From a virus, in the IMG/VR virus record IMGVR_UViG_3300006480_000001, positions 1 through 37,115 of that record: a DNA stretch of 37,115 nucleotides; one strand, 5' to 3'. Of the stretch, positions 1 through 37,115 are shown in pieces. The notes beneath the pieces were generated by a model. It made no database searches. It was given only the letters and a program-made list of their open reading frames with translations, and was not told where the DNA came from. Every line of letters starts with the position of its first letter. Within the stretch, counting starts at the first letter, position 1. A program made the translations under genes and the position numbers.

Positions 1-43
1 GGGTTAATCATGCAGCAGCAGTCTAAGGGTCCTTCCCCCTAGG

Positions 44-77
44 GTATTCTTAGTGTAATCTTAGTGTGTTCTTAAGT
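44..77. repeat. Three tandem 11-12 bp repeats near the genome end
   Basis: Three head-to-tail units lie at 44-54, 55-65 and 66-77, reading GTATTCTTAGT, GTAATCTTAGT and GTGTTCTTAAGT. They sit downstream of the terminase gene and of a T7-like promoter. T7 carries arrays of short repeats beside its terminal redundancy, so these may mark the approach to the terminal repeat. That reading rests on position and arrangement, not on sequence identity with T7. Confidence 0.6.
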
Positions 78-104
78 ATGGAGTCAGAATTACGGGTGTA
101 TTCT

Positions 105-127
105 TTCTCCTATAGTGGTCCCTAATA
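105..127 (-). promoter_or_regulatory. T7-class phage promoter, phi-OR-like
   Basis: On the minus strand, positions 127 to 111 match the T7 promoter consensus at 12 of 17 places from -17 to -1, including the whole core CACTATA, and transcription would start at 110 with GGAGA. It overlaps the last codons of the terminase large subunit and fires toward the end of the genome. T7 has promoter phi-OR at the same place, beyond gene 19. The phage's own RNA polymerase is the expected user. Confidence 0.65.
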
Positions 128-1843
128 GAAATCTTTAAGGAAACCTTGGTCAGAAACGTTGCTATTACTAATTTGTTGAGGAGTCATACCCATAGCAGTT
201 TGAGATATGGTGTTATTGAACATAGAGTTCCAATTATCTGTATGTATAGATAGTAATTCTTCTTTTCTTTTGGAGATATTTAGGTCTTCATTTTGAGCCA
301 TATATTCTGTCCAGTAAGCAACTGCACCTGCAAGGGAGTCAACAAGGTCATCATGTACTAGGGAACCTCTATGACGAGAGATACGAGATAGTTGATAGAC
401 GAGTTGAAGCTTAAGTCTTCTTTCTGGTGTCTCTTGAGGGTTAGAACGGAAGTCTTTTTCTATCACTTTGCGGTCAATTATGAGCCTGTGAGAGTTCATT
501 ACAGGTTCTAGGGTGTCGATTATTCTTAGTTCTTTGGTCTTATTGTTTCTAACGTCTTCAACTTGGCATGGGTGAAACCTCATAAGGAAGGGTTTGAGGA
601 GTTCAGCGAACATACCACCGCCAAAGTTTTGTTCAACAAGTATTTGATTTATGTTATTGTCTCTAGCAATCTTACTAATCTTCTCTAGAACAGCGTCAGA
701 ATAGCCTCCTGAGAGTCCTAAACACTCTGTGACGTATAAATTACCATTAAGCATCTTAACGCAGCTTATAGCGGTCTGGTCCTTGCCCTTCCCTGAGGGA
801 TCAACGAACATAACTGACCCTGTATATTCTATAAAGTCACCAAATTCTTGGGCTGGTCGGTAAAATCTATCGCCATTGAAGCCTACACATTGCAGATCTG
901 TGATGACATATTCTGGATTATTAGACCAAATTATTTTTTCTGGTGCAAATTCTTTGTTTACAGAAGCAATTACTAGGTCGTTTATCTTTAAAGGGTATCT
1001 ATCTTGATCTGAGAGAGTTGTATCTAGTTGAAACTGTAGATTGAAGCCAGAACGACCATAGGAAGCTTCACGTTCCATCAAATCTTGTGCAGAGAACCTT
1101 ATAGGGTCTACAGGATCATTAGGCTTTACAAGCCCTTCTGTAAGCTTTCTGTTGATAATAGGAGCAAGTCTATCTCCATAGTTGTTTTTTAGCTGTGGGT
1201 ATCTAGCTGTCCATATTCTTGTTTCGTATCCTCTTTCTTCTAGTGTCAGGTACACAGAGTTTTCTACTTGTGGTGTACCAAGAAAGGTAATCTTGCCATT
1301 TGGTTTTAATATCGCTTCAAATTCTTTTACAGCTTCACTAAGTTTGTCTCTCATTGGTTGTGTATAGGAATTATTCGGAACTTCTACGTCATCAGCGATA
1401 ACTTCATCTGCTCTAGCTCCTGACATTTGCCCTAAGACACCCCTAGAAGAGCATGAGGGAGCATGATCGGCTTGTGCAGGTTTTACATCAAAACTCACCT
1501 TACTGTTTCTCTGGTCATCTCTGGGTATCAAATCAGCAAGTATTGGCATCTCATTGATAAGACGCATGGTAAATGTAGTAAAGTTATCGGCTCTATCTTT
1601 ACTGGCAGATACGACCAAGAATTTTAGCTGTGGATTCATACGAAGTTTCCACACTACATAGGTAGATGTAATCCAACTCTTACCTACACCACGAAATCCC
1701 TGTATGATTTTACGTCTTGCACCATATTGTAGATATTCAGCAATATCTAACTGAACAGGTGTAGGGTCTGGTAGGTTTAGATGTCTCCAAGTAACAATTA
1801 AGAAATATCTAAAGTCCTGTAGTTTTTTTGGTAAGGGTTGCAA
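122..1843 (-). CDS. terL: Terminase large subunit (T7 gp19-like)
   Basis: This 573-aa protein is the ATPase-nuclease motor that packages DNA into the prohead through the portal. The ATPase half has a Walker A motif GFRGVGKS (49-56) and a Walker B-like VIADDVE (148-154). The nuclease half shows FVDPSGKGKD with the metal-binding Asp348, an acidic VEQ near 404, and HDDLVDSL near the C-terminus. Length is close to T7 gp19 (586 aa). The start is TTG at 1843, because a stop lies just upstream in frame and the next ATG would remove the ATPase motif. It follows the 74-aa gene by 10 bases and is the last gene of the late transcription unit. Identification is secure; only the non-ATG start is unusual. 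Confidence 0.96.
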   Translation of the reverse strand: MQPLPKKLQDFRYFLIVTWRHLNLPDPTPVQLDIAEYLQYGARRKIIQGFRGVGKSWITSTYVVWKLRMNPQLKFLVVSASKDRADNFTTFTMRLINEMPILADLIPRDDQRNSKVSFDVKPAQADHAPSCSSRGVLGQMSGARADEVIADDVEVPNNSYTQPMRDKLSEAVKEFEAILKPNGKITFLGTPQVENSVYLTLEERGYETRIWTARYPQLKNNYGDRLAPIINRKLTEGLVKPNDPVDPIRFSAQDLMEREASYGRSGFNLQFQLDTTLSDQDRYPLKINDLVIASVNKEFAPEKIIWSNNPEYVITDLQCVGFNGDRFYRPAQEFGDFIEYTGSVMFVDPSGKGKDQTAISCVKMLNGNLYVTECLGLSGGYSDAVLEKISKIARDNNINQILVEQNFGGGMFAELLKPFLMRFHPCQVEDVRNNKTKELRIIDTLEPVMNSHRLIIDRKVIEKDFRSNPQETPERRLKLQLVYQLSRISRHRGSLVHDDLVDSLAGAVAYWTEYMAQNEDLNISKRKEELLSIHTDNWNSMFNNTISQTAMGMTPQQISNSNVSDQGFLKDFY

Positions 1844-1853
1844 TGATTATGTT

Positions 1854-2078
1854 TTAAGATAGTCCATATTCTTTTTTAGCTTTCTGATATTGTTTCTTAC
1901 CTTCTGGTGTATCAGGAAACCCATAATGGAGGTGCATATCACCATGTTTAATTCTTTCTTTCATTTGTTTCATTCCTTCAGTAGTTCTTCTTCCAGCTTT
2001 AGGGTACATTTTTTTGTAATCAGCTTGCGTTAGCTTTTTCTTTTTATTAATTTTTAAAGAATCTCTTTTTTCTGACAT
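1854..2078 (-). CDS. Small basic protein with SLKI motif, between terminase subunits
   Basis: A 74-aa, lysine-rich protein of unknown function. It begins SEKRDSLKINKKKK after the initiator Met, followed by LTQADYKKMYPKAGRRT and a charged tail with HGDMHLHYGFPDTPEGKK. The ATG at 2078 lies two bases after the stop of the small terminase gene, which suggests translational coupling; a longer in-frame version starting at 2165 would lie inside that gene and is unlikely. The RDSLKI piece recurs in other tiny proteins of this phage (19849-19920, 21371-21622, 24809-25042). Its place between the terminase subunits suggests a packaging or virion role, which is inference only. Confidence 0.75.
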   Translation of the reverse strand: MSEKRDSLKINKKKKLTQADYKKMYPKAGRRTTEGMKQMKERIKHGDMHLHYGFPDTPEGKKQYQKAKKEYGLS

Positions 2079-2080
2079 GA

Positions 2081-2302
2081 TTACAACTCCGCTAGAGGTA
2101 CAGCATCTAGGTCTGGTAGGTTGTTCATAATCTCTTCCATTGGGTTGTTTTCTACAGGAATACACTCAATACCATTATCTTTTAAAAACTGTCTAGCTAC
2201 GTTTAAATCCCCTGCCTTTGCTTCGCCACTTTTTATCAGATCAAGTATATGTTTTGCTAACTCATAATGTATGGTCTTAAGTATTTTTAAGTTTTTATCC
2301 AT
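2081..2302 (-). CDS. terS: Terminase small subunit (T7 gp18-like DNA-packaging protein)
   Basis: This 73-aa protein resembles the short DNA-maturation subunit of T7-like phages, which recognises concatemeric phage DNA and partners the large subunit. The visible signature is ELAKHILDLIKSGEAKAGDL followed by NVARQFLKDNGIE, a pattern I know from podoviral small terminases. T7 gp18 is slightly longer (89 aa). The ATG start at 2302 has no strong Shine-Dalgarno. The gene precedes a small basic gene and then the large subunit, so the subunits are split by one small gene. Confidence 0.82.
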   Translation of the reverse strand: MDKNLKILKTIHYELAKHILDLIKSGEAKAGDLNVARQFLKDNGIECIPVENNPMEEIMNNLPDLDAVPLAEL

Positions 2303-2329
2303 AATAAGTCTTGTTTTTAATTAATATAA

Positions 2330-2638
2330 TCACTTTTTATCTGTTTTGCCAAACAGAAGATACTTAATTTTACCTACAAAACCTAGGTTTCTAACCTTTT
2401 TATATAGTTCTATGCTTTTTTCATAGCGATATAATTTGGTTTCTATTTCTGATATACGCATTATTGCTGAAGTCAAAAGCAAATCTTGTAGCTTGGTGTA
2501 TTTAACTAGGTCTAAACAGTATGCTCTTATAGCTTCATCAGGCATTTGTTCTGTTTCACGTTGTTTGATTTCAATTTCAAACTCGACTTCTGGCGGTGGA
2601 TTGCCAACAAGTATCTTAAAAAATTCTTTGTGGTTCAT
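2330..2638 (-). CDS. Hypothetical protein, predicted helical
   Basis: A 102-aa protein with no domain I can name. The N-terminal third is acidic (PPPEVEFEIEIKQRE), the middle is rich in helix-forming residues (YTKLQDLLLTSAIMRISEIE), and the C-terminus is basic with hydrophobic stretches (GFVGKIKYLLFGKTDKK), which could touch a membrane. It starts with ATG at 2638, directly after the stop of the preceding gene, and lies 27 bases before the small terminase gene in the late operon. Similar small genes are common near the packaging genes of T7-like phages of marine bacteria, without known function. Confidence 0.7.
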   Translation of the reverse strand: MNHKEFFKILVGNPPPEVEFEIEIKQRETEQMPDEAIRAYCLDLVKYTKLQDLLLTSAIMRISEIETKLYRYEKSIELYKKVRNLGFVGKIKYLLFGKTDKK

Positions 2639-2639
2639 A

Positions 2640-2804
2640 TCAATTCAATTTTGGGAATAGTTGTTGCTCCAACATATCAACAGCACGATCATCTAGTGTG
2701 TTGGTGGTTTGTTTGCAGATTGCTCTAAGCAAATCGACTACTAATCTCTTTACAGCAGTTGTGGTAAAGAATTTAAGTAATACTGGTTTTAAGATTTTTA
2801 GCAT
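2640..2804 (-). CDS. Small helical protein of unknown function
   Basis: A 54-aa protein beginning MLKILKPVLLKFFTTTAVKR. The N-terminal half is an amphipathic, basic helix; the second half contains CKQTTNTLDDRAVDMLEQQL. I chose the ATG at 2804 over an in-frame TTG at 2828 because the ATG gives the compact helix-first protein, but neither start has a clear Shine-Dalgarno. The stop lies immediately before the ATG of the next gene. It is the last minus-strand gene before the plus-strand island. A small amphipathic protein here could take part in lysis or membrane interaction; that is a guess from composition. Confidence 0.65.
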   Translation of the reverse strand: MLKILKPVLLKFFTTTAVKRLVVDLLRAICKQTTNTLDDRAVDMLEQQLFPKLN

Positions 2805-2871
2805 AATAACTATTGTGTTACTTTCCAAACATAGCTACATTGTTAGTATTAAACAAGAGTCTTAACTTTTC

Positions 2872-3126
2872 ATGGAAGAAAAAGAAGAAAAGGAAGGTTT
2901 TGATTGGGGTGATCTGTTTGGTCACGCTGTCCGATTTTTAATCTTGACTTGGAGTTTATCAATGATGACTCTTGGATACATGGGTAAGGTAAGAATTGAC
3001 GGAGCATTTACCGCAGGTTTAGTTAGTGGTGTGCTAGGTTCTTATGGAATTTCCGTTGGACAAAAGAAAAATGGCAATTCTCCTAAAATAGTGGATAATA
3101 GTAAAAACAAGGTAGGTATCAAATGA
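2872..3126 (+). CDS. Small membrane protein, holin-like candidate
   Basis: An 84-aa protein with a charged N-terminus (EEKEEKEGFDWGDLFGHA), a first hydrophobic segment at about residues 21-37 (VRFLILTWSLSMMTLGYM), a second weaker one at about 46-62 (AFTAGLVSGVLGSYGISVG), and a basic polar tail. Two membrane segments and small size fit a class II holin, but no sequence motif proves this. It opens the only plus-strand cluster and overlaps the next gene by the four bases ATGA, so the genes are probably translated together. Similar proteins occur in cyanophages as far as I recall. No Shine-Dalgarno is visible before the ATG. Confidence 0.75.
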   Translation: MEEKEEKEGFDWGDLFGHAVRFLILTWSLSMMTLGYMGKVRIDGAFTAGLVSGVLGSYGISVGQKKNGNSPKIVDNSKNKVGIK

Positions 3127-3488
3127 AAAAATTATTATTACTAAGTTTGTTTATAGCTGCACCTTGCTACGCAAACGGAGTGCCAACGTGGTCAACTGGC
3201 TCTAGCAATAGAACTGAAAATACTACTCAGACTATAACTAGATCAATAGTTACTCAGAAATATGGGTCTGCTCTGGAAACTTGGGAAGCTTCAAATATTG
3301 CTGTTACAAGTGCTTCTAGCGGAGGAATAACAGCTACAGATGCAATTTTTACTCCTAATACTGCTACTGATGATTGGTCATTAAGTGTGACTACTAGAGC
3401 ATCAGGAACTAAAATAGAAGAAATTACACAGAATGATACGATTACGACTACTAGCGTTATCACTAGCTTGTCTGTCTTTAGTCAGTAA
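3123..3488 (+). CDS. Secreted protein with signal peptide, unknown function
   Basis: A 121-aa protein with a textbook Sec signal peptide (KKLLLLSLFIAAPCYA), probable cleavage after residue 17 before NGVP. The mature part is small, rich in Thr and Ser, with the look of beta strands (TENTTQTITRSIVTQKYGSA; TTSVITSLSVF). It overlaps the upstream membrane-protein gene by ATGA and the downstream secreted-protein gene by 56 bases in another frame. Export to the periplasm or cell surface is well supported by the signal peptide; the purpose, such as lysis, blocking superinfection or envelope change, cannot be read from the sequence. Confidence 0.78.
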   Translation: MKKLLLLSLFIAAPCYANGVPTWSTGSSNRTENTTQTITRSIVTQKYGSALETWEASNIAVTSASSGGITATDAIFTPNTATDDWSLSVTTRASGTKIEEITQNDTITTTSVITSLSVFSQ

Positions 3489-3987
3489 TAAAGCAAGAGC
3501 CGAAGGCGATACAAACGTACAGGCTCAACCAAATGCGGTTGGTAATTCTAGTATTATTAATCAGAATATGAATATTAATAATGGAATGACAGGTAAACAG
3601 CAGTTTGGAAACTTAGTTTGTAGTCAACCTACTTTGGCTGTAACTCCTTTTTATACAGGAAATGATGCACAGGGCGAAGATACTTATTCTATAAACGAAG
3701 GTTGGGGAGTACAGATGAGTTTTATGATACCTCTGGGAGATAATCAAACTTGTAACGAATTATCCAAAGTAAAGCTAGACCTAGCCAAAGAAGAACTAGA
3801 CAAGCAAGTGCATGATAAACAGCTAGTTCGTGTTTTGAAGTGTAGTCAGCTTCACGCATCAGGCTACATGATAAACCCTAAGTCTAAGTTCGCATATATT
3901 TGCAATGATGTAATCAATATACGAACTTATGTAAAAGCTAATCCTTCTTTGTTTGCAGATCCTTTACCTCTTTCTTCAGAACCTTAG
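3433..3987 (+). CDS. Secreted protein with signal peptide, unknown function
   Basis: A 184-aa protein with a signal peptide (IRLRLLALSLACLSLV...ARA) and likely cleavage after Ala23 before EGDTN. The mature protein has an Asn/Gln-rich start (SSIINQNMNINNGM), a YTGNDAQGEDTYSINEGWGV segment, four cysteines (CSQP, TCNELS, LKCSQL, YICNDV) that could form disulfides in the periplasm, and a helical stretch at about 115-135. Its signal peptide is encoded inside the 3' end of the preceding gene, in a different frame. Its 3' end overlaps the convergent minus-strand gene by 50 bases. Function unknown. Confidence 0.78.
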   Translation: MIRLRLLALSLACLSLVSNKARAEGDTNVQAQPNAVGNSSIINQNMNINNGMTGKQQFGNLVCSQPTLAVTPFYTGNDAQGEDTYSINEGWGVQMSFMIPLGDNQTCNELSKVKLDLAKEELDKQVHDKQLVRVLKCSQLHASGYMINPKSKFAYICNDVINIRTYVKANPSLFADPLPLSSEP

Positions 3988-4423
3988 TAAATATTTTCTT
4001 AAATGTTTTCTTAATAAAAGCTAATACGCTTTGCATGGCAATCCCGCCCGCCACACTCACAACGCTTGCAGTTCCCGCAGCGATTACAGAGGAGGCAATG
4101 ACCTCTGGGGCGGGAATAGGCATTTCCCCAAAAAATGGTATATTAAACGTAGCTACAGGTTCTTCAGTTGATAAAGTTTCTTTGGGGTTTGGCAGGTTTG
4201 TCGGTATTGTTTCTGGTGTTAGCTGTAACTCTTCCCCCTTTGAAGATGTTGTTTCTTCTTCAGCAGAAGATTCCTGACCTCCCAGACCCGACTCAACTTG
4301 TTCCAGAGAAGGTAAAAGAATTGGATCTAGATAAGGTTCCTCTACCACAGGTGGATGGAATATTGTATTAGGTGGTTTAAGAATATAGTTTGTATCAGGT
4401 AAATATATTTCTGGTATATCCAC
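3938..4423 (-). CDS. Proline-rich protein with hydrophobic and amphipathic C-terminus
   Basis: A 161-aa protein in three parts: a proline-rich N-terminus (IPEIYLPDTNYILKPPNT), an acidic Ser/Thr/Glu-rich linker (SSAEEETTSSKGEE), and from about residue 105 a small-residue hydrophobic helix (VIASSVIAAGTASVVSVAGG) followed by a strongly basic amphipathic helix (FIKKTFKKIFTKVLKKEVK). I recall proteins of this design next to fibre genes of cyanophages, mostly unannotated or called structural. The start is GTG at 4423, directly after the stop of the fibre gene, so coupling is likely. The design would suit membrane insertion, but that is inference. Confidence 0.75.
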   Translation of the reverse strand: MDIPEIYLPDTNYILKPPNTIFHPPVVEEPYLDPILLPSLEQVESGLGGQESSAEEETTSSKGEELQLTPETIPTNLPNPKETLSTEEPVATFNIPFFGEMPIPAPEVIASSVIAAGTASVVSVAGGIAMQSVLAFIKKTFKKIFTKVLKKEVKDLQTKKD

Positions 4424-6418
4424 TTAGGTGTAAGAACCATGATAAGTTCCGGCTGTTGTACCGTTTGTCCATGAGTTGCCGTTATTACTCCAAATGGCTT
4501 TTCCAGCACTTCCAAAACCCCCACCTTGTCCGGGGCCAAAGTTAGTATTATACGTAGCATTACCACCATCATTACCAGAGGTACCATTATTACCAAGGGT
4601 ACCACCATTACCGCCAGTACCACCAACACCACCTATATTGTAAGAACCATTTTGTCCAGAAGCACCATTAGTCTGATTTTGGTTGTAACCTTGGCCTTGA
4701 CCACCATCACCACCACGGCCACCGTGATAGTAAGCAAGTTGCTGTCCTGTTCGACCGGCACCGCCGCCGCCACCGCCACCTCCTCCGCCAGAAATCTGAC
4801 CGCCTGAAAGGTTGTTTATTGTTGCGTTTGCACTATCTACTTGTATTCCGTGACCACCATTTTCACCACCTTGACCATTTTGAGGGTTAGTTTGGTATTG
4901 TTGACTACCTAAACCACCATCACCGCCTAAACCACCTCTTCCTATTACGGTTCCTGATACATTTAGTGTTAGTGTACCACCCATACCAGAAGAAATTAAT
5001 ATAGCTGAACCTCCAGCATTAGTTCCTCCAACTGTAACTCCGCTTGGAACGTTGTATATTTTTGATATATTAGCACTCCAATTTGAACCAAATACACTTG
5101 ATAAAACTATATTTGTAGAATTATTAGTTGCATTAAATGTTGGTACAATGTCTACTTTACCTTCTATATAGGCAATACTACCAGAAATAAAGAATATAGT
5201 ACAAAAACCTCTAGCTGGTATAGTATTATTTCCAGTAGGGTAAGAAGGATCATTAGTATTATATATAGTTAGACCTGATCCTGTAAAAAGATTTTTGAAG
5301 CTTGCACTATTATTAACAAGAATTACTCTATCACCAGCAGAAAAAACATTATTTGGTATGGTAATGTCTCCAGATAAATTTATAGCTTTGCCAGCATCAG
5401 TAGCTACTAAAGTATAAGCATTACTTTGATTGTTTATAGATGTTGTAGCAGCAGGTAAATTAGTTAGATTAGAGCCATCACCATATAAAGTATCTGCATA
5501 AATATTTTGCCAACGTACAGCATTAGTTCCTAAATCAAAAGCACTATCAGTAAGAGGTTTTATATTACCACCAGATATATGTGTACCTTGATAACCTCCA
5601 AACTCCCAGACCTGACCTATACTAGCTCCTCCATTATAAGCACCTGTAACTTCTATGTTGCCACCACTCGTTAGACGTATAATAGGTTGAACACCAGAAC
5701 CCAATAAAAATCGAAGAGATCCAAATATTTGTACAGCTTGGTTTGCACCACTTCTTCCAAAAACACTAGAAGTAGCATCTACAGTAAAGTTAGCATCTGT
5801 ACCATCAAGAGCTACTTTAAATTGACCTGTGCCAGCATCAATTATTTCAGCACTAGAATTTCCTTCTGTTATAGAGTCAGTAGCTAAACCTGTAATTTTA
5901 CTTGCAGCTATACCAGATGCAATCTTATCGTTGGTAACTGCACCATCTAAAATTTTATTTGTAGTTACTGCGTCATCTGCAATTTTTACGCTAGTGACTG
6001 CATTACTAGCAAGTTTACTTTCTGTTATGCTTCCATCTGTTACAGAGCCAGAAATTTTAAACTGACCAGCCATATTAATGTGGCTACTGCATTGGTAATA
6101 CAAAAGGTCAGGAGCATCATGCGGTACTGTAAATACTATTTCTGTACCACCAGCACCACCATTATTTGTTACCCCTGTGCTGTATTGATCGTTAGTGCCA
6201 CCATTAGCAATACTGGTTTTTATATAGAAAGGGTGTTGTCCACTAGCATTTCTATTTTCAAAGATATAAGTATGACCTCTATTGAGATATAGCGTAGGGT
6301 CATTTACTGCACCTGTAAGACCTTTACCTGTAAATGTATAGTGATTTGTACTACTAGCACCTAATACATAACGTAAGGTATCTTCTATTAGTCTTGATGT
6401 AACTTGTGTTAAAGGCAT
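4424..6418 (-). CDS. Tail fibre with cupredoxin-like N-terminal domain and glycine-rich tip
   Basis: A 664-aa fibre-like protein. Residues about 22-124 form a cupredoxin-like domain (YTFTGKGLTG, LYLNRGHTYIFEN, FTVPHDAPDLLYYQC). His62, Cys110, His113 and Met116 are arranged like type-1 copper ligands, though Cys-x2-His-x2-Met is tighter than in plastocyanin. Residues about 125-175 are short repeats of the ITESKLASNAVTSVKIADDA type, common in trimeric fibre shafts. The C-terminal 145 or so residues are extremely glycine-rich, with a run of ten Gly and many GGxGG steps, like the polyglycine tips of some T4-type gp38 adhesins. It probably binds the host surface. It follows the gp17-like fibre and starts with ATG at 6418. 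Confidence 0.88.
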   Translation of the reverse strand: MPLTQVTSRLIEDTLRYVLGASSTNHYTFTGKGLTGAVNDPTLYLNRGHTYIFENRNASGQHPFYIKTSIANGGTNDQYSTGVTNNGGAGGTEIVFTVPHDAPDLLYYQCSSHINMAGQFKISGSVTDGSITESKLASNAVTSVKIADDAVTTNKILDGAVTNDKIASGIAASKITGLATDSITEGNSSAEIIDAGTGQFKVALDGTDANFTVDATSSVFGRSGANQAVQIFGSLRFLLGSGVQPIIRLTSGGNIEVTGAYNGGASIGQVWEFGGYQGTHISGGNIKPLTDSAFDLGTNAVRWQNIYADTLYGDGSNLTNLPAATTSINNQSNAYTLVATDAGKAINLSGDITIPNNVFSAGDRVILVNNSASFKNLFTGSGLTIYNTNDPSYPTGNNTIPARGFCTIFFISGSIAYIEGKVDIVPTFNATNNSTNIVLSSVFGSNWSANISKIYNVPSGVTVGGTNAGGSAILISSGMGGTLTLNVSGTVIGRGGLGGDGGLGSQQYQTNPQNGQGGENGGHGIQVDSANATINNLSGGQISGGGGGGGGGGAGRTGQQLAYYHGGRGGDGGQGQGYNQNQTNGASGQNGSYNIGGVGGTGGNGGTLGNNGTSGNDGGNATYNTNFGPGQGGGFGSAGKAIWSNNGNSWTNGTTAGTYHGSYT

Positions 6419-6429
6419 AGTAAACTAAT

Positions 6430-9111
6430 TTATGTTTTCATTATATACAAGAGTGCATGGTAGGGCGGTAATGTGTCGACTGTCGCACTACCAGAACCAC
6501 TAAATGAGTGACTATGCTGTGGTCTGGCATTATGTGGACTTGGTTGTATATAACCATTACTACCGAAAACTGATTCTACACCAGTATTTCCAGATATGCT
6601 TATTGAAATAGAATCAGTTGTAGCACCACCTGTAGCTCCTACAGCATAAGCGTTATTTGCACCAACAACAAATTTATCTCTTAAATCTGGTGTACTGTTT
6701 GAGCCATCACATATTACCCATCCACTAGGAACGCTATTTACGTTACCAGACCAAAGTATTATCATGCCACTTACAAATGCTTGTGGTATTGTTATTGTTT
6801 CAAACGTAGGATCTGCTCCGTTGTTTGCTCTTAGAAACTTACCATCATTAGATGATGTACCATGTGGTAGCTTATCTAAGGTTACAGCTTGATCTGCTAA
6901 CTTAGAATTATCAACTGCATCTGTAGCTAACTTCGCTGTAGTTACCGCACCTGTCGCAATTTTTGCTGTTGTAATTCCATCAGTATTGCTAGTTGAGTCA
7001 GCAATCTTAGCTGTAGTAACTGCATTACTAGCAAGTTCAGTAGAGCCTACAGCACCAGAAGCTATTTTTGCTTGTGTTACAGCATCACTTTTAATATGAT
7101 TTGTATTAACTGCTCGTAAACTATCATCAGAAGAATGGTCAGATAAAATAGTATCTGTTACAGCATCAGGAGCTAGCTTACTTGTTACAATCGCAGTACT
7201 ACCTATTTCATTTTGTGTGACTGCACCAGTAGCTATATGTGCAGTATCTATACTGCCATCTACATAATGTTCAGAATCTATAGAGTCATCTGCAATTTTT
7301 GCACCATTTACTGCATCATTAAGAATTTTAGTTGTAGTAACTGCATCTGTTGCAATCTTAGCTTCTATTACTGATGAGTTTTGTAATATAGCAGAGCTTA
7401 CTGTGTTATTACTTGGAGTTCCAATATTAACAGTAGAACCCATTACTACTGCGTGATAGCTTGCACCAGTAGCAGGTGCAGCAGCTAACTTAACTGTACT
7501 ACCATCTAAAACAAAACCTTCTGTAGGTGTAGATGTACCAGCATTAGGTTTCTGAACTACACCTTCTATTATTAATAAAATTTGTTGTGCATTTGTAGGT
7601 GCATCACTAAGGGTAAAATTTTGTGTGCTGCCATCAAATGCAGGGCTAAGTGTAGATATAAAGAAGTTACCTATACTTTGTACTTCTTCCCACGCAGTAT
7701 TTGTACCGTTATACACAAGCATTTTACCTGTGCTTGTATTAAAGAATAAGTCTCCGTTATCTAAGCTGGTTGTAGGGTTGCTAGATCCAACTCTATATCT
7801 TTCTGCAAAATCGTTTATATCTCCACTAAGACTTACAAGATCATCTTCTCTTAAGGTTGCTTTGTGGTATGTATAGTTTTGACCTGCACCCGTAGAAACA
7901 ACAAGAAATCTTACACCAGCAGAAACAGAAGTTCCACGAAAGTTTGTAGCAATACCAGATATATTTACTGTCGTACCACCTACTGTAGTACCAGATGCAG
8001 TTCCATCAGATGCTACTACCATACCGCCAGTATCAGCAATACTTATTACGACACCTGATGCTGGTTGTGTATTAGGAAAAGAGCTTTCATTCGCTATTGC
8101 TTCTAAGCCACCAATAGGTGCTAACTGTGCAGCTACATAATCTACGATTGCACCACTTGTAGGAAATTTAGTATCGTCATCAGTTATAGTGGTTGCTTTT
8201 TGCATACCATCTATTTGATTAAGGTCTGCTATATCAGCAGTTAAAGCTGTACTGTCAGCTAATTTAGAAGCTGTACCTGATTGCATACCAGCAAGAGTAA
8301 CTAACTCTGCATCTGCTATTTCAGAAGTTGTAACTGAGTTTGCTGCAAGATGACTAGCATCAAGAGGACTACCAGCTATAAGACTTTTGATTTCTGTTAT
8401 TGTTTGATCTGCTGTTGCATTATCTTCTATTCCATTTAGTTTTGTGTGATCCGCATCAGTAAATACGTTGCTATCACTTGCTGCTTCTACTGCTGCTCTT
8501 ATCTCTGCGTTTGTTTGATCGCCAGTTGCACCTGCTTCTATACCATCAAGTTTTGAATGGTCTGCATCTGTAAAGACATTACTATCATTTGCACTATCTA
8601 CAAGTGTTCTTATTTCTGACGCTGTTTGATCTTGTGTTGCATTGTCTTCAATACCATTTAACTTGCTATGATCTGCATCTGTAAAAACATTACTATCAGT
8701 AGCAGCTTCTACTAATGTTCTTATCTCTGCTGCGGTTTGATCTCCTGTAGCTCCTTCTTCAATACCACCTAATTTATCTGTAATCTCTTGTTGAGCAAAT
8801 AATATTTGGTCACTATTATTATCAAGGTCCGTTTCTGTTAAAACACTACCATCAGCAAAGTCTACTTTCTTTGCACTTATATCTGTATCTCTTTGAAATC
8901 TAATATTGTTTGTACCAGAAGGAGGTATGTTACCAGAAGTAAAAGTAACTGATGAACCACTAATATTGTAGTGTGTGCCTAGTGTTTTAAGAACACCACC
9001 AACTGTAACATCAACTTCTGTATTTTCTAAGAAAGAAAAAGATATAGCAAAAGTGGCTGTACTACCATTTCCGTTATGAGTTTGTGATGTAGATGTGGTA
9101 TTAGTAGCCAT
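6430..9111 (-). CDS. Tail fibre protein (T7 gp17-like N-terminus, collar-type tip)
   Basis: An 893-aa fibre. The N-terminal 110 or so residues (TFAISFSFLENTEVDVTVGG; RFQRDTDISAKKVDFADGSV) match the T7 gp17 domain that anchors the fibre to the tail. Residues 113-260 are four copies of a 37-residue repeat. The middle has many AVTTAKIATGAV-type shaft repeats. The last 115 or so residues (GMIILWSGNVNSVPSGWVIC, DLRDKFVVGA) are a phage tail collar-like receptor-binding tip, with an HSHSF motif that may bind metal as the HxH motifs of T4 gp37 do. T7 gp17 is much shorter (553 aa). It lies directly after the gp16-like gene, as in T7. Confidence 0.92.
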   Translation of the reverse strand: MATNTTSTSQTHNGNGSTATFAISFSFLENTEVDVTVGGVLKTLGTHYNISGSSVTFTSGNIPPSGTNNIRFQRDTDISAKKVDFADGSVLTETDLDNNSDQILFAQQEITDKLGGIEEGATGDQTAAEIRTLVEAATDSNVFTDADHSKLNGIEDNATQDQTASEIRTLVDSANDSNVFTDADHSKLDGIEAGATGDQTNAEIRAAVEAASDSNVFTDADHTKLNGIEDNATADQTITEIKSLIAGSPLDASHLAANSVTTSEIADAELVTLAGMQSGTASKLADSTALTADIADLNQIDGMQKATTITDDDTKFPTSGAIVDYVAAQLAPIGGLEAIANESSFPNTQPASGVVISIADTGGMVVASDGTASGTTVGGTTVNISGIATNFRGTSVSAGVRFLVVSTGAGQNYTYHKATLREDDLVSLSGDINDFAERYRVGSSNPTTSLDNGDLFFNTSTGKMLVYNGTNTAWEEVQSIGNFFISTLSPAFDGSTQNFTLSDAPTNAQQILLIIEGVVQKPNAGTSTPTEGFVLDGSTVKLAAAPATGASYHAVVMGSTVNIGTPSNNTVSSAILQNSSVIEAKIATDAVTTTKILNDAVNGAKIADDSIDSEHYVDGSIDTAHIATGAVTQNEIGSTAIVTSKLAPDAVTDTILSDHSSDDSLRAVNTNHIKSDAVTQAKIASGAVGSTELASNAVTTAKIADSTSNTDGITTAKIATGAVTTAKLATDAVDNSKLADQAVTLDKLPHGTSSNDGKFLRANNGADPTFETITIPQAFVSGMIILWSGNVNSVPSGWVICDGSNSTPDLRDKFVVGANNAYAVGATGGATTDSISISISGNTGVESVFGSNGYIQPSPHNARPQHSHSFSGSGSATVDTLPPYHALLYIMKT
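8332..8775 (-). repeat. Four 111-bp coding repeats in the fibre gene
   Basis: Codons 113-260 of the gp17-like fibre contain four units of 37 residues with the core GIEDNATADQTxxEIRTLV and, in the first three, DSNVFTDADHxKL. The units differ at synonymous and non-synonymous places, so the array is old, yet could still recombine to change fibre length. The fourth copy loses the pattern after EIKSLI. Confidence 0.85.
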
Positions 9112-9113
9112 AA

Positions 9114-12100
9114 TTAATTGCCTAGGTTTTTAATTTTTTCCAAGTTTTTAAGTGTTGCTTTGGCTGTTTCATTGTTAATTATTTCCATATTAGCACCATA
9201 TTTTTTAAATAATTCTCTATTTTCTGGTAAACGTAACCATTCATTTCTTGCTTTTACTTTATAGTCTCCTACTATACCTTTTATTTTTTTTGATAGTATA
9301 GCTCTTGCATTGTCTTGAACACCAACCATAACATCTTGATTGGTTGAATCAACTTCTTCACCCATAGCAGTTTTATAAAAAGCTTTGTTCTCAGGTTTAT
9401 TTAACTCTTTGTATAATTTTACAATTAACCTTTGACCATCTTCTTTTGTATCAAAAGCTAAATACTTAATATAACTTGCATATTGTTTGCTTGTAAGTTC
9501 AATACCACTTCCTTGTATTCCTTGTCTTCTCATAAAAAACTTTTTAGGTGATTGCAAAGATATATTTAAATCATTAATAACACTAAGAACATAATTATCT
9601 TTTGTATTAGTAGCAGTAAAAGGATTTAAAATATCAAAGGTATCAGGTCCAAAACCACTAGGATATTCAACAACTGAACCTGTTAACCAGTTTCTATCAG
9701 GTTCTAAGTTTGCATTATAAAAAGGTATTGTTCTAGCTAATTCATTAAGAGTTTGTCTAAGACCTGTAAACATTTCGTCTGCTGGATAATATGTAGTATC
9801 TAATTTTGTTTTGTCTGTAGCTCTTTTGACCGATCTACCAAATCCAGCAACAGGATTTATAATATTAGCAGCCCTTCTTGCTAGTAAAGTTTGTAAGGCA
9901 TAAGGATTATGTATAGCTTCAGCAACTTCTGTAAGACCTCTAATGTAAGTTCTATCTGTTAGATTTCTTGCAATAGAAACAGTAAGTGCAGTAGCAAAAT
10001 CATTACTTTGTTGGCTTCCTATTTGTCCTTCTATGTCTATAAAATCTGCAAGAAGCATAAAAGTACCAGACCAAGGATCAAGTCTTTTATAAGAAATATA
10101 TTTATATTTTGGTTTACCACTTTTTGTCAAAACTATTTCTCCATTTGAATCTCTTACAAGAAATCTAAATGAATATGGTTGCCAGCCTTCTTCTTTCTTT
10201 TGTTTTACTAATTGTCTATTTGCTTCTATTGAGTCTCCAAATCCTACAGTATTAGGACCACCACCTGTCATAGCTATTTCTGCAAAAGGATTTTCTATAT
10301 CTCTAGCAATCAAACCAACTGAAACAGCAAATCCACCTCCTAAATACATTTCACCTCTAGCTCTTGCAGCGATATTAGGATCTGTACTTCTAAGTGCTTG
10401 CCTGTATTCTTTCATAAATAAATTTACAACAGGTGTATGTCTTATTTGTGTTTTAAAAATATTTACAGGAGTTCTTACAAAAGGAAAAACTATTCTTCCG
10501 TAAGGGTGTTGTGCAAAATTTTGTATTCTTCCAGCAATTCCTGTATTATCTAATTCTTTTGTAAATGTAGCTTCAGCAGCAAAATCTTTAGCTTTCTTAT
10601 ACATATCTTGAATACTCTTTGGCATTTTTCCAACACTACCAGTATCAACAATTTTAAATACTTTCTCTGTTTGCGTTTGAATGTATTTTTTTAATTGATC
10701 TCCTTGTAAATTTTTTCTTATTCCTTGCTCCCAAGCTTCTGCTTTTACATAAGCTCTAAAGTTTACTTGTTTTAAAAACTCGTCTTCTGTAATTAACATA
10801 CGAGAACCGAAACCATTTATTCTTCTAAAGTTGTTGTAGATAGAAGGAAGCCAAGCATCAGCTAAAAACACATCAACAAAAGGTTTTACTGTTCCTCTAG
10901 TGACAATATTTTGATCTGCAAAATTTCTTACATCTTCTGCATTTATATTTCTTGATACTCGTTGTGCATCTGAAACCATTGCACCTCTATCAAGTATATT
11001 TTCATTTACCTTAAAAGCTTTACGAGCAATATTAAAAGCATCACCTAAAGATTCACCCATATATATAAATTGTTTCCAACCTTTTATAAATTCATCAGAA
11101 TTAAATTCTGGCTTAAATATTAAATTATCTCTTCTAGCTAAAAGTGTATCTGCAAAAGAAATATCCATATCTTTTCTAAAAACAACTTTTGCAGCACCAA
11201 GAGATTGACTTAGTGGTTTCGATAAAGTATTTAAACTTGTAGATAAAAGGTTAACTATATGAGTAGGTGGACCGCTAAGAATAGAGTTGATAAATATTTC
11301 GTTAGTAAACTCTACACCTTTTAAAAGCAATCCTTTTTTAATCATGTGTTTCATAACTTCTGGATTACCACCTGCTACGTTCAAGTATTTTGTAAGTCTT
11401 GTTAGAGCTAAAGCAGCTTCTTGATCTCCTTTTTCTACTAAATCAAAAATCTTATTAAAGGTTTCATCTATCTCACTTACTCCTACGTTTTCAACAAAAT
11501 CTCTATTTATATTATTTATATTTTCTGTACCTCTTGATCTCCTACCAAAATCTTTAGCTTCTGTTACTGTATCTCTTAAATCACCTGCAATTCTTCTTGC
11601 ACCTAAAGTTTGAGAAGTAAGAGAACTGACTCCTTTATTTAAGTAGACAAGACCTTTTAATACTTTTACTTCCTTTAAAAATGCTGGTTTTATTTCTTTT
11701 ATTAAATCTGCATTTTTTGTAGCTATAGCATTATGCAAAGCAGCAGATAAATTAAAAACAGCTTCGCCATTTTTATTCATCATTTGATTTACAGATATAG
11801 TTGTAGCAGGTAAGTACCTTGGATTGTTTATTATCTTGCCATTTTTAGTTTTTTTGAAAGGACCAAATTCTTGTAAGAAAAATCTAGCAGCTTCTAAAGC
11901 TTCTCCATTTGTTTGTCTTTGAGAAGCAGCAAACATATCTCCTAAAGATACAGACCTAGCCCATTGCCCTAATTCATCTGTATCTCTAAAGTATTCAGCA
12001 ATATTTAGAAGACTATCTGTAAGCTCATCAATACCACCACCAGTTATGTTTGGGTTGAATGTAGATTCTATTTTGTCACCGACTTCTGGTACTTGTGTTG

Positions 12101-13049
12101 TATCTCCTATACCTTTACCTTTTTTTACTTCTAAAGGTTTTACTAAGTCAATAACTTTTTCATCTAATAATTCGTTACCAGCTTCATCAATACCAAGGTC
12201 TTTAAACTTTAATTTTCTTTTACGTTCTAAGGTTGATATTATTTTTGGAGCTAAAGGAGAATTTCTAAAACCTTTTAAACCCACAGCTAAACCTGTTAAA
12301 ACTTCTCCTAAAATTGCACCACCAAAAGCTTTTCTAAGTCTTGCTTCTATAGGAGATATATCATCATCAGCCTTAAATACTGATGCTGGCATTTTCAATA
12401 TGTCTATTACAGGTTCTAAAGCACCTTCATATTCATCAACCATGTTGTAAAGGTTTTGCTCAAATGGATCTTCTACAACAAAATCTGTAAGAAAACCTGC
12501 AACAAGGTTTCTTGTCCAAGGGTTTTTAATACCTTTAAGACCTTTAGTAAAGATCCCCATAGGTAATAAGAATTGAGTTATAGCTTGTGGTATCTGAAAA
12601 AATGCACCATCATCTTCTCTTTCAAAATAACTGTAATCAATAAGGTCGTTATTGTCGTATGGATTGCCAGCTAGATAGTCGTATATATCATCTGCAAACT
12701 CTACAGTTTCATTTATTGCTTTTAAAGGACCAGTTATAGCACCTCTAACTACTTGTGATGCTTTTGTTTTTGTGATTTCTTCACTTATCTCTTGTCGTTT
12801 CTCTTCTGCTTCATTTCTTATTCTTGATCTGTTTTCTAATATTTCTTCAAAACTTCTTTGATTTCCTAAAAACTTATTATCAAAAAAATCTACTACACCT
12901 GCTTGGCTTTTGTTTATAACTTTGCTGACAGCAGATAGGGGTTGATTATCAAACCTTTGAAACAAAGCATCTGTTTCTGGTGTTTCTATTTTTTTCTTTT
13001 CTTCTTCCTCTTCATTATTTAGAAGATTATTGATGTTTGAGTCTGTCAT
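9114..13049 (-). CDS. Internal virion protein (T7 gp16-like)
   Basis: A 1311-aa protein with the length (T7 gp16: 1318 aa) and position of the largest ejected core protein, which forms the channel for genome entry through the cell envelope. The N-terminus is very acidic (NNEEEEEKKK). Unlike T7 gp16, it shows no lytic transglycosylase at the N-terminus; that activity appears in the neighbouring 858-aa protein instead. Recognisable but unnamed stretches include FPFVRTPVNIFKTQIRHTP near residue 860 and WSGTFMLLADFIDIEGQI near 1000. The start ATG at 13049 is one base after the stop of the gp15-like gene. The identification rests on order, size and style. Confidence 0.85.
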   Translation of the reverse strand: MTDSNINNLLNNEEEEEKKKIETPETDALFQRFDNQPLSAVSKVINKSQAGVVDFFDNKFLGNQRSFEEILENRSRIRNEAEEKRQEISEEITKTKASQVVRGAITGPLKAINETVEFADDIYDYLAGNPYDNNDLIDYSYFEREDDGAFFQIPQAITQFLLPMGIFTKGLKGIKNPWTRNLVAGFLTDFVVEDPFEQNLYNMVDEYEGALEPVIDILKMPASVFKADDDISPIEARLRKAFGGAILGEVLTGLAVGLKGFRNSPLAPKIISTLERKRKLKFKDLGIDEAGNELLDEKVIDLVKPLEVKKGKGIGDTTQVPEVGDKIESTFNPNITGGGIDELTDSLLNIAEYFRDTDELGQWARSVSLGDMFAASQRQTNGEALEAARFFLQEFGPFKKTKNGKIINNPRYLPATTISVNQMMNKNGEAVFNLSAALHNAIATKNADLIKEIKPAFLKEVKVLKGLVYLNKGVSSLTSQTLGARRIAGDLRDTVTEAKDFGRRSRGTENINNINRDFVENVGVSEIDETFNKIFDLVEKGDQEAALALTRLTKYLNVAGGNPEVMKHMIKKGLLLKGVEFTNEIFINSILSGPPTHIVNLLSTSLNTLSKPLSQSLGAAKVVFRKDMDISFADTLLARRDNLIFKPEFNSDEFIKGWKQFIYMGESLGDAFNIARKAFKVNENILDRGAMVSDAQRVSRNINAEDVRNFADQNIVTRGTVKPFVDVFLADAWLPSIYNNFRRINGFGSRMLITEDEFLKQVNFRAYVKAEAWEQGIRKNLQGDQLKKYIQTQTEKVFKIVDTGSVGKMPKSIQDMYKKAKDFAAEATFTKELDNTGIAGRIQNFAQHPYGRIVFPFVRTPVNIFKTQIRHTPVVNLFMKEYRQALRSTDPNIAARARGEMYLGGGFAVSVGLIARDIENPFAEIAMTGGGPNTVGFGDSIEANRQLVKQKKEEGWQPYSFRFLVRDSNGEIVLTKSGKPKYKYISYKRLDPWSGTFMLLADFIDIEGQIGSQQSNDFATALTVSIARNLTDRTYIRGLTEVAEAIHNPYALQTLLARRAANIINPVAGFGRSVKRATDKTKLDTTYYPADEMFTGLRQTLNELARTIPFYNANLEPDRNWLTGSVVEYPSGFGPDTFDILNPFTATNTKDNYVLSVINDLNISLQSPKKFFMRRQGIQGSGIELTSKQYASYIKYLAFDTKEDGQRLIVKLYKELNKPENKAFYKTAMGEEVDSTNQDVMVGVQDNARAILSKKIKGIVGDYKVKARNEWLRLPENRELFKKYGANMEIINNETAKATLKNLEKIKNLGN

Positions 13050-13050
13050 G

Positions 13051-15627
13051 TTAGTTCTTTAAAAACTTTTTATAGGAGCCATTTTTGTATGCACCCCAAG
13101 CATCTAGTCCTTGTTCATCATAAAGTCGCTTGGCTGCAATTACATTAATAATAGGATCATATAACTCTTCTTCAGATTCAATATCAAACACATCTAACAA
13201 CCTTTCCCTATCATCTTTCATATTTAGTTGTAATAAACCTATAGAAAATTCTTTTTTCTTCTGTGGATCTAAACCTGATTTTACTGTATCAATCATAGGA
13301 TTACCTGCTGATTCTGCCATTGCTACAGCAGCCATGATTTTAGCAATCTCTGGCTCAAAACCTACAGCTAACAACATATCTTCTATCTTAGGTTGAGGTA
13401 TTACTTTTGTCTTGTCTGTATCTTTTAATATCACATTTAATGCTTTTATTTGATTATTTTTTTCTTCTTGCATGTTTACTCTCTCAACCATTGGTACAAT
13501 TAATTCTTGACCTGCTTGTATTAAATCTGCATTAGTAATATTGTTTGCTTCCATAATGGCTTGTACTGATGAGCCAAACTGATCTGCTAATTCGCTTAAA
13601 GTATCACCTACTTCAACAGTAACAGTAGTAGGTGAATCATCATCAGTAAAAGCACTAGCTTCAAAATCATCTATTAATAACTTCATAGGTTCATAAACCC
13701 TTGGACCTTCACCGCCAAATCCATATTCACCTGTTTGTAAAAATCTAATTATTCGATCTGCTTCTGACTTTCCAACGATATTTGTAAAGTTCATTTTTGC
13801 TTTTTCTGCTACTACTTCTTCTAGTAACTTATCTCTATTTTCTTTTGTAATACCTCCCATTCTTGTTAGTTCAGCAATAACTCTTGATTCAACTGAAGGT
13901 AGACTTGTGTTACCAAAGAAATCACCAGTTTCGTTATTGTTATTAGTTCCACTATCTGTAGCTACTCCTTCAAGTCCGCTTTGGTTTTGATTTATAAATT
14001 CTGTATTATTGTCAGGTTGTTCACTTGAAGGGTCTAGTTGTCCTTTTAATTTAGCTAGTAATTTAGCATCATATATATCTGCAAGTCTGTCATATTCTGC
14101 ATTAATCTGTCCTGTACCTGCATTTGGATTTTCTAATCTCCATTCTCTAAACTCTTGTTTAAATTCTTCAAGATTTACTTTTACAAGATTTAATTGTTCT
14201 TCTTTACCTATTGCAGAAAATATCTTTAATTGGGTATCTGATGTAAGTAAATTTTTAGATCTTCCTTCGTAAGTTGTGAAATAACTATTTAAAGGTGTTA
14301 AAATTCCTTTATCAACTGTACCTGCAAGAGTCATTAAAGTGTTTAATCTGCCTGTATTTTGGTCATCTTTAATTGTAGCTGGATCAAGAAACCAAGCCAT
14401 AGCTGCTATTCTTGCATCTGATAATGTATCAAATTGATTTTCTTGTATTTTAAATAGTAATTGACCATATCTTTCATTCGTATCGCCATCTAAAACTTGT
14501 GCATTTGAAGCTAGTTTTGTTGCAATTAATGGGTTTGCTCTTTGTAATTCTTCTAATAAATTAACTGCTTCTTCTCCTTTCCCTGCTGCATACAAAGATG
14601 CAACATTTAACATACCTAATTCTATAGCTTCTTCTTTCTGTCTTTTTGCATCTGCCCTGTCTCTTCTATCTGCTTTGTCTGTATAGTCTTCAACATCTTC
14701 TCTTAACTTATTCTCCATTTCAACGTAGTCAGGGTGTTCTAATAAAGTTAACTGTCCACTAGGACCAAAGGGAAATTGATCTGCACTTTTAAAAATTGAT
14801 AGAGCTAAATCTACATCACCAGTATCAAACCCAATTCTTTTTGCTTCAGCACTAAGACTATCTAATATTGTTTTATTTATAGCTGATCTATTTTTTGAAC
14901 TTAATCCTAATTTATTTATATCATTTTCAAATTGATCTATAGAAGCTGTTAATAATAAAAATTGATTTTTGCTTACATCATCTGAGTCTGGACCTGCTGT
15001 TTGAAAATTTATTACATTTTTAGCAAGACTAGAAGCATCAATTTTTAATTTTTCTACTTGAAACTCCTCATGTCTTTTTTCGTGAATGTCAGTTATTTTA
15101 GTTGTGGCATTTATAAGGTATGGAAAGAATTTCTTGTTAAAGGTATCACTATCTACATCACCTAAAGAATTTATAACTTCTGTTCTTGTTTCATTTAACC
15201 AATCTGAAAACTCTAATGAATCTAAAGAAAAGTTTGATAAAGGCACTCCATCTACTGTTGCACTTTCGTATTCAGTTTTAAATTTACTTTCTAAACTACC
15301 ACCTAAGATAGTAGCTTTTGTTCTTTTAAAAACCTTGTTATAAAGTCTATTACCACTAAAAAGTTTATTATCTCTTACATATTTAGATGCGTCAGCCCAA
15401 TCGTTTGTTGAGCTATCTAAAGCATCATTCATTGCTTCTTCTGATATTTCTGCTCTTCTTTCGTCAATTTTAGTTTCTATAAACTTTTCTAATACTGGAT
15501 TTATAACCTTCAAAGTTTCAGCAAGTGCCATCATATTAGTTTTAGGCAAAACCTTAACAGGTTCTACAAACGTATCAACTGGTTGTGCAAACGATTGGTA
15601 AGCAGTACTTTGAAAACTTGATGACAT
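13051..15627 (-). CDS. Internal virion protein (T7 gp15-like) with LysM and transglycosylase domains
   Basis: An 858-aa protein (T7 gp15: 747 aa). Most of it is helical and polar, as expected for an ejected core protein. The C-terminus carries a LysM-type peptidoglycan-binding domain at about 667-717 (VEVGDTLSELADQFGSS, IQAGQELIVPM) and an SLT-type lysozyme-like domain at about 750-858. Glu772 in AMAESAGNP is the likely catalytic acid, followed by FSIGLLQLNM and WGAYKNGSYKKFL, the usual SLT landmarks. The protein would open the cell wall locally during DNA ejection. In T7 this activity is on gp16. It lies between the gp14-like and gp16-like genes. Confidence 0.88.
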   Translation of the reverse strand: MSSSFQSTAYQSFAQPVDTFVEPVKVLPKTNMMALAETLKVINPVLEKFIETKIDERRAEISEEAMNDALDSSTNDWADASKYVRDNKLFSGNRLYNKVFKRTKATILGGSLESKFKTEYESATVDGVPLSNFSLDSLEFSDWLNETRTEVINSLGDVDSDTFNKKFFPYLINATTKITDIHEKRHEEFQVEKLKIDASSLAKNVINFQTAGPDSDDVSKNQFLLLTASIDQFENDINKLGLSSKNRSAINKTILDSLSAEAKRIGFDTGDVDLALSIFKSADQFPFGPSGQLTLLEHPDYVEMENKLREDVEDYTDKADRRDRADAKRQKEEAIELGMLNVASLYAAGKGEEAVNLLEELQRANPLIATKLASNAQVLDGDTNERYGQLLFKIQENQFDTLSDARIAAMAWFLDPATIKDDQNTGRLNTLMTLAGTVDKGILTPLNSYFTTYEGRSKNLLTSDTQLKIFSAIGKEEQLNLVKVNLEEFKQEFREWRLENPNAGTGQINAEYDRLADIYDAKLLAKLKGQLDPSSEQPDNNTEFINQNQSGLEGVATDSGTNNNNETGDFFGNTSLPSVESRVIAELTRMGGITKENRDKLLEEVVAEKAKMNFTNIVGKSEADRIIRFLQTGEYGFGGEGPRVYEPMKLLIDDFEASAFTDDDSPTTVTVEVGDTLSELADQFGSSVQAIMEANNITNADLIQAGQELIVPMVERVNMQEEKNNQIKALNVILKDTDKTKVIPQPKIEDMLLAVGFEPEIAKIMAAVAMAESAGNPMIDTVKSGLDPQKKKEFSIGLLQLNMKDDRERLLDVFDIESEEELYDPIINVIAAKRLYDEQGLDAWGAYKNGSYKKFLKN

Positions 15628-15631
15628 AGTT

Positions 15632-16150
15632 TTAACGATTTACAGCGATTTCGGTCTGCAAGGCACTTGCACCTGCACCCAATAATACTGATCCTAGAGA
15701 AGGTATTTGATTATATGCTTGTTGTGTCTGACTTCTGTATTGATTTCTTATATTTTGATATTGTGATTCTGTCTGCTGTATAGACCTCTTATGCTGTCTT
15801 CTTGCCGATTCTAATGATTGTCTTATAGATTCTCTATAGTTTGCTGCTTGTCTTTCGTTATCCTGTAAAATCAAACCAAAACTTACACCTGATCTTTCTG
15901 AAGCTAAGAGTGAAGCTCTAGCTTTTAAGGCATCAATACTTTTAGCAAATTTATCTTGTGCGGAAGTTTTTTCTTTATCACTTTGTTGTTCCATTAATGC
16001 TGCTTGTTTATTTCTTTTATCAGTTTCAGCATTAGCTACACCTGCCACCTCTGTTTGATATGCTTGTTCAGCAGCGTCTTGTGCAGCACCACGCATAGCA
16101 AGCCCTTGAAATAAACTTATACCAGCACTAGCACCAACAAGACTACACAT
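15632..16150 (-). CDS. Internal virion protein (T7 gp14-like)
   Basis: A 172-aa protein, similar in size and place to T7 gp14 (196 aa), an ejected protein thought to form a pore in the outer membrane. The N-terminus is small and hydrophobic (CSLVGASAGISLFQGLAM), followed by a long Gln/Ala-rich coiled-coil-like helix (residues about 20-145) and an Ala/Gly-rich end (GSVLLGAGASAL). The start is ATG at 16150, directly after the stop of the gp13-like gene. Sequence similarity to T7 gp14 is not obvious by eye; the call depends on order, length and composition. Confidence 0.82.
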   Translation of the reverse strand: MCSLVGASAGISLFQGLAMRGAAQDAAEQAYQTEVAGVANAETDKRNKQAALMEQQSDKEKTSAQDKFAKSIDALKARASLLASERSGVSFGLILQDNERQAANYRESIRQSLESARRQHKRSIQQTESQYQNIRNQYRSQTQQAYNQIPSLGSVLLGAGASALQTEIAVNR

Positions 16151-16603
16151 TTAGGCAATCCTCAAAAATTCATAGAATGGTTTTTCATGTTGACCATACT
16201 TTTCGTGATACTTTATAAAAACAAAACCGAGAGCTTCTAGCCACTTTATAGCAGCATGATTCTCTGCATATACAAAATTATATAGGAGTTTATAAGATTT
16301 CAACAAATTATCTACCCATTCTCTACCTTTTCTAATAAGTTGTATTTTATATTTTTTATTCTCAAATAGTTCATCTGTCATGATACACCATATACAACCA
16401 TCTTTTATTACTCCACATAATCCCATAGGTTGATCTTTATCACCAGCTATAGTCAATACTTTTTCGCCATACAAATAAGACAAACGCAAAGCATCTTCTG
16501 GATCTTGTCCTGTCTGATATTTACTTTCAAGTCGATCCATCATTCTCATGTTTTGACATACATAGTTAAGATCTGATAGTTTTGATTTTCTTAAATATCC
16601 CAT
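16151..16603 (-). CDS. gp13-like internal virion protein with GNAT-type fold
   Basis: A 150-aa protein with an acetyltransferase-like layout: YLRKSKLSDLNYV at the start, EKVLTIAGDKDQPMGLCGVI in the middle and NFVYAENHAAIKWLEALGFV near the end. T7 gp13 has the same C-terminal pattern (NYVW, then HIRFLKTIGAVF) and is needed for virion assembly. Whether acetyl-CoA is bound is unknown; the usual pyrophosphate-binding loop is not clear. The ATG overlaps the gp12-like stop by one base (TAATG), and the stop abuts the gp14-like start. Confidence 0.85.
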   Translation of the reverse strand: MGYLRKSKLSDLNYVCQNMRMMDRLESKYQTGQDPEDALRLSYLYGEKVLTIAGDKDQPMGLCGVIKDGCIWCIMTDELFENKKYKIQLIRKGREWVDNLLKSYKLLYNFVYAENHAAIKWLEALGFVFIKYHEKYGQHEKPFYEFLRIA

Positions 16604-19059
16604 TAAACTCTTCTACTCCTCATGTGAAATACTCCTTCAAATTCTGCACTAGCTAATAAAGTAGGCAAAAACGTATTGTTCTTTACATCTATATCTACTC
16701 TATCTGACTTACTCATAATTGGTACTTTAAATGTACCTGTATCTAAATTAATCTGACCAATCGAAGCAGAAGCAGCACCAAGCAAACGACCAGTAAATTT
16801 ATGTAATGATGTATCTCTATTCTCAGGTGTTACTTCTACTTGAAAGAAACCAGAATCTTCATACTTAATATAAAAATGATGTATTTGTAATCGACCACTT
16901 ATAAGTTCAGAAGCACCTCCACCGCCTTGAGTTAATCTTTGTTTACTAAATCTATAGTGCATTTCAAAAGGTTCACCAATAATAAATTTACTATTTCTAA
17001 AATCACCTGTTGCTGTAATTGTAGAAGTAGATCCATCTGATGTATTGGTAGTTGTAAGTGCTTGTCCTGATACAAGAGTTTTTGTATTGCCTTCAGCATC
17101 TACAAACGTACTTGTTTCATTGCTGGCAAGATAACGACCAATAATATTCATGTTGGCTCTTAATCTATAAGGAACTGTAAATGTAGAGATACCAGTAGCA
17201 GAGTTGTAAGCAACAGATACACCGCTAGTAGCTTCAGTTACTTTATGATCTAGGTGATATTCAAACTCTGCATTAGGTTCTCTAAAGTTAGTTTCAAATG
17301 GTATTTTTTCTAGGGTTACACCATTAGCTTCTTCTATTACCAATATTAAATCAGTACCAATAAAATCAATATTTAATATAGACCTATTACTGTTTAATGT
17401 ATAAGTAAACCAAGCGTTTAATGCTTTACTAAACCCTTCACCATATAACCATCTGTTTACATATAATTTGTTTGGATTTTCTGTACCAAGCAAAACAAGA
17501 ATATCTTGGTTGTTTGATACTGCCATTTTAAAAATGCCACTTGGTATTAGTCTTGGTACATGAATAGTAGTATTCGCAGCATCTTGTATCTGTTGATTAC
17601 CTGCAATAATATACTCTCTGATACCTGCAAAAGAACCTTTTTTAGTTAAAAAATAAATAGAAGAACCAGAACCTACAGGCTGTGCTGCTGCGTTACTTTC
17701 AAATTCAGTTTGCACCAGTACGTTAGCTGTTGAAGGTGTAAGGTTGTCTGCTGAACTTGATAATACAAATTGCGTTTGTTCAGAAAATAATATAAGTTTT
17801 TCTCCCATAGTTACTGCGTGTTTCAATATTGCAACCTTTGTATGAGATGCAGCTACGTCTATGGGTTCTGTATCTAAAACTGATATAACTGTTTCTGGGA
17901 AAAAATTAAAAAACTCTGATACTGTTGAAAGTATTACATTGTCTGCTGCAAGAAAACCAAGCCTGTTTCTAAAGAAAAATACATTATTTATTTTATTGCC
18001 AATAAAAGAAGGATCTGGTGATGATACTAAATCACCAACAACACGTTCACCCCATTTAGGTAATGTATATGTCGTACCAGATATTGTATATGTATCTCCA
18101 TCTACTCTTGCAAATCTAAAATTACCATCTGCCTGACGTATAAGAACGTGTGGCATTGTGTCGTAATTAAATTTAAAAGGTATGCCAGCTTCTACTGTTT
18201 CTGACCATTGCCCTTCTTCAAAAGCATTGCCATTATTAGTTGTAAATTTAACATAATAATTATCAAAATCTGTACCTTCATCACCAACAATCTCTACTAC
18301 ATATCCATTAGGTGACACATTAGGAAGATCAGTAAACTGCTGTACTGTATCTTTTATAACTGTCATTTTGGTATTACCTTGAGAATCATTACCATCTATT
18401 GAAAAATTACTGCCATCATTTTTTTTAATATGTATTACAGGACCATTTCTAGCAATCGTAAAACCTGTAAGACCAGAGTTTAAACCAGCAGTAAGATCAG
18501 TAGCAACAGTTGTAGTTGAAAGAGGATCATTGCCAGTAGTGTCATCTGTTACTGTTACACCATCTACAGTTACAGAATAAGTTGTCTTAGCTGTTGCTTG
18601 ATTTATAAATACTATTGCTTGTGTAATATTACTAGCACTATTTGATACTGCTGAGTCCATAGCAGGTGTAATGCTTGTATTAACAACAAACGTGAAGTCA
18701 GCAATAGTTACTGTCTTCATTACACTTCTAGGACTTGATGTGTTTAAATAGTTCGTACCATCTGGTTTATTTACTGTTAATTCATTTCCATCTAACTCAA
18801 AAACTTTTACATTGCCATTACTAAATATCGCTACATACTGCTCACTTGCATCTCTATTTATAGTTTGTATGTGTACATTGCCAAGAGTAGAACTGCCAAC
18901 TGAAGCTAAAAATTGAGAACCAGACCTTTTTGTTAGACCAAGAACAGGGTTACTGTCAGCGTTGTCTTGTATATCAGCGTGGTCTGCTTGCTTCAAAGCA
19001 TCAGAAGATTGCGATATACCTCTCAATAATGTAGGTATAGCTCTTGATATGACAGCCAT
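16603..19059 (-). CDS. Tail tubular protein B (T7 gp12-like nozzle)
   Basis: An 818-aa protein (T7 gp12: 794 aa) that should form the hexameric tail nozzle. Typical features are the N-terminus AVISRAIPTLLRGISQSSDA, then LGLTKRSGSQFLA, the central segment FFRNRLGFLAADNVILSTVS, and FSEQTQFVLSSS. These match the conserved parts of podoviral gp12. It starts with ATG at 19059, two bases after the gp11-like stop, and its stop overlaps the gp13-like start. The protein is beta-rich and lacks any enzyme motif. Confidence 0.94.
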   Translation of the reverse strand: MAVISRAIPTLLRGISQSSDALKQADHADIQDNADSNPVLGLTKRSGSQFLASVGSSTLGNVHIQTINRDASEQYVAIFSNGNVKVFELDGNELTVNKPDGTNYLNTSSPRSVMKTVTIADFTFVVNTSITPAMDSAVSNSASNITQAIVFINQATAKTTYSVTVDGVTVTDDTTGNDPLSTTTVATDLTAGLNSGLTGFTIARNGPVIHIKKNDGSNFSIDGNDSQGNTKMTVIKDTVQQFTDLPNVSPNGYVVEIVGDEGTDFDNYYVKFTTNNGNAFEEGQWSETVEAGIPFKFNYDTMPHVLIRQADGNFRFARVDGDTYTISGTTYTLPKWGERVVGDLVSSPDPSFIGNKINNVFFFRNRLGFLAADNVILSTVSEFFNFFPETVISVLDTEPIDVAASHTKVAILKHAVTMGEKLILFSEQTQFVLSSSADNLTPSTANVLVQTEFESNAAAQPVGSGSSIYFLTKKGSFAGIREYIIAGNQQIQDAANTTIHVPRLIPSGIFKMAVSNNQDILVLLGTENPNKLYVNRWLYGEGFSKALNAWFTYTLNSNRSILNIDFIGTDLILVIEEANGVTLEKIPFETNFREPNAEFEYHLDHKVTEATSGVSVAYNSATGISTFTVPYRLRANMNIIGRYLASNETSTFVDAEGNTKTLVSGQALTTTNTSDGSTSTITATGDFRNSKFIIGEPFEMHYRFSKQRLTQGGGGASELISGRLQIHHFYIKYEDSGFFQVEVTPENRDTSLHKFTGRLLGAASASIGQINLDTGTFKVPIMSKSDRVDIDVKNNTFLPTLLASAEFEGVFHMRSRRV

Positions 19060-19061
19060 AG

Positions 19062-19670
19062 TTATCTAATTAAAGCACTAGAAGGATTGTAAGTATCAAA
19101 GATACTAGTAAGAGAAGGATCTCCTCTTAGTATATTGTGATCTCCATTTGCTAAATCAGTTTCCATAAGTATTGCTCTAGCTCTTTGCTCGTCTTGCAAT
19201 GTATAGGTTCTTAATGCTTGGTCACTTACAAGTCTGTCAACAAACTTTCTTGCAGCTTGTATATTCATATAGTGTCTAGCTGGTTCTGGTATTTCATCAA
19301 AATCTCTAAAGTAAACAACAGTACAAATTAAATCTTCATCAAATTCATATTTATTATTTTGTCTATCGTATAACTTAGAACCACGTTGTATAGGGTCAAT
19401 AGTTGGGTGTTGATGAATATTAGCATCTACTCTTAAAACATCTGTAGGAATATTTATTTGATTAGATCCATCTCTTGTAAGAGTTACATCTATTTCTGTA
19501 TTAAAAGACCAGCCTTCTGATTGCACACTTTTGTTTACTTCAGTAAGGGTTGATTGAGCAATACGAGCATCAACAGGAAGAGTACCAACAAGACTATTTA
19601 TAGGTGCTTCACCTATAGCAGCAAGCATTATATTGATACACGCAAGTTCTGTGGTTGCAGCTACAGCCAT
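19062..19670 (-). CDS. Tail tubular protein A (T7 gp11-like adaptor)
   Basis: A 202-aa protein (T7 gp11: 196 aa) that joins the portal to the nozzle and carries the fibres. Conserved signatures are LACINIMLAAIGEAPINSLV, ARIAQSTLTEVNKSVQSEGW, RGSKLYDRQNNKYEFDEDL and EPARHYMNIQAARKFVDR. The ATG at 19670 overlaps the stop of the upstream 58-aa gene by one base (TAATG), and GGAGG lies just before it. This is the second gene pair after the capsid terminator. Confidence 0.94.
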   Translation of the reverse strand: MAVAATTELACINIMLAAIGEAPINSLVGTLPVDARIAQSTLTEVNKSVQSEGWSFNTEIDVTLTRDGSNQINIPTDVLRVDANIHQHPTIDPIQRGSKLYDRQNNKYEFDEDLICTVVYFRDFDEIPEPARHYMNIQAARKFVDRLVSDQALRTYTLQDEQRARAILMETDLANGDHNILRGDPSLTSIFDTYNPSSALIR

Positions 19671-19846
19671 TACATACCTCCTTGTTCAATAAGTTTGTTT
19701 CTAATTTTAGCTGTTTCTTTTACGAACCTAGCTTTTTCAGCAAGCGTTGTTTTACCTGTATCGTTCATCTTTTGATTGTAGGCATCAACATAAGCTTGAC
19801 CTTCTAATCCAAGAATACCTTTTTTCTTTTTATTCTTGCCAAACAT
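19670..19846 (-). CDS. 58-aa basic protein upstream of gp11-like gene
   Basis: A short gene beginning FGKNKKKKGILGLEGQAYVD after the Met, with a helical second half (EKARFVKETAKIRNKLIEQ) and the end GGM. The last codons GGAGGT also form the Shine-Dalgarno of the gp11-like gene, and the stop overlaps its ATG, so translation is coupled. It is lysine-rich like the other tiny proteins of the head region. No function is known to me. Confidence 0.65.
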   Translation of the reverse strand: MFGKNKKKKGILGLEGQAYVDAYNQKMNDTGKTTLAEKARFVKETAKIRNKLIEQGGM

Positions 19847-19848
19847 AA

Positions 19849-19920
19849 TTAGTAGCCTTTCTTTTTAATCTTAAGTGAGTCTCTCCCACCTTTCTTTTTT
19901 TTCTTCTTTGAATGATACAT
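19849..19920 (-). CDS. 23-aa lysine-rich peptide with SLKI motif
   Basis: A very small reading frame: YHSKKKKKKGGRDSLKIKKK and GY after the Met. It lies between the capsid terminator and the 58-aa gene, and its stop is two bases before the ATG of that gene. The GRDSLKIKKK part repeats the motif of the 74-aa protein at 1854-2078, which is the main reason to believe it is translated. No Shine-Dalgarno is clear. Confidence 0.5.
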   Translation of the reverse strand: MYHSKKKKKKGGRDSLKIKKKGY

Positions 19921-19926
19921 GGGTAT

Positions 19927-19958
19927 AAAAAAAAGGGTATCTAATAATAAGATACCCT
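19927..19958 (-). terminator. Intrinsic terminator after the capsid gene (T-phi-like)
   Basis: On the minus strand, an 8-base stem AGGGTATC/GATACCCT (arms 19951-19958 and 19934-19941) with a 9-base AT loop is followed by an eight-T run at 19934-19927. It starts 12 bases after the capsid stop codon. T7 has its main terminator T-phi at the same place after gene 10, leaky enough to let polymerase reach the tail genes. Confidence 0.88.
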
Positions 19959-19969
19959 ATAAATTGAAA

Positions 19970-20956
19970 TTAAGAAGCAGATAGCTTAATAGTAGCTGCA
20001 CATTCTGGTCTTAGGATTCCATGACCAAGAGCATACTTAGCAACCATTAATGTACCTTGATACATAATTCCGTAGTCAGAACCAGAGATCTCAGTTGTCA
20101 TATCCATCAACTTAACTGTACCGACAGCCGATTTGTGGAAGACAAGACCAATAGTTTTACTATCGTCACCTGAGTAAGTGTTATTAGCACCACTTGGGTT
20201 AGAACCTACGTTACTCTGAGGTACGTTGTTTGACATCATGATTGGTATGCCAGCAACTTGTTGTACCTTACCAGAAGCAAACGAACCATTACCCTGTGGG
20301 TTGAAGTCAACGTCTACAGTTCTTGTAGCAGACTCAGCAAGTTTGTAGTACTCAGCAGGTGGCAATACACAGAAACGATCTGTTGGAGGAATGTCTCTTT
20401 CGTCAAATGTCTGTGCAATGTCATAAATAGCTGCTGCTATTTCATCACCAGTAACATCAGAAGAAGCTGTATTACCATTAGCAAGTGTTAATACAAGACC
20501 GCCATTACCACCACTAAGAGTAGTAGAAGCTCTGGAAGCGTTTGCAATTTGCTTGGCTACGTTTTGATCGTATGTACGAGCAAGTGCCTTACCTAGTTCA
20601 TCAGCGTAAGTTGCTCTTACGTCATAATGATTCTTGAGTTCATCAATGTTAGCAATGAAACTCTGTGCAATTAGAAGATCATCAATGTTGATAATCTTTT
20701 CGTTTGCCTTGATTTGGTTAGCACCAACAAGAGGAGTTCCTACTGTATGGTATGCAGCAGTAGCAGTTCCTAATACTGGAAACTGTGCTGACTTACCACT
20801 TGTGATAGTACGAACTGAATGAAGTTGCTCGTTAAAAATGTTATTTCTGGCAAACGCAGTTAGAACTTCTCCTGAAAAGATTTTAAGAAAAAGTGCGTCA
20901 AACGCTGTGCCAGTATTATTAACCAAACCAAGGCGTGATACTGTGGCGTTAGCCAT
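19970..20956 (-). CDS. Major capsid protein (T7 gp10-like)
   Basis: A 328-aa capsid protein (T7 gp10A: 345 aa) of the HK97-fold type. Signatures include FLKIFSGEVLTAFARNNIF, HSVRTITSGKSAQFPVLGTA, KIINIDDLLIAQSFIANIDE and DRFCVLPPAEYYKLAES. The ATG at 20956 has a good Shine-Dalgarno (AAGGAG, 7 bases upstream). The codons look more regulated and GC-richer than those of neighbouring genes, as expected for the most abundant protein. It is followed by a strong terminator and preceded by a promoter-like site. I see no frameshift extension like T7 gp10B. Confidence 0.96.
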   Translation of the reverse strand: MANATVSRLGLVNNTGTAFDALFLKIFSGEVLTAFARNNIFNEQLHSVRTITSGKSAQFPVLGTATAAYHTVGTPLVGANQIKANEKIINIDDLLIAQSFIANIDELKNHYDVRATYADELGKALARTYDQNVAKQIANASRASTTLSGGNGGLVLTLANGNTASSDVTGDEIAAAIYDIAQTFDERDIPPTDRFCVLPPAEYYKLAESATRTVDVDFNPQGNGSFASGKVQQVAGIPIMMSNNVPQSNVGSNPSGANNTYSGDDSKTIGLVFHKSAVGTVKLMDMTTEISGSDYGIMYQGTLMVAKYALGHGILRPECAATIKLSAS

Positions 20957-21012
20957 AGGAAAACTCCTTGATTAATGTTTACAAATTTGAGTAACTAACT
21001 TCGTTTCAATCC

Positions 21013-21035
21013 TTTCTCTCAAGTGGTATCTGACG
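21013..21035 (-). promoter_or_regulatory. Weak phage promoter candidate upstream of capsid gene
   Basis: On the minus strand, ACCACTTGAGAGAAAGG resembles ACCACTATAGGAGAAAG of the phi-OR-like promoter at the left end. Transcription would begin near 21018. The match to the T7 consensus itself is poor, because the TATA part is changed. Its place, about 60 bases before the capsid start, is where T7 has phi-10. The remaining bases of 20957-21074 hold no gene that I can see. Confidence 0.3.
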
Positions 21036-21074
21036 CATCAGGCACAAGGATATTTAGATTTCTACTTTGTTAAT

Positions 21075-21338
21075 TTATGCAGACCCACAATTCCACTTGC
21101 GTAGTGCAAGAGCTTTGCGAGTTAGCTTGCCATCTTTTTTTAATGGTCCTTTTACCTTAGACATTCTTGCACAAAAAGATTTCCTTCTTGCTTTTTGTCT
21201 AGGTGAAAGTCCACTTGTTTTAGTAACAGGAGCTTGCAAGTTTCCACCTGTTGCTCGGTTGTATTTTCTCCGACCTCTAGCAGTAAGACCACCTGTGGGG
21301 TCTTTATCTGCTTTAGTCATTGATACACCCTTAGACAT
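21075..21338 (-). CDS. Small basic protein, phage DUF family (KSFCARM type)
   Basis: An 87-aa very basic protein with the pattern GGLTARGRRKYNRATGGNLQ, PRQKARRKSFCARMSKVKGP and ALRKWNC. I recognise this pattern as a recurrent small family of unknown function in cyanophages and other environmental viruses (comparable to DUF6321, from memory). Three Cys-containing short motifs could bind metal. The ATG at 21338 lacks a Shine-Dalgarno, while a second in-frame ATG at 21320 follows AAGGGTG, so the true protein may be 81 aa. It sits between scaffold and capsid genes, with five other tiny basic genes. Confidence 0.82.
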   Translation of the reverse strand: MSKGVSMTKADKDPTGGLTARGRRKYNRATGGNLQAPVTKTSGLSPRQKARRKSFCARMSKVKGPLKKDGKLTRKALALRKWNCGSA

Positions 21339-21370
21339 AAAAAATGTAAGCTACTTAAAATATAACACTT

Positions 21371-21622
21371 TTACGCAATCTTTAAACTATTTCTTTTTCT
21401 TCTATGTTGATAGGTGATATTTTTTGAACTTGTTTTTTCTCTTTTAAATCTAGCTTTTTCTTTGCTACTCATTTCACTTGTAGTCTTTGGAGTCTTACTA
21501 CTAACTCTCTTTGATGGTCTGCAAGCAGGGTAAGGTCTGCCTTTCTCATTCTTACCTCGGCCACATTTCTTGCCTGTTTTGACATCAACCCACTTTTCTT
21601 TAAACCATCTGTCGAGACTCAT
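21371..21622 (-). CDS. Small basic protein, DUF5872-like
   Basis: An 83-aa basic protein beginning SLDRWFKEKWVDVKTGKKCG, then RGKNEKGRPYPACRPSKRV and SSKEKARFKREK. This matches the pattern I know as DUF5872 (WFKExWVDI, CGR, YPKCxP), seen in phages and large algal viruses. Function unknown; paired Cys may bind zinc. The C-terminus RNSLKIA repeats the SLKI motif found in three other small proteins here. Its ATG overlaps the stop of the upstream 50-aa gene (ATGA). Confidence 0.85.
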   Translation of the reverse strand: MSLDRWFKEKWVDVKTGKKCGRGKNEKGRPYPACRPSKRVSSKTPKTTSEMSSKEKARFKREKTSSKNITYQHRRKRNSLKIA

Positions 21623-21771
21623 TTGCCTACATTTTTTTGTGCTTTGTTGTGTGCAGCTTTGAATGAAGAACCTTCACGCATAAGCTTCTTCATCATATCC
21701 ATGTGTTTTTTAGAATGATGCTCTGAATGTTTCTTCAGAGTTCTGATTTGACTAAGACTAAGCTTTGCCAT
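21619..21771 (-). CDS. 50-aa Lys/His-rich protein
   Basis: A short gene encoding a basic helix: AKLSLSQIRTLKKHSEHHS, then KKHMDMMKKLMREGSSFKAA and HNKAQKNVGK. The histidine-rich KHSEHHSKKHM core and LMREGxSFKxAHxxAxKxVGK end are a pattern I have seen in cyanophage small proteins. Its 5' end overlaps the preceding gene by 14 bases in another frame, and its stop overlaps the next ATG. Such tight packing supports translation. DNA binding is possible from charge alone. Confidence 0.75.
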   Translation of the reverse strand: MAKLSLSQIRTLKKHSEHHSKKHMDMMKKLMREGSSFKAAHNKAQKNVGK

Positions 21772-21877
21772 TTTTCTTTTTCTTTAGTCTACGAACTAAT
21801 AAAAAATCTTCTTTGGTGAGTTTACCATCACCAGTTTTATCAAGATTCTTTTTTTGTTTGTCTGTTAGTTTTTTCAT
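21758..21877 (-). CDS. 39-aa protein with single EF-hand-like loop
   Basis: A tiny protein: KKLTDKQKKNLDKTGDGKLT, then KEDFLLVRRLKKKK and NGKA. The stretch DKTGDGKLTKED fits the EF-hand calcium loop: Asp at 1, Asp at 5, Gly at 6, Leu at 8 and Asp at 12; position 3 is Thr rather than Asp or Asn. It overlaps the 50-aa gene by 14 bases and begins one base after the stop of the 45-aa gene. Calcium or other metal binding is suggested by the loop, not shown. Confidence 0.68.
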   Translation of the reverse strand: MKKLTDKQKKNLDKTGDGKLTKEDFLLVRRLKKKKNGKA

Positions 21878-21878
21878 T

Positions 21879-22016
21879 TTAAGAGTAACCTCCACCAGCA
21901 GCCTTATACTGCCTTACAAGTTGTCCACTTGCATAAGCAGAAGGCCACTTCTTTACAGTACGTTTTACTTTAGCTTTTATTCTTGCGTAAAGTTTTGGAT
22001 TTGTAGGTTTAGCCAT
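21879..22016 (-). CDS. 45-aa basic protein, WPSAYASG family
   Basis: A short basic protein: AKPTNPKLYARIKAKVKRTV, then KKWPSAYASGQLVRQYKAAG and GGYS. The WPSAYASGxLVxxYKxxGG signature is common in small proteins of cyanophages and large algal viruses, with no known function. Its ATG lies eight bases inside the 3' end of the scaffold gene. The charge suggests interaction with DNA or with the acidic scaffold, which is only inference. Confidence 0.8.
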   Translation of the reverse strand: MAKPTNPKLYARIKAKVKRTVKKWPSAYASGQLVRQYKAAGGGYS

Positions 22017-22809
22017 TACCGAATACGTTAGAACCTGCTAAACGTGCTTTTACATTTTCTGTATAAGATACGTCTTTCTCCCAACGAGGATCAGACATAG
22101 CAGTTACTACTTCTGCTGTAGATCTAAATGGTGTAGGTCCACTTGCCGAAGCACGACCTGAGTAAAGACTTGGTTCAACTCCCATAGCGTTATTGTATTG
22201 TGAATAGATACCTTGAACAGCCAACTTAATAGCAGGTCCATCTCCTGTATCAGTTAACTTATTAAAGGCTTGGACTTCTTCAGAAGGTAGATTTTCTATA
22301 GCCCAAGAAACCATTTGACCATAGCTTTCATCTCCACCTACTGAATCTTTGATACCTTGTGCATCTACTTCACCTGCTAAACCAGCATTACGAAGACCAT
22401 CTAAATAGGTATCAACAATTTGTTTTGAGAAGCCAGCTTCACTTAGCTTGCTGTAATCATTTTCAGTAATTTCATCATTCTCTGCAAAGCGATTTGATAT
22501 ATCTACTGGATCAATACCAACTTCTTCTAGTACCGAAGCAAGGCCATCTCCATAAAACTCTTCTGCATCAAATTCAGAATCGTTGGTTTCTGTTTCTTGT
22601 TCTTCTGTCTCTTCTTCTGCTACACCTTCTGGTTCTTCTCTGGTTTGATCTATAGCACCAAGCTTACCTTCGAGTTCTTTGTAGCTTCCTACCAAATCCT
22701 CTACAGTTTTAAACTTGCCAGCATATAAACCATTTTCATCTTTTAAACCTTCCAAGTCTGAAGCAGACATTGGCGGTGTCTCTGAAACATTTACTTGTGA
22801 TGAAGTCAT
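22009..22809 (-). CDS. Scaffold / capsid assembly protein (T7 gp9-like)
   Basis: A 266-aa acidic protein (T7 gp9: 307 aa) that would guide capsid assembly and leave before packaging. The N-terminus has the typical KDENGLYAGKFKTVEDLVGS and YKELEGKLG, then a Glu-rich linker (EEPEGVAEEETEEQETE), the middle SKLSEAGFSKQIVDTYLDGL and the end DPRWEKDVSYTENVKARLAG. The ATG at 22809 has no Shine-Dalgarno but is preceded by AACCAC, and the promoter start lies only 17 bases upstream. It follows the portal and one small gene, as in T7. Confidence 0.92.
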   Translation of the reverse strand: MTSSQVNVSETPPMSASDLEGLKDENGLYAGKFKTVEDLVGSYKELEGKLGAIDQTREEPEGVAEEETEEQETETNDSEFDAEEFYGDGLASVLEEVGIDPVDISNRFAENDEITENDYSKLSEAGFSKQIVDTYLDGLRNAGLAGEVDAQGIKDSVGGDESYGQMVSWAIENLPSEEVQAFNKLTDTGDGPAIKLAVQGIYSQYNNAMGVEPSLYSGRASASGPTPFRSTAEVVTAMSDPRWEKDVSYTENVKARLAGSNVFGNG

Positions 22810-22820
22810 AGTGGTTTTCT

Positions 22821-22843
22821 TTTAACTATAGTGAATTGTACTG
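22821..22843 (-). promoter_or_regulatory. T7-class phage promoter upstream of scaffold gene
   Basis: On the minus strand, positions 22843 to 22827 match the T7 consensus at 13 of 17 places from -17 to -1, with the complete core TCACTATA, and transcription would begin at G22826 (GTTAAAAG). The promoter overlaps the last codons of the 51-aa gene and leaves a 17-base leader before the scaffold ATG. T7 has promoter phi-9 here. The match with the promoter at 105-127 supports one shared consensus. Confidence 0.7.
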
Positions 22844-22977
22844 CCATGTCTAGTAGTGACATCACCAGACTTTTCGGGTACAGGGTTTTCTTCGTTAACA
22901 CCTAGTTCGCTAACGATAGCTTTTTCAGAGACAAACTTTCCATCTTCATCTCTTTTCCTAGACTTTTTACTGGGCAT
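22822..22977 (-). CDS. 51-aa charged protein between portal and scaffold
   Basis: A small protein beginning PSKKSRKRDEDGKFVSEKAI after the Met and ending with TTRHGSTIHYS. The ATG at 22977 is chosen because GGAGGA lies about 10 bases before it; an upstream in-frame start at 23013 lacks this. It overlaps the portal 3' end by 11 bases. Its final codons contain a phage promoter, so this end of the gene does two jobs. Function unknown. Confidence 0.72.
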   Translation of the reverse strand: MPSKKSRKRDEDGKFVSEKAIVSELGVNEENPVPEKSGDVTTRHGSTIHYS

Positions 22978-24550
22978 CTTGAGGTTCCTCCGTTGGTAAT
23001 TGTTGTGAAGCATCAGCTAATTTTTTAGGATCAACTAATGGTGAGCCTAAAGCAGCAGGTCCAAGACTTTGAATAAGCTGCTGTTGTTGTGCAACTTGTT
23101 GTTCTTCTTGGATTTGTTCTTGTGTTTTTACTAGGTTAGCAGTATCTATACCGATACTGGTAGCTAGTCTTTTAACCGCTTCATCTACATTGACGTATTG
23201 CCTCATTACATCTGGTCCTAAAGCTTGAGCTACAGTTCCTATAAACTCTATCAGTTTGTTTCTATCATTACCCCTACCAAGTCCTTGAAGTCCTGTCACT
23301 ATCTTGGGTTTGACCAGTTCATCAGGCAGCTTGGGAACTTTACCCTGTCTTACCAGTAAGTGCATACGTCTTCTAAGATATGGTAATTGAAACTCTTGAG
23401 TTAAGATACTATAGATACCACCAAGACTATTCTCTAGCTCTTGTGCCATAAGATTTATCTCGGCTGCTGTTACTCTTTCTGCGTCACGTTGTACTGATCT
23501 TGCCATCAAGAAAGCAAATTCAAGTCTTGCTTCTATTCTTTGTATGGCACTAAAAGCAACAGAGAAGTCTGCACTTTTACCAACTTGCATGACACTTATA
23601 TCTGCTGCTGTACCTTCTCTTACTGCTCCATTCGGTGCTTTGCTTATGGTTGCTGCCCTTGTGACACCATTCGGATTGACTAGAAAAAGCGTCTTCGCAC
23701 TAGCAGCAGCACCTTCGATTATGGCTTGCATTAAAGACTCAAGACTAATCAAGTCTCCTCTGTATTCTTCAACATAACCTCTACCATAATCTTCACCATC
23801 AACTCGGATAAATCTAAGAGGTAGCCAAGGTGTTACATCTACTCTTGATCTACCATCTGTGTTTGGTATCTTCTCTCCCTTACATTCTTGAAACCAAAAG
23901 ACATCATCATTAATCCTTTTTATATGTGTGTATATATCAAGGTCATCTGTCATTGTCTTAGCGTCATAGTTCTCTTTCTTCTTGATCTGTTCTAAGAAAG
24001 CAGCAGGTAAAGCTTGTGGGTGTATTGTTTCTTTAGTAAGTATTTCTAATACATTACCTACTTCATCACGCTTACAAACAAACTTAGATAATGGAAAGAC
24101 TTTAAGACCTGCATCTGTTAGATATAACAAAACGTTACCTGATACGACAAGATGTTTGATAGCTTCAAACATGGCAACTCTGTCATTAGATATTTCTATC
24201 TGATTCATCAAAGCATTTTCTATTGTGCGTAGTCCTTTATCTATTTCACTCTGCATTTGTTCTTGCCCTTGCTTTCTTATCTCAAGAGCATCTATTTCTA
24301 ATTTAAAAAATGCTGTGCTTGGAGGAAGCAAAGTCATTAATAATTTATTCGACAAGCTATTCACACCACGACTACCAGTAGCTTGGAAAGGAGTTTTTAT
24401 TCTTGCCCTTGTACCAGTTGTTTGTTCTGGTATCAAGCTAGGTATCGTTAGCTTTGAAGATTCTTTTGCTTCTCTATCGTAGACAGACCTACTACTAACA
24501 AGTGCTTCATACCTACCTGCTGCGGTTGTGCCTTGTGCTGAGTATTCCAT
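22967..24550 (-). CDS. Portal protein (T7 gp8-like head-tail connector)
   Basis: A 527-aa portal (T7 gp8: 536 aa) that forms the dodecameric ring for DNA entry and exit. Signatures: RYEALVSSRSVYDREAKES, TPFQATGSRGVNSLSNKLLM, LPPSTAFFKLEID, YGRGYVEEYRGDLISLESLM, RDAERVTAAEINLMAQELEN and LGGIYSILTQEFQLPYLRR. The C-terminus is Gln-rich (QIQEEQQVAQQQQLIQS). ATG at 24550 lies one base after the stop of the small preceding gene. Identification is secure. Confidence 0.96.
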   Translation of the reverse strand: MEYSAQGTTAAGRYEALVSSRSVYDREAKESSKLTIPSLIPEQTTGTRARIKTPFQATGSRGVNSLSNKLLMTLLPPSTAFFKLEIDALEIRKQGQEQMQSEIDKGLRTIENALMNQIEISNDRVAMFEAIKHLVVSGNVLLYLTDAGLKVFPLSKFVCKRDEVGNVLEILTKETIHPQALPAAFLEQIKKKENYDAKTMTDDLDIYTHIKRINDDVFWFQECKGEKIPNTDGRSRVDVTPWLPLRFIRVDGEDYGRGYVEEYRGDLISLESLMQAIIEGAAASAKTLFLVNPNGVTRAATISKAPNGAVREGTAADISVMQVGKSADFSVAFSAIQRIEARLEFAFLMARSVQRDAERVTAAEINLMAQELENSLGGIYSILTQEFQLPYLRRRMHLLVRQGKVPKLPDELVKPKIVTGLQGLGRGNDRNKLIEFIGTVAQALGPDVMRQYVNVDEAVKRLATSIGIDTANLVKTQEQIQEEQQVAQQQQLIQSLGPAALGSPLVDPKKLADASQQLPTEEPQDAQ

Positions 24551-24551
24551 A

Positions 24552-24770
24552 TTAAGTTGGGTAATTTAAATCTCCACCTTTTGCACCATCAAGTAATGGT
24601 ATCTGTAATGATCTAGTTCCCATTCTTCTACCCATAGCAACTTTTGTATCAGCAGCTTGTTTCTTCTTTTGTTTGCCAACAACAACAGCATCAGCAGTAT
24701 CTTCTATAGGAGAATCAACTGGCTCTGGTGCGGGAGTTGGTGGTGGCTTGGGTCTTCCTCCTAAACACAT
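24552..24770 (-). CDS. Small gp7.3-like candidate with MCxGG start
   Basis: A 72-aa protein in three parts: MCLGGRPKPPPTPAPEPVDS, a basic centre KQKKKQAADTKVAMGRR, and the tail GTRSLQIPLLDGAKGGDLNY-PT. The place directly before the portal and the end of type SL-x-(I/V)-x(n)-G-x-G-x-(L/I)-N resemble T7 gp7.3, a small tail protein that ends KKSLSVARSSGGGINI. The resemblance is my own pattern match and may be coincidental. Its first residues MCLGG are nearly the same as those of the next gene upstream (MCMGG). Confidence 0.7.
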   Translation of the reverse strand: MCLGGRPKPPPTPAPEPVDSPIEDTADAVVVGKQKKKQAADTKVAMGRRMGTRSLQIPLLDGAKGGDLNYPT

Positions 24771-24808
24771 AATTAATAAATATTAATTTTTCCTTATACT
24801 AGCATGAA

Positions 24809-25042
24809 CTAAATTAAAGTCTTCCTTTTTGTTTGCGTTAGCTTTTGTGCTGTAGCAATAGTTGGATTAGAAAAGTTTTTAGCTTCTTTTTGTTTTGCAA
24901 TCTTCAAAGAATCTGCTGTTTCATTTTTTTTCTTTTTCTTTTCAAGACCTTCTTGTTCACCTGTAACTACGACAGGATCATTTCTAACCTCTCTCTTACC
25001 TTGCAACGCATTAGTTACTCTTTGACCACCACCCATGCACAT
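24809..25042 (-). CDS. Small basic protein with MCxGG start and SLKI motif
   Basis: A 77-aa protein: MCMGGGQRVTNALQGKREVR, a lysine run (LEKKKKKNETADSLKIAKQ) and a Thr/Lys-rich end. It shares the MC(L/M)GG start with its downstream neighbour and the ADSLKI motif with three other small proteins of the window. The start is ATG at 25042, two bases after the stop of the 64-aa gene. About 38 bases separate it from the next gene, with no clear signal. Function unknown; a virion part is likely from position. Confidence 0.7.
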   Translation of the reverse strand: MCMGGGQRVTNALQGKREVRNDPVVVTGEQEGLEKKKKKNETADSLKIAKQKEAKNFSNPTIATAQKLTQTKRKTLI

Positions 25043-25044
25043 AG

Positions 25045-25239
25045 CTAGTTCTCCAATACTCTGTTAGTTAACATAGTTTCTTTTTGTCTAAGTTGCTGTT
25101 CAATTAAATAGTCAACAACAGACCTTTGCCCTGCACGATACCACACTTCTCGATCTGACAGCGATAGGTCTGGGTGTCTGTTAGGAAACACAGCATCTAA
25201 AGCTTGTATAAGTTCGTCAGTAATTACAGGTAAAGACAC
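25045..25239 (-). CDS. 64-aa conserved-type hypothetical, first gene of the head module
   Basis: A small protein with LIQALDAVFPNRHPDLSLSD and REVWYRAGQRSVVDYLIEQQ, a pattern I recall from T7-like cyanophages (SDRExWYxAGQRSVV). The start is GTG at 25239; a stop lies three codons upstream and no ATG is available. There is no Shine-Dalgarno. It is the first gene after the strong terminator and so begins the structural operon. Function unknown. Confidence 0.75.
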   Translation of the reverse strand: MSLPVITDELIQALDAVFPNRHPDLSLSDREVWYRAGQRSVVDYLIEQQLRQKETMLTNRVLEN

Positions 25240-25313
25240 AAAAATTTAAGAGCTATATCTATATTATATGTTAGTCTGTAGATAGCAAGGAGTGGTTACC
25301 TTGTTGCAACGCT
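25240..25313 (-). promoter_or_regulatory. AT-rich leader with possible host-type promoter
   Basis: Between the terminator and the first structural gene, the minus strand has TATAAT at 25268-25263 and TTGCTA at 25288-25283, 14 bases apart, shorter than usual for a sigma-70 promoter; the shifted TAATAT would give 16. There is also a small imperfect inverted repeat with CAAGG and CCTTG arms. The sequence fits a new start of transcription after the terminator, but no T7-type core is seen. Confidence 0.25.
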
Positions 25314-25353
25314 AAGAAAACCTCAAGGGTGTGGTTCCTCTTGGGGTTTTCTT
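25314..25353 (-). terminator. Strong terminator closing the DNA-metabolism operon
   Basis: Arms 25353-25340 and 25327-25314 form a 14-base stem with a single G-T wobble (AAGAAAACCCCAAG against CTTGAGGTTTTCTT on the minus strand) and a 12-base loop. The 3' arm carries the run GGTTTTCTT. It begins at the last base of the exonuclease stop codon and is nearly symmetric, so it could work in both directions. It divides replication genes from head genes. Confidence 0.82.
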
Positions 25354-26087
25354 TATGGGTTCCAAAGTTTTACTTCTCCTGTATTGTAATCATAATCTCC
25401 TTCTCTTAATATTCTTGTAAGTCTTGCGTTCAAGATAGCATCAGCAATGGTGTAACCTTTCTTTGTATATGTCTCCTGTACCTTAAACCATAGTGCTTCT
25501 TTGGTATCAGGTGTACTAGCTAAAGTCTTTGAAGCAGTAACCATACCCATACCTTTGATACCTAGTATTCCGTCACCTGCATCACCAGCTAACGACATCT
25601 CAAACCAATGCCTGTCTGCTTTTTTGTTTGTTATATGTTCTATCGAATCATCAGCTATAAGTTTGCATGGTAGTGTTCTCATATCTTTATCTACTGAAAC
25701 TATTATTGGGTCTTTGTATCTGCCATTGGTAGCAAGCAAACCAAGTACGTCATCACCTTCTAGGTTTTCATAAGCTACAGTTTCATATCTTTTTTTTACT
25801 TCTTTGATGACACTCTTGAGTGCTAGTGGTTTACGTTTACCTATCCTATTGATCTTGTACTCAGGGAATATCTCATGTCTAAATGTAGGGTAAGAAGTAA
25901 AGCACATAACTATGTCGTGCTTACTGTCAGCAATAGTTCTATAAACGTCTAGTCTGTTCTCTATCAGATTAAGTATGTCTCTTTCATCAGAGTGAAGAGT
26001 ATGCTCCCAATCATTCCATCTTGTGTCTTGTTCACACGCACAGCAAGAATTGTAGATCAACCAATCAGCATCAATAAGTAAAGTCAT
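25353..26087 (-). CDS. 5'-3' exonuclease (T7 gp6-like)
   Basis: A 244-aa flap-nuclease-family exonuclease (T7 gp6: 300 aa) for RNA primer removal, host DNA breakdown and recombination. Metal-binding residues are visible: Asp6 in LIDADW, Glu110/Asp112/Asp113 in LEGDDVLG, Asp133/Asp135 in VSVDKDM and Asp169/Asp172 in AGDAGDGILG. The helix-three-turn-helix GIKGMGMVTASKTL is at 176-189. The gene follows primase-helicase by two bases. In T7 the DNA polymerase gene would lie between them; here there is none. Confidence 0.93.
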   Translation of the reverse strand: MTLLIDADWLIYNSCCACEQDTRWNDWEHTLHSDERDILNLIENRLDVYRTIADSKHDIVMCFTSYPTFRHEIFPEYKINRIGKRKPLALKSVIKEVKKRYETVAYENLEGDDVLGLLATNGRYKDPIIVSVDKDMRTLPCKLIADDSIEHITNKKADRHWFEMSLAGDAGDGILGIKGMGMVTASKTLASTPDTKEALWFKVQETYTKKGYTIADAILNARLTRILREGDYDYNTGEVKLWNP

Positions 26088-26089
26088 AG

Positions 26090-27694
26090 CTAAATAAAAT
26101 CCTCATATACAACAAGCCGACCTGTCTTCTGGTCGTACAATAATTTATCTACTTCTCCTGTCATTCCAGTATGTCTTGATTTCAACACCTTTAGTTGTAA
26201 TCGCTGTCTCTCACTAGCTTCTCCTGTCTGGTTTCTTGATGCAGATAACACGACATCAGATAACTGAAGGAGACTATGCGACCCTCTCAAGTCAGATGTA
26301 TCTACCTCTCTGCCAGACTCATGTGATTGTCCTTGTGGTCTGCGTAAATGGCTGACTAATACAATAGCTATACCAGTTGCTTCACTCAAACTTCTAAGCT
26401 TGGTCATTATTATATCTATTGCTTTGCGTTCATTATCTAACTCTAAGCCTGACAAAACTATACTAATGTGATCTAATATGACTACCTTTACTCCATCAAC
26501 AGTAGCTAAATATCTTATCTGTTCTAGTAATACATCAGGCTCAAGACTACCGAAATGATTGTATAAAAAAAGATTGCGTGTTGATGTGAGGTTATCAAAC
26601 GCAATCCGCAGATCATCTTTAGTTATGCCATCTTCATTTAAGTGCAAAGGAATGTTTAAGTCAATACCTACTAGACCTTGAAGAGTTCTTTGTACTGATT
26701 CTTCTAACCCAATGTAACCAACCTTTATCTTTCTTTTTAAGAAGTGGTGGCATAGCTCCCTGCATATCGTGGACTTACCTGCACCACTAGCACTAGCTAC
26801 TGTAAAGATCTGACTAGGAAACAAACCTCTTGTATATTCATTTAGCTTTGGAAATGGAAAGTCTGATACAGGCTTACTTGTTTCTTTAGTAAACAAATCC
26901 CAAGCGTCTGCTGCATTGATAAGAGAGTCAGGTCTTACTGGTCTAGCTTTCCATAGCCTATCTTTGACTAGCTCACCTTCTCCTGATACAAGATGATCGT
27001 TAACGTCATTACGATCTAGTCTAGCTATAGCAACCTTACCTCTTGGCAATACCTCCATACATTTTTCTGCTGCTTTATTACCTGCTTCATCATTGTCAAA
27101 GCAAATAACAATACGACAAAAACTATCAAGCCATTTGTAGTTTGCTGCTAAGTACTTGGCTGCTGACTGCACTCCTGATGGTATAGATACACATGGAAAC
27201 TTATTACCTTGTATCTGACTAGCACTCATGCAATCAATCTCTCCTTCACATACAGTTAAAAAGACAGAACCATTACCTCCATGTTGTCTCCATAGATGCT
27301 GACCCCATAGCTGTACCTTTGACATATCTCCTATCCATATAAACTTCTTATCTTGAAAGCGTATGTGCTGTGCAACATCATTACCTTTCTGATCTTTATA
27401 TGTAGCTACTTGTACTGGCTGTCTTCTGTACTCTGACATACCATAACCAAATAGTTCTGAAGTCTCCTTAGTGATTCCACGTTTAGGTAAAGCAATCGGT
27501 GTTACCTTAAGTAACTGTGGGTTTGGTTTGTAAATAGGAATGATCTTACTGGTCACTTGCTTTTCTTTTTTGTTTGGGTAGTAGGTGTAGCCACAGTCCA
27601 TAGTGAAACAATGGTGGTGTCCGTCATCAAAGACAGCACAGTTTTTTTTACCGCACTCAGGGCAAACTATTTTGTTTTTGTATTGGCTCTTCAT
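26090..27694 (-). CDS. Bifunctional primase-helicase (T7 gp4-like)
   Basis: A 534-aa protein (T7 gp4: 566 aa). The N-terminal zinc finger has Cys11, Cys14, Cys29 and Cys34 (CPECGKKNC, HHHCFTMDCGY). The TOPRIM primase core has Glu150 in TVCEGEID and Asp200/Asp202 in CFDNDEAG. The DnaB-type helicase domain starts near 285 with Walker A SASGAGKST at 301-309, VVILDHIS as Walker B and SHLRRPQGQSHE as motif H4-like. I chose ATG at 27694; a longer form from TTG at 27748 would overlap the small upstream gene more. It should unwind DNA and make primers for a polymerase that is not encoded nearby. Confidence 0.94.
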   Translation of the reverse strand: MKSQYKNKIVCPECGKKNCAVFDDGHHHCFTMDCGYTYYPNKKEKQVTSKIIPIYKPNPQLLKVTPIALPKRGITKETSELFGYGMSEYRRQPVQVATYKDQKGNDVAQHIRFQDKKFIWIGDMSKVQLWGQHLWRQHGGNGSVFLTVCEGEIDCMSASQIQGNKFPCVSIPSGVQSAAKYLAANYKWLDSFCRIVICFDNDEAGNKAAEKCMEVLPRGKVAIARLDRNDVNDHLVSGEGELVKDRLWKARPVRPDSLINAADAWDLFTKETSKPVSDFPFPKLNEYTRGLFPSQIFTVASASGAGKSTICRELCHHFLKRKIKVGYIGLEESVQRTLQGLVGIDLNIPLHLNEDGITKDDLRIAFDNLTSTRNLFLYNHFGSLEPDVLLEQIRYLATVDGVKVVILDHISIVLSGLELDNERKAIDIIMTKLRSLSEATGIAIVLVSHLRRPQGQSHESGREVDTSDLRGSHSLLQLSDVVLSASRNQTGEASERQRLQLKVLKSRHTGMTGEVDKLLYDQKTGRLVVYEDFI

Positions 27695-27812
27695 TTTTGT
27701 ATGTTCTTTTTGGCAAGTGCAATAAATAATCGTGTGGCGGTAAGTCAATTAAATGACCACATTCTTTAACGTGTTCTTGAATTGTGTATTCGCCAGCTTT
27801 GTAATCTTTCAT
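27657..27812 (-). CDS. 51-aa protein linking endonuclease and primase-helicase genes
   Basis: A small protein: KDYKAGEYTIQEHVKECGHL, then IDLPPHDYLLHLPKRTYKN and a polar end. The ATG at 27812 overlaps the endonuclease stop (ATGA), and its 3' end overlaps the primase-helicase start by 38 bases in another frame. These couplings are the best evidence that it is translated. A Cys and three His might bind metal. I do not recognise the family. Confidence 0.55.
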   Translation of the reverse strand: MKDYKAGEYTIQEHVKECGHLIDLPPHDYLLHLPKRTYKNEEPIQKQNSLP

Positions 27813-28195
27813 AAGTACCAATCATCAGGAATAAATTTATCGCAGTATTGAAACCCATGTCTCTCACACCACTTGGCGTAAGAGATAGAGTTCTTGGCTT
27901 TGGATAGTTTGGTTCTGCTATTTTGAAAACAGAACCTTATATCTAAGTCGGGTCGTTTCTCCTTAATCGCAAGATGTTTGCGTCTATCTTCTTTCGAGAA
28001 GTAGCCCTTCGTTTCAACAATAAAATTGTTGAGGATAAAGTCAGGGCGATAGGTGCAAGTGATTTCATAGTCAATGCTGAGAGTTTCATAGGTAAAGATA
28101 ATTTTCTTTTTGGTTAAGTTGTCAGCAAATTGACTTTCAAATTTACTTTTGTATTTAGAAGTCGGCTGCTGTTGACGCAGTACTTTTCTCTTCAT
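27809..28195 (-). CDS. Endonuclease I, Holliday junction resolvase (T7 gp3-like)
   Basis: A 128-aa nuclease (T7 gp3: 149 aa) that resolves branched DNA and helps break down host DNA. The catalytic set is present: Glu20 in SKFESQF, Asp52 in YRPDFIL, and Glu61/Lys63 in IVETKGYF. Further matches to T7 are DRRKHL, RPDLDIRFCF and SRTKLSK. The ATG at 28195 gives a start like that of T7 gp3; a longer frame from 28243 would add residues encoded inside the ssDNA-binding gene. It overlaps that gene by 41 bases. Confidence 0.94.
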   Translation of the reverse strand: MKRKVLRQQQPTSKYKSKFESQFADNLTKKKIIFTYETLSIDYEITCTYRPDFILNNFIVETKGYFSKEDRRKHLAIKEKRPDLDIRFCFQNSRTKLSKAKNSISYAKWCERHGFQYCDKFIPDDWYL

Positions 28196-28811
28196 AACTA
28201 CTTGGTGGTGCTGCTTCAAAGTCTGGGCTACCTGTCCATTCAACGTGCTTTCTAACTATGACTTGTAAAGGTTGGCATCTGATACCGACACCATTAGCAC
28301 CTGCGTCATAGCCACTACACTTCATAGACATCTGGCCTTCTGTCATAGGACTAATCTTTTCATACTCTTTCTTTTCTTCATCTGACATAAGACGTAGTGG
28401 GTCTTCGTTAGCCCAGAAAGTAACAGGTGGATTAGTCCATACATCACCATTTTGTTTTACCCCACCAGCTTTTTTATTGGTCTTGATGACTAAGTAATCA
28501 TCTTCTGTTGTCCAAGGTAAGCTTGGTTCTCCAAACTTATTTTTGGTAAGAGTAAACTTTCTATCTGGATAGTATTCTTTTAACGCTGCTTTCCATCTAT
28601 CAAGCAAGCCTTCAAGCTGCTCAATAATATGTTCAACCGCATCAACTTCCCTACCCATTTCATCTTTCATCATTATGCCTTTCTTAATAAGACATTCTGC
28701 TTTATATTTCTTGACACCCTTGTACTCGTCAGGGGTTACAAGATATGAATACCTAAAGTTAGTAGGATTCGGTGTGACTATTTTAATAGTCTCTGGCTTG
28801 AGATCTTCCAT
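28155..28811 (-). CDS. ssDNA-binding protein (T7 gp2.5-like)
   Basis: A 218-aa protein (T7 gp2.5: 232 aa) that should coat single-stranded DNA and contact the replication proteins. Visible parts are FRYSYLVTPDEYKGVKKYKA, KFGEPSLPWTTEDDYLVIK and WANEDPLRLMSDEEKKEYE. As in T7, the protein ends in a phenylalanine (TASTAADF), the residue that in T7 binds the polymerase and helicase, although the tail here is less acidic. It is the first gene after RNA polymerase, with a 74-base gap. Confidence 0.88.
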   Translation of the reverse strand: MEDLKPETIKIVTPNPTNFRYSYLVTPDEYKGVKKYKAECLIKKGIMMKDEMGREVDAVEHIIEQLEGLLDRWKAALKEYYPDRKFTLTKNKFGEPSLPWTTEDDYLVIKTNKKAGGVKQNGDVWTNPPVTFWANEDPLRLMSDEEKKEYEKISPMTEGQMSMKCSGYDAGANGVGIRCQPLQVIVRKHVEWTGSPDFEAAPPSSYEEKSTASTAADF

Positions 28812-28885
28812 GTTTGATACCTTGGTTTGGTTTCCGTTTTAATGCGTCTATAAAAGACGTTCCCTAACTATACCTTGATCTCTTG
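28812..28885 (-). promoter_or_regulatory. Intergenic leader after RNA polymerase, possible middle promoter
   Basis: The 74 bases between RNA polymerase and the ssDNA-binding gene contain GGTATAGTTAGGG on the minus strand (near 28874-28862), which shares TATAGTTA with the promoter at 22821-22843, though only 9 of 17 positions match the T7 consensus. Downstream is a small hairpin, CGTCT/AGACG with a five-base loop. A promoter here would serve the replication genes. No Shine-Dalgarno precedes the next ATG. Confidence 0.35.
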
Positions 28886-31282
28886 CTATGTAAATATATA
28901 TGGTGCTGTCAACACATCTGTAATATCATAGTCTCCCATATCTAGTGCTGCTGGTAACTTATTTGTATCACTTAGTTGTTGTGTTGTTTGGTGGTATAAA
29001 TTATCTAGATTGTTGTCGCTATAAATGTTAAAGAAACTTTGCTTTACACATTCGATAAACCTTTGAAGTTCACTAGCTGGACTTCCATAGCAATCATGTA
29101 TGACACAAAAGTTTTTTAATCCATGCTTGCTTGCTTCAACTAAACTCATGTGGCAATGTGCAGCATCAAGACTATGTATATAATTACTAGGAAAACCCTG
29201 TGCCTGTTTGCGTTTATCTATCTTAGTAGTATCTGGTTCAGCAAGACTCAGCCTTACACTTGAGTTACTTAGTTTAGTCTTTACTCTTTTAACATCATTC
29301 TTGTAATAGTTCTGTTGTACAAGAAACCCTGATGGTGTATGCCAAGAGATAGGTTTGTTTTCTTTGTTAAAACATAACGCTGTAGTCTGTAAGTACTTCA
29401 ATACTTCATAGCTTTCTGGGGTTACATACTGAACTGCCTGTTCAATCATGGTTGCAAGATAAAAATTATTCTTAAAATTTTTTGCGATAAAAACATCTTC
29501 ATTAACAAAGTATCTTTCTATGTAGTTTGCTATGCCGAATGTAGTTGAGTTATATGGAATCATAAGTACAGGTTTCTTTATGAACTTTCTTGTCAACTTA
29601 TCTTTCTGTGCGTACCAGATTGGTGCTTCCTCTGCCTTGTCATACTTCAATAGCATCAAGAGAACATCAAGTATTTGTTTATATAAATCCTGTGGTTGTT
29701 TAACATTTTGTAGGTTAACTTTGTTAGCTAAATGTTGATTAGATATAAGACCTGCTATGTGTTGATACCCATTGTTTGTACCATCAAGGCAGCAAACATG
29801 ATGTGATATATAACCATACCCTTCGCATTGAAACTCGCACCACTCCTTACACCAAGACAAAAATTGGAATGGCTCTTTTGCTTTACCCCATATACCAACA
29901 CTACCTATCGGGTCTTTATAAACTTCTTCTGCTAGATCAGTACCTTCTATGTAAGCCCACTCTAATCTTTCTTCGTATGTATGTTTGCTCATACCCCAAT
30001 GATTGGCTCCGCTAATCGCCAGCCAGTTCAAGTCTTGTTTAGTTTTAATCTCTGCACCTTCATAGAATCTATGCAGCCCTCTAGCTATGTCATTACCTTG
30101 TGGGTGGAAGTGTGCAGTTAGTGGGTACATACGACCAGTAAAATCAAATTGATAAACGTGATAAAATTTTTCGCCACAATATCTTTTTGCTGTATCAATC
30201 ATGGATAGTATCTGATAACGCTTGACCATATTCTGTGCGTTCATATCATGTATTAAAGAAGCTAAGTATCTCCACTCCTTTCGTGATTGCTTATTGGTAT
30301 CTATATCGAGTGGTTTTGTTGGCAGTTCTGCAAGCTCCCTATCTATTAATGAACCAACCTCTATTCGTTCCTCCCAACAGTATTCAAGAGTTTCTAGTAC
30401 AAACTGATTTACACCCCAAGCTGTCTGACTCGCCAGAGTTAACGCTTTCAGACTTGTTGTTAAGTCTTCTCCTCGTAGTGTGTTTAGGTAGTCTTGATTA
30501 GAACTCTTGATTGCTTTTGTTTTTAGTCTGTCTGTAAAGTAACCACCATTGTCAATCGACTTCCAAGGGCGAGGTACATCAAGACAAGGTAGGTAGATAG
30601 GAAAGGCAGCAATCCTATTTGATCTACCCTGCCTTATATATTTCATAAACCTTTCAGTAAAAACTACATAGTTTGTTGTACCTTTACCTACCTTTTTGTT
30701 TATAAGGTTGACCATATTTATTTTTATCATTATCAACTCGATCAACTTCAGCCCAACCTTAAGTTTATTACCCCTTGTCCAAGTCTGAAACTCATGGCCT
30801 TTACTGTTCATGTGATAGACCATAAGGTTTCTTTTGTAGCCCTCGTTCTTGGTATCTCTGGTATGTTTCTTTATGTTCTTAAAATGTTTAGGGTCTAGCT
30901 CTTCAAACTTAGTAAACCTAAGTTCGTCTTCTAGCATCTGCCCTATCTTGAGTGCAGTAGATACAGTTGTCTTTAACTGCGAAGCATTATCTAGTAATAC
31001 TTTGAAAGCAATAAAGGCAACTACATCTACGTCTGGGAACTGAGAAAGAAACAAAGCAGAGACAGCTTTAACTCCTACCTTACCGCTAAGACTTTCATCT
31101 ATATGATCTTGTATTGCTTTGCTTAACTTCTGTAGTCCTGACTCTATGATGTTGCGAGCATAATAGTTCTCGGACTCCCTGCCCTTCTCTATATTTTTAT
31201 TTTGTTTACTGATCTTGTTATAGGCTGAGATGCTAGAGATACTTTGCTCTAGCTCTAGTTGTTTCTTGCTAGGCTCAACCAT
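28886..31282 (-). CDS. Single-subunit DNA-directed RNA polymerase (T7 gp1-like)
   Basis: A 798-aa phage RNA polymerase (T7: 883 aa), shorter mainly in the N-terminal part. The catalytic residues can be placed: Asp500 in CCLDGTNNGYQH, Arg565 and Lys569 in TRKFIKKPVLMIPYNS, Tyr577, His703 in NYIHSLDAAHCH, and Asp730 in CVIHDCYGSP. The FTGRMYPLTAHFHPQGNDIA segment matches T7 RGRVYAVSMFNPQGND. It reads the promoters described at 105 and 22821. The gene overlaps the 58-aa gene by eight bases and lies right after the integrase cluster. Confidence 0.97.
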   Translation of the reverse strand: MVEPSKKQLELEQSISSISAYNKISKQNKNIEKGRESENYYARNIIESGLQKLSKAIQDHIDESLSGKVGVKAVSALFLSQFPDVDVVAFIAFKVLLDNASQLKTTVSTALKIGQMLEDELRFTKFEELDPKHFKNIKKHTRDTKNEGYKRNLMVYHMNSKGHEFQTWTRGNKLKVGLKLIELIMIKINMVNLINKKVGKGTTNYVVFTERFMKYIRQGRSNRIAAFPIYLPCLDVPRPWKSIDNGGYFTDRLKTKAIKSSNQDYLNTLRGEDLTTSLKALTLASQTAWGVNQFVLETLEYCWEERIEVGSLIDRELAELPTKPLDIDTNKQSRKEWRYLASLIHDMNAQNMVKRYQILSMIDTAKRYCGEKFYHVYQFDFTGRMYPLTAHFHPQGNDIARGLHRFYEGAEIKTKQDLNWLAISGANHWGMSKHTYEERLEWAYIEGTDLAEEVYKDPIGSVGIWGKAKEPFQFLSWCKEWCEFQCEGYGYISHHVCCLDGTNNGYQHIAGLISNQHLANKVNLQNVKQPQDLYKQILDVLLMLLKYDKAEEAPIWYAQKDKLTRKFIKKPVLMIPYNSTTFGIANYIERYFVNEDVFIAKNFKNNFYLATMIEQAVQYVTPESYEVLKYLQTTALCFNKENKPISWHTPSGFLVQQNYYKNDVKRVKTKLSNSSVRLSLAEPDTTKIDKRKQAQGFPSNYIHSLDAAHCHMSLVEASKHGLKNFCVIHDCYGSPASELQRFIECVKQSFFNIYSDNNLDNLYHQTTQQLSDTNKLPAALDMGDYDITDVLTAPYIFT

Positions 31283-31451
31283 TTTTTTTTCTTTCTTTTT
31301 GTATGTAATCGTGTAGCTTCCAAAGTTTTTTTGTAAGTGGTGTATCTGGAATCTTTTTTTCTTTTAAGAGTCGTTGTTGAACTGAATCAACAGCAATTAA
31401 TATTGACCACTCTATGTCAAATAATTGTGTTTCAGTAAGTTCAATCTTCAT
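31275..31451 (-). CDS. 58-aa helical protein coupled to RNA polymerase
   Basis: A small protein: KIELTETQLFDIEWSILIAV, then DSVQQRLLKEKKIPDTPLTK and KLWKLHDYIQKERKKNG. The ATG overlaps the upstream stop (TGATG), and its own stop lies eight bases inside the RNA polymerase gene. The end LWKLHDYIQKE resembles LKKLHDIQTKH of the 78-aa neighbour, so the two may be diverged duplicates. Function unknown. Confidence 0.65.
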   Translation of the reverse strand: MKIELTETQLFDIEWSILIAVDSVQQRLLKEKKIPDTPLTKKLWKLHDYIQKERKKNG

Positions 31452-31687
31452 CAGTTCAACTTCTCCTTTTTCTTCTTAGGTTTAAGTGTTTGTTTGTTAT
31501 ATTCTTCAGCGTGTTTTGTTTGAATATCATGTAATTTTTTTAATATCTTTGTTACTTCAGGTTGATTTTCCGTATCACTAAACCTATGAATTTTGTAATC
31601 ATATTCAAGAGTTCTCAAGGCTGATCTAATGATTCTAAATTCCTTGTAAGTACATTTAATTATGTACTCGTCATACTTAACTGCCAT
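31451..31687 (-). CDS. 78-aa helical protein downstream of integrase
   Basis: A small protein with KYDEYIIKCTYKEFRIIRSA, LRTLEYDYKIHRFSDTENQ, VTKILKKLHDIQTKHAEEYN and a lysine-rich end. Both its start and its stop are coupled by TGATG overlaps, to the integrase before it and the 58-aa gene after it. The four genes from integrase to RNA polymerase thus form one tightly joined unit. Function unknown; the two-helix look resembles that of its 58-aa neighbour. Confidence 0.72.
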   Translation of the reverse strand: MAVKYDEYIIKCTYKEFRIIRSALRTLEYDYKIHRFSDTENQPEVTKILKKLHDIQTKHAEEYNKQTLKPKKKKEKLN

Positions 31688-32541
31688 CAGTTCAACACCT
31701 CCACTACAGAGTGCAAAGCCTTTGGTGCTAAGTGTGCATAGATCATAGTGTTCTCTATATCCTCATGCCCTAGCCAATCCTTGACCAGTAGTATCGGTAC
31801 TCCTCTTTGTACTAGCCTTGATGCACAGGTATGTCGGCATAGGTGGATAGTATAAAACTTCTTATCGGCATAGCCTAAGTCCTTCCTAGCCTTCTGCCAG
31901 ATAGCATTTAACCAAGCATAATTAACACCACAGAATACTTTTTCTGTTGGTCTTCCACTATAAGAAAGACATTTTTTCATTATCTTTTGTACTCTATCTG
32001 TCATAGGTACAGCTACAGCTTGATCGTTCTTTCTATCGTTAAAATTAATTTGATTGTTTTCAAAGTCAACAAATCTGTTTTCTAGATTCATTAGTTCATT
32101 TACTCTGCAACCTAAATCAATTAAACATTTAATAATTTCTGCTGCTAGCCAAGTGTTTGGATTTTGTTTTGAATAAAGATAATCTAATAAATCTTTTTCC
32201 ATATCCTCAGTTAGGTAATGCACCTTACTGTTCTTTGTTGGTCTAGGTTTTGGCATCTTAATCATCTCAATAAATCCGTCTTCCTCCATTTCTTGTAGTA
32301 CGACTCTGAGGTAGCCCATCTTCTGATTGACTACAGCATTACTATTCTTGTGTTCAGCTTTAAGAATATCCATCATCTTGTTAACCATAGGTCTAGTAAT
32401 TTTATTTACTGGTAGGTCACCAAGTGCTTTGATGTTATGCTTCATTCCTATCAAGAAATTAGTAGCAGATTTAGTTCCGTTCTTTCTTCTTTTATATACA
32501 ACTCTAGTTGCTTCAGAAAGTGTAGGCATTTTAGTTTTCAT
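31687..32541 (-). CDS. int: Tyrosine-type integrase/recombinase
   Basis: A 284-aa tyrosine recombinase. The catalytic set is complete: Arg146 in GCRVNEL, Lys171 in DRKND, His233 and Arg236 in HLCRHTCASRL, His259 in LGHEDIENTM and Tyr268 in IYAHL. The N-terminal 100 residues look like a SAM-like core-binding domain (SATNFLIGMKHNIKALGD; VNKMMDILKAEH). There is no separate arm-binding domain. Integrases next to the RNA polymerase gene are known in T7-like cyanophages and pelagiphages, some of which integrate into host tRNA genes. The leader has AAGAACCACC before the ATG. Integration ability is likely but not proven. Confidence 0.94.
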   Translation of the reverse strand: MKTKMPTLSEATRVVYKRRKNGTKSATNFLIGMKHNIKALGDLPVNKITRPMVNKMMDILKAEHKNSNAVVNQKMGYLRVVLQEMEEDGFIEMIKMPKPRPTKNSKVHYLTEDMEKDLLDYLYSKQNPNTWLAAEIIKCLIDLGCRVNELMNLENRFVDFENNQINFNDRKNDQAVAVPMTDRVQKIMKKCLSYSGRPTEKVFCGVNYAWLNAIWQKARKDLGYADKKFYTIHLCRHTCASRLVQRGVPILLVKDWLGHEDIENTMIYAHLAPKALHSVVEVLN

Positions 32542-32549
32542 GGTGGTTC

Positions 32550-32783
32550 TTAGTTAGGTGTTAGGTCATCTATCATTTCAAGATAGCCCTGCTTACCAAA
32601 GGCGATAAGATCAGGGATTGTATATTCTCTTGTGGTAAATCTATGACCACAAGAAAGGCACACCCTACGTCTATAGACATAAGGTGTGATGCTTTTGTTT
32701 CGGAAACCTATTGTTTGTTCAGCTTTTCTATGCTTAGTTTCGAGAACTTTGATGTCTAGGCTTTCGCATTTAGTACACTTCAT
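32550..32783 (-). CDS. NrdR-like zinc ribbon protein without ATP cone
   Basis: A 77-aa protein with a four-cysteine zinc ribbon: MKCTKCESLDIKVLETKHRK and YRRRVCLSCGHRFTTREYTI. This is the N-terminal DNA-binding module of NrdR, the repressor of ribonucleotide reductase genes. The ATP-cone domain that follows in NrdR is missing; the protein ends after IPDLIAFGKQGYLEMIDDL. It could act on phage or host promoters. GGAGGAA is before the ATG. It lies eight bases before the integrase. Confidence 0.82.
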   Translation of the reverse strand: MKCTKCESLDIKVLETKHRKAEQTIGFRNKSITPYVYRRRVCLSCGHRFTTREYTIPDLIAFGKQGYLEMIDDLTPN

Positions 32784-32786
32784 TGG

Positions 32787-32930
32787 TCAAAGTGATTCCT
32801 CCCAGAATTTAATTAGTTCTTTTAATTCAGCAATCCTTTTCTTGGCTACTGATGTTTTCTCAGCCTTGCGTATGCTGATTTGTTTCAGCATCTTCTGAGT
32901 TTCTTCGTTGATCTCTTCCATAAAGTTCAT
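32787..32930 (-). CDS. 47-aa coiled-coil-like protein
   Basis: A small helical protein: NFMEEINEETQKMLKQISIR, KAEKTSVAKKRIAELKELIK and FWEESL. Heptad-like spacing of Ile and Leu suggests a coiled coil. It lies 5 bases after the stop of the 72-aa gene, and its last codons (TGGGAGGAATCA) supply the Shine-Dalgarno for the zinc-ribbon gene three bases further on. I do not know the family; the tight spacing supports translation. Confidence 0.62.
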   Translation of the reverse strand: MNFMEEINEETQKMLKQISIRKAEKTSVAKKRIAELKELIKFWEESL

Positions 32931-32935
32931 AGTAA

Positions 32936-33154
32936 TTACCCCCATTTAAGTTCAATAAAATAATCACCAAGTGATAATAATGCTTTTAAAGAAAACGTAT
33001 ACAAAGGATAATCCCTTTCATCTTCTTCGTTATCCCAAGCAAGCTCTTCAATTAATTGCTCCCTTAAATCTTTAAAAGTTTTATAGGTCAATATTGGTGC
33101 ATCTTGCATATCGCCATATCTAACTATGGTCATTTTTTTTCTATCTCTTTTCAT
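32936..33154 (-). CDS. 72-aa hypothetical protein after the hairpin array
   Basis: A small acidic protein: KRDRKKMTIVRYGDMQDAPI, LTYKTFKDLREQLIEELAWD, NEEDERDYPLYTFSLKALLS and LGDYFIELKWG. The ATG has the strongest ribosome site of the early region, AAAGGAGGAACCACA, which joins a normal Shine-Dalgarno to the GAACCAC element seen elsewhere. It is the first gene downstream of the 547-base structured non-coding region, so its expression may depend on that region. Function unknown. Confidence 0.75.
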   Translation of the reverse strand: MKRDRKKMTIVRYGDMQDAPILTYKTFKDLREQLIEELAWDNEEDERDYPLYTFSLKALLSLGDYFIELKWG

Positions 33155-33701
33155 TGTGGTTCCTCCTTTAAAATTAGGTTGATTGTTTAGGTGAAGGTTT
33201 TAATCGTAAACCTACAACGAAAGGGTTGACGTGAATCACGATGCACTCCATAGGTGCGAATCGGTGGGAGTCGAACTAATCATCTCTCTAAGCTATTAAC
33301 CATAAGAGATGTTGAAAGATAGTTTTGATCGTGAACTATCAACGATTGTATTGTTGGGCGGTGCTGGGCTGCACATGGCGACACGTTCCTGCGAATACAG
33401 GGGCAATGGTAAGTCACCTCGCAAACCTATTAAGTTATAGAGGTGTTAAGGATAGTTCTTAATCGTAGAACTAACAAGCGAAAGAATCTCAATGAGTCGT
33501 GATGCAACATGATACAAAGCTTGACCAAGTGCAGAATCGTCAAGGTCACCTCGCAAACCTATTAAGTTATAGAGGTGTTAAAGCTAGTTCTTAATCGTGG
33601 AACTAGCAAGCGATTGTATTTCGGGGTGTTGATGCAAACTGCATGACGTAACGGGAAGAAGCCTAGTTTAAGTAGGACTTACACATAAAGATGCCTACAA
33701 G
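33155..33701 (-). ncRNA. 547-base non-coding region with four-unit structured repeat array
   Basis: No convincing gene lies here. Four units spaced 123-134 bases apart carry a hairpin with conserved loop (plus-strand TTAATCGT type) and changing stem: 33195-33213 (AGGTTT), 33318-33340 (GATAGTT), 33453-33473 (TAGTTC) and 33583-33607 (GCTAGTTC). Three units also have a second hairpin: 33281-33311 (CATCTCT stem), 33415-33445 and 33547-33577 (CACCTC stem, identical 19-base loop). Extra small hairpins occur between them (33361-33374, 33388-33401, 33520-33544, 33632-33644). The stems change in pairs, which suggests a selected structure. A role as RNA, recombination site or origin is open; the strand given is that of the surrounding transcription. 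Confidence 0.6.
33253..33276 (-). other. tRNA T-arm/acceptor-like stretch, possible attP core
   Basis: The minus strand here reads GTTCGACTCCCACC followed by GATTCGCACC. GTTCGANTC is the invariant T-loop pattern, and the rest looks like the 3' half of a T-stem and acceptor, but the upstream bases do not complete a T-stem and the spacing to the CC end is one base off. It is not a functional tRNA. Phages of this type often carry the 3' end of a host tRNA gene as attP, and the integrase gene lies 0.7 kb downstream. Confidence 0.35.
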
Positions 33702-34220
33702 TTAGTCTTCATCTGGTGGTTTTATTTTTGGAATAGTACCACCATCTTTTTCTATCCGCACTACTTGTTTCTTTGCACCATCAACAGCAGAGGAGATAAA
33801 AGCATGGCGACCTTGATTAGAATGAAGTCTATCTTTGTCATACTGACTAAGATTATCTTCATCAATCCTATTAAACATTTTTCTAGTAGCTGTTTTATGT
33901 ATGTTCAAACCTGTATAAGCTCTCTTATTAAGATAAGATACAGCTTCTTCATCAGTTAAAATATACAAAGAACCTTTGTCTTGTCTAATAACTAAAGGTT
34001 TACCTATTGAAACCCTACTTTCATCTATCCACTCTTTAACTTGTAAAGATCTAAAACTAATATCTCTATTAGCATGATTAGATTTAGAAATGAATCCTTT
34101 TGTTGATAAAAGAAAGTACATTTCTTCTACCTTTTCAGCATCAATGGTCTGACCTTTTTTAAGTTCTCGCCAAGCAATACCACAAATTTGGATAGGATAA
34201 TCTTCAGCGTTAGGTTTCAT
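33702..34220 (-). CDS. 172-aa hypothetical protein paired with RAMP-like candidate
   Basis: A protein with ICGIAWRELKKGQTIDAEKV, MYFLLSTKGFISKSNHANRD, SLYILTDEEAVSYLNKRAYT and an end rich in Lys, Pro and Asp (DGGTIPKIKPPDED). It resembles no family I can name. The ATG overlaps the stop of the upstream 217-aa gene (ATGA), so both are probably made together and may work together. After its stop the long structured non-coding region starts. Confidence 0.75.
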   Translation of the reverse strand: MKPNAEDYPIQICGIAWRELKKGQTIDAEKVEEMYFLLSTKGFISKSNHANRDISFRSLQVKEWIDESRVSIGKPLVIRQDKGSLYILTDEEAVSYLNKRAYTGLNIHKTATRKMFNRIDEDNLSQYDKDRLHSNQGRHAFISSAVDGAKKQVVRIEKDGGTIPKIKPPDED

Positions 34221-34870
34221 TCGTCTACCTCCTGTAAATTTGTTACGACAAACCTGCCATATCTAGGTCGCCAAGTACCAAGCCCTTCAGCCTTACCTGC
34301 CATGTTAGCTATACGTCTTAGTTGATCTATACCCATAAGCTCATCATCAATGATGAGATGAAAGGTAGCTGACCAGTTAGGAAACAATAATCTGTTTACC
34401 CATACACCCCTTCTTGTAAAAGCTGCGAGTTGATACTTTGGTTCTCTTGAATTAATTAAATTCAAAGCATCTTTTTCTTCTGGTTCTTTTGCACCAAAAT
34501 TAATCTCTGGATTAGTGTCAACAAAGATAGCTCTTGATACATCTTTACCAAGCTTCCATTTCTTAGCAGCTTCTTTCAAACATTTTTGTAGGTTAGCTGC
34601 TGGTAAATAAGGGTTACTAAACCCTTCAAAAGATACAGAGTTTTCACTTTCATCAAGTGTAACTTTACCTTCTTTCTTCCAATAGCCAGAGTAAAGCCAA
34701 TCCAAAATACGAATAGCCCTATGGACTCCTTCTGTTTTTGCATTGCCTTTCTTATCTGTAAAGAATTTCTTGGTTTTTTGATGCTGTCCTATTGGGTCAG
34801 AGTAATTAACATTTCCACATAGTAAAGGTGTTGTACCTTGTACTGAAATGTTTACGAAGCGTTGTGTCAT
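34217..34870 (-). CDS. 217-aa early protein, possible RAMP-like fold
   Basis: The N-terminus RFVNISVQGTTPLLCGNVNY has the beta-strand plus PLL pattern seen at the start of Cas7-type RAMP proteins. The C-terminus GKAEGLGTWRPRYGRFVVTN matches a pattern I recall from unannotated proteins of many phages (GxGDWRPxxGRFxV). The middle has YLPAANLQKCLKEAAKKWKL and FTRRGVWVNRLLFPNWSATF. No catalytic residues can be named, and no Cas genes or CRISPR array are present, so any link to RNA binding is speculation. AGAACC precedes the ATG. It is coupled by ATGA to the next gene. Confidence 0.75.
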   Translation of the reverse strand: MTQRFVNISVQGTTPLLCGNVNYSDPIGQHQKTKKFFTDKKGNAKTEGVHRAIRILDWLYSGYWKKEGKVTLDESENSVSFEGFSNPYLPAANLQKCLKEAAKKWKLGKDVSRAIFVDTNPEINFGAKEPEEKDALNLINSREPKYQLAAFTRRGVWVNRLLFPNWSATFHLIIDDELMGIDQLRRIANMAGKAEGLGTWRPRYGRFVVTNLQEVDE

Positions 34871-34878
34871 GGTTCTGT

Positions 34879-35067
34879 TTAGTTAGTTTTGATTTGGTTG
34901 ATTGTTTTAATGATCTCTTTTTTAAAGAGTTCAATAGACTCATTCATTGAAAGGTTGCCACCTTTATCATGTGGCAGGTTTATTGAATAAGATGTATCGG
35001 TTAGTCTTGCAGCTTTTGTGAGTATCTCATCAAGTTCTGCAAGCGTCTGCCATTGTGATCTAGTCAT
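34879..35067 (-). CDS. 62-aa hypothetical early protein
   Basis: A small protein: TRSQWQTLAELDEILTKAAR, LTDTSYSINLPHDKGGNLSM, NESIELFKKEIIKTINQIK. The ATG at 35067 follows AGGAA at a fair distance; other in-frame starts are ATG 35073 and TTG 35085, so the N-terminus is uncertain by up to six residues. The start overlaps the stop of the 49-aa gene. Function unknown. Confidence 0.62.
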   Translation of the reverse strand: MTRSQWQTLAELDEILTKAARLTDTSYSINLPHDKGGNLSMNESIELFKKEIIKTINQIKTN

Positions 35068-35209
35068 CTTCATTTCCTGATTCAATATCAGCTAGTGAAG
35101 ATTGTTGTATCAATGCAAGTGTGTCATTAATTGCATCTTCAAATTCTTCAGAGTGGTCTAGTCCTAGACCTTGTGAAGTAAGTTGATTGAAGTATTCGTA
35201 AATAGTCAA
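35060..35209 (-). CDS. 49-aa acidic protein with TTG start
   Basis: A small acidic protein: TIYEYFNQLTSQGLGLDHSE, EFEDAINDTLALIQQSSLAD, IESGNEDD. No ATG exists in this frame; TTG at 35209 follows CAGGAGCCACA, which includes a usable Shine-Dalgarno. The last bases overlap the next gene. Acidic small early proteins of phages often inhibit host enzymes, but nothing here shows a target. Confidence 0.45.
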   Translation of the reverse strand: MTIYEYFNQLTSQGLGLDHSEEFEDAINDTLALIQQSSLADIESGNEDD

Positions 35210-35241
35210 GGCTTGTGGCTCCTGTAGTTTGGTTAATGGTA

Positions 35242-35271
35242 TTTGGCATACCTGTATATGAGTATGCCAAA
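35242..35271 (-). promoter_or_regulatory. Perfect 10-bp inverted repeat
   Basis: Arms TTTGGCATAC (35242-35251) and GTATGCCAAA (35262-35271) pair perfectly around a 10-base loop. No T run follows on either strand, so it is not a standard terminator. It lies 33 bases before the TTG-start gene. It may be an operator, a processing signal or a stabilising leader hairpin like those at 35641, 36042 and 36494. Confidence 0.6.
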
Positions 35272-35282
35272 GGATAAAAGAA

Positions 35283-35315
35283 AAGTCAACCTAGTTTTTA
35301 AAATTAAATTGACTT
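35283..35315 (-). terminator. Weak terminator candidate
   Basis: On the minus strand, AAGTCAA (35315-35309) can pair with TTGACTT (35289-35283) around a 19-base AT-rich loop, followed by TTTTCTTTT. The stem has few G-C pairs and the loop is long, so termination would be weak at best. It lies after the 91-aa gene. Confidence 0.3.
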
Positions 35316-35337
35316 GTTGATGTCCAGCTAGGGAAAA

Positions 35338-35613
35338 CTAAGAGGTTTTCACTTTTCTGTTGCGGTATGAGTCAAGCATTGTGCTGAACCCTCCCATTTG
35401 AACTATCGTTAAATGTCTTTGAATTTCAAAGAAGTGTTCAAGATCATTTGATAATTGATACTTGCTTACTGATTCAACGTGTTCATGTGCAATCCAATCT
35501 TCAACTAAATCTACTTTGTGTTGTGCATCTAAAGGCGAGCAACAAAAGTCTTGATTATCGTTAAGCCAAAACTTTCTGTTGTAGCTTTTTGATGTGATTG
35601 TTTTGTGTTTCAT
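35338..35613 (-). CDS. 91-aa hypothetical early protein
   Basis: A protein starting KHKTITSKSYNRKFWLNDNQ, followed by DFCCSPLDAQHKVDLVEDWI, AHEHVESVSKYQLSNDLEHF and FEIQRHLTIVQMGGF. Cys-Cys and several His could bind metal. The ATG at 35613 is chosen because it follows TTAGAACCACA, the leader element shared by early genes; the longer frame to 35703 would run through a hairpin leader. Function unknown. Confidence 0.68.
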   Translation of the reverse strand: MKHKTITSKSYNRKFWLNDNQDFCCSPLDAQHKVDLVEDWIAHEHVESVSKYQLSNDLEHFFEIQRHLTIVQMGGFSTMLDSYRNRKVKTS

Positions 35614-35640
35614 TGTGGTTCTAAATGTAAGGTTTACAAG

Positions 35641-35684
35641 TGAAAGGTTTATGAGCCTTTCATAGAGGGCTAGACCGCCCTCTA
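35641..35684 (-). promoter_or_regulatory. Twin-hairpin leader of the 91-aa gene
   Basis: Two perfect hairpins in a row: TGAAAGG/CCTTTCA (35641-35662, loop of 8) and TAGAGGGC/GCCCTCTA (35663-35684, loop of 6). On the transcript they precede GTAAACC and then GAACCAC before the ATG at 35613. The first hairpin is the same in stem and loop as that at 36042-36063, while the second has another stem. Confidence 0.7.
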
Positions 35685-35693
35685 AGAAAGAAT

Positions 35694-35858
35694 CTAAGAG
35701 CATAACTCGTAAGTCATGTGTGCTGACATCAATCCGCTTGATGTATGGCTTACTCTATAACCTAAGTTAATAAGCCTGTTATGTTCTCTATCGGCTTTTT
35801 TAATACCATCAATAGACGAATTATCATAAGTACGATAAATGTATTTTGATTTGGTCAT
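35694..35858 (-). CDS. 54-aa hypothetical early protein
   Basis: A small protein: TKSKYIYRTYDNSSIDGIKK, ADREHNRLINLGYRVSHTSS, GLMSAHMTYELCS. It has a mix of helix and short strand like small nucleic-acid or protein binders, but no known family. The ATG overlaps the stop of the upstream 51-aa gene by one base (TAATG), strong support for coupled translation. Confidence 0.62.
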   Translation of the reverse strand: MTKSKYIYRTYDNSSIDGIKKADREHNRLINLGYRVSHTSSGLMSAHMTYELCS

Positions 35859-36013
35859 TACTTAGCACCTCGATTGTAAAAAGGATTGTATCTTTTTTGA
35901 TTCAATTCTAGAAATCTAGGTGTGATCTCATGAAATTGTTTTGAGTCAGTAGGCAAGCTAAGAATTAATTTTCCTAACTTTTTGTACTCTTTCTTCTCAA
36001 GTTTAGTAAGCAT
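35858..36013 (-). CDS. 51-aa basic early protein
   Basis: A basic protein: LTKLEKKEYKKLGKLILSLP, TDSKQFHEITPRFLELNQKR, YNPFYNRGAK. It starts with ATG at 36013 after TTTTGAACCACATT and ends in a TAATG overlap with the next gene. A twin-hairpin leader lies directly upstream. I do not recognise the family. Confidence 0.65.
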   Translation of the reverse strand: MLTKLEKKEYKKLGKLILSLPTDSKQFHEITPRFLELNQKRYNPFYNRGAK

Positions 36014-36041
36014 AATGTGGTTCAAAATAAGGTTTGTAAAG

Positions 36042-36085
36042 TGAAAGGTTTATGAGCCTTTCAAGGTAGGCTTATTAGCCCACCT
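36042..36085 (-). promoter_or_regulatory. Twin-hairpin leader of the 51-aa gene
   Basis: Hairpin one, TGAAAGG/CCTTTCA (36042-36063), equals that of the leader at 35641 in both stem and 8-base loop. Hairpin two (36064-36085) pairs AGGTAGGC with GCCCACCT with one A-C mismatch and a 6-base loop. It overlaps the stop codon of the 127-aa gene. GTAAACC-like and GAACCAC elements follow before the ATG at 36013. Confidence 0.68.
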
Positions 36086-36467
36086 AGAAAGATTCTTTTA
36101 AATCTTCAATAAGGTTTGAAATATCATCTTCTTCTAATATGTTTTTATCAAATTGTATTTGTTGATAAATGTCAGATTCAGATAATATTTCTTCACCCAA
36201 GATATAAGCAATCATATTAGCGACTTTCTCAGGGTCGGAAAAATCGGTTGATACTTGTCCAAAGTTTGACTGCTCATATTCTCTGATTGTTTCGATAACG
36301 TCAAAGACTTCAGAGCCTAACCATTGTTTAGCTTCGTAAGTTCCAATAATGAAATAATCTTCATTAAGTAAATAATGGTGTAAATCTGATACATCATTAT
36401 CTAGTCCGACTTCACTCTCAAGTTGAGAGATCATATAAGATGCTACATCTTGTTTTAGTTGGTTCAT
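36084..36467 (-). CDS. 127-aa acidic hypothetical early protein
   Basis: An acidic protein with NQLKQDVASYMISQLESEVG, YFIIGTYEAKQWLGSEVFDV, IREYEQSNFGQVSTDFSDPE and KVANMIAYILGEEIL. The pattern IGTYxAKxWL ... NFGxVxTDFSDPEKVANM recalls a phage family of unknown function (perhaps DUF7222; from memory, not checked). TTGAACC is before the ATG at 36467. The strongly acidic nature is typical of early proteins that act on host factors. Confidence 0.75.
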   Translation of the reverse strand: MNQLKQDVASYMISQLESEVGLDNDVSDLHHYLLNEDYFIIGTYEAKQWLGSEVFDVIETIREYEQSNFGQVSTDFSDPEKVANMIAYILGEEILSESDIYQQIQFDKNILEEDDISNLIEDLKESF

Positions 36468-36493
36468 GGTTCAATTTGGTTTGTTTGGTTTGT

Positions 36494-36535
36494 AGAGTCT
36501 TAAGGACTCTTTAAAGCCTACTAAGTAAGCTTTAA
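36494..36535 (-). promoter_or_regulatory. Twin-hairpin leader of the 127-aa gene
   Basis: Two hairpins: AGAGTC/GACTCT (36494-36510, loop of 5) and TTAAAGC/GCTTTAA (36511-36535, loop of 11). On the transcript they are followed by ACAAACC and TTGAACC before the ATG at 36467. The layout equals that of the leaders at 35641 and 36042 although the sequence differs. Confidence 0.6.
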
Positions 36536-36542
36536 GGAATCG

Positions 36543-36767
36543 TTAAAGTTCTTTAATAGTCATTAATGAATATTCAATTTCTTCCTGATTTTTGTAATCT
36601 TCTTCAGAAATTGTATAAGGACTATGCTGAACAAAGAAATCAAGTCTAGCTTGTACTTCTTCAGATATCCAATCTTGCATCTCGTCATAATCATCAAATG
36701 TTTTGATAACTGGATTTGAGTCAAGATAATCACAACAATAAGTGACTTTGTAAGTTCTTTCAATCAT
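36543..36767 (-). CDS. 74-aa acidic early protein
   Basis: A small acidic protein: IERTYKVTYCCDYLDSNPVI, KTFDDYDEMQDWISEEVQAR, LDFFVQHSPYTISEEDYKNQ and EEIEYSLMTIKEL. Alternating short strands and a helix suggest a compact fold. The ATG at 36767 follows AGAACT, a variant of the leader element, and lies four bases after the stop of the 64-aa gene. Function unknown. Confidence 0.7.
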   Translation of the reverse strand: MIERTYKVTYCCDYLDSNPVIKTFDDYDEMQDWISEEVQARLDFFVQHSPYTISEEDYKNQEEIEYSLMTIKEL

Positions 36768-36771
36768 AGTT

Positions 36772-36966
36772 CTAAAATGAGATCTCTTGTGGTTTTTCTT
36801 GTACTAACTCAAAGTTAAAGCCAAGGACTTTCAAAGAGTTAATATTGTTTTGAGTTAATGTGCTGTTGCCTGTTAAAGATTGCAAAGCACCTCGTTGTTT
36901 GTCATCAATTACATCAACATATGTTTGTCCATAAGCTGATCTAGTAGATACTTTAATTGTGTTCAT
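36772..36966 (-). CDS. 64-aa hypothetical early protein
   Basis: A small protein: NTIKVSTRSAYGQTYVDVID, DKQRGALQSLTGNSTLTQNN and INSLKVLGFNFELVQEKPQE. The ATG is preceded by AAACTAAGAACCACT, the clearest copy of the early leader element. The start overlaps the end of the partial gene at the window edge by 14 bases. Function unknown. Confidence 0.68.
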   Translation of the reverse strand: MNTIKVSTRSAYGQTYVDVIDDKQRGALQSLTGNSTLTQNNINSLKVLGFNFELVQEKPQEISF

Positions 36967-37114
36967 AGTGGTTCTTAGTTTGGTTTGATTGATCGGAATA
37001 GTTGCAAGTCAAACATTTAGCATTTTGTTTATTGTTGCTTGGGTCAGTCTTACAACTTGAATCCGATATTGACATCATTGCATATACTGTTGCCAACTGC
37101 AAGGCTTCAATAGA
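36953..37114 (-). CDS. Partial gene at window edge, C-terminal 53 residues
   Basis: An open frame enters from beyond the window: SIEALQLATVYAMMSISDSS, CKTDPSNNKQNAKCLTCNYS and a polar end. Three Cys, with CLTC, suggest a small zinc-binding site. The beginning is outside the window, so length and start are unknown. It overlaps the next gene by 14 bases, so it could also be a chance open frame. Confidence 0.45.
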   Translation of the reverse strand, partial: SIEALQLATVYAMMSISDSSCKTDPSNNKQNAKCLTCNYSDQSNQTKNHYEHN

Positions 37115-37115
37115 A

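Follow-up and report, generated by a model that had tools for sequence, protein, structure and literature searches.

In this study, we analyzed a 37,115-base viral record, IMGVR_UViG_3300006480_000001 (the whole stretch is hereafter the window), from a T7-like podovirus. Our findings indicate that the structured units at 33195-33698 very probably make up a vrRNA array belonging to a VIPR system, carried by a podovirus that is related to phage P-SCSP2 of Prochlorococcus. Three independent lines agree on this reading: homology of a neighboring protein to Vipr, a strict 5-nt period, and covarying pseudoknot tails like those of phage SUSP1. VIPR (Viral Interference Programmable Repeat), reported in April 2026, is a CRISPR-like machine that viruses are believed to use for silencing the genes of rivals; the members studied best so far belong to a phage of E. 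coli and a prophage of Pseudomonas (PMC13142463). Its parts are Vipr, one vap gene and vrRNAs with 9-16 YNNGG repeats and a structured 3′ tail, the NN letters reading dsDNA with one base skipped per step (PMC13142463). The preprint gives the repeat trinucleotide as GGY "or a related consensus" and describes seven types, found chiefly in phages, proviruses or mobile elements (PMC13142463). Of the features by which membership is judged, five are present here: a Vipr RAMP, the vipr and vap pair, pentanucleotide tracts, a structured 3′ tail and viral carriage. As far as that preprint shows, the system is new in this phage lineage.

Genomic Setting and Anatomy of the Array

The RNA polymerase of the window is 72% identical to its homologue in P-SCSP2, a podovirus from a study of cyanopodoviruses without a DNA polymerase gene (PMC9860041). 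In the window we noted RNA polymerase, primase/helicase and exonuclease-sized genes, with no obvious DNA polymerase among the ORFs. The minus strand carries the main genes, and the array has a gene of 172 aa (33702-34220) on one side and one of 72 aa (32936-33154) on the other. A tyrosine integrase (31687-32541) is found nearby and is adjoined by a 77-aa protein with an NrdR-like zinc ribbon (32550-32783, minus strand; Pfam PF22811, E 8e-10). A tRNA scan, a scan of the window for Rfam families at gathering score, and a DNA search against cultured phages all returned no match.

The original prediction, made from the window alone, had described four hairpins at 33195, 33318, 33453 and 33583 with fixed loops, differing but self-complementary stems and a period of about 130 bases. 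All four were found at these positions, with start-to-start distances of 123, 135 and 130 nt, and nowhere else in the 37-kb window is a TRATCGT loop carried on a stem of 5 bp or more. Three units also contain the second hairpin that had been described, with CTATTAA in its loop (33281, 33415 and 33547), the fourth being closed by a different hairpin at 33672. Read on the minus strand, the array comprises four predicted vrRNAs. The first has a 5′ hairpin at 33672-33698 (stem GTAGG/CCTAC), whose loop, ACTTACACATAAAGATG, recurs with other stems in two relatives (L090 and L111), followed by a tract of 11 pentamers (YKY/NN; 33616-33670) and a 3′ pseudoknot tail at 33583-33615, with the stem GCTAGTTCT/GGAACTAGC. 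The second consists of a 5′ hairpin (33547-33577), 12 pentamers (33484-33543) and a tail (33453-33483; stem TAGTTCT/AGAACTA); the third of a 5′ hairpin (33415-33445), 13 pentamers (33348-33412) and a tail (33318-33347; stem GATAGTTT/GAACTATC). The fourth, with a 5′ hairpin (33281-33311), 11 pentamers (33223-33277) and a tail (33195-33222; stem AGGTTT/AAACCT), ends the array.

Covariation and the Pseudoknot Tail

Homologous arrays were collected from IMG/VR with the 172-aa and 217-aa neighbor proteins as baits; each has between 2 and about 8 units, which measure 95-245 nt. Among 109 unique hairpin copies we observed 18 different 5-bp stem sequences, and 97% of the cells in the five inner stem pairs are Watson-Crick. 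Covariation in relatives had been set beforehand as the test of the structure, and the outcome was strongly positive: in 58 gap-free copies the score was 0.261 versus 0.078 in shuffles, none of 500 shuffles scoring as high, while sliding the structure along the alignment gave at most 0.091, and changes on both sides of a pair numbered 65 cells against a mean of 20 in shuffles. The claim of a selected, structured array without coding function is borne out. Folded as a single RNA, the whole array is mildly more stable than shuffled sequences (z of -1.5 and -2.1 on the two strands), so that stability alone would have missed the structure.

A further element, absent from the original prediction, is a pseudoknot in which the loop pairs with an ACGA/TCGT strand beside the stem. 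The pseudoknot stem S1 covaries and is paired in 94% of cases, and the TCGT/ACGA core of S2 is kept. Each unit reads on the minus strand as repeats, TCGT, stem, ACGA with an A-rich loop end, and stem; every unit has the pseudoknot, while the second hairpin is missing from some. In SUSP1 vrRNAs a four-base strand at the end of the tract pairs with the loop of the next hairpin (GTAG/CTAC, GTGG/CCAC, AAGG/CCTT), and the tail loop has an A-rich stretch at its end. Order and topology of the SUSP1 tails (PMC13142463 Fig. 2D,E) are those of the pseudoknots in these units.

Pentanucleotide Tracts and the Noncontiguous Code

Between the hairpins lie tracts whose autocorrelation peaks at lags of 5, 10, 15 and 20, a period that had previously been missed. 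Across 116 homologous tracts a cyclic HMM of period 5 scores 1470 nats above background, compared with 3-33 nats for periods 3, 4, 6 and 7 and 3-8 nats after shuffling. Plus-strand pentamers follow the pattern G/A, A/C, A/G, N, N (GMR/NN) and minus-strand ones YKY/NN, whose trinucleotide is not GGY. The signal belongs to the family, the pentamer score of a single tract alone not being significant in 37 kb. An isolated high score for the pentamer pattern at 30566-30615 (plus-strand register), inside the RNA polymerase gene, falls within the range of random sequence and probably reflects composition.

The 135 guides form 58 families, some of them common to distant phages, and this sharing allows the two parts of the pentamer to be compared. 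In shared-guide pairs of 70-80% identity, the two N positions have difference ratios, relative to unrelated guides, of 0.28 and 0.32, versus 0.57, 0.43 and 0.48 at the trinucleotide positions; pairs of 62-70% identity, many of which are probably not homologous, show no such contrast. The clearest example is a guide of L086 and L107, which are different phages: its two versions share almost every NN letter, and most of the scaffold has been replaced. At the level of sequence, such retention of the NN letters is natural evidence for a noncontiguous code.

The vipr and vap Genes

The vipr gene (34217-34870, minus strand) encodes a protein of 217 aa that sequence and model matches predict to be a single RAMP, or Cas7-like, RNA-binding protein. 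With phmmer its sole match among solved structures is PDB 36pp_D, "SUSP1 Vipr protein" (E 5e-13), and its profile matches the same chain over nearly the full length (E 3e-66), at 30% identity between the two proteins. The AlphaFold model (pLDDT 81) has as its top PDB matches only Cas7-type RAMPs, mainly Csm3, the best at Z 9.7 over 158 residues; 36pp is not among the Foldseek matches listed, and it is the sequence match to 36pp_D that carries the identification. A G-loop-like GLGTWRPRYGRF is conserved to SUSP1, and the predicted protein is a minimal single-RRM RAMP with a G-loop, as is expected of a Vipr. Homologues occur in 128 cultured-phage records, mainly of Felixounavirus/Suspvirus-type enterophages together with Gordonia and Mycobacterium phages, nearly all annotated "hypothetical protein"; these are likely unrecognized Vipr proteins.

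The vap candidate (33702-34220, minus strand; 172 aa) owes its assignment to its position in the operon and its conservation with vipr. It overlaps vipr by 4 nt (ATGA) and stays beside it in relatives, giving the minimal locus of vipr plus vap. Its model (pLDDT 79) predicts a small helix/strand domain followed by two long helices. No match was found in Pfam, PHROGs, PADLOC, NCBIfam or PDB, no relative in cultured phages and no significant structural match for the model, and the similarity to SUSP1 Vap1 is not significant.

The tandem pseudoknotted RNA beside a gene of about 170 aa does recall type III toxin-antitoxin loci, since ToxIN-like arrays place such RNA next to a small protein gene, and the pseudoknots of this or some other structured sRNA array could serve to inhibit the 172-aa protein. 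We consider this very improbable: that protein, which would have to be a toxin of the ToxN/CptN/TenpN kind, has no toxin or defense match in the databases scanned (a divergent toxin would still be compatible with this), the units hold long variable tracts with a 5-nt code, the gene closely tied to them encodes a RAMP with homology to a solved Vipr, and there is no Rfam match.

With Class 1 CRISPR-Cas systems, and their Csm3/Cas7 filaments, the locus shares the RAMP fold and an array of guide units downstream of protein genes, but it has a single RAMP with no other recognizable cas gene adjoining, its stems vary by unit, and its tracts are built on a 5-nt scaffold instead of being plain spacers. 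A CRISPR-Cas locus would have several cas genes and repeats that are nearly identical, set between spacers of foreign origin. No other cas family was matched among the neighboring proteins scanned, and with 18 stem sequences and coded tracts the array was rejected as a CRISPR-Cas array.

The closest known system is the VIPR of SUSP1 (type II, PDB 36pp), which likewise has a whole-length RAMP homologue, a small partner gene downstream of it and, further downstream on the same strand, a guide-RNA array with variable-NN pentamers, a hairpin before each tract and an H-type pseudoknot tail with an A-rich end. Here, in contrast, the trinucleotide is YKY and not GGY, Vipr is 30% identical, Vap lacks a detectable sequence relation, and the carriers are marine podoviruses whose arrays, of up to about 8 units, exchange guides between phages. 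With its YKY/NN consensus, unlike the GGY/NN of SUSP1, the array possibly represents a distinct VIPR type, or else belongs to one of the seven types of the preprint.

Strand and Proposed Mechanism

The vrRNAs are most likely read from the minus strand, in the direction of vipr and vap, as suggested by the bias of wobble pairs, the SUSP1-like order on that strand and the obligatory pseudoknot. The same VIPR system could in principle have plus-strand vrRNAs convergent with vipr and vap. In that arrangement the repeats would be GMR/NN, the pseudoknot would form a 5′ leader and the second hairpin the 3′ tail; the plus strand is G/A-rich, its trinucleotide retains a G as in GGY, and 34 of the 109 copies close the 7-nt loop with a T.G pair on that strand. 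We nevertheless regard this as unlikely, given that the topology of the SUSP1 tail and its A-rich loop end are matched on the minus strand only, that wobble pairs number 6 on the minus and 0 on the plus strand in S1, and 11 and 4, respectively, in the 5′ hairpins, and that the pseudoknot is obligatory while the other hairpin is optional. Moreover, the array lies between minus-strand genes and abuts the vap stop codon in the relatives L068-L078.

With minus-strand vrRNAs, a transcript through vipr, vap and the array would be processed into four vrRNAs, each with an optional 5′ hairpin, 11-13 YKY/NN repeats and a 3′ H-type pseudoknot tail. By analogy with the systems of the preprint, Vipr, a single-RRM RAMP, would coat the repeat tract and hold the tail, the exposed NN letters would pair with a dsDNA target with one base skipped between dinucleotides, and the bound complexes would block transcription with the help of a DNA-binding-like Vap (PMC13142463).

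An Accessory Module

At least two tails occur in 42 of 55 loci with vipr/vap, against none of 56 loci without these genes, from which L111, holding a vipr fragment, was set aside; most of the remaining vipr/vap loci, with fewer than two tails, end at a contig edge or have a divergent tail. In one relative (L037) the flanks are 92% identical to the window and about 0.5 kb replaces the 2.7 kb at 32930-35610, module included; P-SCSP2 (L002) likewise keeps the flanking genes and lacks vipr, vap and array. Its absence from both, despite conserved flanks, marks the locus as an accessory module. Several relatives (L069, L072-L078) have a pseudoknot tail (TCGTTTTCTGTTAACGA...AAACAGA) directly before vipr, matching the one vrRNA that lies upstream of vipr in SUSP1.

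That the units are folded ssDNA recombination sites, attC-like cassettes for the nearby tyrosine integrase, would accord with their reshuffling between relatives and with the position of that gene, but is scarcely credible when the 56 loci without vipr, nearly all with an integrase, have no such units, the variable tracts hold a 5-nt code and no ORFs, and the shuffling is explained by homologous recombination between repeats. Of the two options originally offered, RNA or folded single-stranded DNA, the first has held, most likely as minus-strand RNA, and the second has not. Arrays of vrRNA type were found in viral contigs only; a pattern scan of genome contigs detected none, nor did 251 picocyanobacterial genomes yield any, and no Vipr relatives turned up among bacterial genomes, a searched set with no positive control.

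Candidate Targets

Exact patterns with a 1-nt skip found no match in IMG/VR for the window guides at 33616 and 33348, for the guide of L086/L107 or for the most widespread guide family; for the guide at 33223-33277 three short matches were returned, none extending past the searched pairs. Taken together, the 135 guides showed no excess of skip-1 over other skips, either against 1.55 Mb of related phage DNA or against one 1.66-Mb Prochlorococcus genome.

For the guide at 33223-33277, the ten NN pairs next to the tail-proximal ones are all matched (20 of 20 bases) with a 1-nt skip in 10 of 251 picocyanobacterial genomes, and four more have the site with one further mismatch. In each of three genomes looked at more closely, the site (e.g. 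G183:C1:1367709 in a Prochlorococcus-type genome, and homologous sites) corresponds to the SEPDAYSIDT codons of a gene assigned to the EVE domain (Pfam PF01878, E 5e-53), and all the skips fall on wobble positions. In other organisms the EVE domain is a reader of modified bases. The reversed-pattern control gave one match and the same guide bases with a 2-nt skip five scattered partial matches in 131 genomes; allowing for the guides and windows tried, and counting related genomes as one event, we estimate a chance of ~0.001-0.01 for the site. From sequence matching, the Prochlorococcus EVE-domain gene is a candidate target of this guide, and a candidate only. For the guide at 33348, three genomes contain a site that matches less well (21 of 24) and is likewise in frame, and a third guide has no match in 131 genomes.

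More tentatively, and with considerable doubt, we suggest that these loci may form a VIPR type of their own, whose code is the pyrimidine YKY/NN, an accessory module of abundant marine podoviruses whose guides are traded and in some cases aimed at host genes, such as the EVE-domain gene of Prochlorococcus, and not only at rival phages or satellites.

Overall, our findings would extend VIPR to a lineage with widespread marine cyanophages among its relatives, in the form of an accessory module with an array and two small proteins. Shared guides that keep their NN letters while the scaffold drifts offer natural, experiment-free support for the noncontiguous code. GGY is not the only trinucleotide that can serve as scaffold, a point directly relevant to guide reading by the RAMP. 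The system also raises the question of who is targeted in the ocean's most abundant phototroph.
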